From contig NZ_BJUW01000001.1 of NCBI RefSeq assembly GCF_007988825.1, positions 248,001-312,000 on the forward strand: DNA of 64,000 bases, read 5' to 3'. The stretch is from Microbacterium aerolatum. Its GTDB lineage: Bacteria; Actinomycetota; Actinomycetes; Actinomycetales; Microbacteriaceae. Below are positions 1-64,000 of this stretch, piece after piece (positions within the stretch are counted from its first letter, which is position 1; the number at the start of each line of letters is the position of its first letter). A program made the translations under genes and the position numbers. A model generated the notes under the pieces. It was not told where the DNA came from, ran no database searches, and saw nothing but the letters and a program-made list of their open reading frames with translations.

Positions 1-210
1 CCCTACCGGCCGCAGACGAATGGGAAGATCGAGCGTTTCCACCGCACCCTCGCCGATGGCTGGGCCTACGCCCGCTTCTATTCCTCAGAGAACGAACGCC
101 GCAACGCGCTGCCCGGCTGGCTGCACTTCTACAATCATCACAGGCACCACTCCGCGATCGGAGCCCCGCCCGTCAGCAGACTCAACAACCTGCCTGGACA
201 TCACAACTAG
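1..210 (+). mobile_element. IS481-type transposase, C-terminal end
   Basis: The reading frame is open from the first base and ends at TAG 208-210. It encodes the last 69 residues of an integrase-core (rve) transposase. The stretch RPQTNGKIERFHRTLADG carries the conserved glutamate of the DDE triad, and it is followed by W-L-H-F-Y-N-H-H-R-H-H-S-A-I-G, typical of IS481/IS3-type enzymes. The N-terminal part lies outside the window, so I cannot tell whether the element is intact. I saw no clear terminal inverted repeat in the 67 bases after the stop. Confidence 0.85.
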
Positions 211-238
211 CGCTGCCTCGGCCGATATCTTCCCTACA

Positions 239-258
239 GGTGAGCAGACCGGCTCACC
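239..258 (+). promoter_or_regulatory. small hairpin before the reductase gene
   Basis: GGTGAGC (239-245) and GCTCACC (252-258) form a perfect 7-bp stem with a 6-nt loop. It lies just upstream of the AAGGAG ribosome-binding site at 266-271. It could be an operator, an mRNA hairpin or part of the IS end. Confidence 0.35.
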
Positions 259-277
259 CCTATGGAAGGAGCAGATC

Positions 278-838
278 ATGGCTCTAGTGATCGTCCACGC
301 GACGATGACCCTCGACGGACTCATCGCGGATGCGGACGGCGGGGTGGATTGGATGTTCGGCCGACCCTCGGCTCCCGAAGACGACACCCACGTCGACAAC
401 GTCATCCAGAACATCGGCGCTGTCGTCGGGGGAGCGAACAGGACGCAGACCATCGAAGACGGCGAGATCCCTTATGGCGGGATGCTGAAGGTGCCGGTAT
501 ATCTCATGACCCACACCGAGCACGAGCCGATCGAACGCGACGGCGTCACCTACACCTTCGTGGTCGACGACATCGCACGGGCGGTCGAGGATGCCAAGGC
601 GGCAGCGGGGGACAAGTGGGTCAGTCTGCTCGGAGGAAGCATCTCGCGACAGTGCCTCCTTCTCGGACTCGTCGACGAGCTCCACCTCGACGTCGCGCCG
701 GTCCTGCTCGGCGAGGGCATCTCGCTGTTCGCAGGGCTAGGACAGCGCATCGAGCTGGAACGCGTCGAGACATCAGCCTTCGCGAGCGAAACCCACCTTC
801 GCTACCGCGTCCTCACCCATTCGCAGGACGCCCTCTAG
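278..838 (+). CDS. dihydrofolate reductase family protein (RibD C-terminal type)
   Basis: A 186-residue protein that begins MALVIVHATMTLDGLIAD, the usual N-terminus of RibD C-terminal/DHFR-like reductases. The family binds NADPH; the substrate here is unknown. The central G-D-K-W-V-S-L-L-G-G-S motif and the late D-V-A-P-V-L-L-G-E-G motif match the family. ATG 278 is chosen because AAGGAG lies at suitable distance; the frame stays open upstream but without homology. The gene is convergent with the next one and their ends overlap by 4 bases. It sits directly beside the transposase end, so acquisition or rearrangement is possible. Confidence 0.8.
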   Translation: MALVIVHATMTLDGLIADADGGVDWMFGRPSAPEDDTHVDNVIQNIGAVVGGANRTQTIEDGEIPYGGMLKVPVYLMTHTEHEPIERDGVTYTFVVDDIARAVEDAKAAAGDKWVSLLGGSISRQCLLLGLVDELHLDVAPVLLGEGISLFAGLGQRIELERVETSAFASETHLRYRVLTHSQDAL

Positions 839-1893
839 CCCTCGCGCTCCGCTGCCTCGGCTTCCTCCGCCTTCCGCAGCGCGCGAGTCTCGACCATCAC
901 GTCGTGCCGGGCCCGCTGCACCCGCCGCTGCGCGAAGGTCTGCGCACCGCGCGCGAGCACCCGGTCCTGCTCCTCCTCGGTGCCCGTGACGATGTAGGCG
1001 CACGCGATGAGGATCACCTGCGAGCTGAGGTTCAGCCAGATCAGCAGGGCGAGCAGCGAGGCGAACGACGCCAGCAGCGGATTCGAGGTGGCACCGCCGA
1101 CGAAGAGGCTGGACAGCTCCTGCAGTACGAGCAGCCCTGCGCCGCCGAGCAGCGCGCCGGGCCACACCGAACGAGCGGACGCGGGCTGACCGGACAGCAG
1201 CCGATAGACCCCGAAGATCAGGAGGCTGTCCAGCGCGAACACGACCACCAGCGATATGGCCCGGAGCCCCCACTCCGCCGCCGGTGCATCCGCCGGCAGG
1301 CCGAAGAGACCCGCCGCCCAGCCGATGCCGATGCGCGCGATGAACGTGACCCCGGCCGCCGCGATGAACGCTGCGGCGATGCCGATCGCGAGAGCGATGT
1401 TGCGCAGGATTACCCAGAGCCAGAACATGTCGTCCAGCACCGCACCCGCGATCCTGCGCACGGCCGTGCGCAGAGACCCGACCGCGCCGAGCGCCGCGCC
1501 GATGAGAGCGACGAGCGAGATGATCCCGGCGATGTTCAGTCCGAGAGGCGCCTCTATCTTGGTGGGATCCTTGACGACGCCGTCCTCGCCCAGCAGGCCG
1601 GGGACGGCCCCGTCGATGGCGTCGAGGATGGCTTTGAACACGTCCGGATTACCGGCGAGCCAGATCGCCGCCAGCGAGAAGCCCAGCAGGAGACCGGCGA
1701 ACACGCTGAACAGCGCGCGGTAGGTGACGCTGTCGGCCAGCATCGGACCGTGCCGCTCCGAGTAGAGCAGGTAGGCGCGGACGGGCTTGCGAGCAAGAGC
1801 CCAGGCGATCACCTTCTTGATCAGCCCGGCGATGCCCCCCGCTTTCTTGGTGTGCTCGTCGGCCTTGCTGGTCTCGCTGGTCTTGCTCTCCAT
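835..1893 (-). CDS. YihY/BrkB family membrane protein
   Basis: A 352-residue integral membrane protein with about six hydrophobic segments between residues 55 and 310. Family markers are the N-terminal A-D-S-V-T-Y-R-A-L-F-S segment and the late L-I-W-L-N-L-S-S-Q-V-I-L-I segment. The family was once called 'ribonuclease BN' in error; its role is unknown, probably transport or envelope related. The C-terminus is charged and rich in Arg/Glu/Ala. ATG at 1893 is preferred because GGTGAG precedes it by 4-5 bases; the frame continues upstream without homology. It is divergent from lysA. Confidence 0.85.
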   Translation of the reverse strand: MESKTSETSKADEHTKKAGGIAGLIKKVIAWALARKPVRAYLLYSERHGPMLADSVTYRALFSVFAGLLLGFSLAAIWLAGNPDVFKAILDAIDGAVPGLLGEDGVVKDPTKIEAPLGLNIAGIISLVALIGAALGAVGSLRTAVRRIAGAVLDDMFWLWVILRNIALAIGIAAAFIAAAGVTFIARIGIGWAAGLFGLPADAPAAEWGLRAISLVVVFALDSLLIFGVYRLLSGQPASARSVWPGALLGGAGLLVLQELSSLFVGGATSNPLLASFASLLALLIWLNLSSQVILIACAYIVTGTEEEQDRVLARGAQTFAQRRVQRARHDVMVETRALRKAEEAEAAEREG

Positions 1894-1968
1894 GGCACTC
1901 ACCGTAATGAATCGTGATCTGTCTGCGGGAGGGGCTTGCGTGATGCGGGGGGAGCCTGGCAGGTGCCA

Positions 1969-1974
1969 TAGAAT
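1969..1974 (+). promoter_or_regulatory. candidate -10 box for lysA
   Basis: TAGAAT fits the actinobacterial -10 TANNNT and lies 60 bases before the lysA start. No convincing -35 is visible. The 140-base divergent gap to brkB holds nothing else I recognise. Confidence 0.3.
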
Positions 1975-2033
1975 CGGGGCAACCTCGCGCGGCCCGTCTT
2001 CGCCGAGGCCTCCCCTCCGACGATTGGTGCTGT

Positions 2034-3443
2034 GTGCTTTCCCCTGCAGACTCGCTCGCCCCGGACTGGCTCGTCGTGCCCGAAGACGTGAACTCTCTCG
2101 CGGACGGCGTGTGGCCGGCATCCGCGGCACGTGACGAAGAGGGTGCGCTCGTGATCGGGGGGATGCCGGCGGCGCAGATCGTGCGCGAGCACGGCACACC
2201 GGTGCTCGTGCTCGACGAGGACGAGGTGCGCGGCCGTGCCCGTGCCTTCCACGATTCCTTCGCATCGGCCGCAGCGCAGCACGGTACGACCGCCCGCGTG
2301 TACTACGCCGGAAAGGCGTTCCTGTCCACTGCGGTCGCGCGGTGGGTGACCGAGGAGGGCCTGAACGTCGACGTCTGCACGCGCGGCGAGCTCGAAGTCG
2401 CGCTCGCCGCCGGCGTGGATCCTGCCCGCATCGGGTTCCACGGCAACAACAAGCTCCCGAGCGAGATCGACCGCGCGGTCTCTGTCGGCGTTGGCACGAT
2501 CATCGTCGACAGCGCGATCGAGATCGAGCGGGTCGCCGCGGCCGCAGAGCGGCTCGGCACTGTGCAGAAGGTGCTCGTGCGCGTCAACAGCGGGGTGCAC
2601 GCCGAGACCCACGACTTCCTCGCCACAGCTCACGAGGACCAGAAGTTCGGCATGCCTTTCACGGATGCCGAGACCGCCGTCGCCCGCATCCGAGAGCTGT
2701 CCTGGCTCGAGTTCGTCGGTATCCACTGCCACATCGGCTCGCAGATCTTCGGCGTCGCCGGATTCAGGGAGTCGGCCTCCCGCGTGCTGGAGCTGCACGA
2801 GAAACTGCGTGAAGGCGGCGAGATCCCGATCCTCAACCTGGGCGGAGGGTTCGGCATCGCCTACACGAGCGTCGACGACCCGACACCCATCGAGCAGCTC
2901 GCCACCGAGATCGTCGACGTCGTCGCCGCGGGGTGCGCACAGCGCGGCATCCCGCTGCCGATCTTGGCCTTCGAACCGGGGCGCGCGATCGTCGGCACCG
3001 CCGGCGTCACCCTGTACGAAGTCGGCACGACCAAACCCGTGCGACTGGGCTCCGGCGCGGAGCGGTTGTACGTCAGCGTCGACGGCGGCATGAGCGACAA
3101 CGCCAGGCCCGCCCTGTACGGCGCGCAGTTCTCCGCGCGCATCGCCTCGCGCACGAGTACGGCAGAGCCCGCGCTCGCCCGGGTGGTCGGACGGCACTGC
3201 GAGTCCGGTGACATCGTCGTCGACCACGAGTACCTCCCGGCCGATGTCGCCCCGGGCGACCTGCTCGCGGTTCCCGCCACCGGCGCGTATTGCGCGTCGC
3301 TTGCGAGCAACTACAACCACGTCCCCCGTCCCGCCGTCGTCGCAGTCTCCGGTGGCACCTCGCGCGTGATCGTTCGCGGCGAGACCATCGACGACCTGTT
3401 GGCACGGGATGCCGGGATCACCCAGAACGAAGGAGCACGATGA
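2034..3443 (+). CDS. lysA: diaminopimelate decarboxylase
   Basis: A 469-residue PLP enzyme that decarboxylates meso-diaminopimelate to L-lysine, the last step of lysine synthesis. The PLP lysine is K94 in VYYAGKAF; H-I-G-S-Q, G-G-G-F-G and E-P-G-R-A-I-V bind the cofactor phosphate, and C-E-S-G-D-I supplies the active-site cysteine near the C-terminus. GTG at 2034 is the likely start; no strong ribosome-binding site is visible. The stop overlaps the hom start (ATGA), so the two are translationally coupled. In other actinobacteria argS usually precedes lysA; here a divergent membrane-protein gene does. Confidence 0.95.
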   Translation: MLSPADSLAPDWLVVPEDVNSLADGVWPASAARDEEGALVIGGMPAAQIVREHGTPVLVLDEDEVRGRARAFHDSFASAAAQHGTTARVYYAGKAFLSTAVARWVTEEGLNVDVCTRGELEVALAAGVDPARIGFHGNNKLPSEIDRAVSVGVGTIIVDSAIEIERVAAAAERLGTVQKVLVRVNSGVHAETHDFLATAHEDQKFGMPFTDAETAVARIRELSWLEFVGIHCHIGSQIFGVAGFRESASRVLELHEKLREGGEIPILNLGGGFGIAYTSVDDPTPIEQLATEIVDVVAAGCAQRGIPLPILAFEPGRAIVGTAGVTLYEVGTTKPVRLGSGAERLYVSVDGGMSDNARPALYGAQFSARIASRTSTAEPALARVVGRHCESGDIVVDHEYLPADVAPGDLLAVPATGAYCASLASNYNHVPRPAVVAVSGGTSRVIVRGETIDDLLARDAGITQNEGAR

Positions 3444-4801
3444 CCCAGCCCCGATCGAGCGATCAGTACCGACGACTGCGGGTGGCGCTGCTCGGCGCAG
3501 GCGCCGTCGGCTCGCAGGTGGCCGACCTGCTGCTGCGCCACGGCGACGAGCTCGCCGACCGCGCCGGCGCATCGCTGGAACTCGCCGGGATCGCCGTGCG
3601 CGATGTGGATGCCAAGCGCGACGTCGAGCTCCCTGCGGAGCTGTTCACCACTGACGCCGAGAGCCTCATCGTCGGCAGTGACATCGTCATCGAGCTGATG
3701 GGCGGCATCGAACCGGCGAAGGGCAACCTGCTGCTCGCCCTGAACTCCGGCGCAGACGTCGTCACGGCCAACAAGGCGCTGCTCGCGACCCACGGCACCG
3801 AGCTCTTCGAGGCGGCCGATCAGGTCGGCGCCTCGGTGTACTACGAGGCGGCAGCCGCCGGGGCGATCCCGATCATCCGCCCGCTGCGCGACTCGCTCGC
3901 CGGTGACCGCGTCGTGCGCATCATGGGAATCGTCAACGGCACGACCAACTACATCCTCGACCGCATGGACACAGAGGGCGCCGACTTCGCCGAGGTGCTC
4001 GCCGACGCGCAGCGTCTGGGCTACGCGGAAGCCGACCCCACCGCGGATGTCGAGGGCTACGACGCCGCGCAGAAGGCCGCGATCCTGGCATCCCTCGCCT
4101 TCCACACCACGGTGCCGCTCGATGCCGTCCACCGCGAGGGCATCACCTCGATCACGCCGTCGATGATCGAAGAGGCGCGCGCCGCTGGCTTCGTCATCAA
4201 GCTGCTCGCCGTGTGCGAGCGCATCACGGTCGACGGCTCCGAGTCGATCTCGGTGCGGGTGTACCCGGCCCTCGTCTCGCGCACGCACCCGCTCGCATCC
4301 GTGCACGGCGCGAACAACGCCGTGTTCGTCGAGGCCGAGGCCGCCGGATCCCTGATGTTCTACGGCGCCGGCGCCGGTGGCGTCCAGACCGCTTCCGCCG
4401 TGCTCGGCGACGTGGTCTCCGCGGCTCGCCGCCACATCGCCGGTGGTGTGGGCGTGGGGGAGTCCACCCGCGCGAACCTGCCGACCGTTCCGATCGGGCA
4501 CGTCATCACCCGCTACCAGATCACGCTCGAAGTGGACGACCAGCCCGGCGTCCTCGCGGCCGTCGCGAGCACCCTCTCCGAGGGCGGTGTGTCCGTCGCG
4601 ACCGTGGTGCAGACGGTCGATGACCCTTCGACTGGCTCAGGGACCGAGTCGTCCGCTCCGGCCGACGGCAGCGGGACGGCGCGTCTCATCATCGGAACGC
4701 ACCGTGCGGCCGAGCAGGCACTCAGCGACACCGTCGAGGCGCTCGCCGCGAGCGACGTCGTCGAGCGGGTCGTCTCCGTGCTGCGCGTGGAAGGCGAGTG
4801 A
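3440..4801 (+). CDS. hom: homoserine dehydrogenase
   Basis: A 453-residue NAD(P)-dependent enzyme that reduces aspartate semialdehyde to homoserine, the branch point to threonine and methionine. The Rossmann glycines are in VALLGAGAVGSQV (residues 14-26). The catalytic domain has N-G-T-T-N-Y-I-L-D-R-M, and a C-terminal ACT domain from about residue 370 would bind threonine for feedback control. ATG 3440 follows AAGGAG. Inside the ACT domain, residues about 394-413 form a Ser/Gly/Asp-rich insert, and its first part is encoded by a copy of a 26-bp intergenic repeat. The end couples to thrB (TGATG). Confidence 0.95.
   Translation: MTQPRSSDQYRRLRVALLGAGAVGSQVADLLLRHGDELADRAGASLELAGIAVRDVDAKRDVELPAELFTTDAESLIVGSDIVIELMGGIEPAKGNLLLALNSGADVVTANKALLATHGTELFEAADQVGASVYYEAAAAGAIPIIRPLRDSLAGDRVVRIMGIVNGTTNYILDRMDTEGADFAEVLADAQRLGYAEADPTADVEGYDAAQKAAILASLAFHTTVPLDAVHREGITSITPSMIEEARAAGFVIKLLAVCERITVDGSESISVRVYPALVSRTHPLASVHGANNAVFVEAEAAGSLMFYGAGAGGVQTASAVLGDVVSAARRHIAGGVGVGESTRANLPTVPIGHVITRYQITLEVDDQPGVLAAVASTLSEGGVSVATVVQTVDDPSTGSGTESSAPADGSGTARLIIGTHRAAEQALSDTVEALAASDVVERVVSVLRVEGE
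4621..4646 (+). repeat. 26-bp dispersed repeat copy inside hom
   Basis: It begins TGACCCTTCGACTGGCTC and continues CAGGGACCG. It matches 29631-29656 with one mismatch (T4633 against G). Here it is read in frame as part of the hom ACT-domain insert; the other copy is at the 3' end of a gene. Confidence 0.75.
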
Positions 4802-5727
4802 TGGAAGGGCGCACCGTCCTGGTGCAGGTGCCGGCCACGAGCGCGAATCTCGGCCCCGGTTTCGACACGCTCGGGCTCGCGCTGAGCGTCTACGACGAGC
4901 TCACTGTCACCGCCTTGGATGACGACCGCCTCGAGATCGAGGTGTCCGGGTCGGGCGCGTCCGAGATCGCCAGGGACGAATCGAACCTCGTGGTCCGCTC
5001 GATCGACCACGTGTACAAGGACGTCGGCCGCGAGATGCCGGGACTGCGGATCACGGCCCGCAACGGCGTTCCCCACGGGCGGGGGCTCGGTTCGTCCGGT
5101 GCCGCCGTCACCGCGGGCGTACTGGCCGCGAAGGGCCTGCTCGCGGGCGAGGTCGAGTTCTCGGACGCCGATCTGCTGCGCCTTGCGACCGAGCTGGAGG
5201 GCCACCCCGACAACGTCGCACCCGCGCTGTTCGGCGGGCTCACGATCGCATGGACTGGCGAGAACGGTCCGCAGCACAAGAAGCTGCTCGTGCATCGCGG
5301 TGTGGCGCCGCTCGTGCTGGTCCCGGAGCGGACCATGTCGACGACGCTCGCTCGTTCGCTGCAGCCGCCGCACGTCTCGCGTGAGGATGCCGTCTTCAAC
5401 GTCTCGCGTTCGGCGCTGCTGATCGCGGCGCTCACCCAGAGCCCCGAGCTGCTGCTGGATGCGACTGCGGACCGGCTCCACCAGGACTACCGGGCCGAGG
5501 CCATGCCGGAGACCCACACGCTCGTGCAGGCACTGCGCGCCGCCGGCTTCGCCGCGGTCGTCTCCGGTGCAGGACCGAGCGTTCTCGTCCTCGCGGACGG
5601 CCCCGGTGCGCGTCAGGATGCCGTCGAGCTCGCCGAATCCGTTACCGACACCCCGTGGGAGGGCCTCATGCTGGCCGTCGATGTGCGTGGTGGTACAGTA
5701 AGGGAACGAGCGGAGGGCTCCACGTAG
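4801..5727 (+). CDS. thrB: homoserine kinase
   Basis: A 308-residue GHMP-family kinase that phosphorylates homoserine with ATP for threonine synthesis. The N-terminal substrate motif is P-A-T-S-A-N-L-G-P-G-F-D, and the ATP loop is PHGRGLGSSGAAV near residue 97. A C-terminal GHMP motif reads V-V-S-G-A-G-P-S. ATG 4801 overlaps the hom stop; a GTG one codon earlier is also possible. thrC, which follows hom in mycobacteria, is not here. Confidence 0.95.
   Translation: MEGRTVLVQVPATSANLGPGFDTLGLALSVYDELTVTALDDDRLEIEVSGSGASEIARDESNLVVRSIDHVYKDVGREMPGLRITARNGVPHGRGLGSSGAAVTAGVLAAKGLLAGEVEFSDADLLRLATELEGHPDNVAPALFGGLTIAWTGENGPQHKKLLVHRGVAPLVLVPERTMSTTLARSLQPPHVSREDAVFNVSRSALLIAALTQSPELLLDATADRLHQDYRAEAMPETHTLVQALRAAGFAAVVSGAGPSVLVLADGPGARQDAVELAESVTDTPWEGLMLAVDVRGGTVRERAEGST
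5694..5699 (+). promoter_or_regulatory. candidate -10 box for rho
   Basis: TACAGT fits TANNNT and lies at the 3' end of thrB. It would give a rho leader of about 190 bases. No clear -35 box is visible. Confidence 0.3.
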
Positions 5728-5894
5728 TTTCGTGAATCTGGCCCCCATCGCAATTCTGCGAGATCCGCACGCAACCCCCAGAACTGATTTCCAGGTTCTG
5801 GCTGGCGGGCGCAAAGCGTCTGTCCGTGCGATCGCGCGCAGCACCCGTTGTGCGCGAGAAACGCTCATTTCCCACGACATATAAGGGAGTACTC
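5728..5894 (+). promoter_or_regulatory. structured rho leader with two hairpins
   Basis: The 167-base gap holds a 7-bp hairpin, CCAGAAC 5778-5784 with GTTCTGG 5795-5801, and a 9-bp hairpin, TCGCGCGCA 5832-5840 with TGTGCGCGA 5849-5857 (one G-U pair). Both precede the ribosome-binding site AAGGGA near 5883-5888. rho is often autoregulated through its leader, so a Rho-dependent or structural control is plausible. This is inference. Confidence 0.5.
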
Positions 5895-7925
5895 GTGGAG
5901 AATTTCTCCGAGACCCAGAACGATCAGGCGGCGCCCGTCGCCGAAGCACCCGCTGCCGAAGCCGCAGCAACCGAGACCACGGCGCCGCGCAAGCGCGCTC
6001 CGCGTCGGGCCACCACTGCCACTGCCGCTGCCAAGGCGGAGCAGGCGCAGGCCGCTGAGGCGTCCCCTGACGCAGCGGCTGCCGCCGCAGCACCCGCCGC
6101 GGACGCGGCACCTGCGGAGGAGGCCGCGCCGAAGGCGAAGGCTCCGCGTCGCAGCCGCGCGAAGAAGGCTGACGCGGAAGCCGCTCCGGCGGGCACCGAC
6201 ACCGCAGCGACGGCATCCGAGACGGCAGAGGCGCCCGCCGAGGCCCCTGCAGGGGCAGCACCCAAGACGACCGGCCGCGGCCGTCGCACCAAGAAGGCCG
6301 ACCAGGCCCAGGCCGACGAGAAGCCCGCCGAGACTTTCGCCGACGAGAAGCCCGCCGCTGACGCCGCGGCCGCCGGCGACGGCGACGCGAAGGGCGCGCA
6401 GAAGTCCGAGAAGGGCGCCAAATCCGACAAGGGCGGGCAGTCCGACAAGGGCTCCAAGTCCGACAAGGGCGGGCAGTCCGAGAAGGGTGCGCAGTCCGAC
6501 AAGGGCGAGCAGTCGCAGTCCGAGTCTGACGGCAACGGCGAGTCGGGCGACGGCGAAGAGGGCTCCGGCCGCAGCCGCAGCCGCAACCGCAGCCGCAACC
6601 GCGGCCGCGGCCAGAACGGCTCGCAGAACGGTCAGGACACCCAGCAGAACGCCTCGGACGACGACGGCAACGGACGTGGCCGCCAGCGCAACAAGCGCCG
6701 CAGCAGCGGCGGTGCATCCGACGAGTTCGAGACCGAGATCGGCGAGGACGACGTTCTCATCCCCATCGCCGGCATCCTCGACGTGCTCGACAACTACGCG
6801 TTCGTTCGCACCACCGGCTACCTCGCCGGCGCCAGCGACGTCTACGTCTCGCTCGGACAGGTCAAGAAGTACAACCTGCGCAAGGGCGACGCGATCGTCG
6901 GCGCCATCAAGCAGCCCCGTGAGGGCGAGCAGCAGGGACGCCAGAAGTACAACGCCCTCGTGAAGGTCGACTCGATCAACGGCCTGTCCGTCGACGATGC
7001 CGCCACCCGCGTCGAGTTCGGCAAGCTGACCCCGCTGTACCCGCAGGAGCGCCTGCGCCTGGAGACCGCTCCCGAGAAGCTGACCCAGCGCATCATCGAT
7101 CTGGTCGCCCCGATCGGCAAGGGCCAGCGCGGCCTCATCGTCGCGCCTCCCAAGGCCGGCAAGACGATCGTCCTGCAGCAGATCGCGAATGCGATCGCGC
7201 AGAACAACCCCGAGGTTCACCTCATGGTCGTCCTCGTCGACGAGCGCCCCGAAGAGGTCACCGACATGGAGCGCACCGTCAAGGGCGAGGTCATCGCCTC
7301 GACCTTCGACCGCCCCGCCGAGGACCACACCACCGTCGCCGAGCTCGCCATCGAGCGCGCCAAGCGCCTGGTCGAGCTCGGCCGCGACGTCGTCGTGCTG
7401 CTCGACTCGATCACCCGCCTCGGCCGTGCCTACAACATCGCGACGCCCACCTCGGGCCGCGTGCTCACCGGCGGTGTCGACGCGGCAGCCCTCTACCCGC
7501 CCAAGCGGTTCTTCGGAGCGGCGCGCAACATCGAGAACGGCGGATCCCTCACGATCCTCGCCACGGCTCTCGTCGAGACCGGTTCCAAGATGGACGAGGT
7601 CATCTTCGAGGAGTTCAAGGGCACCGGTAACAGCGAGCTGCGCCTGTCGCGTTCGCTCGCCGACAAGCGCATCTTCCCGGCCGTCGACGTCAACGCGTCG
7701 TCCACGCGCCGCGAAGAGATGCTGCTGTCGCAGGACGAGGTCAAGATCACCTGGAAGCTGCGTCGCGCCCTCGCGGGCCTGGACACCCAGCAGGCCCTTG
7801 AGGTCGTGCTCGGCAAGCTCAAGGAGACGCAGTCCAACGTCGAGTTCCTCGTGCAGATGCAGAAGTCGATGCCCGCTCCCGCGGCCGGTGGCTCCAGCCA
7901 CAGCCACGAGAACAGCATCCGCTGA
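5895..7925 (+). CDS. rho: transcription termination factor Rho
   Basis: A 676-residue hexameric RNA helicase that ends transcription. The RNA-binding cold-shock domain begins near residue 288 ([13 protein letters not shown]), and the ATP loop is P-P-K-A-G-K-T at 418-424. It is about 250 residues longer than E. coli Rho. Residues 1-270 are low-complexity: Ala/Pro/Glu-rich, then six six-residue units of the type KSDKGG, then Ser/Arg/Asn-rich. No N-terminal helical Rho_N domain is apparent. Such insertions are known in actinobacterial Rho and help RNA binding. GTG 5895 follows AAGGGA. Confidence 0.95.
6402..6509 (+). repeat. six tandem 18-bp units inside rho
   Basis: Six in-frame units encode residues 170-205 of Rho, each of the pattern K/Q-S-D/E-K-G-X. 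The units are imperfect at third codon positions, so this is an old or selected repeat in the disordered arm. Confidence 0.8.
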
Positions 7926-7943
7926 CCCGACCGGAGCAGACGC

Positions 7944-9023
7944 GTGTTCGAGTCCGTCCAGGCGCTGATCGACGAACACCGCCGGGTGCAGGAGGAACTC
8001 TCCGACCCGGCGGTGCACGCCGACGCCGCCCGCGCGAAGCGCGTCAATCGCCGCTACGCCGAGCTCAGCCGCATCGTCGCCGCGCATGACGCGTGGGTCG
8101 CAGCAATCGACGATCTCGAGGCCGCACGCGAGCTCGCCAAGGACGATGCGGCGTTCGCGGAGGAGATCCCCTCACTCGAGGAGAACGCGGCGCAGACGCA
8201 GGAGCGACTTCGGCGGCTGCTGATCCCGCGCGACCCGGACGACGCCCGCGACGTGATCATGGAGATCAAGGCGGGGGAAGGCGGCGCGGAATCCGCGCTG
8301 TTCGCCGCCGACCTGCTGCGCATGTACATGCAGTACGCCGCGCACAAGGGCTGGAAGACCGAGCTCCTCGATCGCAACGAGTCCGACCTCGGCGGCTACA
8401 AGGACGTCCAGATCGCGATCAAGGGATCGTCCTCCGACCCCGCCCAGGGCGTCTGGGCGCACCTGAAGTACGAGGGCGGTGTGCACCGCGTGCAGCGCGT
8501 GCCGGCGACCGAGTCGCAGGGCCGCATCCACACCTCCACCACCGGCGTACTCGTCTTCCCCGAGGTCGACGAGCCCGACGAGGTCGAGATCAGCCAGAAC
8601 GATCTGAAGATCGATGTCTACCGCTCTTCGGGACCAGGCGGCCAGTCGGTGAACACCACCGACTCCGCCGTGCGCATCACCCACCTTCCCACCGGCATCG
8701 TCGTCTCGATGCAGAACGAGAAGTCCCAGCTGCAGAACCGCGAGGCCGCCATGCGCGTGCTTCGGGCGCGCATCCTCGCCAAGCAGCAGGAGGAGCGGGA
8801 TGCCGCTGCATCCGACGCCCGCAAGTCGCAGATCCGCGGCATGGACCGCTCCGAGCGGATCCGCACCTACAACTTCCCGGAGAACCGGATCGCCGACCAC
8901 CGCACCGGCTTCAAGGCCTACAACCTCGACCAGGTGATGGACGGCGCACTGGATCCGCTCATCGAGAGCGCCATCTCCGCCGACGAAGAGGCCCGTCTGG
9001 CCGCTGTCGGACAGGATTCCTGA
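7944..9023 (+). CDS. prfA: peptide chain release factor 1
   Basis: A 359-residue factor that reads UAA and UAG and releases the finished chain from the ribosome. The catalytic GGQ is in [10 protein letters not shown] near residue 235, and the early coiled N-terminal domain is present. GTG 7944 is preceded by GGAG at 7932-7935. It follows rho by 18 bases. In mycobacteria rpmE lies between rho and prfA; there is no room for it here. Confidence 0.95.
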
Positions 9024-9028
9024 CGCAC

Positions 9029-9034
9029 TAGGCT
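9029..9034 (+). promoter_or_regulatory. -10 box of a predicted leaderless mRNA (9041 gene)
   Basis: TAGGCT lies exactly 6 nt before GTG 9041, so transcription would begin at the start codon. It is just after the prfA stop. Confidence 0.5.
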
Positions 9035-9040
9035 CGGGGC

Positions 9041-9442
9041 GTGATCACGTTCCTGTTCCGCACCATCATGTACCTCGCTTCGGCGGGGCTCGGCCTCATC
9101 GTCGCCGACCTCGTCCTCGAGGGATTCCGGATCCAGTGGGACCAGTGGTGGGGCTTCGTGATCTGCATCGTGATCTTCGCGATCCTGCAGAGCGTGCTGA
9201 GCCCGTGGATCGCCAAGCTCGCCGATCGCTACGCCCCGGTGCTGCTGGGCGGCATCGGGATCTTCTCCACGCTGATCGCGCTCATCGTCGTCGTGCTTCT
9301 CCCGATCGGGGGCCTGCGCATCACGGATGCCGTCGGCTGGATCCTCGGCTCGGTGATCGTCTGGATCATCACGGCGATCGGATCGGTCCTGCTGCCGATG
9401 ATCTTCCTCAAGCGCAAGGCACAGGAGCGGCGCAGCCGCTGA
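9041..9442 (+). CDS. small four-helix membrane protein, phage-holin-like family
   Basis: A 133-residue protein with four hydrophobic segments (about residues 5-27, 36-56, 65-92 and 98-120) and a basic tail K-R-K-A-Q-E-R-R-S-R. This resembles the small 'phage holin family' membrane proteins found in actinobacterial chromosomes; the family assignment is tentative and no phage genes are near. GTG 9041 has no ribosome-binding site but a -10 box 6 nt upstream. It is convergent with cysE. Confidence 0.6.
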   Translation: MITFLFRTIMYLASAGLGLIVADLVLEGFRIQWDQWWGFVICIVIFAILQSVLSPWIAKLADRYAPVLLGGIGIFSTLIALIVVVLLPIGGLRITDAVGWILGSVIVWIITAIGSVLLPMIFLKRKAQERRSR

Positions 9443-9452
9443 CGCCGACGAC

Positions 9453-10025
9453 TCAGATCGAGTAGTCGGACGCGAGCCGCAGGTCGCTGAAGTCGTCGTG
9501 TCCGCGCCGCTTGCGCGCACGCGCGGGCACACCGGTGAGGATGCTGTCCTCGGGCGCATCCTTCGTCACAACCGCGTTGGCGCCCACCACGGTGTTGCGC
9601 CCGACCGTGATGGGCCCCAGGATCTTCGCGCCGGCTCCGACGACGACGCCGTTGGCGAGGGTGGGATGCCGCTTGCCGGTGTCATCGCGCGTGCGTCCGC
9701 CGAGCGTGACCCCGTGGTAAAGCATGACGTCGTCGCCGACCTCTGCGGTCTCGCCGATCACGACGCCGGAGCCGTGGTCGATGAAGAAGCGCCGGCCGAT
9801 CTTCGCCCCGGGGTGGATCTCGATGCCGGTCACCGCCCGCGCCAGCTGCGAGTTCGCCCGCGCGAGGAAGCGCAGCCCGCGGCGCCACAGCGCGTGCGAG
9901 GCGCGGTGCGCCCAGATCGCGTGCAGGCCGGGGTACAGCACAGCGACCTCGAGCCCGGTGCGCGCGGCAGGGTCGCGCAGGCGCGCGGCGGCGATGTCCT
10001 CGCGCATTCGCGAGATCGGTCCCAT
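9453..10025 (-). CDS. cysE: serine O-acetyltransferase
   Basis: A 190-residue enzyme that makes O-acetylserine from serine and acetyl-CoA. The left-handed beta-helix hexapeptide region runs from about residue 65 ([10 protein letters not shown]) to 165, with the catalytic histidine in [13 protein letters not shown] and the G-G-R-T loop. It is shorter than the E. coli enzyme because the N-terminal helical domain is reduced, as in many Gram-positives. It starts 7 bases after the cysK stop, so the two form an operon that supplies and uses O-acetylserine. Confidence 0.93.
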
Positions 10026-10032
10026 GTGCGGT

Positions 10033-10971
10033 TCAGCTCTCGCGCAGGTCCTCGAACAGTGCCGTGGAGATGTAGCGCTCACCGGTGTCGGGCATCACGA
10101 CGACGATCGTCTTCCCGTCGTTCTCCGGACGTGCGGCGACCTGCAGCGCGGCCGAGAGGGCTGCACCGGACGACATGCCGACCAGCAGGCCCTCCGTCGC
10201 CGCGAGTTCGCGTGCCAGACGCAGCGACTCGTCGAAGTCGACGGCGATGACCTCGTCGAGGACGTCGCGGTCGAGCACATCGGGGACGAAGTTGGGCCCG
10301 ATGCCCTGGATCTTGTGCGGGCCGGGGTGCCCTTCGGTGAGCACGGGGGAGTCCTTCGGCTCGACGGCGATCACCTGCACGTCGGGCTTCGCCGCCTTCA
10401 GTGCCTGGCCGGTGCCGGTGACGGTTCCGCCGGTGCCAACGCCGGCGATGAAGATGTCGACGTCGCCGTCGGTGTCGCGCAGGATCTCCTGCGCCGTCGT
10501 CTCGCGGTGGATCTGCGGGTTGGCCGCGTTCTCGAACTGCTTGATCCAGACGGCACCCGGCGTCTCGGCGACGATCTTCTTGGTCTCTTCGATCGCGCCG
10601 CTCATGCCCTTGGTCGGGTCGGTGAGGACGATTTCTGCGCCGAACGCCTTCAGCAGCACGCGCCGCTCCTTCGACATGGAGGCGGGCATCGTGAGGATGA
10701 CCTTGTAGCCGCGCGCGGCGCCGACCATCGCCAGAGCGATCCCGGTGTTGCCGCTGGTGGACTCGACGATCGTGCCGCCCGGCTTCAGTTCGCCAGCGGC
10801 CTCGGCGGCGTTGATCATCGCGATGCCGATGCGGTCCTTCACGCTGGAGGCCGGGTTGTAGTACTCGAGCTTCGCGAGAACGGTGGCCCCGACACCCTCC
10901 GTGACGCGGTTGAGGCGAACCAGCGGCGTGTTGCCGAAGGCGGTGGTGATGTCGTTGTGGATACCGGGCAT
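10033..10971 (-). CDS. cysK: cysteine synthase A
   Basis: A 312-residue PLP enzyme that converts O-acetylserine and sulfide to cysteine. The PLP lysine is K45 in N-P-A-S-S-V-K-D-R, and the substrate loop is S-T-S-G-N-T-G near residue 71. The phosphate-binding loop is [12 protein letters not shown]. It is the first gene of the minus-strand pair cysK-cysE, set between prfA and prmC, which are otherwise neighbours or near neighbours in many actinobacteria. Confidence 0.95.
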
Positions 10972-11005
10972 GGCTGGCCTTTCACTCGCGGAACGGTGCC
11001 TTCAC

Positions 11006-11011
11006 AGCCTA
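11006..11011 (-). promoter_or_regulatory. candidate -10 box for cysK
   Basis: On the minus strand it reads TAGGCT, 34 bases before the cysK start. This leaves a short leader with a GAAAGG ribosome-binding site. Confidence 0.4.
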
Positions 11012-11065
11012 TTCGAGCGGATGCGGGACGGGGACCAATGTGACAAGAGGTCGTCGCGGAACACG

Positions 11066-11071
11066 TACTCT
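11066..11071 (+). promoter_or_regulatory. prmC: -10 box of a predicted leaderless mRNA (prmC)
   Basis: TACTCT lies exactly 6 nt before ATG 11078. The intervening GAAGGG could also act as a ribosome-binding site if transcription starts farther upstream. Confidence 0.45.
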
Positions 11072-11077
11072 GAAGGG

Positions 11078-11938
11078 ATGCCGGAAACGACCCTCGCCGC
11101 CGCCGTACGCGCCGCCGCCGAGCGTCTCGCGGCCGCCGGAGTGCCGGATCCGCTCGTCGACGCGGAGCTGCTCGCAGGGCACGTGCGCGGGCTGCGACGC
11201 GGCGAGGTGCAGGCCGCGCTCATCCGCGGGGATCGGCTGACCGAACAGGATGCGGCAGCCCTCGACGCGCTCATCGCACGCCGTGCCGCGCGCGAGCCGC
11301 TGCAGCACCTCACGGGACTTGCTCCGTTCCGGCACCTGGAACTCGCGGTCGGGCCCGGTGTCTTCGTTCCGCGACCGGAGACCGAGACCGTCGCGCAGTT
11401 CGCGATCGACGCGCTCCTCGCGGATGCCGACCCCACGCCGATCGGAATCGACCTGTGCACCGGCAGCGGTGCCATCGCGCTCGCGATGGCGACCGAGGTG
11501 CCCCACGCTCGGGTCTTCGCCGTGGAACTCTCGCCCGATGCGCACGCCTGGGCGGCACGCAACACCGCGGACGCCGACAATCTCACGCTCGTGCTGGGCG
11601 ATCTGGCCGATACCCTCGGCGAGCTGGACGGCACGGCCGCCGTGGTGATCTCGAATCCGCCGTACGTCCCGGACGACGCGATCCCGAGGGATCCCGAGGT
11701 GCGCCTGCACGACCCGTCGATGGCGCTGTACGGCGGGCCCGACGGGCTCGACGTGGTCCGGGTGCTCAGCGACAGGGCGATGCGTCTGCTGCGGCCGGGC
11801 GGACTCCTCGTCATCGAGCACGGCGAGCTGCAGGGAGAGCAGATCCGCGGGCTTCTCACCGACGACGGCTGGCGCGCTCCGACGACGCACCGCGATCTGA
11901 CGCAGCGCGACAGGGCGACGACCGCGCTCAGACCCTAG
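11078..11938 (+). CDS. prmC: release factor glutamine methyltransferase
   Basis: A 286-residue SAM enzyme that methylates the glutamine of the GGQ motif in release factors, including the PrfA encoded at 7944. The SAM loop is D-L-C-T-G-S-G-A-I-A near residue 127, and the catalytic motif is N-P-P-Y in V-I-S-N-P-P-Y-V-P. An N-terminal helical domain precedes it. The prfA-prmC link is normally tight; here about 2 kb of other genes separates them. Confidence 0.94.
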   Translation: MPETTLAAAVRAAAERLAAAGVPDPLVDAELLAGHVRGLRRGEVQAALIRGDRLTEQDAAALDALIARRAAREPLQHLTGLAPFRHLELAVGPGVFVPRPETETVAQFAIDALLADADPTPIGIDLCTGSGAIALAMATEVPHARVFAVELSPDAHAWAARNTADADNLTLVLGDLADTLGELDGTAAVVISNPPYVPDDAIPRDPEVRLHDPSMALYGGPDGLDVVRVLSDRAMRLLRPGGLLVIEHGELQGEQIRGLLTDDGWRAPTTHRDLTQRDRATTALRP

Positions 11939-11980
11939 GCTCGGGCGACTGCGGCTCACGTTCGACGAGGGCTGTGCCCG

Positions 11981-11986
11981 TAGACT
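11981..11986 (+). promoter_or_regulatory. candidate -10 box for tsaC
   Basis: TAGACT lies 9 nt before ATG 11996, which would leave a leader of only two or three bases. Confidence 0.4.
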
Positions 11987-11995
11987 GTCAAGGTC

Positions 11996-12709
11996 ATGTC
12001 CTCACTCTTCGACTGCGGCGACGAGGCGCAGCTGCTCGCCGGAATGCGCCACGCGCGTCAGGCGATCGCACGCGGCGAGCTCATCGTCATGCCCACCGAC
12101 ACCGTGTACGGCGTCGCTGCCGACGCGTTCACGCCGTCGGCGGTGCAGCGACTGCTCGACGCGAAGGGCCGCGGCCGCGACCAGCCGCCGCCCGTCCTGG
12201 TCGCGGGCCAGTCCGCACTGGCAGCGCTCGTCGAGGAGATCCCCGAGCCTGTGCAGCGACTGGTCGATGAGTTCTGGCCCGGCGGGCTGACCATCGTCCT
12301 CCCCGCGCAGCCCTCGCTCTCCTGGGATCTCGGGGACACACTCGGCACGGTCGCCGTGCGGATGCCGGATCAGCGCGTCGCGCTGGAACTCCTCGAGGAG
12401 ACCGGCCCGCTCGCGGTGTCCAGCGCCAACCTCACCGGCAAGAGCGCGGCGACGTCCGCCGAGATGGCACAGGGGATGCTGGCTGACAGCGTCGCCGTGT
12501 ATCTCGACGGCGGGCCGAGCCAGACCGGCATCGCCTCCACGATCATCGACGCGACATCGCTTGTGCGTCGTGGCGCCGACGAGGCGGTGGAGCCGCGCGT
12601 GCGCATCCTTCGCGAGGGTGCCGTCACCAGGCGACGGCTGGAGAGCGTCCTCGGCGACCTCCTCGAGCCGCAGGAACTGCCGGAGGGCACGGCGGACGGC
12701 ACGGCGTGA
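11996..12709 (+). CDS. tsaC: L-threonylcarbamoyladenylate synthase (Sua5/YrdC/YwlC)
   Basis: A 237-residue protein that makes threonylcarbamoyl-AMP from threonine, bicarbonate and ATP for the t6A base of tRNAs. The YrdC-fold motifs are P-T-D-T-V-Y-G-V-A near residue 32, W-P-G-G-L-T, and S-S-A-N-L-T-G-K. It lacks the extra C-terminal Sua5 domain. It overlaps wecA by 4 bases (GTGA). This position between prmC and wecA is conserved in actinobacteria. Confidence 0.92.
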   Translation: MSSLFDCGDEAQLLAGMRHARQAIARGELIVMPTDTVYGVAADAFTPSAVQRLLDAKGRGRDQPPPVLVAGQSALAALVEEIPEPVQRLVDEFWPGGLTIVLPAQPSLSWDLGDTLGTVAVRMPDQRVALELLEETGPLAVSSANLTGKSAATSAEMAQGMLADSVAVYLDGGPSQTGIASTIIDATSLVRRGADEAVEPRVRILREGAVTRRRLESVLGDLLEPQELPEGTADGTA

Positions 12710-13893
12710 AGCAGTACCTCTTCACGATCATCCTCACGGCGACCATCACATTCGTCTGCTCGTGGGCCGTCTGGCAGCTCAGCCTGCGCTTCAAGCTCTA
12801 TCCCGGCATCCGGGAACGCGACGTGCACACGACGCCGACCCCGCGACTCGGGGGAGTGGCGATGTTCCTCGGCATCGCCGCCGCGATCGGCGTCTCGGCC
12901 GCGAATCCGTTCTTCAGCATCATGTGGATGCCGCCGCAGACCATGTGGGCGGTGCTGGGAGCCGCGTTCCTGATCGCTGTGATCGGGGTGATGGATGACC
13001 TGTGGGACCTGGACTGGTTCATCAAGCTGGGAGTGCAGTTCCTCGCGGCGGGAATCATCACGGTGGTCGGCGGCCTGCAGATCCTGTCGCTCCCGCTCGG
13101 CGAGATGGTGATCGTCTCGAGCTGGGTCAGCATCGCCGTGACGATGTTCGCGATCGTCGTCGTCATGAACGCGGTGAACTTCATCGACGGGCTCGACGGG
13201 CTCGTCGCCGGTGTCTGCCTCATCGCGAACGGTGTGTTCTTCGCGTACTCCTACATCCTCACGCGCGACACCGGCGCGAGCAGCTACTTCAACCTGGCAT
13301 CCTTCCTCGCCGCCGTCGCGATCGGCGCGTGCCTGGGCTTCCTGCCCCTGAACTGGAGCCCGGCGAAGCTGTTCATGGGCGACTCGGGCGCACTCGTGAT
13401 GGGACTGCTGATGGCTACCTCGGCGATCGCCCTCACCGGGCAGATGTCCTCGGCCGCGATGGATTCGGAGGAGTTCGGTCGCTCCCAGCTGCTGGGTGCG
13501 TTCATTCCGATCCTGCTGCCGATCGTGGTGGTGATGCTGCCGTTGCTGGATTTCGGGCTCGCCGTGTTCCGCCGCATGCGAGCCGGGCGCTCCCCGTTCG
13601 CGCCGGACCGCAAGCATCTGCACCACCGCATGCTCGACCTCGGGCACCGCGACCGCGACGCCGTCCTCATCTTCTACGCGTGGACAGCGGTGATCTCGCT
13701 GGCAGTGCTGCTGATGTACGTCGGATCGCGCGAGGACTGGGTGGGACAGTACCTGCCCGGCGTCGCCTTCGGCGTCGTCGGCGTCGCCGCCTGCCTGACC
13801 GTCACCCTGCTCCCCACCCGTCGTGCGCCGCGCGCACCCGCAGACCACCCAGCTCCCCACGAGCCCACCGAGCCGACCCTGGAGACCCGATGA
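12706..13893 (+). CDS. wecA: polyprenyl-phosphate GlcNAc-1-phosphate transferase (WecA/MraY family)
   Basis: A 395-residue membrane enzyme that moves GlcNAc-1-phosphate from UDP-GlcNAc to a polyprenyl phosphate, starting cell-wall polysaccharide linkage. About ten membrane segments are visible. The family aspartate motifs are V-M-D-D-L-W-D, N-F-I-D-G-L-D-G, and F-M-G-D-S-G, and the substrate loop R-A-G-R-S-P-F-A-P-D-R-K-H-L-H-H-R is present. The order tsaC-wecA-atpI matches mycobacteria, where the gene is called rfe. The C-terminal tail is Pro/Arg-rich. It couples to the next gene through ATGA. Confidence 0.9.
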   Translation: MKQYLFTIILTATITFVCSWAVWQLSLRFKLYPGIRERDVHTTPTPRLGGVAMFLGIAAAIGVSAANPFFSIMWMPPQTMWAVLGAAFLIAVIGVMDDLWDLDWFIKLGVQFLAAGIITVVGGLQILSLPLGEMVIVSSWVSIAVTMFAIVVVMNAVNFIDGLDGLVAGVCLIANGVFFAYSYILTRDTGASSYFNLASFLAAVAIGACLGFLPLNWSPAKLFMGDSGALVMGLLMATSAIALTGQMSSAAMDSEEFGRSQLLGAFIPILLPIVVVMLPLLDFGLAVFRRMRAGRSPFAPDRKHLHHRMLDLGHRDRDAVLIFYAWTAVISLAVLLMYVGSREDWVGQYLPGVAFGVVGVAACLTVTLLPTRRAPRAPADHPAPHEPTEPTLETR

Positions 13894-14375
13894 GCGATAC
13901 ACCCGAACCATCCGCCGCCCCCGCGATCAACCCGGTGCTGCGCACCGTCCTTCTCTGGACCGGGATCGCCGCCGTCGCGCTCATCGTGCTCGGGGGAGGG
14001 ATCGGCTACCTCGTGGCCGGGGCGGACGGACTGTGGAGCGGACTGGCGGGGGTGGGCCTCGCCGTCATCTTCCTGGTGCTGACACCCATCAGCGTGCTGG
14101 TCGCCAACCGCTGGTACGGCAAGGAGATGTTCGCGACGGTCTTCTTCGGGATCGTGATGGGCGGCTGGCTGCTCAAACTCGTCATCTTCATCGTCGCGAT
14201 CGTCATCCTGCGCGGGCAGAGCTGGGTCGTCCCTGAAGTGATCTTCCTCTCGCTCGTCGCCGGCATCGTGGTCAGCCTCGTCATCGACGGCGTGGCCTTC
14301 ACGCGCCTCCGCGTTCCGCACGTCTCCGACGTCGCTCTGCCGACGAAGAACCCCGAGGAGCACGAGGATTCGTGA
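13890..14375 (+). CDS. AtpI-like four-helix membrane protein
   Basis: A 161-residue protein with four membrane segments (about residues 19-43, 50-73, 83-107 and 117-135). Its place directly before atpB, its size and its topology suggest the AtpI position, where a protein helps assemble the c-ring. The sequence alone is not diagnostic. It overlaps wecA by 4 bases. The C-terminal tail is acidic. Confidence 0.55.
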   Translation: MSDTPEPSAAPAINPVLRTVLLWTGIAAVALIVLGGGIGYLVAGADGLWSGLAGVGLAVIFLVLTPISVLVANRWYGKEMFATVFFGIVMGGWLLKLVIFIVAIVILRGQSWVVPEVIFLSLVAGIVVSLVIDGVAFTRLRVPHVSDVALPTKNPEEHEDS

Positions 14376-14392
14376 CGCCGAAAAAATCTTGA

Positions 14393-14410
14393 TAGTCTGA
14401 ATCCGGATTC
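14393..14410 (+). promoter_or_regulatory. candidate atp operon promoter with palindrome at the start site
   Basis: TAGTCT (14393-14398) fits a -10 box. It runs directly into the perfect 12-bp palindrome GAATCCGGATTC (14399-14410), where transcription would begin. A second short inverted repeat, GATTC 14445-14449 with GAATC 14455-14459, follows. The 137-base gap before atpB holds no gene. Confidence 0.45.
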
Positions 14411-14512
14411 GCTGGACGGGCTCTTGCGTCGTGCGAAAAGCTCAGATTCAGCTCGAATCCCTCACCCAATCTTCGCGTCGATCCTGATCGATGCCCAGAA
14501 GCTGGAGCAACG

Positions 14513-15313
14513 TTGACTCACGCCGCGAGCCTCCTCGTCCGATTCGCAACGGATGAATTCCACCCACCGTCCATCGCGGAGTTCTTCCCGGAGATCCTCT
14601 TCAGCATCGGCCCGCTCTCGGTCCACCGCATCCACCTGGTGCAGTTCCTCGCGACGCTCGTCGTCGTGCTGATCCTCTGGCTCGGCACTCGCAAGCTCAA
14701 GCTCATTCCCGGCCGCGGCCAGGCACTGCTGGAGATGGGCTTCGATCTCGTCCGCGTGAACATCGCGCACGACATGATCGGCAAGAAGGATGGCGACCGG
14801 TTCCTGCCGCTGCTGACCACGATCTTCTTCATGGTGCTGTTCTTCAACATCACCGGTGTGATCCCGTTCCTGAACATCGCCGGAACCAGCATCATCGCGG
14901 TGCCGCTGCTGCTCGCGGTCATCTCGTACGTGACGTTCATCTACGCCGGTGTGCGCAAGAGCCCCTGGGGCTTCATCCGCAACTCGCTCTTCCCGCCCGG
15001 AGTTCCGCCGGCGCTGTACATCATCGTCGCGCCGCTCGAGTTCATCTCGACCTTCATCGTCCGTCCGGTCACGCTCACGCTGCGACTGCTGATGAACATG
15101 ATGGTCGGCCACCTCATGCTGGTGCTGTTCTTCGCGGCGACCCAGTTCTTCATCTTCTCGATGGGCGGCTTCTGGACGGTGCTGGGTGCGGGAACGCTCG
15201 CATTCGGCTTCGCCTTCACCGCCTTCGAGATCCTGGTGGCCTTCCTCCAGGCGTACGTCTTCACCATCCTCACCGCGGTCTACATCCAGCTCGCAGTCGC
15301 GGACGAACACTAA
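14513..15313 (+). CDS. atpB: ATP synthase Fo subunit a
   Basis: A 266-residue membrane protein forming the proton half-channels beside the c-ring. The essential arginine is in L-T-L-R-L-L-M-N-M-M-V-G-H, and five or six membrane segments are present. The likely start is TTG 14513, with GGAG 6 bases upstream and no better in-frame start. First gene of the atpBEFHAGDC operon. Confidence 0.93.
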   Translation: MTHAASLLVRFATDEFHPPSIAEFFPEILFSIGPLSVHRIHLVQFLATLVVVLILWLGTRKLKLIPGRGQALLEMGFDLVRVNIAHDMIGKKDGDRFLPLLTTIFFMVLFFNITGVIPFLNIAGTSIIAVPLLLAVISYVTFIYAGVRKSPWGFIRNSLFPPGVPPALYIIVAPLEFISTFIVRPVTLTLRLLMNMMVGHLMLVLFFAATQFFIFSMGGFWTVLGAGTLAFGFAFTAFEILVAFLQAYVFTILTAVYIQLAVADEH

Positions 15314-15350
15314 ACACAGCTAGCGGGGCGCTCCGGCTCCCCAACTATGA

Positions 15351-15611
<261 letters not shown>

Positions 15612-15640
15612 TCCGTTCCCACCACACGTAAGGAGACAGG

Positions 15641-16192
15641 ATGCTGAACGCTCTTGTCACGCTCGCAGCCGAGGAGGCGGAGCACAACCCGCTTCTGCCG
15701 GCGATGTACGACATCGTCTGGTCAGCGGTCTGCTTCGTCATCATCCTGCTCGTAGCGTGGAAGGTCGCGCTCCCGAACGTGGCGAAGATGCTCGACGAGC
15801 GGTCCGCCGCGATCGAGGGCAACATCGCCAAGGCCGACGAGGCGCAGAAGCAGGCGGAAGCGGCTCTCGAGGAGTACACCCGCCAGCTCGCCGAGGCACG
15901 CGCCGAGGCCGGTGAGATCCGCGAGTCCGCCCGTGAGGACGGCAAGAAGATCATCGCCGAGGCCAAGGAGACCGCGACCACCGAGGCCGCACGCGTCACC
16001 TCTGCAGCGCAGACCCAGATCGAGGCCGAGCGTCAGTCGACTCTCGTCGCGCTCCGCTCTGAGGTCGGCACGCTCGCAATCGACCTCGCCGGCGGCGTGG
16101 TCGGCGAGACGCTGTCGGATGATGCACGCGCCACCGCAGTCGTGGACCGCTTCCTCGCAGACCTCGAGGCCTCAGAGAAGGCGGCCAAGTAA
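15641..16192 (+). CDS. atpF: ATP synthase Fo subunit b
   Basis: A 183-residue stator protein. One membrane segment lies at about residues 24-44, followed by a long charged Ala/Glu/Lys-rich coiled coil. ATG 15641 follows AAGGAG. The stop overlaps the atpH start. Subunits b and delta are separate here, unlike the b-delta fusion of mycobacteria. Confidence 0.94.
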   Translation: MLNALVTLAAEEAEHNPLLPAMYDIVWSAVCFVIILLVAWKVALPNVAKMLDERSAAIEGNIAKADEAQKQAEAALEEYTRQLAEARAEAGEIRESAREDGKKIIAEAKETATTEAARVTSAAQTQIEAERQSTLVALRSEVGTLAIDLAGGVVGETLSDDARATAVVDRFLADLEASEKAAK

Positions 16193-16980
16193 TGGGCAGC
16201 GCGACCACTCAGGCACTCGCGGCCTCGACGGCGACCCTCGCGCAGGCGAAGGACGTCACCCTCGACACGGCCGGTGAGCTGTTCACCGTGGCGCGTCTGG
16301 TGGGCGAGTCCGGGCAGCTGAGCGGCGCGCTTGCCGATCCTGCCGCCCCGGAGGGCCTGCGGGAGAAGCTCGTCGCGTCGGTGTTCGCCGGCACGTCGAG
16401 CACCACCCGGCAGGTCGTCTCGATCGCCGTCGCGCAGCGCTGGTCGGATGCCGAAGGCCTCGTCGCCGGCATCGAAGAGCTGGCCATCCGCGCAGCGGCG
16501 ATCGCCGAACCCAAGTCGGACATCGAGGGGGAGCTGTTCTCGTTCCTGCGCATCATCGCAGCCAACGCGGAACTCGAGCTCGCGCTCGGCGGCCGACTGG
16601 GCGACGACGACGCGAAGGGCGCTCTCGTCGAGAAGCTCCTCGGTGGCAAGGCGAGCGCCGCAACCCTCCTCATCGTCTCTTCGTTGGTGCGTCAGCCCCG
16701 CGGACGACGCGTGCGCCAGTTGCTGAACCGAGCGATGAAGATCGTCTCGGCTCAGGGCGGTCGCATCGTCGCCACGGTGCACACGGCATCCCCGCTGTCG
16801 GCTGCTCAGCGCACCCGACTCGGCGACGCACTGGCCGGACGCTACGACGGTCAGGTCTCCATTAATGAAGTGATCGACCCCACGGTCGTTGGCGGACTGC
16901 GTGTGCAGGTCGCCGACGACGTTATCGACGGCAGCATCTCCGCGCGGCTCGCCGATCTTCGACAGAAGCTCGCGGGCTAA
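16192..16980 (+). CDS. atpH: ATP synthase F1 subunit delta
   Basis: A 262-residue peripheral-stalk protein linking b to the F1 head. The C-terminal signature is [19 protein letters not shown]. It is longer than E. coli delta (177), as is usual in actinobacteria. It overlaps atpF by one base. Confidence 0.93.
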
Positions 16981-17027
16981 TACGACTTCGCGCGGGAAAC
17001 CGTGCACCCAGATACAAAGGGAAGACA

Positions 17028-18668
17028 ATGGCAGAACTTTCGATCAGCCCCGACGTCATCCGTGACGCGCTGAAGGACTTCGCCGCTGCGTACGAGCCCA
17101 CCGGCGCGGCAGCTACCGAGGTCGGCACCGTCGTGGACGCTGCGGACGGCATCGCCCACATCGAGGGCCTGCCCGGCGTCATGGCGAACGAGCTCCTGAC
17201 GTTCGCCAACGGCACGCAGGGCCTCGCACTGAACCTCGACGAGCACGAGATCGGCACGGTCGTCCTCGGCGACTTCGCCGGTATCGAAGCCGGACAGGAA
17301 GTCCGTCGCACGGGCGAGGTCCTCTCGGTCGCCGTAGGCGACGGCTACCTCGGCCGCGTGGTCGACCCGCTCGGCAACCCGATCGACGGTCTCGGCGAGA
17401 TCGCATCCGAGGGTCGTCGCGAGCTCGAGCTGCAGGCGCCCGGCGTCATGCAGCGCAAGAGCGTGCACGAGCCGATGCAGACCGGCATCAAGGCCATCGA
17501 CGCCATGATCCCCGTCGGCCGCGGTCAGCGTCAGCTGATCATCGGCGACCGCCAGACCGGCAAGACGGCCATCGCGATCGACACGATCATCAACCAGAAG
17601 GACAACTGGGCCTCCGGCGATGTCGACAAGCAGGTGCGCTGCATCTACGTCGCGATCGGCCAGAAGGGCTCCACGATCGCCTCCGTCAAGGGTGCGCTCG
17701 AGGACGCCGGTGCGATGGAGTACACCACCATCGTCGCCGCCCCCGCCTCCGACCCGGCCGGCTTCAAGTACATCGCCCCCTACACGGGTTCGGCCATCGG
17801 CCAGCACTGGATGTACGGCGGCAAGCACGTCCTGATCATCTTCGACGACCTGTCGAAGCAGGCCGAGGCCTACCGTGCCGTCTCGCTCCTTCTGCGTCGT
17901 CCGCCGGGCCGCGAGGCTTACCCCGGCGACGTCTTCTACCTGCACTCCCGCCTGCTGGAGCGTTGCGCGAAGCTGTCCGACGAGCTCGGTGCCGGTTCGA
18001 TGACGGGTCTTCCGATCATCGAGACCAAGGCGAACGACGTCTCGGCGTACATCCCCACCAACGTGATCTCGATCACCGACGGCCAGATCTTCCTGCAGTC
18101 CGACCTCTTCAACGCCAACCAGCGTCCTGCGGTCGACGTGGGTATCTCGGTCTCGCGAGTCGGCGGTGACGCTCAGGTCAAGAGCATCAAGAAGGTCTCC
18201 GGAACGTTGAAGCTCGAGCTGGCGCAGTACCGCTCGCTCGAGGCGTTCGCGATGTTCGCGAGCGACCTCGACGCGGCATCCCGTCGTCAGCTCGACCGCG
18301 GTGCGCGTCTGACCGAGCTGCTCAAGCAGCCGCAGTACTCGCCGTACCCGGTCGAGGACCAGGTCGTCTCGATCTGGGCCGGCACGAACGGCAAGCTCGA
18401 CACGATCGAGGTCGCAGACGTGCTGCGCTTCGAGCGCGAGCTGCTCGACCACCTGCGTCGCAACACCAAGGTGCTCGACACGCTGCGCGAGACGAACGTC
18501 CTCAGCGATGACGTCGTCGCCGAGCTCGAGAAGCAGGTCGACGCCTTCATCCTCGAGTTCCAGGGCGGCAAGGGCCAGTCCATCGGCGCCGTCGGCAACG
18601 AGGAGCACGCCGCACAGGATGTGGACGACGTCAACCAGGAGAAGATCGTCAAGGGTCGTCGCGCGTAA
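17028..18668 (+). CDS. atpA: ATP synthase F1 subunit alpha
   Basis: A 546-residue nucleotide-binding subunit. The Walker A motif G-D-R-Q-T-G-K-T lies at residues 173-180, and the regulatory DELSD-like region reads [12 protein letters not shown] 17028 follows AAGGGAAG. The C-terminal tail is longer than in E. coli. Confidence 0.97.
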
Positions 18669-18685
18669 CGCGCGGGTACTGAACA

Positions 18686-21063
<2,378 letters not shown>

Positions 21064-21065
21064 TC

Positions 21066-21326
21066 ATGGCATTGCAGGTCAGCCTCGTCTCCGCCGACGC
21101 GGAGGTCTGGACGGGAGAGGCGTCGCTCGTCGTCGCCAAGACCGTCGAAGGCGAGATCGGCATCATGTCCGGCCACGAGCCGATCCTCGCGATCCTTGCC
21201 GAAGGTCAGGTGCGCATCACCCAGCCCGACGGCTCCAAGGTGCTCGCCAACGCCCAGGACGGCTTCCTCTCGATGGAGGGCAGCCAGCTGACGATCGTCG
21301 CGGGCAACGCGGCGCTCATCGCCTGA
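21066..21326 (+). CDS. atpC: ATP synthase F1 subunit epsilon, short form
   Basis: An 86-residue protein covering only the N-terminal beta-sandwich of epsilon. The key segment is G-E-I-G-I-M-S-G-H-E-P. The C-terminal two-helix domain, which inhibits ATP hydrolysis in other bacteria, is absent; E. coli epsilon has 138 residues. No further epsilon-like sequence follows in any frame. It starts 2 bases after the atpD stop. Confidence 0.92.
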   Translation: MALQVSLVSADAEVWTGEASLVVAKTVEGEIGIMSGHEPILAILAEGQVRITQPDGSKVLANAQDGFLSMEGSQLTIVAGNAALIA

Positions 21327-21338
21327 TCCAACTCATCG

Positions 21339-21354
21339 CGGACGCGCTCGTCCG
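21339..21354 (+). repeat. hairpin after atpC
   Basis: CGGACG and CGTCCG form a 6-bp stem with a 4-nt loop, 12 bases after the atpC stop. There is no T-run, so a terminator role is only possible. Confidence 0.3.
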
Positions 21355-21402
21355 TCACCATCTCGGTGGCGGGCGGGCGCGTTCTCGCCTGTACGGGAAC
21401 CC

Positions 21403-22149
21403 ATGAAGATCCTTCTCCCTCCCTCCGAGACCAAGCGTCCCGGCGGTTCCGGCGCCCCGCTGGCGCTCGAAGCACTGGCACTTCCCGACCTCGCCTCCCG
21501 GCGTGCTGAGGTCGTCGACGCGCTCGTGCAGCTCGCGCACGATCCCGCCGAGTCGAAGCGCGTCCTCAAGCTCAGCGACCGCCAGCTCGACGAGATCTCG
21601 CACAATCGCGTGCTGCGCAGTGCGCCCACCATGCCCGCCGTCGACCGCTACACCGGCGTGCTCTACGACGCGCTGGACGCCGCCTCGCTGAGCGCACCGG
21701 CGCGCAGGTGGCTGGGGGCGCACGTCTGGGTGCATGCCGCGCCGTTCGGACCGGTCGGCGCGCTCGACGGCATCCCGTCGTATCGCCTCGCGGCGGGCAC
21801 GTCCCTCCCCGGCGTCGCGCCGCTTCGCAGGCATTGGGCGGATGCCGTGAGGGCCGTCATCGCGCAGGAGGAGCCGGATTTCGTCCTCGACCTGCGCAGC
21901 GAAGCGTATGTGGCGCTCGGGCCCGTGCCGGCATCCGTTCCATCGGCGTACGTCCGCGTGGTGACGGAGCAGGGCCGCGCACTGAACCACTTCAACAAGA
22001 AGGCCAAGGGCGAGCTCGTCAGGGCACTGGCCGAGGACCGCCCCCGGGCACGCGGATTGCGCGGCCTGGAGACCTGGGCGGCGTCCAGCGGGATCCTGAT
22101 CCGCCGTGCGGAAGAGGACGGCGTGATCGAGCTCGTCGTCGCGTCCTGA
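21403..22149 (+). CDS. yaaA: YaaA (DUF328) peroxide-stress family protein
   Basis: A 248-residue protein beginning MKILLPPSETKRPGG, the diagnostic N-terminus of the family. The E. coli member lowers free iron and protects DNA during peroxide stress; structures show a DNA-binding-like fold. Later family motifs are L-R-S-E-A-Y and N-H-F-N-K-K-A-K-G. It follows the ATP synthase operon at 76 bases. Confidence 0.88.
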   Translation: MKILLPPSETKRPGGSGAPLALEALALPDLASRRAEVVDALVQLAHDPAESKRVLKLSDRQLDEISHNRVLRSAPTMPAVDRYTGVLYDALDAASLSAPARRWLGAHVWVHAAPFGPVGALDGIPSYRLAAGTSLPGVAPLRRHWADAVRAVIAQEEPDFVLDLRSEAYVALGPVPASVPSAYVRVVTEQGRALNHFNKKAKGELVRALAEDRPRARGLRGLETWAASSGILIRRAEEDGVIELVVAS

Positions 22150-22168
22150 CGCCCGCCGCGTGTGGCTG

Positions 22169-22196
22169 TTGCAGTCGTTCACAGTCGCGCTAGTGT
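22169..22196 (+). promoter_or_regulatory. promoter of the DUF5684-like gene
   Basis: TTGCAG (22169-22174) and TAGTGT (22191-22196) are spaced by 16 bases, a good -35/-10 pair. It leads into a leader of about 38 bases with GGAGG before ATG 22242. Confidence 0.55.
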
Positions 22197-22241
22197 GTTT
22201 CACGCGATGCGGAATGCGTCGCAGACTCCACGGAGGGGCTT

Positions 22242-23066
22242 ATGAGTTCTTATTACTACGACACTGGTGCGGCGGCAGTCCTCGGCATCGTGATCCTCTT
22301 CAGCTTCATTTTGGCGATCGCCGCCTACGTGCTGACGTCGCTGTTCCTGATGAAGATCTTCGAGAAGGCCGGCGTCCAGGGCAAGTGGCGCGCGTGGGTC
22401 CCGGTGTACAACAGCATGATCTTCCTGAAGCTGGGAGATCTGAGCCCCTGGCTGTTCCTGTACGCGCTCGGTGCCACGATCCTGCTCAGCTGGATCCCCG
22501 TTATCGGACAGATCCTCGGATTCGCCGCGTTCGCGCTGATGGTGCTCGCCGCGTACCGCGTCGGGCAGAAGCTGCAGAAGGAGGGCGCATGGGTCGTCCT
22601 CTACATCTTCCTGTCGATCGTCTGGCTCGGCATCATGGCCTTCGACAAGTCGCGCTGGAACGCGCACATCCCGCCGGCACCGTGGGGTGGGAACGCCTTC
22701 TTCGGTGACCGCACGGTCTGGGACGGCATCCCGGTCCAGCCTTCTGCAGCACCGGCGCCCGGTGCAGCGCCCGGCTACGGCGCCCCGCAGGGCTACGCGC
22801 CGCCGCAGGGTTACCAGCAGCCCGGTTACCAGCCGCCCGGCTACCAGCCGCCGGCGCCCGGTGCTCCTGCAACGCCCCCGGCGCCTCCGTCCGCACCGGT
22901 GACACCGCCGCCGGCTCCGAGTACGCCGCCCGCTGCGCCGACCACTCCGCCGGGCGCGCCGACCACTCCGCCGACGACGCCGCCTCCGGCCGCACCGCCG
23001 GCACCGCCGGCACCGCCCGCGGGTCCGAACCAGCCGCCGGCGAATCCCAACCAGCCGCCTGCGTGA
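22242..23066 (+). CDS. membrane protein with proline-rich tail (DUF5684-like)
   Basis: A 274-residue protein. Residues 1-130 hold three or four membrane segments with the conserved K-A-G-V-Q-G-K-W-R-A-W-V-P-V-Y-N-S segment seen in DUF5684 proteins; the function is unknown. Residues 165-274 are a disordered Pro/Gly/Ala tail with repeated G-Y-Q-P-P units, probably extracellular or wall-spanning. GGAGG precedes ATG 22242. A strong terminator follows. Confidence 0.7.
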   Translation: MSSYYYDTGAAAVLGIVILFSFILAIAAYVLTSLFLMKIFEKAGVQGKWRAWVPVYNSMIFLKLGDLSPWLFLYALGATILLSWIPVIGQILGFAAFALMVLAAYRVGQKLQKEGAWVVLYIFLSIVWLGIMAFDKSRWNAHIPPAPWGGNAFFGDRTVWDGIPVQPSAAPAPGAAPGYGAPQGYAPPQGYQQPGYQPPGYQPPAPGAPATPPAPPSAPVTPPPAPSTPPAAPTTPPGAPTTPPTTPPPAAPPAPPAPPAGPNQPPANPNQPPA

Positions 23067-23075
23067 CATCGAATC

Positions 23076-23116
23076 GGCGCGGGGCTCTCGATCTGATCGA
23101 GGCCCCGCGCCGTTTT
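23076..23116 (+). terminator. intrinsic terminator
   Basis: GGCGCGGGGC (23076-23085) pairs with GCCCCGCGCC (23102-23111) in a 10-bp GC-rich stem. GTTTT follows the stem. It ends the DUF5684-like transcription unit. Confidence 0.85.
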
Positions 23117-23131
23117 CGTGCCGCGCTCCGA

Positions 23132-23137
23132 TAACGT
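23132..23137 (+). promoter_or_regulatory. -10 box of a predicted leaderless mRNA (phosphatase leader)
   Basis: TAACGT lies exactly 6 nt before ATG 23144, the start of a 14-codon leader reading frame. Confidence 0.4.
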
Positions 23138-23143
23138 AGGTGT

Positions 23144-23188
23144 ATGGCCCGACACGCCGCCTCCCGCACGGAGGCCCCATTTGTCTGA
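23144..23188 (+). CDS. possible 14-residue leader peptide overlapping the phosphatase start
   Basis: ATG 23144 opens a frame reading M-A-R-H-A-A-S-R-T-E-A-P-F-V and stops at TGA 23186-23188. The stop overlaps the first codons of the phosphatase (TTG 23181) in another frame. If transcription starts at the -10 box just upstream, ribosomes on this frame would end on the phosphatase start and could re-initiate. Sequence-only prediction. Confidence 0.35.
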   Translation: MARHAASRTEAPFV

Positions 23189-24038
23189 GACGACCACGCA
23201 TACCCACCGCGTCGCCGTAACCGACCGTGATGAGATCACGCTGACCTGGGCAGGCGTCACCGACACCGGCCTGCGCCGTGACAACAACCAGGACGCGTTC
23301 CTCGCCGAGTACCCCCTGTTCGTCGTCGCCGACGGCATGGGCGGTCACGCGGGTGGTGAGATCGCCAGCCAGAGCACCGTCGCGCGGCTGAAGTCCGTCG
23401 TGGAATCCGGCGAGGTGACGACCGGGGCGATCGAAGACGCGCTCGTGCGCGCGGTGGAGGACATCGCATCGCATCCCGACACGACCGACGAGGGGACGGG
23501 CACCACGCTGACCGGCGTCTTCTTCGACATCGTCGAGGATGAGCCGCGCTGGGTGTCGCTGAACATCGGCGATTCCCGCGTTTACCTGCTGCGCGAACAG
23601 CGTCTGGTGCAGGTGACCACCGATCACTCGGTCGTCCAGGAGCTGATCAGCTCGGGCCGCCTCAGCCCTGAGGAGGCGGAGGGGCACCCGTACAGCAACG
23701 TCATCACCCGCGCTGTGGGTGCCAGCGAGCTCACCCCGCCCGACTACCTCGGCATCGAGGTGCTGGACGGCGACCGGTTCGTGATCTGCTCCGACGGACT
23801 GACGAAGGAGCTCACCGACTACGGCATCCAACATTTCCTTCGCGAGCACGAAGAACCCGCCGAAGCGGTCGACGCGATGCTGGCCGCCGCCCTCGAGAAC
23901 GGCGGCAGGGACAACGTGACGCTGATCGTGGTGCAGGTGGAGCGCACGGGCGAGACAGACGACGGGTCGGATGCCGACACGGCGAGGATCACGACGGTAG
24001 AGGACTCGTCCTCCACATCCGACGAGGACGACCGATAG
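23181..24038 (+). CDS. PP2C-family serine/threonine protein phosphatase
   Basis: A 285-residue metal-dependent phosphatase of the PstP/PrpC type, opposing Ser/Thr kinases. Motifs in order are R-D-N-N-Q-D-A, D-G-M-G-G-H-A-G-G-E, G-T-G-T-T-L-T-G-V, N-I-G-D-S-R-V-Y, and G-G-R-D-N-V-T; their aspartates bind the metals. There is no C-terminal membrane segment, so the protein is soluble. TTG 23181 is chosen because GGAGG lies 5-9 bases upstream. No kinase gene is near; the next gene is a FtsK-type ATPase. Confidence 0.88.
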   Translation: MSETTTHTHRVAVTDRDEITLTWAGVTDTGLRRDNNQDAFLAEYPLFVVADGMGGHAGGEIASQSTVARLKSVVESGEVTTGAIEDALVRAVEDIASHPDTTDEGTGTTLTGVFFDIVEDEPRWVSLNIGDSRVYLLREQRLVQVTTDHSVVQELISSGRLSPEEAEGHPYSNVITRAVGASELTPPDYLGIEVLDGDRFVICSDGLTKELTDYGIQHFLREHEEPAEAVDAMLAAALENGGRDNVTLIVVQVERTGETDDGSDADTARITTVEDSSSTSDEDDR

Positions 24039-24076
24039 CGCGCAGAGCTGTGGACAACGGCATCCGCTGATCCGCG

Positions 24077-24095
24077 TTCCCCTGGAATGGGGGAA
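24077..24095 (+). promoter_or_regulatory. hairpin covering the ribosome-binding site of the FtsK-type gene
   Basis: TTCCCC (24077-24082) can pair with GGGGAA (24090-24095). The right arm contains the ribosome-binding site and the A of the start codon, so the stem could limit translation. Confidence 0.35.
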
Positions 24096-26932
24096 TGGAT
24101 CCGGATCCCCTGACGCTCCCCGTTGCCGCCGCAGAACCGGCGCGGCAGCCCGTGCCCGTCCTCGCCGCCGTCGTGCCGATCGCCGGTGGCGTCGTGCTGT
24201 GGCTAATCACCGGCTCGGTGTTCGCGCTGTGCTTCGCCGCCCTCGGTCCGCTGATGATCGTCGCCGCGCTCCTCGACGGAGTGCGTACGCGTCGACGCAC
24301 GCGGCGCAGGGCGGCACAGGATGAGGCCACGGGATGGAGCCGCGCCGAGCAGGAACTGCGCAGCCGCCACCGACGAGAGCGCGGTGAACTGCGACGCGTG
24401 CACCCGGATGCCGCGGCCAACCTTCAGGAGCCGCCGCTGCGCGACCTGCAGCCAGTCGACGAGACGACGCCCATCGTCATAGGTTCCGGATCGCGACGCA
24501 GCGGCCTGCGCGTGACGGGGGAGGAGAGCGATCGGACGAGGGCGTTCCGGGAGCGCGCAGCTCGTCTCACCGACGCTCCGCTCGTGGTGCCGATGGGGCG
24601 GGGCGCGTGTCTGCGCGGACCTGCACCGGTCGTAGAGGCAACGGCACGCGCACTTGTCGTGCAGCTGTGCCTGCGCCATTCCCCCTCACAGCTCGCGATC
24701 GGCGGAGCAGGCATCGAGGCGCTGGGGTTGAGCGGCTTCCCGCACGCCGGCCGGGCTCACCGCGGCGCGTGGCGGCTGGCAGTCACCTTCGGTGAAGACG
24801 ATGCGGCCGATGCGTCAGCTCAGCTCAGGTTGTGCGCGAAGGACGGTGAGGTCCCCGAGGGCGTTACCACGGTCGTCGACATCGCGGATCCCGCGCATGC
24901 GCGCCTGCGGACGACCTCCGGCATCGAGGAGATCACGGTGGAGTGCGTCTCGCGCCCGCAGGCGGTCTCGATCGCCGAGACGAGCGTGGTGCGAGAGGGC
25001 GAGTCGGCTCGGCTGCCGGATGCCGTCGCGCTCGGCGAACTGGATCTCGCGACCGATCCGGGCAGCACAGGCCTTGCCGCGTCGATCGGCCGTACCGAGA
25101 ACGGGGATCTGCTGCTCGACCTCGTCGAGGACGGGCCGCACGCGATCGTGACCGGGATGACGGGCTCGGGCAAGAGCGAGCTCCTCGTCACCTGGATCGC
25201 GTCGATCGCGCGTGCCCACAGCCCCGAGACCGTGTCGTTCGTGCTCGCCGACTTCAAGGGCGGGACGGCCTTCGACCCGCTGCGGGATCTGCCGCACGTC
25301 GCGGCCGTCGTGACCGATCTCGACGAAGAAGGAGCACGGCGGGGCGTGGAGAGCCTGACCGCCGAGCTCCGTCGCCGTGAAGCAGTGCTAGCCGACGTCG
25401 GAGCGCGGAACATCGCCGAGGCGGACGGTCGGCTCGGCCGGCTCGTGATCGTCGTGGACGAGTTCGCGGCGCTGCTGCAGGAGCATCCCGACCTCGCTGT
25501 CGTCTTCACCGACATCGCGGCACGAGGGCGCGCGCTCGGAATGCATCTGATCCTCGGCACGCAACGAGCGGCGGGGGTCATACGCGACGCGCTGGCGGCG
25601 AACTGCCCGCTGCGCGTGAGCCTGCGTGTCACGGAAGCCGCCGACAGCAGGCTCGTGATCGGCTCGGACGATGCCGCGAGCCTCCCCGGAGGTGCGGGAT
25701 CGCGCGGGCTGGCGTTCGTGCGCAGGCCGCAGGACTCCGACGCCGTCGCCACGCGGATCGCGCTCACCGGCGCAGGCGATCTGCGCGCGGCCGGTACGCG
25801 ATGGGCAGGTGCTGCCGCGCCCTCAAGCCCGTGGCTCCCTCCACTGCCGCGTCGCCTTCCGCTGGAAGACCTCTCGCACCCGCATGATGACCAGCGAACT
25901 CTGATTCTCGGGCTGTGCGACGAGCCCGAACAGCAGCGGCAGATTCCGTTCACGCTGCGGGCAGGCGTCGACCGGGGGATCGCCGTCGTCGGTGGCGGCG
26001 GTTCCGGCCGTTCGGCGGTGCTGTGGCTCCTCGCCGCGCAGTGCGACGACGCTGTGCTGATCCCGTCCGAGCCGGAAGCAGCCTGGGACGTGATCGCGGA
26101 TCTCGACGAAGGATCGGGCGGCTCGCCACGTCTCGTGCTGTGCGACGACATCGATCGGCTCGTGTCCGAGTTCCCCGCCGAGCACGGTCTGCTGGTGCTG
26201 GAGCGTCTCGAGAAGCTGATCCGTTCGGCCACCGCACGGGAGAGCACAGTGGTCGTCACGGCCGCACGCGTGACGGGGCAGCTCGCCCGCGTCATCGACG
26301 CGCTGCCGGTGCGGATGCTGCTGAGGACCACCACGAAGCTCGAGCACCTGGCAGCGGGAGGAGACAGCGACGGCTACCTCCGCGATCGGCCGGCAGGACG
26401 CGCGCGGGTCGGTGACAGGGAGGTGCAGATCGCCTGGACCGATCGCTCGCCGGACATCGTCGTCTCTGCGCCGGCGGTGTGGGAGCCTCAGGCGCACGTC
26501 GTCGGCGTCGTCGCACACGGCGTGCGACGTGTCGTCGAGGGGCTGCGCACCGCGCATCCGGATCGGGAAGTGATCCCGGTCGGCGACGAGTCCGCCGCTG
26601 TCGAGACGGCGCGGCGGATCATCGTCGGCGACGCGGAGAGCTGGCAGCGGCAGTGGGCGCTGTGGCAGAGGATCCGCGCGGAGGGGGAGATGCTCGTGCT
26701 CGCCGAATGCCCGACCGAGCTGCGCACTCTCGCCGCGTGCCGCGAACTCCCTCCCTACGCCGAGACGCACAGGGGTCGCGTGTGGAGCATCGTGGACGGT
26801 CATGCGCCGCGTCGCCTGGTCGTGCCGCAACTCGACCCAGCCTCGCGACGCACCGATTCCGTCTCGCGGCGCACCGATTCCGTCTCGCGGCGCACCGATT
26901 CCGTCTCGCGGCGAGTCGAGCCCGCGCCGTGA
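24095..26932 (+). CDS. FtsK/SpoIIIE-type (EssC-like) ATPase
   Basis: A 945-residue protein. Two membrane segments lie near residues 22-65. A complete FtsK domain has Walker A G-M-T-G-S-G-K-S at 354-361, A-D-F-K-G-G-T-A-F, and Walker B L-V-I-V-V-D-E-F near 450. A second, weaker P-loop domain has G-G-G-G-S-G-R-S near 633. Two or more P-loop domains behind an N-terminal membrane anchor fit the EssC/EccC motors of type VII secretion better than the DNA pump FtsK, but no WXG100, EccB or EccD gene is in the window. The C-terminus ends in three copies of R-R-T-D-S-V-S. It may share a transcript with the phosphatase. Confidence 0.8.
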   Translation: MDPDPLTLPVAAAEPARQPVPVLAAVVPIAGGVVLWLITGSVFALCFAALGPLMIVAALLDGVRTRRRTRRRAAQDEATGWSRAEQELRSRHRRERGELRRVHPDAAANLQEPPLRDLQPVDETTPIVIGSGSRRSGLRVTGEESDRTRAFRERAARLTDAPLVVPMGRGACLRGPAPVVEATARALVVQLCLRHSPSQLAIGGAGIEALGLSGFPHAGRAHRGAWRLAVTFGEDDAADASAQLRLCAKDGEVPEGVTTVVDIADPAHARLRTTSGIEEITVECVSRPQAVSIAETSVVREGESARLPDAVALGELDLATDPGSTGLAASIGRTENGDLLLDLVEDGPHAIVTGMTGSGKSELLVTWIASIARAHSPETVSFVLADFKGGTAFDPLRDLPHVAAVVTDLDEEGARRGVESLTAELRRREAVLADVGARNIAEADGRLGRLVIVVDEFAALLQEHPDLAVVFTDIAARGRALGMHLILGTQRAAGVIRDALAANCPLRVSLRVTEAADSRLVIGSDDAASLPGGAGSRGLAFVRRPQDSDAVATRIALTGAGDLRAAGTRWAGAAAPSSPWLPPLPRRLPLEDLSHPHDDQRTLILGLCDEPEQQRQIPFTLRAGVDRGIAVVGGGGSGRSAVLWLLAAQCDDAVLIPSEPEAAWDVIADLDEGSGGSPRLVLCDDIDRLVSEFPAEHGLLVLERLEKLIRSATARESTVVVTAARVTGQLARVIDALPVRMLLRTTTKLEHLAAGGDSDGYLRDRPAGRARVGDREVQIAWTDRSPDIVVSAPAVWEPQAHVVGVVAHGVRRVVEGLRTAHPDREVIPVGDESAAVETARRIIVGDAESWQRQWALWQRIRAEGEMLVLAECPTELRTLAACRELPPYAETHRGRVWSIVDGHAPRRLVVPQLDPASRRTDSVSRRTDSVSRRTDSVSRRVEPAP
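26846..26908 (+). repeat. three tandem 21-bp repeats at the 3' end of the FtsK-type gene
   Basis: Three nearly identical 21-bp units encode R-R-T-D-S-V-S three times. Only one base differs among copies, so the expansion is recent or kept by slippage. Confidence 0.9.
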
Positions 26933-26935
26933 GCG

Positions 26936-28048
26936 TCAGAGCACGGTGTCCAGCGGTCGGGCCTCCAGGCCGTGCGCGACCGCGACTCCCTCGTTGACCA
27001 CAGCGCCCCCGGCCACGTTCAGACCCGCGGCGAAGGCGGCGTCGGCCCCCAGCGCGCTGCGCCAGCCGTGTGCGGCGATCCTGCGCACGTACGGCAGCGT
27101 GGCGTTCGTCAGCGCAGAGGTCGAGGTGTTGGGCACCGCCCCCGGCATGTTCGCGACGCAGTAGAACACCGTGTCGTGCACGGCGAAGGTCGGATCGGCA
27201 TGCGTGGTCGGTCTGGTGTCCTCGAAGCATCCGCCCTGGTCGACGGCGATGTCCACGAGCACGCTTCCCGGGCGCATCTGCGCGACCATCTCGTTAGTGA
27301 CGAGCTTCGGGGCGCGCGCGCCAGGGATCAGCACCGAACCGATCACGAGATCGGAGTCCAGCACCGCCCTGCGCAGGTCCAGCGGGTTGGATGCCGCGGT
27401 CTTCACCCGGCCGGCGAAATGATCGTCGAGCATCCGCAGCCGCGGGATGTTCGTGTCGAACACTGTGACATCCGCGCCCATGCCGCTGGCGATCACAGCC
27501 GCGTTCGCACCGGCGACGCCGCCGCCGATCACGGTCACTCGCGCCGGGCGCGTTCCGGGCACGCCTGACATCAGCAGCCCGAGACCGCCGTTCGAGCGCA
27601 GGAGAGTGTTCGCGCCGACGAGCGGAGCGAGACGGCCGGCGACCTCGCTCATGGGGGCGAGCAGGGGAAGGCTGCCGCCCGGGAGCTGGACGGTCTCGTA
27701 AGCGATCGCCGTGACGCCGTCGGCGATGAGCCGGTCGGTGAGCGGCCGGTCGGCGGCCAGGTGCAGGTACGTGAACAGCGTCAGATCGTCGCGGAAATGG
27801 TCGTACTCGCTGGCGATGGGTTCCTTGACCTTCAGGAGCAGTTCGGCGCGCTCCCAGACCTCGGCTGCGTCATCCAGCAGCGTCGCGCCCGCGTCGGCGT
27901 ACTCGCCATCCGGCATGGATGACCCGACACCGGCGCCGGACTGCACGAAGACCTCGTGACCTGCGGCGACGAGGTCGTGCACTCCCGACGGCGTCAGAGC
28001 GACGCGGTACTCGTTGTTCTTGATCTCGGTGGGGACGCTGATCCTCAT
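26936..28048 (-). CDS. ald: alanine dehydrogenase
   Basis: A 370-residue NAD-dependent enzyme interconverting alanine and pyruvate plus ammonia. Catalytic candidates are the lysines in L-L-L-K-V-K-E-P (73 and 75) and the histidine in T-Y-L-H-L-A (96). The NAD fold has V-I-G-G-G-V-A-G, and the signature D-Q-G-G-C-F-E is present. The gene lies 56 bases after the asparaginase on the same strand. A 5-bp hairpin (28065-28080) sits in that gap, before the GAGGAAA ribosome-binding site. Confidence 0.95.
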   Translation of the reverse strand: MRISVPTEIKNNEYRVALTPSGVHDLVAAGHEVFVQSGAGVGSSMPDGEYADAGATLLDDAAEVWERAELLLKVKEPIASEYDHFRDDLTLFTYLHLAADRPLTDRLIADGVTAIAYETVQLPGGSLPLLAPMSEVAGRLAPLVGANTLLRSNGGLGLLMSGVPGTRPARVTVIGGGVAGANAAVIASGMGADVTVFDTNIPRLRMLDDHFAGRVKTAASNPLDLRRAVLDSDLVIGSVLIPGARAPKLVTNEMVAQMRPGSVLVDIAVDQGGCFEDTRPTTHADPTFAVHDTVFYCVANMPGAVPNTSTSALTNATLPYVRRIAAHGWRSALGADAAFAAGLNVAGGAVVNEGVAVAHGLEARPLDTVL

Positions 28049-28104
28049 CGCGATTTCCTCTCCACCCTCTCCATCGAGGGATTGTGCGGCCCCGGGTCAG
28101 GGCA

Positions 28105-29100
28105 TCAGATGCCGGCGCCGGGACGGATCATCCCGACGTCGCTCCCACCACCGAGGACGGCGAGGGGAAGTTCTTCGGCCAGCGCGGCCACATCGGCGTC
28201 GCTGAGGGCTCCGGCACGCGCCAGGAGCGTCGCCGCGACGATCGTCGCTGCGCGTCCGGCGCCGTCGAGCATCTTCACGGCGACGGTCGCGCCGTTCGGG
28301 GCGACCATGACCATGACACCCTCCGCGCCGCCCTTCGCGAACACGCCGAGCTTCTCGATCGCGATCGTGTCCGGTCGGCCGGGGCCGTCGATGGTCCAGG
28401 GGTTCTCCTTGACGGCGCGCACGAGGGCGCCGGCGACGCGGTGCAGCGCGAACGGAGAGCGCTCCGAGGCCGTGCCGATGCGATGGATGCCGCGTGCCAG
28501 GCCGGTGAGCGTGATGGCGTGGACCGGGGCACCGCAGCCGTCGACCGAGCTGTGCGCGATCTTCTCGCCGGTCAGCCGCTCGACCACCTCGCGGATGTGC
28601 ACCTGCAGCGGGTGGGTCGGGGCGAGGTAGCCCTCGGTCGGCCAGCCCGTCGCGACGCAGGCGCGCAGCATCGCGGCGTGCTTGCCGGAGCAGTTCATGC
28701 GGATGCGGGTCTGCTGGCCGTGCTCGCGGACGAGCTCGTCGCGTGTCGCGGTGTCGCCCGGCCATGCGGGCGGGCAGGCGAGCGCGTCCTCGGTCAGGCC
28801 GCCACCGGCGAGGACGTCTCTGACGACGTCGGCGTGCCGATCGGTGCCGGCGTGGCTCGCTGTGGCGAGTGCGAGCTGCGTGCCTTCGAGATCGGCACCC
28901 GCGGTGATGCACGCGACGGCCTGAAGCGGCTTCAGGCTGGAACGGGGGAGGAACAGGGCGTCGGGATTACCGAGCCTCCGGACGACCTCGCCATCCGGAG
29001 AGAGCACGATCGCGGCGCCGGCGTGGCGGGATTCGACGAATCCGCTCCGTTCGACGACGGCGAGTTCAACGGCATCCGCGACGGTAAGAGTCTCCAGCAC
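28105..29100 (-). CDS. type II-like asparaginase (thermolabile family)
   Basis: A 331-residue protein of the bacterial asparaginase II family (PF06089 type), which releases ammonia from asparagine. Visible markers are R-S-S-L-K-P-L-Q-A near residue 53, A-S-H-A-G, N-C-S-G-K-H-A-A-M, and D-G-C-G-A-P. The serine and lysine of R-S-S-L-K-P are thought to be catalytic. GTG 29100 has no ribosome-binding site but a -10 box 6 nt upstream. With ald it could form an amino-acid nitrogen unit. Confidence 0.85.
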   Translation of the reverse strand: MLETLTVADAVELAVVERSGFVESRHAGAAIVLSPDGEVVRRLGNPDALFLPRSSLKPLQAVACITAGADLEGTQLALATASHAGTDRHADVVRDVLAGGGLTEDALACPPAWPGDTATRDELVREHGQQTRIRMNCSGKHAAMLRACVATGWPTEGYLAPTHPLQVHIREVVERLTGEKIAHSSVDGCGAPVHAITLTGLARGIHRIGTASERSPFALHRVAGALVRAVKENPWTIDGPGRPDTIAIEKLGVFAKGGAEGVMVMVAPNGATVAVKMLDGAGRAATIVAATLLARAGALSDADVAALAEELPLAVLGGGSDVGMIRPGAGI

Positions 29101-29106
29101 CGCTCC

Positions 29107-29112
29107 AGCCTA
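29107..29112 (-). promoter_or_regulatory. -10 box of a predicted leaderless mRNA (asparaginase)
   Basis: On the minus strand TAGGCT lies exactly 6 nt before GTG 29100. Confidence 0.5.
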
Positions 29113-29159
29113 TCCGGGGATGCCGTGCGACGCCGTCTGCGGCATGCGAGACTGGCGCC

Positions 29160-29633
29160 ATGGCTCTGGGAGAACACCGCTACGCGCTGACCGCGACCTG
29201 GACGGGAGACCTCGGCACCGGGACGAGCGGCTACCGCGAGTACGCCAGGGACGTCACGCTGTCGGTCGATGGCAAGCCCGATGTCCTGGCATCCGCCGAC
29301 AAGCCGTTCCGCGGCGATGCCACCCGATGGAACCCGGAGGACATGCTCCTGGCGGCGCTGTCCGAATGCCACCTGCTCTCGTATCTGCTCGCCTGCGTCA
29401 CAGCCAGCGTCGTGGTGGTGTCCTATCGCGATCGCGCCACCGGCGTGATGACGGAGGACGGGCGCAGCGGGGGAGCCTTCACGGACGTGCTGCTGCGGCC
29501 CGAGGTCGTCGTTGCGGAGCCTGCGATGATCGAGCGCGCCGAGCACGCGCACGAGGAGGCGCATCGGATGTGCTTCATCGCGAACTCGGTCAACTTCCCG
29601 GTTCGCCACGAGGCCGTGGTGACGTCCCGCTGA
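29160..29633 (+). CDS. OsmC family protein
   Basis: A 157-residue OsmC/Ohr-type protein, a family of thiol peroxidases for organic hydroperoxides. The two catalytic cysteines are visible: C70 in L-S-E-C-H-L-L-S-Y-L, and C137 in R-M-C-F-I-A-N-S-V-N-F-P-V. The N-P-E-D-M-L-L-A-A-L segment is typical. ATG 29160 lacks a strong ribosome-binding site. The stop codon forms the first bases of a dispersed repeat. Confidence 0.88.
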   Translation: MALGEHRYALTATWTGDLGTGTSGYREYARDVTLSVDGKPDVLASADKPFRGDATRWNPEDMLLAALSECHLLSYLLACVTASVVVVSYRDRATGVMTEDGRSGGAFTDVLLRPEVVVAEPAMIERAEHAHEEAHRMCFIANSVNFPVRHEAVVTSR

Positions 29634-29689
29634 CCCTTCGACGGGCTCAGGGACCGCTCGGATGAGCTGCGCTCAGCGGGGCGTCCGAG
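29631..29689 (+). repeat. dispersed repeat and hairpin between convergent genes
   Basis: Bases 29631-29656 match 4621-4646 inside hom with one mismatch. A nested hairpin follows: CTCGGA 29657-29662 with TCCGAG 29684-29689, and inside it TGAGC 29663-29667 with GCTCA 29671-29675. It may end transcription from both sides. Confidence 0.65.
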
Positions 29690-30481
29690 TCAGCGCCGCT
29701 CGTGGGGGAGCGCCTGCTTGATCTTGTCGATCGGGCTCTGCGCTGGCGGCTCGTTGTAGACGCCGGCGAGTTCCTGACCGCTGAGGGCGTGGATGCCGGC
29801 CATGATCTCGTCGGTCGCCAGGCGACGCGCCTTGCCGCTGGTCGCCGGCCCGTGCACGGAGACGTCGATCGGCGCGCCGAAGCGTACCGTGATCCGCTCC
29901 TTCATCGACGGGAGCTTCGCGCCCTTCGGCATCACCTTGTCGGTGCCGATCAGACCCACAGGAACAACGGGTGCGCCGGTCTGCAGCGCGAGGAACGCGA
30001 CACCAGTGCGGCCCTTGTAGAGCCGGCCGTCGGTCGAACGCGTCCCTTCGGGGTAGAGCGCGACGGTGAGACCCTCTTCGAGCAGCTGACGCTGCTGGTC
30101 CAGAGCGTCCAGCGCCGCCTGGCCCGCACCGCGGCGCACCGGGATCGCTCCGATGGCTTCGAAGAACGACCGCTTGGCGGCACCGCCGAGACCGGTGCCC
30201 TCGAAGTAGGAGGACTTGGCCAGGAAGTGCACCGGGCGCGGTGCGGCGACAGGGATCGCGATCGAGTCGATGAACGACAGGTGGTTGCTGGCGAAGATGA
30301 CCGGGCCGTCCGTGGGAACCAGGTCGCGGCCCTCGACGCGCGGCCGGTAGATGAGACGTGCCAGCGGTCCGATGACGGCGCGGCCGAGCGCATAGGTGAA
30401 GCCGGCGCGGCGCGGCGTCGCGCCTTGGTCCGAGGTCTCTACGGTGGGGGTCTCAGAGGTGCCGGACTGCGCAGAGGTCAT
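29690..30481 (-). CDS. 1-acyl-sn-glycerol-3-phosphate acyltransferase family protein
   Basis: A 263-residue membrane-associated acyltransferase (PlsC family) likely making phosphatidic acid. The catalytic motif is N-H-L-S-F-I-D, and the substrate motif is Y-P-E-G-T-R-S. The N-terminus is low-complexity Thr/Ser-rich. ATG 30481 has no ribosome-binding site but a -10 box 6 nt upstream. The exact acyl acceptor cannot be read from sequence. Confidence 0.88.
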   Translation of the reverse strand: MTSAQSGTSETPTVETSDQGATPRRAGFTYALGRAVIGPLARLIYRPRVEGRDLVPTDGPVIFASNHLSFIDSIAIPVAAPRPVHFLAKSSYFEGTGLGGAAKRSFFEAIGAIPVRRGAGQAALDALDQQRQLLEEGLTVALYPEGTRSTDGRLYKGRTGVAFLALQTGAPVVPVGLIGTDKVMPKGAKLPSMKERITVRFGAPIDVSVHGPATSGKARRLATDEIMAGIHALSGQELAGVYNEPPAQSPIDKIKQALPHERR

Positions 30482-30487
30482 CAGATC

Positions 30488-30493
30488 AGGCTA
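30488..30493 (-). promoter_or_regulatory. -10 box of a predicted leaderless mRNA (acyltransferase)
   Basis: On the minus strand TAGCCT lies exactly 6 nt before ATG 30481. A perfect hairpin, CATTCC 30504-30509 with GGAATG 30516-30521, lies upstream in the divergent gap. Confidence 0.5.
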
Positions 30494-30594
30494 CTCCCGG
30501 ATCCATTCCGCCCGTGGAATGAGCGTCGTTCAGCGGGAGCAAAGGCGAGTGCGAGAGGATGTACTGGTCCCCGCTCAAGATCCGAGGTATCACT

Positions 30595-31542
30595 GTGCGC
30601 ACACGCTCACTCATCGCCCTGTCCACCCTTACAGCCGCCACGCTTCTGCTGGCCGGCTGTTCGGGGACCGATGGAAAGACAGGCGATGACGCCGAAGGCA
30701 CTGCAGCGGATCTGTGTTCCGCGGCGGTCGACTCCGGCACGGCGTCGGAAGAGGTGGATGTCGAAGGCGACTTCGGCGCCGCTTCCACTGCCACCTTCGA
30801 GCTCGGTCAGCAGGTCGACGAGGCACAGCGGAGCGTACTGAGCGAGGGCGACGGCGATCCGATCGCGGACGGTGACTACGTCAGCTACGCGCTCAGCGCG
30901 TTCGACGGCGACTCCGGCGAGCGTCTCGGGGACGCCGGGTACACCGAGGGTGAGCTTCTTCCCGCACAGCTGACGGCGGATGCCCCGCTCGGCCAGCTCA
31001 TCGGCTGCGCGAGCGTCGGCTCCCGCCTGTCGATCGTTTTCCCGACGACCGACGACGCCGCGGCCCAGTTCTACATCCTCGACGTCCTCGATGTCGTCCC
31101 GACCGCGGCGTGGGGCGAGGAGCAGGCTCCCGTCGACGGCATGCCGGCGGTCACTCTCGACGACGAGGGCGTTCCCTCCGTCGAGATCCCCGAGGGCGAC
31201 GCCCCGACCGAGCTGCAGATCTCGGTGCTCAAGGAGGGTGACGGCGTCGCCGTCGAGGACGGCGACACCACGCTGCTCCAGTACCACGGCGTGGGCTGGG
31301 AGTCCGGCGAGGTCTTCGACTCCTCCTGGGCCAATGGTGCACCGATCTCGAGCGAGGGCAACGGCTATGTCCCGGGCTTCGTGGAGGCGCTCGCCGGACA
31401 GAAGGCCGGCTCGCAGGTGCTCGTCGTGATTCCCCCGGCTCTCGGCTATGGCGAAGGCGAGATCAACGACGAGGATCTCACGGGTCAGACCCTCGTCTTC
31501 GTGATCGACATCCTCGCCACGATGCACCCGGCTGCCGCGTAA
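30595..31542 (+). CDS. FKBP-type peptidyl-prolyl isomerase lipoprotein
   Basis: A 315-residue exported folding helper. The signal peptide ends in the lipobox L-L-L-A-G-C (Cys22), so the protein is anchored on the outer face of the membrane. The C-terminal FKBP domain reads Q-Y-H-G-V-G-W-E-S-G-E-V-F-D-S-S-W, F-V-E-A-L-A-G-Q-K-A-G-S, and P-P-A-L-G-Y-G. An earlier region (about 75-170) resembles a degenerate second FKBP domain. GTG 30595 is preferred over ATG 30559 because GAGGT lies at good distance and the signal peptide starts there. Confidence 0.85.
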   Translation: MRTRSLIALSTLTAATLLLAGCSGTDGKTGDDAEGTAADLCSAAVDSGTASEEVDVEGDFGAASTATFELGQQVDEAQRSVLSEGDGDPIADGDYVSYALSAFDGDSGERLGDAGYTEGELLPAQLTADAPLGQLIGCASVGSRLSIVFPTTDDAAAQFYILDVLDVVPTAAWGEEQAPVDGMPAVTLDDEGVPSVEIPEGDAPTELQISVLKEGDGVAVEDGDTTLLQYHGVGWESGEVFDSSWANGAPISSEGNGYVPGFVEALAGQKAGSQVLVVIPPALGYGEGEINDEDLTGQTLVFVIDILATMHPAAA

Positions 31543-31559
31543 CGCTTCGCACCGGGCAA

Positions 31560-31565
31560 TAGGCT
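31560..31565 (+). promoter_or_regulatory. dxr: -10 box of a predicted leaderless mRNA (dxr)
   Basis: TAGGCT lies exactly 6 nt before ATG 31572. Confidence 0.5.
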
Positions 31566-31571
31566 GGCGGC

Positions 31572-32654
31572 ATGCGTCGCATCATCCTCCTCGGCTCCAC
31601 CGGCTCCATCGGCACCCAGGCGCTGGAGGTGATCCGCGCCAACCCTCGCAGGTTCGAACTCGTCGGACTCGCAGCCGGCCGCAACGCGGAGCTCGTGGCC
31701 GAGCAGGCGGAGCAGTTCCAGGTGGAGCACACGGCGCTGGGCGCCGAGGAGGCCGAGCAGCTGGTCCGCGACGTCGATGCGGATGTGGTGCTCAACGCCA
31801 TCACCGGCTCCATCGGGCTCGGGTCGACCCTCGCGGCGCTGAAGGCCGGCCGCACGCTCGCGCTCGCGAACAAGGAGTCGCTGATCGTCGGCGGCCAGCT
31901 GGTCAAGTCGGCGGCTGCAGAGGGACAGATCGTCCCGGTCGACTCCGAGCACTCGGCGCTCGCACAGGCACTGCGGTCGGGAACGCATGATGAGATCCGC
32001 CGCCTGGTCGTGACGGCATCCGGCGGCCCGTTCCGGGGGCGCACACGAGACGAGATGGCCGATGTCACCCCGGGCGAGGCGCTCGCGCACCCGACCTGGG
32101 ACATGGGGCGGGTCGTCACGACGAACTCCGCGACGCTCGTGAACAAGGGGCTCGAGGTGATCGAGGCCCACCTGTTGTTCGATGTGGACTATGACGACAT
32201 CCAGGTCGTCGTGCACCCGCAGTCGATCGTGCACTCGATGGTCGAGTTCATCGACGGCTCGACGATCGCTCAGGCGTCGCCGCCGGACATGAAGCTGCCG
32301 ATCTCGCTCGCACTGGACTGGCCGCACCGCATCGGCGGTGTCGGGCGTCCGCTGGACTGGACGCAGGCGACCAGCTGGGACTTCGAGCCGCTCGACGACG
32401 AGGCGTTCCCGGCGGTCGCCCTGGCGAAGAGCGTCGGGCGGGCTGGACGGACGTTCCCCGCCGTGTTCAACGCCGCGAATGAGCAGGCGGTCGACGCGTT
32501 CCATGAGGGGCGGCTGTCGTTCCTCGGGATCGTGGACACGGTCGCGCGCGTCGTGGATGCGCACGAGGCGCCCGATGAGCTAACGATCGAGACGCTGGCG
32601 GATGCCGAGGCCTGGGCCCGTGCGAAGGCGGACCGCCTCATCGCGCAGCAGTAG
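31572..32654 (+). CDS. dxr: 1-deoxy-D-xylulose 5-phosphate reductoisomerase
   Basis: A 360-residue NADPH enzyme making MEP, the second step of the non-mevalonate isoprenoid pathway. The NADPH loop is G-S-T-G-S-I-G-T-Q (residues 7-15). Metal-site and substrate residues lie in P-V-D-S-E-H-S-A and A-S-G-G-P-F-R. ispG of the same pathway lies 7 kb downstream. The gene is convergent with murE, with a palindromic repeat between. Confidence 0.95.
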
Positions 32655-32686
32655 GCGTTTCGCCTCACCTGTACGTGGCCGAGGGA

Positions 32687-32836
32687 CGTTTCGTCTGCGG
32701 AGCCTTCGCCTCCTCCGCTCAACGTCCCGCGTGGACGCTGAACGTCCAGCGGACCGCCTTTTGCGGGTCGTTGAGCGCAGGAGCGAAGCGCCGGAGACGA
32801 AACGGGGTGAGCGAGGAGCGCAGCGACGAGTCGAAG
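32687..32836 (+). repeat. REP-like imperfect inverted repeat
   Basis: Arm 32687-32724 and arm 32769-32804 are imperfect reverse complements of about 37 bases, separated by 44 bases. The spacer holds its own stem, GGACG/CGTCC at 32733-32747. A tail rich in GAGCG/GCAGCG motifs follows to about 32836. It lies between convergent dxr and murE and codes for nothing convincing. Confidence 0.75.
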
Positions 32837-32856
32837 CCTCCCCGATCCCGAACGGC

Positions 32857-34470
32857 TCAGTCGGCGTAGGGCACAGGCCAGTGCGGCTCGGGCACCGGCC
32901 ATCCGGCATCCCGGAGCGCGCGACGCGCGAGCTCCCGCGCCGAGTACGGCGTGCGGACCCCGCGGATGTCGCGGTAGTCCTGGTGACCGGGACCGGCCCA
33001 GAGGATCGCGTCGCCCTCTTCGACCATGCCAACGGCGGCGACGATCGCCGTCTCCGGGGGCGAGAACTCGTGGATCTCGGCATCCGGCTGTGCCTCGCGC
33101 GCTCCGGCGATCAGCGTCGCGCGGATCGACGTAGGGTCCTCGAATCGCGGGTGGTGATCGGTGATGACGAGGATGTCGCTGCCCTCAACCGCAGTGCGCC
33201 CCATGTCGCGGCGCTTGGTGGCATCACGGTCGCCGTCGGCGCCGAACAGCATCAGCGTGCGTCCGGGCGTGACACGACGGACGGCGGCGAGGGTCTTCAC
33301 GAAGGCGTCGGGAGTGTGCCCGAAGTCGACGTAGACCGCAGGGCCCTGCTCACCGGAGACGAGCTCGGTCCGTCCCGGCAGGTAGGCGTCGATGCGGCCG
33401 TCCCGCGTGAGGGCCTCGGTGATGCGCTCCCATGCGTAGCCGCCCTCGAGCAGCATGACGATGGCCAGGGCCGCGTTTGCGGCCATGTGCGGGCCGATCA
33501 CGGGGACGACGGTCGTCAGGGTGCGCCCCTCAGGGCCGGTCATCGTGAACCGTGTGCCGCGCTGACGCTCCTCGTCGATCGTCACGACCCAGTCGGCGCA
33601 GGATGCCTCGTCGGCGTCGGCGGCGATCGCGGGAGTCCCCACGGTCACCACGGGCACCTCGGATGCCGCAACGACGTCTTTGCCGAAGGCGGAGTCGAGC
33701 GAGATCACCGCGCGGCGGGAGCGATCGGGGCGGAACAGCGGCAACTTCGCCTCGAAGTACTCCGTCATGTCGGCGTAATCGTCGAGGTGGTCGTGCGAGA
33801 GGTTGGTGAAGCCGGCGACGTCGAAGACGATGCCGTCGACGCGGCGGCGGGAGAGCGCCTGGGCGCTGACCTCGACGGCCACCGCCTCGACCCGGCGTTC
33901 CCGCATCAGTGCGAGCAGCGCGTGGGTCTCGTAGGCCTCTGGCGTGGTGAGGCGGGAGATGATGACGTCGCCGGCGATGTGCCGCTCGGCGGTGGACGAC
34001 AGTCCCGTCACTGCGCCGAGCTGGCGGAGGATGCCCTCCAGCAGGTGCGTGACGCTGGTCTTGCCGTTCGTCCCGGTGGTGCCGAACAGCAGCGGCAGGT
34101 CGTCATCCGCCCCGGTTCCGTACACCCAGGCGCTGAGTGCTCCCAGCACGCCGCGGGGGTCGTCCACGACCACGATCGGCAGTCCGGTCTCGGCCGCGAT
34201 GTCTGCGCCATCCTGGTCCGTCACGACCGCGACGGCGCCCTTCTCGGCCGCTGTCGCGGCGAAGGCAGCGCCATGCTGGTTCACCCCGCGGATGGCGACG
34301 AAGACGTCGCCGGGACGCAGGTCTGCAGTGGCGAGCGTGATTCCGGTCAGGGTGACGCCATCGATCGCACCGCGGGTGGCGGTGCCGAATCGGGCGGCGA
34401 GGTCCGTCAGGGCCCGCTGTGGCGGAGCGTCCGGACGGAGCACAGGGGGGAGGCTGGGCTGAGTCGACAT
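32857..34470 (-). CDS. murE: MurE-type Mur ligase (UDP-MurNAc-tripeptide synthetase)
   Basis: A 537-residue ATP-dependent ligase that adds the third amino acid to the peptidoglycan stem peptide. The P-loop G-T-T-G-T-N-G-K-T-S lies near residues 130-139, with N-L-S-H-D-H-L-D-D-Y in the central domain. The C-terminal specificity motif is usually DNPR for diaminopimelate; here residues 438-442 read D-H-H-P-R, and the usual D-Y-A-H-T-P-D reads D-F-G-H-T-P-D. Members of the Microbacteriaceae have B-type peptidoglycan with other residues at position 3, so the amino-acid substrate is uncertain. Confidence 0.85.
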   Translation of the reverse strand: MSTQPSLPPVLRPDAPPQRALTDLAARFGTATRGAIDGVTLTGITLATADLRPGDVFVAIRGVNQHGAAFAATAAEKGAVAVVTDQDGADIAAETGLPIVVVDDPRGVLGALSAWVYGTGADDDLPLLFGTTGTNGKTSVTHLLEGILRQLGAVTGLSSTAERHIAGDVIISRLTTPEAYETHALLALMRERRVEAVAVEVSAQALSRRRVDGIVFDVAGFTNLSHDHLDDYADMTEYFEAKLPLFRPDRSRRAVISLDSAFGKDVVAASEVPVVTVGTPAIAADADEASCADWVVTIDEERQRGTRFTMTGPEGRTLTTVVPVIGPHMAANAALAIVMLLEGGYAWERITEALTRDGRIDAYLPGRTELVSGEQGPAVYVDFGHTPDAFVKTLAAVRRVTPGRTLMLFGADGDRDATKRRDMGRTAVEGSDILVITDHHPRFEDPTSIRATLIAGAREAQPDAEIHEFSPPETAIVAAVGMVEEGDAILWAGPGHQDYRDIRGVRTPYSARELARRALRDAGWPVPEPHWPVPYAD

Positions 34471-34492
34471 AGCCTTCCAATGATCTCACGTG

Positions 34493-34540
34493 CGATCCCT
34501 GGGGCGCGTCGAGCAGATGCCCGGCGCGCCCCAGGAATCG
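34493..34540 (-). terminator. strong hairpin between ycnI and murE
   Basis: CCTGGGGCGCG (34498-34508) pairs perfectly with CGCGCCCCAGG (34525-34535). The stem extends outward by four more pairs past one mismatch. There is no T-run on either side. It could terminate the ycnI transcript or mark an RNA-processing site. Confidence 0.55.
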
Positions 34541-34555
34541 ACGGGGCGGACGATC

Positions 34556-35218
34556 TCAGCGTGCGCTGCGGCGTGCAGCCCTGATCGCGATCACCAGTGC
34601 GACGACACCGGCGAGCAGTCCTGCGGAGCCGAGAGCGATCCCGATGGTCGGTGCGGGGTCCGCCGCGGATGCGGCCGCATCGATCTCGCCCGCATGAGTG
34701 CCGTGGGTCTCGCTCACGGCATCCGCGGTGTCACCCACGGTGACGACCGGGGCGGGGGAGTCCAGGTCGTGCGGGTCCTCGCCCTCCTCGGCGATCTCGA
34801 CCCACTCGTTCACTCCTGTCTCGCACTGCTGCTCGACCGGGAACGCGAGGGTCTCAGGTGCGTCCTCGCCGAGGCGCACGGCCATCGTCACCTCGCCGCG
34901 CAGGTCGTGCGGGATCGGCGCGGTGGCGGTGTAGCTGACCGCCGACACGAGGCCGTTGTCGGCGCGTTCGACGGCCACATCCCACGCGGCGTCGATCGTC
35001 GGCGACACAGACGTGAGGCCGTCCGGCATCGTGATGCGCAGCGCCGTGGTGGGCGAGTTCTCGCACCCGTGAGTGAACGAGAACGCGAGCACGGCGGATC
35101 CTTCGGGGGTGATGGCGTCGGGGCTGACGCCGACATGCGCCTGGGCGGCGGCAGGGGCTGCGAGCACGAGGCCGGCGGCCAGGGCTGCGACGAGCGCGCC
35201 GCGAGGGGTCTTCAGCAT
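34556..35218 (-). CDS. YcnI-like (DUF1775) copper-associated surface protein
   Basis: A 220-residue exported protein. The signal peptide ends A-A-A-Q-A and leaves His28 as the mature N-terminus (H-V-G-V-S-P-D), as in YcnI domains where this histidine helps bind Cu(II). A single C-terminal membrane helix (about 190-213) with a basic end anchors it. ATG 35218 follows CAGGAG. The upstream neighbour is a His-containing membrane protein, fitting a copper-handling pair. Confidence 0.82.
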   Translation of the reverse strand: MLKTPRGALVAALAAGLVLAAPAAAQAHVGVSPDAITPEGSAVLAFSFTHGCENSPTTALRITMPDGLTSVSPTIDAAWDVAVERADNGLVSAVSYTATAPIPHDLRGEVTMAVRLGEDAPETLAFPVEQQCETGVNEWVEIAEEGEDPHDLDSPAPVVTVGDTADAVSETHGTHAGEIDAAASAADPAPTIGIALGSAGLLAGVVALVIAIRAARRSAR

Positions 35219-35236
35219 GGTTTCTCCTGTACGTGT

Positions 35237-35252
35237 GCAGAGTCGACTCTGC
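35237..35252. promoter_or_regulatory. 16-bp perfect palindrome before ycnI
   Basis: GCAGAGTCGACTCTGC is a perfect 16-bp palindrome centred about 26 bases before the ycnI start. It looks like a dimeric repressor operator; the regulator is not identified. A second palindrome, ACACGTGT, lies near 35302-35309. Confidence 0.5.
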
Positions 35253-35317
35253 GTGCGGGCGCGACTGTTGCGCGCGGGATCCGCGATGGGTGAATTAAGT
35301 GACACGTGTGCGGCTGG

Positions 35318-35899
35318 TCAGCCGCGGGAGAGAACGGGTGGGCCTCGAAGAGTGACGTCGCCCACGAGGACCGTGGAGACGAAGACGCGTGCAGTCGGTG
35401 CAATGGATGCCGGCGTCGGCCAGCCGGTGTGCGGCTGCGGCACGTGCCGGTGCAGGATCGCACGCGCCCACCGTGCGACCGCGCGGAGCAGGCTCTCGCC
35501 GCGCCACAGCAGGGCGACGGTGAGGATGCCGGCGACGACGTGCGCGGCGAGCATCCCGGCATCCGGGGCGACGCCCTCGCCGAGCGGGGCGAGCACGAGG
35601 GCGTGCTGATGTCCGGCGCTCGTGGCAGCAGCGGCGCCCGGCGCGGCGGTGGCGTTCAGTGCGACGAAGAGCACGTGGAAGACACTCTGCGACAGCAGGA
35701 CAGTCATCGCGAGCCTCGGCAGGCTGAGGCGTCTGCCGACGAGCAGAGCGGCGATGGGTGTGAGGAAGACGCTGAGAGCGGCGACGAGCAACGGGTGCGG
35801 TGCGGGCCCGCCGCCGATGGTGTGCGAGACCGCGGCGATGATGGTCGCGACCGACGATGCGGCGAATCCACGAAGGAGTCGCAGCTGCCGGGAGGTCAC
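35318..35899 (-). CDS. hypothetical membrane protein linked to ycnI
   Basis: A 193-residue protein with four or five membrane segments (about 10-27, 36-54, 63-86, 105-130) and a Gly-His-Gln-His loop after residue 90. I do not recognise a family. Its position one gene before ycnI and its histidines suggest a role with copper, but that is inference. GTG 35899 has a -10 box 6 nt upstream. Confidence 0.6.
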   Translation of the reverse strand: MTSRQLRLLRGFAASSVATIIAAVSHTIGGGPAPHPLLVAALSVFLTPIAALLVGRRLSLPRLAMTVLLSQSVFHVLFVALNATAAPGAAAATSAGHQHALVLAPLGEGVAPDAGMLAAHVVAGILTVALLWRGESLLRAVARWARAILHRHVPQPHTGWPTPASIAPTARVFVSTVLVGDVTLRGPPVLSRG

Positions 35900-35905
35900 C
35901 GCTCC

Positions 35906-35911
35906 AGCCTA
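35906..35911 (-). promoter_or_regulatory. -10 box of a predicted leaderless mRNA (35899 gene)
   Basis: On the minus strand TAGGCT lies exactly 6 nt before GTG 35899. Confidence 0.5.
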
Positions 35912-35938
35912 TGCGGCTGATTCCTAGTCCGCGCGCAG

Positions 35939-35944
35939 TAGCGT
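35939..35944 (+). promoter_or_regulatory. -10 box of a predicted leaderless mRNA (rseP)
   Basis: TAGCGT lies exactly 6 nt before GTG 35951. Confidence 0.5.
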
Positions 35945-35950
35945 TGGCTC

Positions 35951-37261
35951 GTGGAAATCCTGCTCTATGCCGTCGGCATCGTCTTCATGCTGATCGGCCT
36001 CGGTCTGTCGATCGGGCTGCACGAGATCGGACACCTCGTCCCGGCGAAGCTGTTCGGCGTGCGGGTGGGGCAGTACATGATCGGCTTCGGTCCGCGGGTC
36101 TGGTCCAAGCGCATCGGCGAGACCGAGTACGGCGTCAAGGCGCTGCCGGTCGGCGGGTTCATCTCGATGTCGGGGATGTATCCGGCATCCGACGGCAAGC
36201 CGGTGCGCGGTCTGTTCGCCTCTCTCGTGCAGGACGCCAGGTCGGCGAACGACGAGACGATCGCAGAGGGCTCCGAGGAGCGCGTGTTCTACCGGCTGCC
36301 GGTCTGGAAGCGGATCATCGTCATGCTCGGCGGTCCCGTGATGAACCTCATCCTCGCGATCGTGATCTTCACGGTGCTGGCGTCGGGGATCGGGCTTCAG
36401 CAGGGCACGACGACCATCGCGAGCGTCAACGAGTGCGTGCTCCCGGCCGGCACGACGCAGTCCGAATGCGAGCCCGGCGATCCGGCATCGCCCGCCGCCG
36501 AGGCCGGCGTGCTCCCCGGCGACGTGCTCGTCTCGATCGACGGGACGCCGCTGGACGACTTCGCAGAAGCGACCGCGATCGTGCAGGCGTCGCCAGGGCA
36601 GACTCTGGACATGGTCGTCGCCCGTGACGGCGAGAACCTGCATCTGTCGATCACGCCGATCACCGCGGAGCGGGCGCTGACGGATGCCGGCGGTCAACCG
36701 CGGCTGGATGCCGACGGCGAGCAGGTCGTCGCAGAGGTCGGCTACGTCGGCATGGGGGCTCAGATGGGCTTCGTGCCGCAACCGATCGGCACGGGCGCCA
36801 CCATGGCAGGGGAGAACGTCGCGCGCGTGGCGGAGCTGATCGTGCAGCTGCCCGTCAAGCTCTGGGACGTCGGATCGTCGCTGGTCACCGGCGCCGATCG
36901 CGACCCGGACGGGCCGCTCAGCGTGGTCGGCGTCGGACGGCTCGCCGGTGAGGTCGCGTCGACGGATGCTCCGATCCTGAACCGGTTCGTCGTGCTGCTG
37001 AGCCTGCTCGGATCGCTGAACATCGCGCTGTTCGTGTTCAACCTGATCCCGCTGCTGCCGCTGGACGGCGGTCACGTCCTGGTGGCGCTGTGGGACGGCA
37101 TCCGACGCGCGTGGGCGAAGCTGTTCCGCCGTCCGCCGCCGGCACCGGTGGACGCGACCAGGCTCGTGCCGCTGACTGTGGTCGTGGCGGTGCTTCTGAT
37201 CGCGATGGGGGCGCTGCTGATGATCGCCGACGTCGTGAACCCGGTGAACCTGTTCCAGTGA
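35951..37261 (+). CDS. RseP-type site-2 protease (M50 family)
   Basis: A 436-residue membrane zinc protease that cuts membrane-bound regulators such as anti-sigma factors; the mycobacterial counterpart is Rip1. The zinc motif H-E-I-G-H lies at residues 24-28 in the first helix, a PDZ domain lies at about 160-240, and the third zinc ligand is in N-L-I-P-L-L-P-L-D-G-G-H. The gene lies between dxr and ispG as in many actinobacteria. Its stop abuts the stop of the convergent TrpEG gene. Confidence 0.92.
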   Translation: MEILLYAVGIVFMLIGLGLSIGLHEIGHLVPAKLFGVRVGQYMIGFGPRVWSKRIGETEYGVKALPVGGFISMSGMYPASDGKPVRGLFASLVQDARSANDETIAEGSEERVFYRLPVWKRIIVMLGGPVMNLILAIVIFTVLASGIGLQQGTTTIASVNECVLPAGTTQSECEPGDPASPAAEAGVLPGDVLVSIDGTPLDDFAEATAIVQASPGQTLDMVVARDGENLHLSITPITAERALTDAGGQPRLDADGEQVVAEVGYVGMGAQMGFVPQPIGTGATMAGENVARVAELIVQLPVKLWDVGSSLVTGADRDPDGPLSVVGVGRLAGEVASTDAPILNRFVVLLSLLGSLNIALFVFNLIPLLPLDGGHVLVALWDGIRRAWAKLFRRPPPAPVDATRLVPLTVVVAVLLIAMGALLMIADVVNPVNLFQ

Positions 37262-39148
37262 TCAGCTGATGCGCAGGGCGTGCTCGATGAGGCGCTCGAG
37301 CGTGCGGATACCGTCGCGAGACAGGATCGACTCGAGGTGTCCCTGCACACTGGCGTAGCCGTCGCCGCGCAGGGCGTAGACGTCTCCGGTGGCAGGGTCG
37401 GCGGACACGCCGCTCGTCTCGGAGCCGGGGGAGACCTGTGCCGTGAACGTGTTGTAGAACCCGATCGACGCTTCCTCGCCGAACACCGGCACCGTCTTCT
37501 GCAGTCCCTGATGCGGTGCTGCGAGCGGCGCGAGGTCGAGGCCGAGCCGATCCGCCAGGATCTGGTGGCTCAGGCACACCGCCAGTAGGGGAGCGCCCTG
37601 GTCCAGGCGGCGGCCGACGAGCTCGCGCATGCGGGCGATGCGCGGCGAGCTAGCATCGCGCGGGTCTCCGGGCCCTGGGCCGGCGACGAGCAGCTCGGCC
37701 GCGTCGATCGCGGCATCCTGAACCTCGTGCCACGGCATGATCCTCGCATCGAGGCCGAGGTGGCGCAGCTGGTGCGCCAGCATCGTGGTGAACCGGTCCT
37801 CGGCGTCGACGACCAGAGCCGTGCGGCCGGCGAACGGACCGGTCGACCCGTCCTCCTGAGGGTTCAGCCAGAACTCGGCCAGGCGGGAATTGCGCGAGGC
37901 GAGAAGGGCGGAGACCTCCGGATCGTCGGCGAGGGGAGTGTCCGTCGAGGGCTCATCGGGGTCCGCCTTGACCGCGGCGGCGGTGTCGCGCGGGATCGCT
38001 CCGATCGCGCCGAGGACGCCGGCGGCCTTGCCGTGCGTCTCGCTGACCTCGCCGTACGGGTCGGAGTGGCGCACGAGCGTCGCGCCGACGGGCACGCGCA
38101 GCCGCCCGTCCTCGAGATACACGGTGCGGATGAGGATCGGTGCGTCGACGTCGTGTCCGCCCTCGCCGTTCGGGGTGAAGAGGGCGGCGACGCCGGAGTA
38201 GTACCCGCGCGGAGTCGTCTCGTGGCGGCGGATCACGGCGCAGGCGTTCTGCATCGGGGAGCCGGTGACGGTCGGGGCGAACATCGTCTCGCGCAGGATG
38301 TCGCGCGGGTCGAGGCGGCTGCGGCCGCGCAGCATGTACTCGGTGTGGGTGAGGCGCGACATCTGCTTGAGGTGGGGGCCGGTGATGCGCCCGCCGTCGG
38401 AGCAGACGGCGCTCATCATCTTGAGTTCCTCGTCGACGACCATGAACAGCTCCTCGGTCTCCTTCGTGGAGGAGAGGAAGTCGATCAGGGTCGCCTTCGT
38501 GGCGCCGCCAGCCGGGTGGCGGAAGGTGCCGGAGATCGGGTTCATGGTGACGATGCCGTCGCGGGCGACCACGTGGGCCTCGGGGCTGGCGCCGACCGCG
38601 ATGTGTCCCGGGGTGATGACCGCGAAGGTCCAGTAGGCACCGCGCTCGTGCGTGAGCAGCGCGCGGAACCAGGCGAGGGCGGTGCTGCGCTCCTCGGCGT
38701 CGACGGTGGCGGTGTAGTCGCGGCGGATCACGAAGTTGGCGCCCTCGCCACGACCGATCTCCTCGGCGATCACGCGGCTGACGACCTCGGCGTAGTCCTC
38801 ATCGCTGATGTCGAATCCGGCATCCTCCAGCGGCACGGGAGCGGCGGGCAGAGCGGCGAGCATGTCGTCGAGCGGGAAATCACGGTGCTCGTCGACGATC
38901 AGGCAGCGCAGCGGGGTACCGTCGTCGGTGGCCGCGAAGCCGCGTTCGCGCACCTGGCGATAGGGGACCATGGCGAACACCTCGCGCGGTGTTCCGTCGA
39001 TCGTGAGCGGGATGTCCGCGAGCAGGTCGACATCGCGGGTGGGGCCGGTGAGCAGTTCGACACTCTGTGCGCCGTCTCGTGCGATCAGGACGAAGGACGC
39101 GTCGGCATCCTCCACCAGCTCGGCGAGCAGGGCTGCGGTATCGGTCAT
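37262..39148 (-). CDS. fused anthranilate synthase (TrpE-TrpG, PhzE-like)
   Basis: A 628-residue fusion. Residues 1-400 are the chorismate-binding synthase with I-P-Y/V-P-Y-R-Q-V-R-E-R-G-F, I-G-R-G-E-G-A-N-F-V-I, and T-V-T-G-S-P-M-Q-N-A-C. Residues 440-628 are a glutamine amidotransferase with the catalytic cysteine in A-V-C-L-S-H-Q-I-L. The whole sequence resembles PhzE, which makes 2-amino-2-deoxyisochorismate for phenazines, but no other phz gene is near. A tryptophan attenuator upstream argues for anthranilate production or at least control by tryptophan. ATG 39148 follows AGGAG. Confidence 0.85.
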   Translation of the reverse strand: MTDTAALLAELVEDADASFVLIARDGAQSVELLTGPTRDVDLLADIPLTIDGTPREVFAMVPYRQVRERGFAATDDGTPLRCLIVDEHRDFPLDDMLAALPAAPVPLEDAGFDISDEDYAEVVSRVIAEEIGRGEGANFVIRRDYTATVDAEERSTALAWFRALLTHERGAYWTFAVITPGHIAVGASPEAHVVARDGIVTMNPISGTFRHPAGGATKATLIDFLSSTKETEELFMVVDEELKMMSAVCSDGGRITGPHLKQMSRLTHTEYMLRGRSRLDPRDILRETMFAPTVTGSPMQNACAVIRRHETTPRGYYSGVAALFTPNGEGGHDVDAPILIRTVYLEDGRLRVPVGATLVRHSDPYGEVSETHGKAAGVLGAIGAIPRDTAAAVKADPDEPSTDTPLADDPEVSALLASRNSRLAEFWLNPQEDGSTGPFAGRTALVVDAEDRFTTMLAHQLRHLGLDARIMPWHEVQDAAIDAAELLVAGPGPGDPRDASSPRIARMRELVGRRLDQGAPLLAVCLSHQILADRLGLDLAPLAAPHQGLQKTVPVFGEEASIGFYNTFTAQVSPGSETSGVSADPATGDVYALRGDGYASVQGHLESILSRDGIRTLERLIEHALRIS

Positions 39149-39179
39149 CGATGTCTCCTGTGCAGTGCTCCGGCTCGGG

Positions 39180-39209
39180 CAAACGAAAAGACCGCCCCGG
39201 AGGCGGTCT
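39180..39209 (-). terminator. attenuator terminator of the trp leader
   Basis: On the minus strand AGACCGCC (39209-39202) pairs with GGCGGTCT (39196-39189), followed by TTTTCGTTT. The left arm can instead pair with GGCGGT at 39236-39231, which would prevent termination. Confidence 0.85.
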
Positions 39210-39235
39210 GAATTCGTGAAATGCGAACGCACCGC

Positions 39236-39268
39236 CTAGAAGGCGGGCCACCAGGCGGTTGTGCGCAT
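39236..39268 (-). CDS. trpL: tryptophan leader peptide
   Basis: A 10-codon frame reading [10 protein letters not shown] with two adjacent Trp codons. It starts at ATG 39268-39266 and stops at TAG 39238-39236. Its codons 4-5 (ACCGCC) can pair with GGCGGT overlapping the stop, forming the classic 1:2 pairing. When Trp-tRNA is scarce, stalling on the Trp codons would free segment 2 to pair with segment 3 and allow transcription of the synthase. Confidence 0.85.
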
Positions 39269-39274
39269 GGGCCG

Positions 39275-39280
39275 AAACTA
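39275..39280 (-). promoter_or_regulatory. -10 box of a predicted leaderless mRNA (trp leader peptide)
   Basis: On the minus strand TAGTTT lies exactly 6 nt before the leader ATG 39268, so the leader peptide would start at the 5' end of the RNA. No clear -35 is visible. Confidence 0.5.
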
Positions 39281-39334
39281 TCACAGTGCGGCATGCCGCG
39301 AATGCGCTTCCAGCCCCTGTCGATCTGGGCCGCG

Positions 39335-39340
39335 TAACCT
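39335..39340 (+). promoter_or_regulatory. ispG: -10 box near the ispG start
   Basis: TAACCT lies 7 nt before GTG 39348, again predicting a leaderless or nearly leaderless mRNA. Confidence 0.45.
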
Positions 39341-39347
39341 TGAGAGC

Positions 39348-40499
39348 GTGCCTGCAGTCAATCTTGGGATGCCGAGCGTCCCCGAAGTCCTGAGCCCGCG
39401 TCGCAAGTCCCGTCAGATCAGCGTCGGCAAGGTGCTGGTGGGTGGCAATGCTCCCGTCAGCGTGCAGTCGATGACGACGACCAAGACGACCGACATCAAC
39501 GGGACGCTTCAGCAGATCGCCGAACTCACCGCCTCGGGCTGCGAGATCGTGCGCGTGGCCGTGCCGCACCAGGACGACGCCGACGCATTGAAGATCATCG
39601 CGATGAAGAGCCAGATCCCGGTGATCGCCGATATCCACTTCCAGCCCCGCTACATCTACACCGCGATCGATGCCGGCTGCGGCGCGGTCCGCGTCAACCC
39701 GGGGAACATCCGCGAGTTCGACGGCAACGTCGGCAAGATCGCCGAGGCGGCGAAGGCTGCCGGCGTCTCGCTCCGGATCGGCGTGAACGCCGGTTCTCTC
39801 GACAAGCGGATCCTTGCGAAGTACGGCAAGGCGACCGCCGAGGCGCTCGTCGAGAGTGCCGTGTGGGAGGCCTCCCTGTTCGAGGAGCACGACTTCCACG
39901 ACTTCAAGATCTCGGTCAAGCACAACGACCCGATCGTGATGGTCAAGGCGTATCGCCAACTCGCCGAGCGGGGTGACTGGCCGCTGCACCTCGGCGTCAC
40001 CGAGGCGGGCCCGGCGTTCCAGGGGACGATCAAGTCGGCCACGGCCTTCGGCATTCTGCTGTCGGAGGGCATCGGCGACACCATCCGCGTCTCGCTGTCG
40101 GCGCCGCCGGCCGAGGAGGTCAAGGTCGGTCACCAGATCCTGCAGTCGCTGAACCTGCGCGAGCGCAAGCTCGAGATCGTGTCGTGCCCGTCGTGCGGTC
40201 GCGCCCAGGTCGACGTGTACACGCTTGCCGACTCCGTGACGGAGGGCCTGAAGGACATGACCGTCCCGCTGCGCGTGGCCGTGATGGGCTGCGTCGTCAA
40301 CGGTCCCGGTGAGGCGCGTGACGCCGACCTCGGCGTGGCATCCGGAAACGGCAAGGGCCAGATCTTCGTCAAGGGCGAGGTCATCAAGACCGTGCCGGAG
40401 GCCGACATCGTCCAGACGCTCATTGAAGAGGCGAACCGCATCGCCGACGAGATGGGGCCGGACGCCGCGACCGGCACGGCGCAGGTCATCACCGCGTGA
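39348..40499 (+). CDS. ispG: 4-hydroxy-3-methylbut-2-enyl diphosphate synthase
   Basis: A 383-residue iron-sulfur enzyme that converts MEcPP to HMBPP in the MEP pathway. The 4Fe-4S ligands are two cysteines in S-C-P-S-C-G-R and one in [12 protein letters not shown]. The N-terminal TIM-barrel domain has [13 protein letters not shown] 39348 is chosen by the family N-terminus. The stop couples to the next gene (TGATG). Confidence 0.95.
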
Positions 40500-41365
40500 T
40501 GTCGGCGACCGTCGTCACGTTCGCAGCTGAGGAAGTCCGCGCGGAGAGCACCGTTTCGGCAGCGCACGCGCGCCCGGAGGGTGCTGTCGTCGTGGTCGAG
40601 CAGACGCCGTTCCACCCCGTCGACCACACCTGGCCGGATCAGCCGGGGGATGCTGGCCTGATCCGGGCCGGTGATGAGTCCGCCAGGGTCGTCGAGGCGG
40701 TCATGGTCGCCGTCAGCGACGACGGTTCGTTCGCCGTCGGGGCGGACATCCCGGTCAAGCGAGGTGCCGAGGGATGGACGTGGCACGTCGGGCACCGGCT
40801 CGACGTCACGGAGCCGCCAGCGTGGCTCGATTCCGGCGCGGCCGTCACGCTCGAGGTCGATGAGGAGCGTCGCGACGGTCTCAGCCGCGGTCACACGGCT
40901 TGTCACCTGGCGTCGCTGGCGCTCGATCTCGCCGTCGCCGACCTGTGGCGAAAAGATCCCGGCATCGACGCCCTCGGGAACCCGGACTTCGAGGGGCGGG
41001 CGAATCAGACGAGCCGTATCCACGAGGGTGGAAGCGTCGACGAGTACCGACTCGGGAAGAGTCTGCGCAAGGCCGGCTTCGACACGGAGACGTTCGCGAC
41101 GACGCTGCCGGAACGCGAGGCGCGCATCAACGCGCAGTTGGTGAGCTGGGTGGCCTCGGAAGCTGCGAGCGGCATCGAGACGGACGGTCCGACGATCATC
41201 GACCGGCGGCGCTGGCGCTGCGAGCTTCCCGAGGGGGATGCCGTGATGCCGTGCGGCGGCACGCACGTGAGCTCGCTGAGCGCGTTCGCGTCGATCTCGG
41301 TCGTGCTGGAGATGAGTGATCCGCAGACTCTGGTGATGACGACCACGGCGGTGCCGGCAGCCTGA
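40499..41365 (+). CDS. AlaX-like tRNA-editing / alanyl-tRNA synthetase second-domain protein
   Basis: A 288-residue stand-alone editing-domain protein related to AlaX and the second additional domain of Ala/ThrRS, which removes wrong amino acids from tRNA. The zinc site is visible as H132-T-A-C-H136 and C252-G-G-T-H256. The N-terminal barrel part precedes it. The exact tRNA cannot be read. It is coupled to ispG, although the functions are unrelated. A GTG one codon upstream is an alternative start. Confidence 0.8.
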   Translation: MSATVVTFAAEEVRAESTVSAAHARPEGAVVVVEQTPFHPVDHTWPDQPGDAGLIRAGDESARVVEAVMVAVSDDGSFAVGADIPVKRGAEGWTWHVGHRLDVTEPPAWLDSGAAVTLEVDEERRDGLSRGHTACHLASLALDLAVADLWRKDPGIDALGNPDFEGRANQTSRIHEGGSVDEYRLGKSLRKAGFDTETFATTLPEREARINAQLVSWVASEAASGIETDGPTIIDRRRWRCELPEGDAVMPCGGTHVSSLSAFASISVVLEMSDPQTLVMTTTAVPAA

Positions 41366-41389
41366 GCAGGTGACGGGAGGCCCGCGACG

Positions 41390-41581
41390 TCAGCTCGCCA
41401 GGAAGCGCTCGATCGCCGCGATCGTCGTCGCGTTGTCGCGATGCAGTACTGCGTGGATGCCACAACTCTCCGCGCCCCGAGCCGGCGCTTCGTTGTCGTC
41501 GATGAAGAGCACGTCCTCGGCCGATGCGCCCATCCGCTCGAGAGCCATCCGGTATGCGCCGGCATCCTGCTTCGCTGATGC
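41390..41581 (-). pseudogene. C-terminal remnant of a HAD-superfamily hydrolase
   Basis: On the minus strand 63 residues end at TGA (41392-41390). They match the C-terminal part of HAD phosphatases: K-Q-D-A-G-A-Y-R-M-A-L-E-R-M-G, then the motif IV region V-L-F-I-D-D-N-E-A-P-A-R-G-A. The N-terminal half, including the nucleophile D-x-D motif, is missing; the next gene's promoter and start lie where it would be. A dead remnant. Confidence 0.75.
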
Positions 41582-41584
41582 CGA

Positions 41585-41590
41585 TAGCGT
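41585..41590 (+). promoter_or_regulatory. -10 box near the 41598 start
   Basis: TAGCGT lies 7 nt before GTG 41598. It sits at the break point of the HAD remnant. Confidence 0.45.
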
Positions 41591-41597
41591 CGTGTGC

Positions 41598-42503
41598 GTG
41601 AAGATGCACGACGATGAGCTGGAGATCGACGAGCAGACCGTACGCCGGCTGGTCGACGATCAGTTCCCCGAGTGGCGCTCTCTTGCGATCCGTCCCGTCC
41701 CCGGCGCAGGCACGGTCAACGCTATCTTCCGCATGGGTGAGGACTACACGGCGCGCTTTCCGCTCACGGGCGAGGCGGGCCCGATCGCCGAGACGCTCCG
41801 ACGAGAGGCCGTCGCGCTCGCCGAGCTCGCCGACGCGTGCCCGGTCCCGGCTCCGCGGCCCGTCGCCCTCGGCGCACCGGACATGGGCCACCCGCTCCCG
41901 TGGTCGATCCAGACCTGGATCCCCGGTACGGTCGCGACGCCCACTTCCGTGTCGCACTCCGCTGAGTTCGCCGGCGATCTCGTGAAGCTCGTCGAAGCGC
42001 TGCGGGACGTCGACACCAGGGGGAGAGCCTTTGGCGGCATCGGCCGCGGTGGCGACCTCAAGGACTCCGACGAGTGGATGGCGACCTGCTTCAGGCAGAG
42101 CACCGATCTGCTCCCGGTCGACCGTCTCCGCGCCCTGTGGGAGCGGATGCGGCTGCTCCCGGGTGCGGGCGCGTTGGCTATGACCCACGGCGACCTCATC
42201 CCCGGCAACCTCCTGATCCGCGAAGGCCGCCTGGCCGGAGTCCTCGACGGCGGAGGCTTCGGCCCGACGGACCCGTCACTGGATCTCGTCGCCGGGTGGC
42301 ATCTTCTGGATGCCGACGCCCGAGCCGTCTTCCGGGAGGGGCTGGGTCCGGACGATCTGGAGTGGCGTCGAGGTGCGGCCTGGGCGTTCCAGCAGGCCAT
42401 GGGACTCGTCTGGTACTACCAGCACTCCAATCCGCCGATGAGTGCGCTCGGTCGGAGTACCCTGCGCCGCATCCTCGACGACGACGAGATCGGTGCGGAG
42501 TGA
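41598..42503 (+). CDS. aminoglycoside-phosphotransferase-family kinase
   Basis: A 301-residue APH/ChoK-type kinase. The ATP lysine region is weak (Y-T-A-R-F-P). The catalytic loop reads H-G-D-L-I-P-G-N-L-L near residue 196. The metal-binding motif, usually D-F-G/D-W, reads L-D-G-G-G-F-G. W-S-I-Q-T-W-I-P-G is typical of this subgroup, whose substrates are mostly unknown small molecules rather than antibiotics. GTG 41598 is preferred from the -10 box; ATG 41604 is also possible. Confidence 0.78.
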   Translation: MKMHDDELEIDEQTVRRLVDDQFPEWRSLAIRPVPGAGTVNAIFRMGEDYTARFPLTGEAGPIAETLRREAVALAELADACPVPAPRPVALGAPDMGHPLPWSIQTWIPGTVATPTSVSHSAEFAGDLVKLVEALRDVDTRGRAFGGIGRGGDLKDSDEWMATCFRQSTDLLPVDRLRALWERMRLLPGAGALAMTHGDLIPGNLLIREGRLAGVLDGGGFGPTDPSLDLVAGWHLLDADARAVFREGLGPDDLEWRRGAAWAFQQAMGLVWYYQHSNPPMSALGRSTLRRILDDDEIGAE

Positions 42504-42507
42504 ACGG

Positions 42508-42995
42508 ATGCTCGTGATCAAGACGCTCACCGAGGCGGACTGGCGTCAGTGGCGGACGCTGCGCCTGCGCGCGCTGCAGGACGCTCGTCCGCCTTCGGCT
42601 CACGCTACGAAGACTGGAAGGAAGCACCAGACGAGCGCTGGCGTCAGAGGTTCCAGAACCCGCGCATCCTGAACCTCATCGCCGTTCTCGACGGGACGCC
42701 CGTCGCGATGGCCGGCGGGATGCTGGGGGAGCGGATCGAGCTCATCTCGATGTGGGTCGCGCCGGAAGCTCGTGGAGCGGGCGTCGCCGATGCTCTCATC
42801 CGAGCGGTAGAGGCGTGGACCGCCCCTCTAGCCCCCGAACTATGGCTGTCGGTCATGCCGGAGAACGCCACGGCGATCGCGACCTATGCGCGCAACGGGT
42901 TCGAGCACGTCGACGAAACCGGGGATCCGCTTCCCCACGGACCAGGACACGAACTTCTCATGCGCAAGCTCCTCGACCGATCCGGTCGCAGCTGA
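42508..42995 (+). pseudogene. GNAT-family acetyltransferase with a single-base frameshift
   Basis: ATG 42508 opens M-L-V-I-K-T-L-T-E-A-D-W-R-Q-W and runs to L-R-A-L-Q-D-A. The homology then continues in another frame as S-A-F-G-S-R-Y-E-D-W to the stop at 42995, with the acetyl-CoA motif A-R-G-A-G-V-A-D-A-L near the middle. One missing C near 42586 would restore D-A-P-S-A-F-G. Either a real inactivating deletion or a sequencing error; the rest of the protein is intact. Confidence 0.8.
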
Positions 42996-42996
42996 C

Positions 42997-44421
42997 TCAG
43001 GTCAGCGCGAACTCCACTTCGCCCTTCGCGATGTCCGCTGTGACGACGCGGAGCGTCACGGTCTCGCCCGGCTTCACGCCCGCCGGCACCGGCGCGGATG
43101 CCGTCACGGCCGGATCGGATACTTGAACGTCGGCGCGCTCGCCGCCGTTGCGGAGCTCGATCACCGTCGCTTCGATGGTCGACCCGACGAGCGGCCGCAT
43201 GAGCGCGGCCTCCACCCGGTTGATCGTGTCCGCGTTCAACCGGGATGCGCGCTGGTTCGACGCCTGCATGAGATCCGGCAACTCGGCGAGGGAATCGCGT
43301 GCCCACGCCGGTGCGCCGGAGCCATCCGAGACGCCCAGACAGATCGCCAGCGCCCACCTGTCGACGAGCCGACGCAGGGGAGCGGTGGCGTGCGCGTACG
43401 GCGCCGCGATCGCCGCCTGCTCGACATCGGCGGGCACGGTCCCGTCGAACGTCACGTACCCCGCCCCGCGGAACAGGGATGCCGCAGCCTCCAGCACGGG
43501 CAGCGTCAGCGGGTCCGCGCGATCCAGGCTGCGCAGATACTCTCCGTACTCGCCGGTGGTCCACGGCCGGCCGAGTGCCTCGGTCTGGTGACGGAACGCC
43601 GCGAAGGCCGCGGCATCAGGCTCGGGCATCGTCCGCAGCACGCCCACCTTGGCCTCCAGCATCAGCGAGGCCGCCGCCATGCCGGTCATCAGGGAGAGCT
43701 GCGCGTTCCAGTCCTCGATCGGAAGCGGCGTGCGCCGCACGATCCCGTACGTCCCGTCCTCGCGCTGCACGACTTCCTCGTCCGGCATGTTCAGACTCGC
43801 GCCTCCGCGCTCCCGCTCCTTCTCCAGTCGCAGCTCCCCGATCACCGGCAGCAGCGACGCCGGCGACTCCTCACCGGCATCCAGCGCACGCTGTGCACTC
43901 TCGTAGTCGAGTTGCGCACGCGACCTGATCAGGGCCCGCTCGAGGCGGAAGTCCTCCACATCCCCCGCCGCGGACAGCGCGAAAGTCCACACCAGTGCTG
44001 GGCGGTCCTCGCCGGGCAGCAGCGACGCGCGCCCCTCGCTCAGTTCCCGCGGATGCAGCGGGATGGATCCGTCCGCCGCATAGAGCGTCTGGCCGCGTTC
44101 CCGTGCAGCGGCATCCAGCGCTCCGCCCGCGGCGACGAAGGCGGGGACGTCGGCGATCGCGTAGCGCACCTCGAAGCCGTCGCCGCTGCGGGCGAGGTGG
44201 AACGCCTGATCGAGGTCCCTCGATCCCAGCGGATCCAGCGTCGCGAACGGCACATCGCGCAGGTCGAGCCCCGGCGCGGGCGGCGTGACGGCGGATGCCT
44301 CGGCGATCGCCTCCGGCGAGAACTCCACCGGCGCGTCCAGCGACACCCGAAGTGAGGCGAGAGCCTCGGCGAGCTCGCTCTGCGCGGCGGACGGGGCGAC
44401 ATGTGATCGACGCTGAGGCAT
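42997..44421 (-). CDS. RNB-domain 3'-5' exoribonuclease
   Basis: A 474-residue RNase II/R-type protein. The active-site motif D-P-L-G-S-R-D-L-D-Q (residues 63-72) keeps three of the four usual aspartates; the fourth is Gln72. H-A-T-A-P-L-R-R-L-V-D-R is the conserved late motif. There are no N-terminal cold-shock domains, only a C-terminal S1-like tail, so it is much shorter than RNase R. ATG 44421 has a -10 box 6 nt upstream. Confidence 0.85.
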   Translation of the reverse strand: MPQRRSHVAPSAAQSELAEALASLRVSLDAPVEFSPEAIAEASAVTPPAPGLDLRDVPFATLDPLGSRDLDQAFHLARSGDGFEVRYAIADVPAFVAAGGALDAAARERGQTLYAADGSIPLHPRELSEGRASLLPGEDRPALVWTFALSAAGDVEDFRLERALIRSRAQLDYESAQRALDAGEESPASLLPVIGELRLEKERERGGASLNMPDEEVVQREDGTYGIVRRTPLPIEDWNAQLSLMTGMAAASLMLEAKVGVLRTMPEPDAAAFAAFRHQTEALGRPWTTGEYGEYLRSLDRADPLTLPVLEAAASLFRGAGYVTFDGTVPADVEQAAIAAPYAHATAPLRRLVDRWALAICLGVSDGSGAPAWARDSLAELPDLMQASNQRASRLNADTINRVEAALMRPLVGSTIEATVIELRNGGERADVQVSDPAVTASAPVPAGVKPGETVTLRVVTADIAKGEVEFALT

Positions 44422-44427
44422 GCCCCC

Positions 44428-44433
44428 ACACTA
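44428..44433 (-). promoter_or_regulatory. -10 box of a predicted leaderless mRNA (RNB gene)
   Basis: On the minus strand TAGTGT lies exactly 6 nt before ATG 44421. Confidence 0.5.
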
Positions 44434-44462
44434 ATTCCGGCCCAGGACGGCCGCGAAGGGTT

Positions 44463-44468
44463 TAGCGT
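44463..44468 (+). promoter_or_regulatory. -10 box of a predicted leaderless mRNA (44475 gene)
   Basis: TAGCGT lies exactly 6 nt before ATG 44475. Confidence 0.5.
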
Positions 44469-44474
44469 GAAGCC

Positions 44475-45245
44475 ATGACCGTTGCAGAGAAGGCACAGAC
44501 TCTCCGTTCGCTCCACGACGCTCCCGAGATCCTCCGGGTCGTCAACGTCTGGGACGTGGTCTCAGCCAAGGCCATCGCGGCCCTTCCCGAGACCACCGCG
44601 CTCGCCACCGCAGGCCACTCCATCGCCGCCACCTTCGGGTATGCGGACGGCCAGATCCCTCGCGAGCTCATGATCGACATGGTCGGGCGGATCGCGGCAT
44701 CCACTGAGCTCCCCGTAAGCGCCGACCTCGACGACGGATACGACGACGCGGGGGAGACCACCCGCCTCGCGATCGGCGCCGGAATCGTCGGCGCGAACGT
44801 CGAGGACCGCCTCAAGCCCTTCGCGGATTCCGTCGCCGTCGTCGAGGCGATCGTCAAGGCCGGTGAAGCCGAGGGCGTGCCGTTCGCCCTCAACGCCCGC
44901 ACCGACGCGTTCGTGCGCGCAGGCGACCGCCCGATCGAGGAGAGCATCAAGGATGCCATCGACCGCGGCCGTGCCTTCCTCGACGCGGGGGCCACCTGCG
45001 TCTTCGTCCCCGGCATCCTGAACGCCGACGTCACGACTCAGCTCGTCGAGGGGATCGGACGAGGGAAGATCAGCGTCATCGGCCTCCCCGGCGCGCTCAC
45101 CGCAGCCGAGTACGAGGCGCTCGGCGTTGCGCGCATCTCGTACGGCCCGATGACGCAGCGCGTCGCCCTCACGGCACTGCAGGATGTCGCCAAGAGCCTG
45201 TACGCCGACGGCGTCATCCCCGAGGGGACGCGCGGGCTCAACTAG
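44475..45245 (+). CDS. isocitrate lyase / PEP mutase family protein
   Basis: A 256-residue TIM-barrel protein of the ICL/PEPM superfamily, which cleaves or forms C-C or C-P bonds in 2-oxoacids. The metal-binding aspartates are in S-A-D-L-D-D-G-Y, with later N-V-E-D-R and N-A-R-T-D-A-F motifs. The ICL catalytic K-K-C-G-H motif is absent, so it is not a true isocitrate lyase. The substrate is unknown. Confidence 0.85.
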   Translation: MTVAEKAQTLRSLHDAPEILRVVNVWDVVSAKAIAALPETTALATAGHSIAATFGYADGQIPRELMIDMVGRIAASTELPVSADLDDGYDDAGETTRLAIGAGIVGANVEDRLKPFADSVAVVEAIVKAGEAEGVPFALNARTDAFVRAGDRPIEESIKDAIDRGRAFLDAGATCVFVPGILNADVTTQLVEGIGRGKISVIGLPGALTAAEYEALGVARISYGPMTQRVALTALQDVAKSLYADGVIPEGTRGLN

Positions 45246-45251
45246 AGTCCC

Positions 45252-45257
45252 TAGACT
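45252..45257 (+). promoter_or_regulatory. proS: -10 box of a predicted leaderless mRNA (proS)
   Basis: TAGACT lies exactly 6 nt before GTG 45264. Confidence 0.5.
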
Positions 45258-45263
45258 TGACGC

Positions 45264-47018
45264 GTGGTCACACGTCTCTCGAAATTCTTCCTCCGTACGC
45301 TTCGCGAAGACCCGGCAGGTGCCGAGGTAGCCAGTCACCGGCTGCTGATCCGCGCCGGGTACATCCGGCCGCAGGCCGCCGGCATCTTCGCCTGGCTGCC
45401 GCTGGGACTCAAGGTCAAGGCCAAGATCGAGACCGTCATCCGCGAGGAGATGGCCGCGGCCGGTGCGCAGGAGGTGCACTTCCCGGCCCTGATGCCCCGC
45501 GAGGCCTATCAGGCGACCGGCCGCTGGGACGAGTACGGCGACCTGCTGTTCCGCCTGCAGGACCGCAAGGGCGGCGACTACCTGCTCGCCCCGACGCACG
45601 AAGAGGCGTTCACGCTGCTCGTGAAGGACCTGTACTCCTCGTACAAGGACCTGCCGCTGACCCTCTTCCAGATCCAGGACAAGTACCGCGACGAGGCACG
45701 ACCGCGCGCGGGCCTGCTCCGCGGCCGTGAGTTCACGATGAAGGACGCGTACTCGTTCGACGCATCCGACGCAGGGCTCGATGTCAGCTACATGGCCCAG
45801 CGCGACGCCTACGAGCGCATCTTCCAGCGCCTGGGCCTCGAGTACGCGATCGTGCAGGCGGATGCCGGGGCGATGGGCGGTTCGCGCTCGGAGGAGTTCC
45901 TGCACCCGACCCCGGTCGGCGAGGACACGTTCGTGCGCAGCGAGGGCGGCTACGCCGCCAACGTCGAGGCCTTCACGACCGCGATCCCCGACGCTCTGCC
46001 CTACGACGACGCCCCCGCGGCGACCGTCTTCGACTCGCCGGACACGCCGACCATCGAGACGCTCGTCGCGCACTCGAACGCCGTGCTCGACCGCGACGTA
46101 ACGGCCGCCGACACGCTGAAGAACGTCGTGCTCGCGCTGACCCACCTCGACGGCACCCGCGAACTCGTCGTCGTCGGCATCCCCGGCGACCGCGAGGTCG
46201 ACGACAAGCGCGCCGAGGTGGCCTTCGCGCCCGCCGAGGTCTCCACCGCGACACCAGAGGACTTCGAGGCCAACCCGCTGCTGGTCAAGGGCTACATCGG
46301 CCCGTGGTCGCCCACCGGCGCCGTCCTCGGCGAGGAATCCGCCACCGGCATCCGCTACCTCGTAGACCCCCGCGTCTCCGAGGGCACCAGCTGGATCACC
46401 GGAGCGAACCTCGACCAGAAGCACGCGTACTCCGTGGTCGCCGGCCGTGATTTCGAGGCCGACGGCATCGTCGAGATCGCCAATGTCCGCGACGGCGACC
46501 CGGCTCCCGACGGCTCCGGACCCGTCTCGCTCGCCCGCGGCATGGAGATCGGCCACGTCTTCCAGCTCGGTCGCAAGTACGCAGAGGCGCTCGGGCTCAA
46601 GGTGCTCGACGAGAACGGCAAGCTCGTCACCGTGACCATGGGCTCGTACGGCATCGGTGTCACCCGCATCCTCGCGATCATCGCCGAGCTCAACAACGAC
46701 GACAAGGGCCTCATCTGGCCGGCGTCCGTCTCGCCTTTCGACGTGCACGTCGTCGCGGCAGGACGCGACCAGATCGCCTATGACGTCGCGGAGCAGGCAT
46801 CGGCCGATCTCGAGGCCGCAGGGCTCGACGTGCTCTACGACGACCGCCCCAAGGTCTCGCCGGGCGTGAAGTTCGGCGACGCCGAGCTCGTCGGCGTGCC
46901 GCGAGTGCTCGTGGTCGGACGCGGCGCCGCCGACGGCCAGGTCGAGTTGTGGAACCGCCGGACGGGTGAGCGCGACAGCCTCTCGCTGGCCGAGGCGATC
47001 GAGAAGCTGACCCGCTGA
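45264..47018 (+). CDS. proS: prolyl-tRNA synthetase
   Basis: A 584-residue class II enzyme that charges tRNA-Pro. Motif 2 reads [18 protein letters not shown], motif 3 lies in G-S-Y-G-I-G-V-T-R, and the inserted editing domain lies at about residues 220-400, as in the bacterial type. The anticodon-binding domain is at the C-terminus. GTG 45264 has no ribosome-binding site. Confidence 0.96.
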
Positions 47019-47020
47019 TC

Positions 47021-48052
47021 ATGACCGAGGCGGAGCGGGACGAGCAGACAACTGACATCGAGCAGCTGGTCGCCGATGCCGGCATCGTGGCGAACCGCTC
47101 ACTGATCCGCAGGATCCTGCGCACCGGCATCCAGCTCGGCGAGGATGGCACCGACCGTCTGAACCTCAAGATCGCCTCGTCTGCGCTGGCTGAGATGCGG
47201 GACGCGTTCCGCCTGTTCCAGCCGTACGCCGAGGTGCCGAAGGTGACCGTGTTCGGCTCCGCTCGCACCAGGCAGGACGACCCGCTCTACGACCAGGCTC
47301 GTTCCGTCGCCGAAGTGCTGGCGGAGCGTGGATGGATGGTCGTCACCGGAGCGGGGCCCGGCATCATGCAGGCTGCGGCGGAGGGCGCGGGCGAGAAGAT
47401 GGCGCTCGGGGTGTCGATCCGACTGCCCTTCGAGGAGAAGCCCAGCGCTGTCATCGCCGACGAGACGCACTCCGTCGAGATGAAGTACTTCTTCACGCGC
47501 AAGCTCATGCTCGTGAAGGAATCGACCGGCTTCATCTGCCTGCCGGGCGGATTCGGCACGCTCGATGAGATGTTCGAGCTGCTCACGCTGCAGCAGACCG
47601 GCAAGGCCGAACCCATGCCGATCGTCCTGCTCGACGAGCCAGGCGGCACCTTCTGGCGCGGCCTGGAGCGCTTCGTCGTCGACACTCTGATCCCGGCCGG
47701 GGTCATCTCGCCGGATGACTTCGATCGTGTGCTCGTGACGGACTCCGCCGAGGAGGCGGTCGCCGAGATCACCGGGTTCTGGATCAACTACGACTCGCTG
47801 CGCTGGGTGGACGATGTCCTCATCCTGCGCCTGAAGCACCGGCCGACAGACGCCGAGATCGAGCGCCTCAACGAGGAGTTCGCCTCGATCGTCGCCGAGG
47901 GCCGCATCGAGCTCGTGGATGCGCACGCCGTCGAACTCGCCGACAAGGACCGCGTCGAGCTGCCGCGGCTCGCGCTCCGACTCGGCCAGCGCGAGGTCGG
48001 CGGCCTGTATCGCCTGATCGACGCGATCAACGAACTCGGCTCCGCTCGCTGA
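47021..48052 (+). CDS. LOG family protein
   Basis: A 343-residue protein of the LOG/TIGR00730 group. The markers are V-F-G-S-A-R-T, G-A-G-P-G-I-M-Q-A-A-A-E-G-A and P-G-G-F-G-T-L-D-E, which form the nucleotide-monophosphate phosphoribohydrolase site. It is longer than plant-type LOG proteins (about 200) with an extra N-terminal stretch of about 65 residues and a C-terminal extension. It starts 3 bases after the proS stop. Confidence 0.82.
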   Translation: MTEAERDEQTTDIEQLVADAGIVANRSLIRRILRTGIQLGEDGTDRLNLKIASSALAEMRDAFRLFQPYAEVPKVTVFGSARTRQDDPLYDQARSVAEVLAERGWMVVTGAGPGIMQAAAEGAGEKMALGVSIRLPFEEKPSAVIADETHSVEMKYFFTRKLMLVKESTGFICLPGGFGTLDEMFELLTLQQTGKAEPMPIVLLDEPGGTFWRGLERFVVDTLIPAGVISPDDFDRVLVTDSAEEAVAEITGFWINYDSLRWVDDVLILRLKHRPTDAEIERLNEEFASIVAEGRIELVDAHAVELADKDRVELPRLALRLGQREVGGLYRLIDAINELGSAR

Positions 48053-48072
48053 CAGTCGTCCCGCGGAGCGGG

Positions 48073-48078
48073 TATCGT
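48073..48078 (+). promoter_or_regulatory. -10 box upstream of nusA
   Basis: TATCGT lies 7 nt before ATG 48086 of a short leader frame. The hairpin CCCGC 48060-48064 with GCGGG 48068-48072 abuts it on the upstream side and could end the proS transcript. Confidence 0.45.
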
Positions 48079-48085
48079 TGTACGG

Positions 48086-48121
48086 ATGCCGCGCGTGCAG
48101 GATGCCGCGGCGAAGAGCTGA
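48086..48121 (+). CDS. possible 11-residue leader peptide before nusA
   Basis: ATG 48086 opens M-P-R-V-Q-D-A-A-A-K-S and stops at TGA 48119-48121, 14 bases before the nusA ATG. A -10 box 7 nt upstream would make it the first frame on the m[13 protein letters not shown] arms inside it can form a hairpin. No residue bias suggests a specific signal. Confidence 0.3.
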   Translation: MPRVQDAAAKS

Positions 48122-48135
48122 ATACGGAGACCGTC

Positions 48136-49119
48136 ATGGACATTGAACTCGGGCTGCTGCGCGGAATCGAGAAGGAGAAGGCGATCCCCTTCGACGAACT
48201 CGTCGCGATCATCGAGCAGGCCATCCTGACCGCCTACGGCAAGCACGTCTCCGCGGATGGCGCGGTGCCCCAGGGGGTGCGCGTCGAACTCGACCGCAAG
48301 ACGGGGCACGTCGCCGTCCTCCAGCCCGTCACCGATGACGAGGGCGCCGTGATCGGCGAAGAGGATGCCACGCCCGACGACTTCGGCCGCATCGCCGCCT
48401 TCGCGGCCAAGCAGGTCATCAGCCAGCGTCTGCGTGACATCGCCGACGATGCTGTGCTCGGCGAGTTCCGCGGCAAGGAGGGCGACATCGTCGCCGGCGT
48501 CGTCCAGCAGGGCCCCAACCCGCGGATGATCCACGTCGATCTCGGCACCGTCGAGGCGATCCTGCCTCCGGAGGAGCAGGTCCCCGGTGAGGAGTACACG
48601 CACGGCTCGCGTCTGCGCGTCTATGTCACCAGCGTCGCTAAGGGCCTCAAGGGGCCGCAGATCACCGTCTCGCGCACCCACCCGGGGCTCGTGCGCAAGC
48701 TGTTCGCGCTCGAGGTCCCCGAGATCGCCGCGGGACTGGTCGAGATCGTGTCGCTTGCCCGCGAGGCCGGACACCGCACGAAGATCGCGGTCAAGGCCAA
48801 CGACCCGTCGATCAACGCCAAGGGTGCATGCATCGGTGAACTGGGGCGTCGCGTGCGCGCAGTCACCGAGGAGCTCGCCGGTGAGAAGATCGACATCGTC
48901 GACCACGACGCCGACCTCGCGACCTTCGTCTCGCACGCGCTCTCGCCCGCAAAGGTCACCAGCGCATTCGTGCTGGATGCCGGCACCAAGGCTGTCCGCG
49001 CCCTCGTGCCGGACTACCAGCTCTCCCTCGCGATCGGCAAGGAGGGCCAGAACGCCCGCCTCGCCGCCAAGCTCACGGGGGCGAAGATCGACATCCAGCC
49101 CGACAGCATCCTGGACTGA
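48136..49119 (+). CDS. nusA: transcription termination/antitermination factor NusA
   Basis: A 327-residue RNA polymerase partner with an N-terminal polymerase-binding domain, an S1 domain (about 120-185) and two KH domains. The KH motifs read A-I-G-K-E-G-Q-N-A-R-L-A-A-K-L-T-G near the C-terminus. It lacks the acidic C-terminal repeats of E. coli NusA, as usual in actinobacteria. rimP, which normally precedes nusA, is absent; the LOG gene is the upstream neighbour. Confidence 0.95.
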   Translation: MDIELGLLRGIEKEKAIPFDELVAIIEQAILTAYGKHVSADGAVPQGVRVELDRKTGHVAVLQPVTDDEGAVIGEEDATPDDFGRIAAFAAKQVISQRLRDIADDAVLGEFRGKEGDIVAGVVQQGPNPRMIHVDLGTVEAILPPEEQVPGEEYTHGSRLRVYVTSVAKGLKGPQITVSRTHPGLVRKLFALEVPEIAAGLVEIVSLAREAGHRTKIAVKANDPSINAKGACIGELGRRVRAVTEELAGEKIDIVDHDADLATFVSHALSPAKVTSAFVLDAGTKAVRALVPDYQLSLAIGKEGQNARLAAKLTGAKIDIQPDSILD

Positions 49120-49160
49120 CGGCCGGGTCGCGGAGTTGTCACCCAGCGGCGCGGTGTAGG

Positions 49161-49433
49161 ATGGATGCAGTACGAACATGCGTCGGCTGTCGCATGCGTG
49201 CTTCCCGATCCGCTCTTCTCAGAGTGGTGGCAAACCATGATGTCCTCATCTTCGATGAGCGCGCCGTGATGCCGGGGAGGGGCGCGTGGGTGCATCCGAC
49301 GCGGGAATGCCTGGAGAACGCCATCCGGCGCCGGGCCTTCGCACGAGCATTACGTGTGTCGCAGTCGATCGGGTTTCCCGAGGGCGAAGACATGCAGACC
49401 ATCGAACAGCATTTTCCGAAGAACAAAGGCTGA
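49161..49433 (+). CDS. ylxR: YlxR family nucleoid/RNA-binding protein
   Basis: A 90-residue protein with the N-terminal R-T-C-V-G-C-R motif and G-R-G-A-W-V-H, the marks of YlxR (DUF448). It is part of the conserved nusA-ylxR-infB order and is implicated in RNA binding and transcription control. The start is ATG 49161; the motif begins five residues in, so little room exists for another start. Confidence 0.88.
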   Translation: MDAVRTCVGCRMRASRSALLRVVANHDVLIFDERAVMPGRGAWVHPTRECLENAIRRRAFARALRVSQSIGFPEGEDMQTIEQHFPKNKG

Positions 49434-49486
49434 ACGGCTATGGAAACAAAGTGAACGGCTCGAAATGAGACCCGTCCGCGACTAGT

Positions 49487-49523
49487 GGTCTGCCCTGTCT
49501 GGGCAGACCGACCCAGACAGGAG
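49487..49523 (+). promoter_or_regulatory. two mutually exclusive hairpins in the infB leader
   Basis: Hairpin A pairs GGTCTGCCC (49487-49495) with GGGCAGACC (49501-49509), 9 bp with a 5-nt loop. Hairpin B pairs CCTGTCTGGG (49494-49503) with CCCAGACAGG (49512-49521), 10 bp with an 8-nt loop. They share 49494-49503, so only one can form. B covers the AGG of the AGGAG ribosome-binding site at 49519-49523; A leaves it free. Confidence 0.65.
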
Positions 49524-49527
49524 AATT

Positions 49528-52239
49528 GTGGCTGCCAAACCACGCGTACATGAGATCGCCGCTGAACTCGGCGTCGACAGCAAGATCGCACTTGCGAAGC
49601 TGAAGGAGCTCGGCGAGTTCGTCAAGAGCCCGTCGTCGACGATCGAGCCGCCGGTGGCTCGCAAGCTCCGTGCCGCCATCGAGGCGGACGGCGCTATCAA
49701 GCCTAAGACCGAGGAGAAGCCTGCCGCCGCGAAGCCGGCCGCAGCCAAGCCCGGCCCCAAGGCACCGACTCCCGGCCCCAAGCCGGGCCCGAAGCCTGCC
49801 CCCGAGGAGAAGCCGGCCGCCGAGGCGCCCGCAGCGCCTGAGGCGCCGGCGGCCCCCGCCGCACCTGCGCCGAGCGCAGAGGCCCCTTCGGCGGACAAGG
49901 GAGCACCGAAGCCCGGCGCACCGCGTCCCGGCAACAACCCGTTCTCGTCCGCGCAGGGCATGGGCCAGCGTCCCGCAGGCCCCCGCCCCGGCAACAACCC
50001 CTTCGCTTCCGCGCAGGGCATGGGCCAGCGCCCGACGCCGGGCAACATCCCGCGTCCGCAGGCACCGCGCCCCGGCGCACCCCGTCCGGGTGCACCTCGT
50101 CCCGGCTCGCCCCGTCCCGGCGCCCCTCGCGGCGGTCAGGGCGGTCGTCCCGGTGCACCGTTCCAGCAGCGCTCCGGTGGCCCCGGTCGTCCCGGCGGCG
50201 GTGGCCCCGGTGGCCCCGGCGCACGTCCGGGCGGCGGCTTCGCCGGTCGCCCTGGTGGCGGCGGTGGCCGCGGTCGCGGACCCGGTGGCGGTACTGCAGG
50301 TGCCTTCGGAAAGGGAGGCGGCAAGTCCAAGCAGCGCAAGTCGCGTAGGGCGAAGCGGCAGGAATTCGAGATGCGGGATGCCCCGGTCGTCGGTGGCGTC
50401 AACGTCACCCGCGGCAACGGGGAGACCATCCGCATGCGCCGCGGCGCATCGATCGCGGACTTCGCTGACAAGATCGAGACCCTGACGGGCTACACGGTTC
50501 AGCCCGGAACCCTCGTCACGATCCTCTTCAACCTCGGCGAGATGGCCACGGCCACCGAGTCGCTGGACGAGGCGACCTTCGAGGTCCTCGGCGAGGAGCT
50601 CGGTTACAAGATCCAGATGGTCTCGCCCGAGGACGAGGACAAGGAGCTCCTCGAGGGCTTCGGTCTCGACCTCGAGAAGGAGCTGGAGGCGGAGAGCGAG
50701 GACGACCTCGAGATCCGTCCTCCTGTGGTCACCGTCATGGGTCACGTCGATCACGGTAAGACCCGTCTTCTCGACGCGATCCGTCAGACCAACGTCATCG
50801 AGGGTGAGGCCGGAGGCATCACCCAGCACATCGGTGCCTACCAGGTCTGGACCGAGCACGAAGAGATCGAGCGCGCCATCACGTTCATCGACACCCCGGG
50901 TCACGAGGCGTTCACCGCCATGCGTGCCCGTGGTGCACAGGTCACCGACCTCGCGATCCTCGTGGTCGCCGCAGATGACGGCATCATGCCGCAGACGGTC
51001 GAGGCTCTGAACCACGCCCAGGCGGCGAACGTGCCGATCGTGGTCGCGGTCAACAAGGTCGACAAGCCGGAGGCCAACCCGGCCAAGGTGCGCCAGCAGC
51101 TCACCGAGTACGGACTGGTCGCCGAGGAATACGGCGGAGACGTCATGTTCGTCGACGTGTCGGCCCGCCAGGGCACCGGAATCCAGGAGCTTCTGGACGC
51201 GGTGCTGCTCGTGGCCGATGCAGGACTCGACCTGACCGCGAACCCGAACAAGTCCGCTCGCGGTGTCGCCATCGAGGCGAAGCTCGACAAGGGACGCGGT
51301 TCGGTCGCCACGGTGCTCATCCAGTCCGGAACGCTGCGCGTCGGCGACTCGATCGTGGCAGGCACTGCCTTCGGCCGCGTCCGCGCCATGCTCGACGAGA
51401 ACGGCGATTCTGTTGAATTCGCCGCCCCGTCGCGTCCGGTGCAGGTTCAGGGTCTGAACTCCGTGCCCCGTGCCGGCGATGTCTTCATCGTCACCGAAGA
51501 GGACCGCATGGCTCGTCAGATCGCTGAGAAGCGTGAAGCCGTCCAGCGCAACGCTCTGCTCGCCAAGGCGCGCAAGCGCATCTCGCTCGAGGACTTCACC
51601 CGTGCGCTCGAAGAGGGCAAGGTCGAGACGCTCAACCTCATCATCAAGGGTGACGTCTCCGGTGCCGTCGAGGCGCTGGAGGAGTCGCTGCTCAAGATCG
51701 AGGTCGACGATTCGGTTCAGCTGCGCATCATCCACCGCGGTGTGGGTGCTGTCACCGAGTCGGACGTGAACCTGGCGACGATCGACAACGCGATCATCGT
51801 GGGCTTCAACGTCCGCCCCGACCCGAAGGCCCGCGAGGCCGCTGCCCGTGAGGGCGTGGACGTCCGGTTCTACTCGGTCATCTACTCCGCGATCGACGAG
51901 ATCGAGAGCTCGCTCAAGGGCATGCTCAAGCCGGAGTTCGAAGAGGTCCAGTCGGGTGTCGCCGAGATCCGCGAGGTGTTCCGCTCCTCGAAGTTCGGCA
52001 ACATCGCGGGTGTCATCGTCCGCTCCGGCACGATCACACGCAACGCCAAGGCTCGCATCATCCGTGACGGCGTCGTGCTCGCCGATGGCCTCGCCATTGA
52101 GTCGCTGCGCCGCTTCAAGGATGACGTCACCGAGGTTCGCACCGACTACGAGGCCGGTATCGGCCTCGGCAAGTACAACGACATCCAGGTCGGCGACGAG
52201 ATCGAGACCACCGAGATGGTCGAGAAGCCTCGCGGCTGA
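49528..52239 (+). CDS. infB: translation initiation factor IF-2
   Basis: A 903-residue GTPase that places initiator tRNA on the ribosome. The G1 motif G-H-V-D-H-G-K-T lies near residues 405-412, then D-T-P-G-H-E-A-F and N-K-V-D. The N-terminal 270 residues are a Pro/Gly/Ala/Arg-rich disordered arm with repeated P-R-P-G-A-P units, common in actinobacterial IF-2. GTG 49528 follows AGGAG in the structured leader. Confidence 0.96.
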
Positions 52240-52250
52240 TCCGATCGATC

Positions 52251-52278
52251 ATGAGGGGCGCCTGCGGGCGCCCCTCAT
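52251..52278 (+). terminator. perfect 12-bp hairpin between infB and rbfA
   Basis: ATGAGGGGCGCC (52251-52262) and GGCGCCCCTCAT (52267-52278) form a perfect 12-bp stem with a TGCG loop. There is no T-run, and rbfA follows 20 bases later. A partial terminator or an RNA-processing/stability site is likely. Confidence 0.6.
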
Positions 52279-52298
52279 TCGTCACAGAGGAGAAGGAA

Positions 52299-52733
52299 AT
52301 GGCTGGAGAACGACAGGCACGTCTGGCGGATCGCATCCGCGTCATCCTGGCCGAGCGCCTGGAGAAGGGGCTGCGCGATCCGCGTCTCGGGTTCGTCACC
52401 ATCACCGACGTCCGGGTCTCCGGCGACCTGCAGCACGCCTCCGCCTTCTACACCGTGCTGGGAACCGAGGAGGAGCGCATCGCGAGCGGTGCCGCTCTCG
52501 CGTCCGCGACCGGCATGCTTCGCAGTGAGGTGGGGCGCCAGCTCAGCACCCGCCTCGTGCCGACTCTGGAGTTCATCCCCGATGCACTCCCCGAGAACGC
52601 CGACAACATCACCGCACTGCTGCGCCAGGCTCAGGAGCGCGACGCCGAGGTGGCGAAGCTCGCATCGTCCGCGAAGCACGCGGGCGACGCCGACCCGTAT
52701 CGCACCGAGGCCTCGGAGGACGAGGAGCAGTAG
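52299..52733 (+). CDS. rbfA: 30S ribosome-binding factor A
   Basis: A 144-residue KH-fold factor for 16S rRNA maturation. The N-terminal helix reads R-Q-A-R-L-A-D-R-I-R, then D-P-R-L-G-F-V-T-I-T-D-V and the P-T-L-E-F-I-P-D strand. The C-terminal tail is acidic. ATG 52299 follows AGGAGAAGG. Confidence 0.93.
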   Translation: MAGERQARLADRIRVILAERLEKGLRDPRLGFVTITDVRVSGDLQHASAFYTVLGTEEERIASGAALASATGMLRSEVGRQLSTRLVPTLEFIPDALPENADNITALLRQAQERDAEVAKLASSAKHAGDADPYRTEASEDEEQ

Positions 52734-52781
52734 CCGCAGGGCGCCCGCCTTGATACCCTGAGCGGCACCGTCGGCGTGCCG

Positions 52782-52796
52782 GCGGTCCACGACCGC
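52782..52796 (+). repeat. hairpin before the LuxR gene
   Basis: GCGGTC and GACCGC form a 6-bp stem with a CAC loop in the 85-base gap after rbfA. It may be a weak terminator. Confidence 0.3.
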
Positions 52797-52818
52797 GGTA
52801 TTCGGGGGGATACGGCTT

Positions 52819-55026
52819 GTGACGAGCGCTTGGCGGCAGGACCCGCTCACCGCGTCGCGTCCTGCCCTGGAGGGCGAACTCGTCGCCGAGATCGCGGCCG
52901 AACTTCTCGCGAGCGACCTGAACGCCGCACCGCACGTGATCGGCTCGCTGCTGCGCCGTCTTGAAGGCGATGCGGTCACGGTGCGCGAGACCTGCGGCGC
53001 GCTGAGCTCCGCGCAGCGCGCAGGTCAGCGGATGCTGCCTCGGCTGCTGCCGCTCGTGCCGTCGATCTCGGCGTGCTTCGACGGGCTCCTGCTCGACCCG
53101 GACGACAGACTCACGCTGCTCGTGGCGGGGCTCAGCGTCACCGACAACGTCGAGGTGCTGCTGCGCGCGACCGGCCGGGCACCCGACGAGCTTCTCGCCG
53201 GTCGGCTGAACGGACTGCTCGCCGTATCGCACGGGCGCTTCACGCTCTGCGATCGTCGAGCGACGATCTGGCTGCAGCACACCACGTCAGCCCTGGAGAT
53301 CGCGCACGCGCACGAGTTGCTCGAGCGAACACACCGCGATCTCGGCGACGAGGACGCGGCCCTGTGGCATCGCGCCAGCGGAGCGCTGCAGCGCATCCCC
53401 GACGTCGCTGCGCCGCTGATCGAGATGGCGCTGGCGCTGTCCGAAGCCGGTCACGCGGATCACGCGTTCGTCGTCGCAACGGAAGCCGCCGAGCACGCCG
53501 ACGGCGCGTCGTGCGAGTGGGCGCGAGCGGTCGCGGGAGCCGCAGCGATGAGTGCAGGGTGCTTCGAGGACGCCGCCGAACGCCTGGGTCCTCTCTCGGA
53601 TGCCGACCACGCCCTCCACGCGAAGGCGCTCGGCATCGCGGTCGTCGCCGAGACGAACACGCACGGGATGATCGCGATGATCGACCCGGCCGAGCACCGC
53701 CCGCGCGCCGCGGATCCCGGAAGGTGGCGCGACTGGGCACGCACCGCGAGCCTCGCCGCCGTCGCCTGTGCGGAGCGGGGTGCGCCTCACGAGATGCGCG
53801 CATGGCTGGCCGCGCTCCGCGAGGCGGACGCACGCGCAGGAGCGGACGGCGCGGTGCGCGATGCCGCCGTCGCGCTGTGTTGGATGCTGACCGGCGAGGC
53901 CGAGGCTGTGGAGCCCTCCTCCGGCGGACCGTTCTCCGGAACCATGGTCCGCGCGCTGCACGCGGCAGTGCGCGGTGACATCGACGAGGGGCTCCGCATC
54001 CTCGCCCTGGCGCACGCACGGCCCACCGGCGAGACCGATCCGCTGATCCCCGGCTTCGAGCGCAGCCCGCTGGCCGACGCCTATCTGGCCGTCGTCGAAG
54101 CGCTCCTGCGATTCTGGCGCGGAGACGTCGAGGCTGCACGCGAACTGCTCGGTACGGCATCCGTCCGACTGCCCGTCGGCATCCCGTTCGCCGGTCTCGG
54201 TGTCGTCCTCGTCCAGCGCCTCGACATTGCCGTCCATGGCACACCCGGCCCGCTGGCACGATCGCTCGCCGCGACGCTCCCCGGCGGCATCCGGCTCGAT
54301 CGGCTCGTGGACAGCGGCCTCAGCGCCTATCTCGGCGGCGCGGCGGAACAGGCCGCGATCGACGTGACGCTGTGGCACGACCGGGGCGCCCCGGAACCCG
54401 CGCTGGGTATTCCGGGACTCGACGAGGTCGGGCCGGTTGCGCGCCGACCGCGCGTCGAGCCGCCAGAGACCACCCGGGCCAGGTTGCTCCTGCATCGCAT
54501 CCGCACGCTCCCCGAATCGTCGTGGCGACGTGAGCACGATGAGATCGCCGAGACCGGCCGGCGCTTGACCTCTCCGTTCGATCGCGCACGCGTGGAGGCG
54601 CTGCTGGGGTCGACCTGCCTGTCGCGCGGAGACGCGTCGGCGGGGCGGCGTCATCTGCGCGCGGCATCCCGTCTGTTCGAGGACGCCGGAGCGCTCGCCT
54701 GGAAGGACGCCGTCGAGGCGCGGCTGGCCAGGCTGACGATCGCGCTGTCCGCGCAGAGCGACCCCGTGACCGAGCCGATCGCGGTCATCCGCGACGCCGA
54801 TCCGCTCGCGGCCAGCCGCGTCGCCTGGGAGACGCTGCTCACCGAGCGAGAGATCGAAGTGGCGATGCGGGTGGCATCGGGTGGCGAGAACCGTGAGATC
54901 GCGACCGCACTCGATGTCTCGGTGCGCACCGTCGAGGTGCACGTCGGCCGTCTCTTCGACAAGCTCGGCGTCCGAAACCGCGTCGAGCTGGCCGTGCTGG
55001 CGCATCGTACCGGCCGGGTCTTCTGA
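52819..55026 (+). CDS. large LuxR-type transcription regulator
   Basis: A 735-residue protein. The last 65 residues form a LuxR HTH: L-T-E-R-E-I-E-V-A, G-G-E-N-R-E-I-A-T-A-L-D-V-S-V-R-T-V-E-V-H. The rest is helical and Ala/Leu/Arg-rich, like the TPR arms of MalT/LAL regulators, but I see no Walker A motif, so the ATPase part is degenerate or missing. The signal is unknown. GTG 52819 is the first good start and has only a weak ribosome-binding site. Confidence 0.78.
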   Translation: MTSAWRQDPLTASRPALEGELVAEIAAELLASDLNAAPHVIGSLLRRLEGDAVTVRETCGALSSAQRAGQRMLPRLLPLVPSISACFDGLLLDPDDRLTLLVAGLSVTDNVEVLLRATGRAPDELLAGRLNGLLAVSHGRFTLCDRRATIWLQHTTSALEIAHAHELLERTHRDLGDEDAALWHRASGALQRIPDVAAPLIEMALALSEAGHADHAFVVATEAAEHADGASCEWARAVAGAAAMSAGCFEDAAERLGPLSDADHALHAKALGIAVVAETNTHGMIAMIDPAEHRPRAADPGRWRDWARTASLAAVACAERGAPHEMRAWLAALREADARAGADGAVRDAAVALCWMLTGEAEAVEPSSGGPFSGTMVRALHAAVRGDIDEGLRILALAHARPTGETDPLIPGFERSPLADAYLAVVEALLRFWRGDVEAARELLGTASVRLPVGIPFAGLGVVLVQRLDIAVHGTPGPLARSLAATLPGGIRLDRLVDSGLSAYLGGAAEQAAIDVTLWHDRGAPEPALGIPGLDEVGPVARRPRVEPPETTRARLLLHRIRTLPESSWRREHDEIAETGRRLTSPFDRARVEALLGSTCLSRGDASAGRRHLRAASRLFEDAGALAWKDAVEARLARLTIALSAQSDPVTEPIAVIRDADPLAASRVAWETLLTEREIEVAMRVASGGENREIATALDVSVRTVEVHVGRLFDKLGVRNRVELAVLAHRTGRVF

Positions 55027-55034
55027 TCCCACCG

Positions 55035-55934
55035 TCATCGGGGGAGGCGCAGGCACCCTTCTGCGGCCTCGACGAGGCCATCGGCGATCAGCGAGTCGAT
55101 CGCACGGTCGCGCTGTCCGGCATCCGGCCAGTCGGGGATCACCGCGTCCGCAGGCACATCGCCGCCGGCGGCATCCCGCAGCACCTTGAGCACGGCGCCG
55201 CGCGCCTGACGGTCCGAGCCCTCATAGCGGGCCTGCCGCCGTCGCTCATCGCCGGTATCGGGGCGCCCGGCCGCGACCCAGGCGCAGACGTCGACGACCG
55301 GGCAGCGTTCGCAGCGCGGGGATCGCGCGGTGCACACGACGGCGCCGAGCTCCATCGCTGCGGCGTTGAACACAGCGGAGTCGGCATCCGCCTGGGGGAG
55401 CAGGGCCGCCATGGTCACCAGATCACGTCGCGAAGCCGGGCCCGGCTGCGACCTGCCGTCGAGCACGCGAGCGAGAACGCGCCGAGTATTCGTGTCGACG
55501 ACAGGGTGCCGGTCGCCGTAGGCGAACGCGGCGACGGCGCGCGCCGTGTAGTCCCCGATTCCCGACAGAGCCAGCAGCGCGTCGACGTCGCGCGGTACTT
55601 CACCGCGGTGACGGTCGGTGATCTCGATGGCCGCCCTGTGCAGCCAGAGCGCGCGTCGGGGGTATCCCAGATTCGCCCACTGCTGAACGACCTCCGCCGG
55701 GGTCGCACGTGACATCGACGCCGGCGTCGGCCAGCGCCTCAGCCACGCTTCGAGATGCGGGATGACGCGGCTCACCGGCGTCTGCTGCAGCATGAACTCG
55801 CTCACCAGGGTGCCCCACGCGCCGTACTCGTCGTGGAACTGCCTGCGCCGCCACGGCAGATCGCGGGCGTTCGCGCGGTACCAGTTCGACAGCTCTGAGC
55901 TCAGACGCGATGGGGGTGTCGAACGGTCGGGCAC
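55035..55934 (-). CDS. mutY: A/G-specific adenine glycosylase
   Basis: A 299-residue DNA-repair enzyme that removes adenine opposite 8-oxoguanine. The catalytic glutamate is E46 in S-E-F-M-L-Q-Q-T-P, and the helix-hairpin-helix reads L-S-G-I-G-D-Y-T-A-R-A-V. The 4Fe-4S ligands follow C-x6-C-x2-C-x5-C. The C-terminal Nudix-like 8-oxoG domain is missing or very reduced, which is common in actinobacterial forms. GTG 55934 has a -10 box 6 nt upstream. The end is 8 bases from the convergent LuxR stop. Confidence 0.92.
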   Translation of the reverse strand: MPDRSTPPSRLSSELSNWYRANARDLPWRRRQFHDEYGAWGTLVSEFMLQQTPVSRVIPHLEAWLRRWPTPASMSRATPAEVVQQWANLGYPRRALWLHRAAIEITDRHRGEVPRDVDALLALSGIGDYTARAVAAFAYGDRHPVVDTNTRRVLARVLDGRSQPGPASRRDLVTMAALLPQADADSAVFNAAAMELGAVVCTARSPRCERCPVVDVCAWVAAGRPDTGDERRRQARYEGSDRQARGAVLKVLRDAAGGDVPADAVIPDWPDAGQRDRAIDSLIADGLVEAAEGCLRLPR

Positions 55935-55940
55935 CTCGTT

Positions 55941-55946
55941 AGCCTA
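55941..55946 (-). promoter_or_regulatory. mutY: -10 box of a predicted leaderless mRNA (mutY)
   Basis: On the minus strand TAGGCT lies exactly 6 nt before GTG 55934. Confidence 0.5.
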
Positions 55947-55993
55947 TGCGGAGCGTCCGGCACCGGGCGCCGCGGAGAGCAGAGGAGTCAGAG

Positions 55994-56626
55994 ATGTCTC
56001 GCAGACGAACCGCCTTCATGATGGCCGCAGCTTTCGGGGCGCTGATGTTAGCCGGATGTGCGACGGCGAGCCCGGTACCCGAGGCGACGACCACGGAACC
56101 CGTACCATCGCCTACATCGAGCGCACCTTCGCCTACGTCGGAGCCGCCTGTCGACCTGGAAGATCCGTCGACCTGGACTGTGACAGAAACAGGTATCGGC
56201 CCGATCGAGGCAGGCGGGGATTTCACCGCAACCCTGTCCGAACTCCCGGAGTCCTGGATGAACGACGACAACTGCTCCTGGACGGCCTGGTGGAACGCAG
56301 AGGATCAGAGCTACAGCATGAACTTCGTGCGCGGCACGGAGTCCGACGATGCGCCGATCGTGCTGGCATCCGCCTCCGCCGCAGATCCCGTCACACCGGG
56401 TGTCGGGCCGCGGACGACGGAGGGCCTCGGCATCGGATCCACCAGGGACGAGGTGCGTGCACAGTACCCGGATGCCGCCGAGGGCGAGGCGCCGATCGGC
56501 GACGGCACGTGGCTGAGCGTCCCCGGGGACGGCACGACGATCTTCTTCGAGTACTACACCGGAGATCAGGCCAACGCCGTCACGGTCACGACGCTCGATG
56601 AGCCGCCCTACGAGATGTGCGGCTGA
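55994..56626 (+). CDS. hypothetical lipoprotein
   Basis: A 210-residue exported protein. The signal peptide starts M-S-R-R-R-T-A-F-M-M and ends in the lipobox L-M-L-A-G-C. A Thr/Pro/Ser-rich linker follows to about residue 55, then a folded domain with two pairs of Trp residues and two Cys (W-M-N-D-D-N-C-S-W-T and the C-terminal E-M-C-G) that may form a disulfide. I recognise no family. AGGAG precedes ATG 55994. Confidence 0.75.
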   Translation: MSRRRTAFMMAAAFGALMLAGCATASPVPEATTTEPVPSPTSSAPSPTSEPPVDLEDPSTWTVTETGIGPIEAGGDFTATLSELPESWMNDDNCSWTAWWNAEDQSYSMNFVRGTESDDAPIVLASASAADPVTPGVGPRTTEGLGIGSTRDEVRAQYPDAAEGEAPIGDGTWLSVPGDGTTIFFEYYTGDQANAVTVTTLDEPPYEMCG

Positions 56627-56649
56627 CGCAGGGGCGCCTCGCGCGTCGG

Positions 56650-56655
56650 TAGGCT
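56650..56655 (+). promoter_or_regulatory. truB: -10 box of a predicted leaderless mRNA (truB)
   Basis: TAGGCT lies exactly 6 nt before ATG 56662. The intervening GGAGGA could also serve as a ribosome-binding site, though it is too close. Confidence 0.45.
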
Positions 56656-56661
56656 GGAGGA

Positions 56662-57555
56662 ATGGTCGCACCCGGCATCCTCCTCGTGGACAAGCCCGGT
56701 GGGCTGACCAGTCACGACGTCGTCGCCCGCACGCGTCTCGCGTTCGGAACCCGCAAGGTCGGGCACGCCGGAACGCTCGACCCGATGGCCACCGGGCTGC
56801 TGGTGATCGGCATCGAGGGCGCCACGCGCCTGCTCACCTACATCGTCGGCGCCGACAAGACCTACCGCGCCACGATCCGGCTCGGAGAGGCGACCACGAC
56901 CGACGATGCCGAGGGAGAGACGACGGCCCGAGCGGCCGCCGCCCTCGTGGATGCCGTCACGTCGGCGCAGCTCGCCGAGGGCGTGACCGCGCTCACCGGC
57001 GACATCTCGCAGGTGCCGAGCTCGGTCTCCGCGATCAAGGTCGACGGCCGACGCGCCTACGACAGGGTGCGGGCCGGAGAAGAGATCGAGCTGAAGGCCA
57101 GAGCCGTCACCGTGTCCCGCTTCGACGTGGTCGCCGAGCGGCGCGAGCAGGGGCTGATCGACCTCGACGTCGTGGTCGACTGCTCCTCCGGCACCTACAT
57201 CCGCGCGCTCGCTCGCGACCTGGGGGAGAGCCTCGGAGTCGGGGGACACCTGACGGCGCTGCGCCGCACCAAGGTCGGCCCGTTCGACGTTGCGGATGCC
57301 GTCGGCATCGACGCCCTCGACGGCGCACCGACACTCACGCCCGGCGATGCCGCCTCGAAGGTGCTGCAGCGGCTCGACGTCTCCGCGGACGATGCGCGCG
57401 ACCTGCGCCACGGCAAGCGGCTCATCGAGCAGGCAGCACGCCTGGACGGCAGTATCGCAGCGGCGATCGACCAGAACGGCGCCCTGGTGGGGATCATCGA
57501 GAAGCGCGGTCGCGATCTGAAGAGCGCCATGAACATGCCCGAGGAGTCCCGATGA
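56662..57555 (+). CDS. truB: tRNA pseudouridine-55 synthase
   Basis: A 297-residue enzyme that forms pseudouridine 55 in the T-loop of tRNAs. The catalytic aspartate is D40 in G-H-A-G-T-L-D-P-M-A-T-G. K-T-Y-R-A-T-I-R-L-G and S-G-T-Y-I-R-A-L-A-R-D are further TruB motifs. It follows rbfA in the usual infB-rbfA-truB-ribF order, interrupted here by the LuxR gene, mutY and a lipoprotein gene. The stop couples to the next gene (ATGA). Confidence 0.95.
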   Translation: MVAPGILLVDKPGGLTSHDVVARTRLAFGTRKVGHAGTLDPMATGLLVIGIEGATRLLTYIVGADKTYRATIRLGEATTTDDAEGETTARAAAALVDAVTSAQLAEGVTALTGDISQVPSSVSAIKVDGRRAYDRVRAGEEIELKARAVTVSRFDVVAERREQGLIDLDVVVDCSSGTYIRALARDLGESLGVGGHLTALRRTKVGPFDVADAVGIDALDGAPTLTPGDAASKVLQRLDVSADDARDLRHGKRLIEQAARLDGSIAAAIDQNGALVGIIEKRGRDLKSAMNMPEESR

Positions 57556-57920
57556 TCCTGTGGTTCACGAGCATCCAGATCGTCGTCGCGGTCGCCGTCG
57601 GCCTGTTCTGCGTCATCGCAGGGCTCATGGGCAGGCGCCCGAGCGACTACACGGTGGGCGCGCTGGCCCTCGTCGAGCTGCTGCTCATCGTGCAGGTGGT
57701 CATCGCGATCATCGCCCCGCTCGCGGGCAACCCGCCCACCGGCGATCTGCTCGAGTTCTGGGTCTATCTGGTCTCGGCTGCGCTGCTGCCGATCGGCGGC
57801 GTCACCTGGGCTCTGCTGGAGCGCAGCCGGTGGAGCACGGTCATCCTCGGTCTTCTGGCGTTCGCGGTCGCCATCATGCTGTGGCGCATGGAAGTCATCT
57901 GGACCATTCAGGTCGCATAG
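57552..57920 (+). CDS. small four-helix membrane protein
   Basis: A 122-residue protein with four hydrophobic segments (about 5-26, 36-58, 69-87 and 95-120) and no recognised motif. Its overlap with truB and place before ribF suggest co-transcription. Such proteins are common between truB and ribF in Microbacteriaceae by my recollection; the function is unknown. Confidence 0.65.
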   Translation: MILWFTSIQIVVAVAVGLFCVIAGLMGRRPSDYTVGALALVELLLIVQVVIAIIAPLAGNPPTGDLLEFWVYLVSAALLPIGGVTWALLERSRWSTVILGLLAFAVAIMLWRMEVIWTIQVA

Positions 57921-57966
57921 CGCACGGCATCCAGCGGCAACGGGCGCGATTAGGATGGAAGGCGCT

Positions 57967-58410
57967 ATGACCACCACCGAAACCCGCTCTCGGATGACCG
58001 GCATCGGCCGCGTTCTCGTCATCGTCTACGCGGTCATGGCCCTCGCCGCCACCGGACGCAGCTTCGTGCAGATCGTTCGCCGGTTCGACGAGGCGCCGCT
58101 TGCCTACACGCTCTCCGCTCTCGCCGCCGTCGTCTACATCGTCGCCACCCTCGGCCTCGTCTTCGCGAGCCGACGCGGGTGGTACACGATCGCGTGGGTG
58201 GCGATCGTGTTCGAGCTGGCCGGAGTCCTCATCGTCGGCACCCTGAGTCTCACGACGCCCGAGCTGTTCCAGCACGACTCGGTGTGGTCGGTGTTCGGTC
58301 GCGGGTACCTGTTCATCCCGCTGGTGCTGCCCGTGTTCGGGATCTGGTGGCTCCGCACGCACCGTCCCGCCGCCCGGGCCGCCGTGCCGTCCGCCGAGGC
58401 CGTGGCGTGA
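57967..58410 (+). CDS. small four-helix membrane protein
   Basis: A 147-residue protein with four membrane segments (about 16-35, 48-70, 76-100 and 112-131) and a short Ala/Pro/Arg tail. No family recognised with certainty. GGAAGG precedes ATG 57967, and a TAGGAT -10-like box lies 10 nt upstream. It overlaps ribF by 4 bases (GTGA). Confidence 0.65.
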   Translation: MTTTETRSRMTGIGRVLVIVYAVMALAATGRSFVQIVRRFDEAPLAYTLSALAAVVYIVATLGLVFASRRGWYTIAWVAIVFELAGVLIVGTLSLTTPELFQHDSVWSVFGRGYLFIPLVLPVFGIWWLRTHRPAARAAVPSAEAVA

Positions 58411-59363
58411 TCGTCTTCCGCGACCCGGGCGAGGTTCCCGCCGACTTCGGCCGCTCCGCGGTCGCCATCGGCAAGTTCGACGGCGTGCACGCCGGCCACC
58501 GCGCGGTGATCGAGCGTCTGAAGGCGGATGCCGCGGCATCCGGAGCCCGTTCGGTCGCCGTCACTTTCGACCGGAACCCGCTCGCGCTGCTCCGCCCCGA
58601 GCTCTGCCCCGAGAACGTCGTCTCCACCGATCGCAAGCTCGAGCTCCTCGGCGCGCTCGGGATCGACGCCACCCTCGTGCTGACCTTCGACAAGGAGCTC
58701 GCATCGCACTCGGCCGAGCAGTTCGTCGAGGAGATCCTCGTGGGCGCCCTGCACGTCTCGACCGTGCTGGTCGGGCAGGACTTCCGGTTCGGCCACCGCG
58801 GCGCAGGCACACCCGAACTGCTGCGTGAGCTGGGTCCGAAGTACGGCTTCTCCGTGGACGTCGTCGACGACGTGTACGTCGAGGGCTCCGAGCGGCGCGT
58901 CTCGTCCAGCTGGATCCGCGAGCTGCTGGCAGAGGGCGACGTCGCCACGGCGACGCAGGTGCTGGGCCGCCCCGTCGACGTGCGAGGCGAGGTCGTGCAC
59001 GGGCACAAGCGCGGCAGGGAGCTCGGTTTCCCGACCGCGAACCTGTCCGAGACCGTCGACGCGTTCGTACCGGCCGACGGCGTGTACGCCGGCTGGCTCG
59101 ATGACCACGACACCGGCATCCGGCATCCCGCCGCCGTCTCCGTCGGCACCAACCCGACCTTCGACGACGTGCTCGTCCGCCAGGTGGAGGCGCACGTGAT
59201 CGATGAGGACACGCTCGATCTGTACGGCCATGACGTCACGGTGGAGTTCACCCGGCGGCTGCGCGGCATGGTGGCGTTCGAAGGAATCGACGCGCTGATG
59301 AAGCAGATGTCGGCGGATGTCGACGCTGCCCGCGCGCTTCTGGCCACCGATGCCCTAGAATGA
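58407..59363 (+). CDS. ribF: bifunctional riboflavin kinase / FAD synthetase
   Basis: A 318-residue enzyme making FMN and then FAD. The N-terminal adenylyltransferase has G-K-F-D-G-V-H-A-G-H near residues 22-31 and S-S-S-W-I-R. The C-terminal kinase has R-G-R-E-L-G-F-P-T-A-N-L, V-P-A-D-G-V-Y, and N-P-T-F. GTG 58407 overlaps the previous stop and begins V-I-V-F-R-D-P. Confidence 0.94.
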   Translation: MIVFRDPGEVPADFGRSAVAIGKFDGVHAGHRAVIERLKADAAASGARSVAVTFDRNPLALLRPELCPENVVSTDRKLELLGALGIDATLVLTFDKELASHSAEQFVEEILVGALHVSTVLVGQDFRFGHRGAGTPELLRELGPKYGFSVDVVDDVYVEGSERRVSSSWIRELLAEGDVATATQVLGRPVDVRGEVVHGHKRGRELGFPTANLSETVDAFVPADGVYAGWLDDHDTGIRHPAAVSVGTNPTFDDVLVRQVEAHVIDEDTLDLYGHDVTVEFTRRLRGMVAFEGIDALMKQMSADVDAARALLATDALE

Positions 59364-59512
59364 GTCTGGTTCTCGACGTTGCTGGTGCGGATTTCGCGCA
59401 TCGCTGAGCGCGAGAACGACGTCCGCACGGTCCTGGCTCACCCCACACGCGGATTACTCGTACGGCACGGACCGTCTCCCACGGCGATCCGGTATTCACG
59501 CTCAGGAGGAGC
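59356..59512 (+). promoter_or_regulatory. structured leader of the SNF2 helicase gene
   Basis: A -10-like TAGAAT (59356-59361) is followed by four complementary pairs: GTTCTCG 59369-59375 with CGAGAAC 59411-59417, GTGCGGA 59385-59391 with TCCGCAC 59422-59428, TCGCGC 59394-59399 with GCGCGA 59408-59413, and ACGGTCC 59427-59433 with GGACCGT 59469-59475. The first two pairs interleave, so they form a pseudoknot or alternative folds. A leader or small RNA is possible. Confidence 0.45.
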
Positions 59513-61651
59513 ATGCCGACTTCGGCAACCGCCGCGACGCGGCGCAAGAAGACATCTCGTCGTGATGACGAGGCCCCGCTGATCCCGATCCTCGCGCGCA
59601 AGGTGCGCGAGATCGAGGCGAAGGCGCAGCGTGGCAAGCTCGGCCCCACCAACCGGGTCAAGTTCCAGGTCATCGCCTTCCTGGTGCGCGAGGAGCGCGC
59701 CAGGGTGAAGGCGGATGATGCGTTCGGCGACGCCGCGCGCGCCGAGTTGCTCAAGCGGCTCGACGGAGTGGCCACGATCCTCGCGAAGACCGCCGCGCGC
59801 GACACCTCGCTGATCCAGCTGCTCGAGGCCGACCAGGCCACCAGCCCGGTCGCCAAGCGCATGCGGCGCGACTGGCTGCTCGAGTCCGGCGCAGAGCTCG
59901 CGCCCGACGAGCTCATCATCACGGACGTCGCGCCGGTGCAGGCGCCGGTCGTGCCCGCGGCGCTGGCCGAGAAGCAGGTCACCCCGCCGTCCGTTGAGTC
60001 GCGTCAGCTCGCGAACCCGTTCCTCGCACCCGACCTCACGCCGCGTCCCACCACGACGCCTCGGCGACGCCTCGACGGCTGGGAGCTGATGGGGCCGCTG
60101 TACAAGGCGTTCGAGACCGGCGCCGGTGGCGCGACGGCGACGATGGAGCTCCCGCCGCTGCCGGAGTACGACCACATCTCGCCCAAGGGTCTCGAGGTCA
60201 TGGTGCACCAGTCGCGCTTCCTCGAGGCGGTCAGGGCGGGTCACCGCAGCTTCCTGCTCGCGGATGAGCCGGGCCTCGGCAAGACCGCGCAGTCGGTCCT
60301 CGCAGCATCCATCGCGGACGCGTACCCGCTGCTGGTGGTCGTCCCGAACGTCGTGAAGATGAACTGGGCCCGCGAGGTCGAGCGGTGGACGCCGCAGCGT
60401 CGCGCGACGGTCATCCAGGGTGACGGCACCGACATCGACGCATTCGCCGACGTCTTCATCGTGAACTACGAGATCCTCGACCGGCACCTGTCGTGGCTGG
60501 GTTCGATCGGTCTGCAGGGCATGGTCGTCGACGAGGCGCACTTCATCAAGAACCTCTCGTCGCAGCGCTCGCAGAACGTCCTGGCGCTGGCCTCCCGCAT
60601 CAGGGAGCGCACCCGCGACCCGCTGATGATGGCGCTCACCGGAACGCCGCTGATCAACGACGTCGAGGACTTCGACGCGATCTGGCGCTTCCTCGGCTGG
60701 ACGACGGGCGACAAGCCGGGCGCCGAGCTGATGGAGAAGCTGGATGCCACGGGCTTCACGCCAGCCGACAAGGCGTTCTACGGCGAGGCGCGCGACGCCG
60801 TCATCTCGATGGGCATCGTCCGGCGAAAGAAGAAGGACGTCGCGGCGGACCTGCCGGACAAGCTCATCGCCGACTTGCCCGTGCAGCTGGATGACGAGTT
60901 CGGCCGTGGCATCCGTCAGGCCGAGCGCGAGCTGGGGGAGCGGTTGGCTGCGAAGTACCGCCGCATCATCGAAGCGCGAGGGGATCGAGGACTCGCCGAG
61001 GGCGAGATCGACGACGACATCGTGCGCCTGGTGGCGACCGGTGAGCTCGAGGAGTCCCGTGCGGCAGGCACCGGCGGCGACAACGTCTTCACGATGGTGC
61101 GCAAGATCGGTCAGGCCAAGGCCGTGCTCGCTGCCGACTACGCGGCGCAGCTGCAGCGCTCCGTGGGCAAGGTCGTGTTCTTCGCCAAGCACATCGACGT
61201 CATGGATCAGGCCGAGGCGCACTTCGCGGCATCCGGCATCCGGTACGTCTCGATCCGCGGCGATCAGACGACGCCCGCGCGCCAGCAGGCGATCGACGAC
61301 TTCAACGGTGATGAGGGCGTCGGCGTCGCCGTGTGCTCGCTCACCGCTGCGGGTGTCGGACTGAACCTGCAGGCGGCATCGAACGTCGTACTCGCCGAAC
61401 TCAGCTGGACCGCGGCGGAGCAGACCCAGGCGATCGACCGCGTGCACCGCATCGGGCAGGACGAACCGGTCACCGCGTGGCGCATCATCGCCGCGCACAC
61501 GATCGACACGAAGATCGCCGAGCTCATCGACCAGAAGCAGGGTCTCGCCGCGCGGGCCCTCGACGGCGAGAGCGTCGATGAGGTGGCCAGCGAGAGCGTG
61601 CAGCTCGGCGCGCTCATGCACCTGCTGCGCGAGGCGCTCGGAGGCGCGTAA
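59513..61651 (+). CDS. SNF2-family helicase/translocase
   Basis: A 712-residue SF2 protein. Walker A reads D-E-P-G-L-G-K-T-A-Q near residue 255, the DEAH motif is V-V-D-E-A-H-F-I-K-N, and motif III is A-L-T-G-T-P-L. The C-terminal lobe has G-V-G-L-N-L-Q-A-A and the arginine finger in Q-A-I-D-R-V-H-R-I-G-Q. The N-terminal 190 residues are charged and unassigned. The family moves along duplex DNA, often as part of repair or remodelling. AGGAGG precedes ATG 59513. Confidence 0.88.
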   Translation: MPTSATAATRRKKTSRRDDEAPLIPILARKVREIEAKAQRGKLGPTNRVKFQVIAFLVREERARVKADDAFGDAARAELLKRLDGVATILAKTAARDTSLIQLLEADQATSPVAKRMRRDWLLESGAELAPDELIITDVAPVQAPVVPAALAEKQVTPPSVESRQLANPFLAPDLTPRPTTTPRRRLDGWELMGPLYKAFETGAGGATATMELPPLPEYDHISPKGLEVMVHQSRFLEAVRAGHRSFLLADEPGLGKTAQSVLAASIADAYPLLVVVPNVVKMNWAREVERWTPQRRATVIQGDGTDIDAFADVFIVNYEILDRHLSWLGSIGLQGMVVDEAHFIKNLSSQRSQNVLALASRIRERTRDPLMMALTGTPLINDVEDFDAIWRFLGWTTGDKPGAELMEKLDATGFTPADKAFYGEARDAVISMGIVRRKKKDVAADLPDKLIADLPVQLDDEFGRGIRQAERELGERLAAKYRRIIEARGDRGLAEGEIDDDIVRLVATGELEESRAAGTGGDNVFTMVRKIGQAKAVLAADYAAQLQRSVGKVVFFAKHIDVMDQAEAHFAASGIRYVSIRGDQTTPARQQAIDDFNGDEGVGVAVCSLTAAGVGLNLQAASNVVLAELSWTAAEQTQAIDRVHRIGQDEPVTAWRIIAAHTIDTKIAELIDQKQGLAARALDGESVDEVASESVQLGALMHLLREALGGA

Positions 61652-61654
61652 GAA

Positions 61655-61712
61655 TCGCATTTCTTGTCGCCGATTTCGGGGCTTGCGCTCCGGAATCGGC
61701 GAGGAAGTGCGA
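61655..61712. repeat. palindromic repeat after the helicase gene
   Basis: Arms 61655-61679 and 61690-61712 are imperfect reverse complements of about 24 bases around a 10-nt loop. It starts 3 bases after the helicase stop. No T-run follows. A palindrome GCCGATCGGC lies next to it near 61717-61726. Confidence 0.7.
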
Positions 61713-61783
61713 CATCGCCGATCGGCAGGCGCAAGATCGATCGTTTTCGCGTGCTCCGAATGGCGTCCGCCAGTGTTGCCCAC

Positions 61784-61812
61784 TAGGGTCGAGAACAGGC
61801 AGCGTCGCCTGT
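61784..61812 (+). promoter_or_regulatory. candidate pfkA promoter and 5' hairpin
   Basis: TAGGGT (61784-61789) fits a -10 box. ACAGGC 61795-61800 with GCCTGT 61807-61812 forms a 6-bp hairpin where the mRNA would begin. The leader to ATG 61843 is about 47 bases. Confidence 0.4.
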
Positions 61813-61842
61813 CCCTCTCCCTCAACGTCTGAAGGCATCAGC

Positions 61843-62871
61843 ATGAAGATCGGCATCCTCACCAGCGGCGGCGACTGCCCCGGCCTCAACGCGGTCATCC
61901 GCGGGATCGTCCTCAAGGGCACCACGTCGTACGACCTGGAGTTTGTCGGCATCCGCGATGGATGGCGCGGGGTCGTTGAGGGCGACTTCATGCCCCTCAC
62001 CCGCCACGAGGTGAAGGGCCTGTCGAAGGTCGGCGGCACCATCCTCGGCACGAGCCGCACCAACCCCTACGAGGGGGAGCGCGGCGGAGCCGAGAACATC
62101 GCCAAGACGCTGTACGGCCACAAGATCGACGGCATCATCGCCATCGGCGGCGAGGGCACGCTCGCCGCGGCCGACCGTCTCGCGAAGGACGGCATCAAGG
62201 TGCTCGGCGTGCCGAAGACGATCGACAACGATCTGCGCGCGACCGACTACTCCTTCGGTTTCGACACCGCGGTCAACATCGCCACCGACGCGATGGACCG
62301 CCTCCGCACCACCGGCGACTCGCATCAGCGCTGCATGGTCGCCGAGGTGATGGGCCGGCACGTCGGCTGGATCGCTCTGCACGCCGGGATGGCCGCGGGC
62401 GCGCACGTCATCTGCATCCCCGAGGTGCCGATGTCGATCGACGAGATCGCCGCTCAGGTCGCCAGCGCGCACGACCGCGGCCGTGCACCGCTCGTGGTCG
62501 TGTCGGAGGGCTTCACGCTCAAGGGCATGGACGAGGCGTACAGCGACAAGGGGCTGGATGCTTTCAACCGTCCGCGACTGGGCGGCATCGGCGATCAGCT
62601 CGCCCCTGAGATCGAGCGGATCACCGGCGTGGAGACCCGCGCGACGATCCTCGGCCACATTCAGCGCGGCGGTTCGCCGTCGGGCTTCGACCGGGTGCTC
62701 GCCACCCGCCTCGGACTGCACGCGGCGGATGCGATCGTCGACGGCGCCTGGGGACAGATGGTGGCCATGAAGGGCACCGACATCGTGCGCGTGCCGTTCG
62801 AGGAGGCCCTCGGCGAGCTCAACACCGTGCCGCGCTACCGCTACGACGAGGCCGCAGCGCTCTTCGGCTGA
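61843..62871 (+). CDS. pfkA: 6-phosphofructokinase
   Basis: A 342-residue glycolytic enzyme that phosphorylates fructose 6-phosphate. The phosphoryl-donor loop is G-G-D-C-P-G-L-N-A-V, and the catalytic motif is P-K-T-I-D-N-D. The donor-specificity motif reads I-G-G-E-G-T; glycine in its fourth position points to ATP, while pyrophosphate enzymes carry aspartate there. The start ATG 61843 has only a weak ribosome-binding site (GAAGG, 11 bases upstream). Confidence 0.94.
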   Translation: MKIGILTSGGDCPGLNAVIRGIVLKGTTSYDLEFVGIRDGWRGVVEGDFMPLTRHEVKGLSKVGGTILGTSRTNPYEGERGGAENIAKTLYGHKIDGIIAIGGEGTLAAADRLAKDGIKVLGVPKTIDNDLRATDYSFGFDTAVNIATDAMDRLRTTGDSHQRCMVAEVMGRHVGWIALHAGMAAGAHVICIPEVPMSIDEIAAQVASAHDRGRAPLVVVSEGFTLKGMDEAYSDKGLDAFNRPRLGGIGDQLAPEIERITGVETRATILGHIQRGGSPSGFDRVLATRLGLHAADAIVDGAWGQMVAMKGTDIVRVPFEEALGELNTVPRYRYDEAAALFG

Positions 62872-62926
62872 GCCGGCCGCACCGCAGGCGCGCGGCCCGC
62901 GCTCGGCCCGCGCCCGGCCGGTTCCG

Positions 62927-63045
62927 CGTGTCCGGGTTGTTGTGGGTGCTGGCCGACCAGAGCCGCATGTTCTCGGACATGCTCACTCGGCGCGTCCAGG
63001 TTGTTGTGGGTGCCACGGCCCTCGACCCACAACAACCCGGACACG
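62927..63045. repeat. inverted repeat with perfect 21-bp arms and an internal third copy
   Basis: Arms 62927-62947 and 63025-63045 are exact reverse complements of 21 bases. Between them, 62994-63011 repeats the left arm's core (GGTTGTTGTGGGTG) in direct orientation with one mismatch. The right arm ends one base before the stop codon of the minus-strand DUF559 gene, so the element fills the convergent junction with pfkA. Confidence 0.85.
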
Positions 63046-63046
63046 A

Positions 63047-64000
63047 TCAACGCCGACCGGGACGCCAGCCGGCGGCGATGAGCGCGGATGCCACCTTGTC
63101 GACGGCGATCTGCGGATCAGGCCGCAGATGATGGCTCAGAATGCGCACGAGCTGCCAGTCCAGCACTCGGATGGACTCCCAGCGGTCAGCGTCGCGCGCG
63201 AACTGCTCGGCTTCGGCATGCTGCCGCCCGTCGTACTCCGACGCGACGCGGTACTCGGGGTACGCGAGATCGAGCCGAGCCACGAATCGACCGGAGTGGT
63301 CGTAAAGACACCAGTTGAGCTCGGGCTCCGGTAGACCGGCACGGGTGATCGCCAGACGGAGGGCGGTCTCCTGCGCGCTCTCCGCGCCCTCGCGGATCTC
63401 CGGGAGCGCACGTTTCAGCCGCCCACGCACATCACCTGCCTCGTCGACCTCGTTCCACAGATCCTCGATCGTCGCGAACGCGTTGCGCGGGTGGATGAGG
63501 AAGTCACCAGCCGCGATGAGATCGTCGACGTTCCAGGTGGATGCGGCCTGCCGCCACATGCGTGCCGGAAGCTCGATCGGCAGATCGTGCACGCGAAGCC
63601 GATCAGGCGGTCGCACCTGCAGCCGGTGACCGATCACTCCACGGCGTGCCGGCTGAGGTTTCGGCCGGCGTGCAGAAACGTGCAAGTCGAGCCGATTCGC
63701 GCTCGTGTAGGGGATCGGCGCGCCGATGATCGCGAGCCCGCTGCCGTGACTGACGAATTGGTCTTCGGTCAGTGCAGGCGCGAACCGCCGTGCACGCTCG
63801 AGCAGCTCTGCACGCAGCCGTTGCATGCGCGCCGTGGGCGTCTCGTCGACGGGGAGCGGCACGCCAGCGGCGGGTGCGCGCAGAAGGCGCACGCCTCGGG
63901 TCGGCATCTCGAGGTCATCAGCGCGAAGCCGCGATGGGGAGACGCCGAGCTCGCGTGCATCGGCCACGGCGAACGGCGTCTGGAGCAGCGATGCGGGCAA
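63047..64000 (-). CDS. DUF559 / restriction-endonuclease-like protein, cut by the right edge
   Basis: At least 317 residues. The C-terminal 100 residues match DUF559, a Vsr/restriction-endonuclease fold, with R-L-D-L-A-Y-P-E, E-Y-D-G-R-Q-H and late D-W-Q-L-V-R-I. The N-terminus (T-P-F-A-V-A-D-A-R-E-L-G-V) resembles the helix-turn-helix start of AbiEi-like antitoxins and related actinobacterial proteins. The reading frame is open at base 64000, so the true start is probably just outside. The role is unknown; DNA cleavage or defence is possible. Confidence 0.75.
   Translation of the reverse strand: MPASLLQTPFAVADARELGVSPSRLRADDLEMPTRGVRLLRAPAAGVPLPVDETPTARMQRLRAELLERARRFAPALTEDQFVSHGSGLAIIGAPIPYTSANRLDLHVSARRPKPQPARRGVIGHRLQVRPPDRLRVHDLPIELPARMWRQAASTWNVDDLIAAGDFLIHPRNAFATIEDLWNEVDEAGDVRGRLKRALPEIREGAESAQETALRLAITRAGLPEPELNWCLYDHSGRFVARLDLAYPEYRVASEYDGRQHAEAEQFARDADRWESIRVLDWQLVRILSHHLRPDPQIAVDKVASALIAAGWRPGRR

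Follow-up and report, generated by a model that had tools for sequence, protein, structure and literature searches.

In the window, the whole 64,000-nucleotide stretch of Microbacterium aerolatum DNA analysed here, a fused synthase gene on the minus strand is preceded by a short leader ORF with tandem Trp codons and by a series of complementary segments ending in a T-rich run (Table 1). The synthase looks like PhzE by sequence, as an earlier note on this DNA had claimed: it joins a chorismate-binding domain to a class-I glutaminase domain (Pfam), and its closest solved relative is PhzE 3r74 (E 2.7e-157, aligned over residues 29-626). The protein stays below the cut-off of every NCBIfam anthranilate synthase model; the canonical TrpE model TIGR00564, for example, gives 98.9 bits, under a cut-off of 517.7. 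The gene is flanked by a divergent ispG (over cut-off) and a convergent RseP-like gene (123.7 bits against a cut-off of 147.55), and phz genes are not among its direct neighbours. Neither rseP nor ispG has a known tie to tryptophan. At 37259-37264 the RseP-like ORF (plus strand, end 37261) and the synthase ORF (minus strand, end 37262) meet stop to stop.

The ten-residue leader, its tandem Trp codons, the 2:3 pairing and the 3:4 pairing with its T-run, all described in the earlier note, are present in the sequence, and the hexanucleotides ACCGCC (39259-39254 and 39207-39202) and GGCGGT (39236-39231 and 39195-39190) do each occur twice. The further claim that the elements lie within 100 bases of the gene holds for their extent, as they cover 88 nt, but not for their position, with 120 nt from the leader ATG to the synthase ATG. 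A linker lies between segment 2 and segment 3 in minus-strand order, and the AGGAG of the synthase gene falls outside the alternative helices. A sigma-70 scan, which also demands a -35 box, gave no match at the putative -10 box (39275..39280). The pattern TANNNT, followed after 6-7 nt by a short ORF with TGGTGG, has a single occurrence in the whole window and 74 occurrences in 80 relatives (1.19 Mb, both strands), all of them at the leader position. The best RNA family for the region is Rfam RF00513 (Trp_leader), aligned over the whole model with E 0.0012 and 26.4 bits, below the gathering score of 41; no gathering score was reached anywhere in the window.

Table 1 Features of the synthase gene and its leader region, in positions of the window
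Feature	Position	Strand	Basis or remark
PhzE-like fused synthase, chorismate-binding and glutaminase domains, 628 aa	37262..39148	minus	PF00425 and PF00117
Putative -10 promoter box TAGTTT	39275..39280	minus	6 nt 5' of leader ATG
Leader ORF, 10 codons and stop, tandem Trp	39236..39268	minus	ATG 39268, stop end 39236
Tandem Trp codons (TGGTGG) of leader	39253-39248	minus	read from sequence
Outer-stem 5' arm AUGCGCAC, start-codon region	39261..39268	minus	permutation excess and minimum-energy fold
Outer-stem 3' arm GUUCGCAU	39221..39228	minus	permutation excess and minimum-energy fold
Segment 1 of the earlier note, ACCGCC	39254..39259	minus	minimum-energy partner of segment 2; unconserved
Conserved segment 1, CCCGCC, directly 3' of Trp codons	39242..39247	minus	helix with segment 2 above permutation
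Segment 2, GGCGGT, first base is last base of stop codon	39231..39236	minus	sequence
Segment 3, AGACCGCCU (= AGACCGCCT)	39201..39209	minus	antiterminator partner of segment 2 and terminator left arm
Segment 4 GGGCGGUCU including U-rich tail, intrinsic terminator	39181..39197	minus	folds and terminator scan
Segment 4 stem arm GGGCGGTCT	39197-39189	minus	T-rich tail after it, to 39181
Terminator stem	39209-39189	minus	T-rich tail beyond, ending 39181
Shine-Dalgarno-like AGGAG of synthase gene	39157..39161	minus	read from sequence

Predicted folding of the leader

The 88-nt leader is predicted to fold at -44.4 kcal/mol compared with -28.5 kcal/mol for shuffled sequences (z = -4.9; 0/200 shuffles as stable), and both the isolated terminator (z = -4.3; 0/200) and the isolated 2:3 pairing (z = -3.3; 1/200) fold beyond shuffles. 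A terminator scan found one terminator at the locus; 50 shuffled versions gave 0.0 on average. In the predicted folds the antiterminator 2:3 and the terminator 3:4 are mutually exclusive, and a ribosome at the stop codon would mask segment 2.

A ribosome footprint extends for about 12 nt counted from the first base of the A site, and the footprint folds assume this coverage. With the footprint on either Trp codon and segment 4 not yet made, segment 2 is free and 2:3 is predicted at -15.3 kcal/mol, while with the footprint on the stop codon segment 2 is hidden and only 3:4 is possible, at a predicted -19.6 kcal/mol. When no ribosome is present, the outer stem and 1:2 are predicted to fold first, at -24.8 kcal/mol, followed by 3:4. 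The outer stem of the window, AUGCGCAC with GUUCGCAU, has seven pairs and one mismatch and stacks under 1:2 in one fold of -24.7 kcal/mol. If the full RNA is allowed to refold around a ribosome on a Trp codon, 3:4 is predicted to win at -23.6 kcal/mol, so the antiterminator must be kinetically held, as in other attenuators.

Conservation of the leader and covariation of its helices

The closest named relatives are Microbacterium, with up to 84% identity, and of the 35 genus genomes, this one included, 34 have enough upstream sequence and every one of these carries a Trp-Trp leader; in the 35th (locus L007) a contig end cuts the locus and the second half of the leader is visible. The leader was also found in 78/78 assessable named loci of a set of 80, which leans to the leader-bearing kind because it holds the best 80 of 584 matches, and which has some genomes in common with the other sets; two loci, L099 and L105, have too little upstream sequence. 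These searches exclude a loss of the leader or its Trp codons in close relatives. A TANNNT motif lies 6-8 nt 5' of the start codon in 77 of the 78 loci (in L130 the start is at the edge of the scanned stretch), suggesting that the leader mRNA is probably leaderless. Leader-bearing named relatives include Agromyces, Jiangella, Kutzneria, Embleya, Blastococcus, Rhodococcus, Scrofimicrobium and one Actinomyces. Within the order but outside the genus, genome G049 has the leader and G048 lacks upstream sequence. At locus L040 (G055), a PhzE-like gene at 57% identity has no Trp leader in the 400 nt before the match, and that genome has no TrpE over cut-off.

More widely, 80 class loci were picked by hand, mostly by rank, from 113 places outside the genus. 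In 51 of them the start codon of a Trp-Trp leader follows a -10-like box at a distance of 5-8 nt, by a pattern somewhat looser than the one applied to the named loci. One further locus has a doubtful Trp ORF, and 28 have no leader, some of these in f45 and f35 lineages where no canonical TrpE turned up at E <= 1e-120, so the leader is not universal. All ten multi-copy genomes, for each of which two or three PhzE-like copies were fetched, have exactly one leader-bearing copy (G094, G143, G165, G195, G196, G206, G268, G293, G325 and G331; G197, whose two matches are pieces at contig ends, was left out of this count). Within family f45, a PhzE-like gene in lineages with no canonical TrpE at E <= 1e-120 is without a clear Trp-Trp leader at loci L207, L210, L213, L215, L217, L218, L223 and L224 (the Trp ORF of L218 being the doubtful one); the sister lineages L211, L212, L214, L216, L219 and L220 do have such a leader. 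Among 96 distinct leaders, 94 have a terminator stem of at least 6 pairs and 88 have at least 4 T within about 10 nt after it. An RNA-model search of this genome for a second leader gave E 1.7e-18 for the window site and 0.002 for the next best; by eye, five of the six other best matches looked like coding sequence and one was a stretch beside a tRNA. The stretches around trpCBA and trpD (L052, L054) gave no short ORF in which two Trp codons lie close together.

Each helix was scored by the longest stretch of pairing that its two regions allow, and the score was set against those obtained after partners were shuffled among leaders. Relatedness can inflate all such scores and is left in by the permutations. 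The inner 1:2 helix, between the stretch after the Trp codons and that after the stop codon, scored 5.24 versus 4.70 (sd 0.12) in 35 divergent leaders. The earlier note had assigned segment 1 to the ACCGCC before the Trp codons. In this genome that pre-Trp helix is indeed the minimum-energy 1:2, but as a general 1:2 helix it was rejected, scoring 4.46 versus 4.48 permuted in 96 leaders (in the 35 divergent leaders, 4.49 versus 4.26; sd 0.11, largest permutation 4.59). Judged by these scores, the segment 1 conserved across leaders is the stretch after the Trp codons, not the one before. The 3:4 helix scored 9.02 versus 7.25 (sd 0.20) in 31 of the 35 divergent leaders, and 2:3, at 5.53 versus 5.36 (sd 0.10) in the same 31, showed no excess over permutation, as it is nearly invariant. 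Both tests dropped L084, L113, L129 and L131, for which the terminator finder gave a doubtful stem. In the Kutzneria leader L128 both sides of the 2:3 pair are changed, GACGGCC with GGCCGTC.

An outer stem, between the first leader codons and the linker 3' of segment 2, scored 6.51 versus 5.26 (sd 0.22) in the 35 divergent leaders. In the class set it scored 6.59 versus 5.51 (sd 0.14; 0/500) in all 51 leaders and 6.28 versus 5.34 (sd 0.19; 0/500) in 27 divergent ones; the two sets share some genomes, so that this second test is not fully independent, and their search regions differ slightly. The outer-stem covariation spans several actinobacterial families, in 22/27 divergent class leaders a distance of 22-29 nt separates the last Trp codon from the 3' arm, and several leaders include the start codon itself in the pairing.

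Canonical and probable anthranilate synthase genes in the genus and class

A PhzE-like gene is present in all 35 genus genomes searched, and in none of them does a TrpE pass the family cut-off (best matches 159 to 292 bits), suggesting that the PhzE-like enzyme is likely the sole anthranilate synthase of the genus. In this genome trpA, trpB, trpC, trpD and hisI are over their cut-offs, and it is from these genes and the absent TrpE that we infer the role of the synthase gene in Trp synthesis and its likely product. No other anthranilate synthase was found here; the other chorismate enzymes found are an isochorismate synthase that passes its subfamily cut-off and a PabB-like protein that, at 323.3 bits, falls 5 short of the PabB cut-off, and there is one separate PabA/TrpG-type glutaminase. 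The gene order is hisF, hisI, a TIGR02234-like membrane protein gene (23.9 bits, cut-off 71.15), trpC, trpB and trpA, with no trpE between hisI and the TIGR02234-like gene (L052, 7150-8093). In genome G038 (L045), a canonical trpE (818.9 bits, PRK13571) occupies the place between hisI and a TIGR02234-like gene (58.6 bits). The simplest reading of these gene orders is that the canonical trpE was lost and the putatively attenuated fused enzyme left as the only one.

Among the 296 genomes of the class sample, 109 have a PhzE-like protein (E <= 1e-60) and 224 a TrpE match (E <= 1e-120), of which 218 are over the family cut-off. When the two lists were compared by eye, a canonical TrpE accompanied the PhzE-like protein in 67 of the 109, and 42 had the PhzE-like protein only (Microbacterium 8, f45 24, f35 9 and G181 1). 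Of the two roles that the earlier note had offered, main or second anthranilate synthase, the fused enzyme thus most likely has the first within the genus, as the only one, but this does not extend to the many genomes elsewhere that also have TrpE. In Microbacterium's own family, loci L145-L147 of genus g23 (G148, G170 and G336) carry a leader-bearing PhzE-like synthase in genomes that keep canonical TrpE, so that only the Microbacterium side seems to have lost TrpE.

A tree of 102 proteins (quick method, SH-aLRT, no bootstrap; L042 and L196 were dropped from the 104 rows for short alignment) groups the window's protein with leader-bearing Microbacterium, Agromyces and others. The leader label requires 4 changes on this tree against a shuffled mean of 28.1 (0/500 as low). 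One side of a branch with SH-aLRT 87 holds 19 of the 28 rows without a clear leader together with all five plasmid controls, and the window's protein lies on the other side; the remaining nine rows without a clear leader are eight from f45 and one, L222, on a very long branch. An isochorismatase (4/5) or PhzF and PhzA/B genes (2/5) lie beside the controls, which were classed as ADIC-type secondary-metabolism enzymes on that ground. The window's protein shares with PhzE (3r74) and its ADIC-type relatives an identical two-domain architecture, and differs from the controls in these neighbours and in its side of the tree. Residues Ser217, Ser368 and Thr369 are named as distinguishing PhzE from anthranilate synthase (PMC5906492). 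The pattern Ser-Ala-Thr occurs in the window's protein and all 118 loci examined (in overlapping sets) and also in 4/5 ADIC-type controls, and for this last reason the signature was dropped as a means of splitting the two enzymes.

Attenuation model and relation to known systems

Conservation, predicted folding and the Streptomyces literature support the tryptophan attenuation of a PhzE-like fused synthase that the earlier note had proposed, and the locus very probably encodes a leaderless, ribosome-mediated tryptophan attenuator that governs the one anthranilate synthase of a Microbacterium, a fusion of the TrpE+TrpG type. Transcription would start at or adjoining the leader AUG, and a ribosome would translate the ten codons. 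When charged Trp-tRNA is plentiful, the ribosome would reach the stop codon and cover segment 2, leaving segment 3 free for segment 4, and RNA polymerase would terminate before the synthase gene. When Trp-tRNA is scarce, a ribosome stalled on UGG-UGG would leave segment 2 free, 2:3 would form before segment 4 is made, and the synthase gene would be transcribed. Without a loaded ribosome, segment 2 would be taken up by the outer stem and 1:2, with termination as the default.

This model has to be weighed against the possibility that the synthase belongs to secondary metabolism, as an ADIC synthase of the phenazine type (PhzE), and that its leader is only loosely tied to tryptophan supply. The match to PhzE 3r74 and the sub-threshold anthranilate synthase models would fit such an enzyme, as would the close likeness of PhzE and anthranilate synthase active sites in the description given by PMC5958127, but the occurrence of the gene throughout the genus, its ispG and RseP-like rather than phz neighbours, the lack of a second anthranilate synthase among the genes found in the genome, its distance in the tree from all five ADIC-type controls and the conserved leader Trp codons make this very improbable. 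We likewise give little credence to leader translation acting through a downstream start site or Rho instead of an intrinsic terminator: the T-rich stretch follows the stem in the window and in most leaders, and the AGGAG of the gene lies clear of the alternative helices, even though in 8/96 leaders (L033, L042, L107, L127, L129, L131, L132 and L136) the chosen stem is followed by fewer than 4 T and other actinobacterial leader peptides are described as having no clear terminators (PMC8079986, PMC1262725).

The outer stem stacks under 1:2 in the single window fold, and there is an even chance that it does no more than extend a long 1:2 hairpin at its base, neither acting by itself nor closing the start codon; against this stand its excess over permutation in two partly overlapping sets, the confined position of its 3' arm and the pairing of the start codon in several leaders. 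A bolder proposal, which we regard as possible but rather doubtful, makes the start codon part of the attenuator: the first leader codons, in several species together with the start codon, would pair with RNA 3' of segment 2, shutting the 5' end after the pioneer ribosome or if none loads. Were this so, one ribosome would decide, an untranslated leader would default to termination, and in Microbacterium, which would have lost the canonical TrpE, tryptophan synthesis could be entered only through a step under this switch.

A gene whose name would follow phenazine logic thus most likely encodes the only anthranilate synthase in a large genus. Leader presence may be useful for separating primary- from secondary-metabolism copies, given the one leader-bearing copy in each multi-copy genome, and the leaders form a large, compact collection in which the interplay of leaderless translation with attenuation can be studied by comparison. 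In the literature searches, no paper was found on a tryptophan attenuation leader peptide in Microbacterium, nor one linking Streptomyces trpE to SCO2117. Korolev et al. (2015) reportedly treated tryptophan-dependent attenuation in Actinobacteria and may already list Microbacterium. Lin, Paradkar and Vining (1998) are said to have described the S. venezuelae trp attenuator and Ashenafi (2015) a fused anthranilate synthase, reportedly both for the same fused gene.

As described, the S. venezuelae trp attenuator likewise stands before an anthranilate synthase gene and is experimentally supported (PMC1262725, PMC4833913), a likeness that comes from descriptions, not sequence. Seliverstov (2005) predicted classical trp attenuators in Corynebacterium and Streptomyces and gives S. 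venezuelae as experimentally studied (PMC1262725). Sinorhizobium meliloti has, by its description, a 14-aa trpL whose RNA starts at the ATG and an attenuator before trpE(G) (PMC7298713), two features also proposed for the present locus, though the system is alphaproteobacterial. A published parallel is S. lividans TK24 trpL1 (MFAHSTRNWWWTAHPAAH), described as leaderless, with 18 residues and three Trp, before a monocistronic trpE (PMC8079986); the two systems share a leader ORF that is leaderless, in Microbacterium only probably so, tandem Trp, hairpins, a uridine-rich stretch and a monocistronic anthranilate synthase gene, and the Microbacterium leader differs in having two Trp and ten residues. 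A single residue separates the trpL1 peptide from several leaders of family f37 (e.g. L179, MFAHSTQNWWWTAHPAAH), which stand before a PhzE-like synthase, and this near-identity of leader peptides, rather than the gene sequence, suggests that the S. lividans trpE gene is probably PhzE-like. In f37 a canonical TrpE accompanies the PhzE-like protein in every one of the 27 genomes that have the latter, in contrast to Microbacterium. Since the switch type is already known from Streptomyces, the Microbacterium leader is an orderly new example and not a new principle, to which the comparisons made here add the likely sole-synthase status in the genus and a covarying stem at the start codon.
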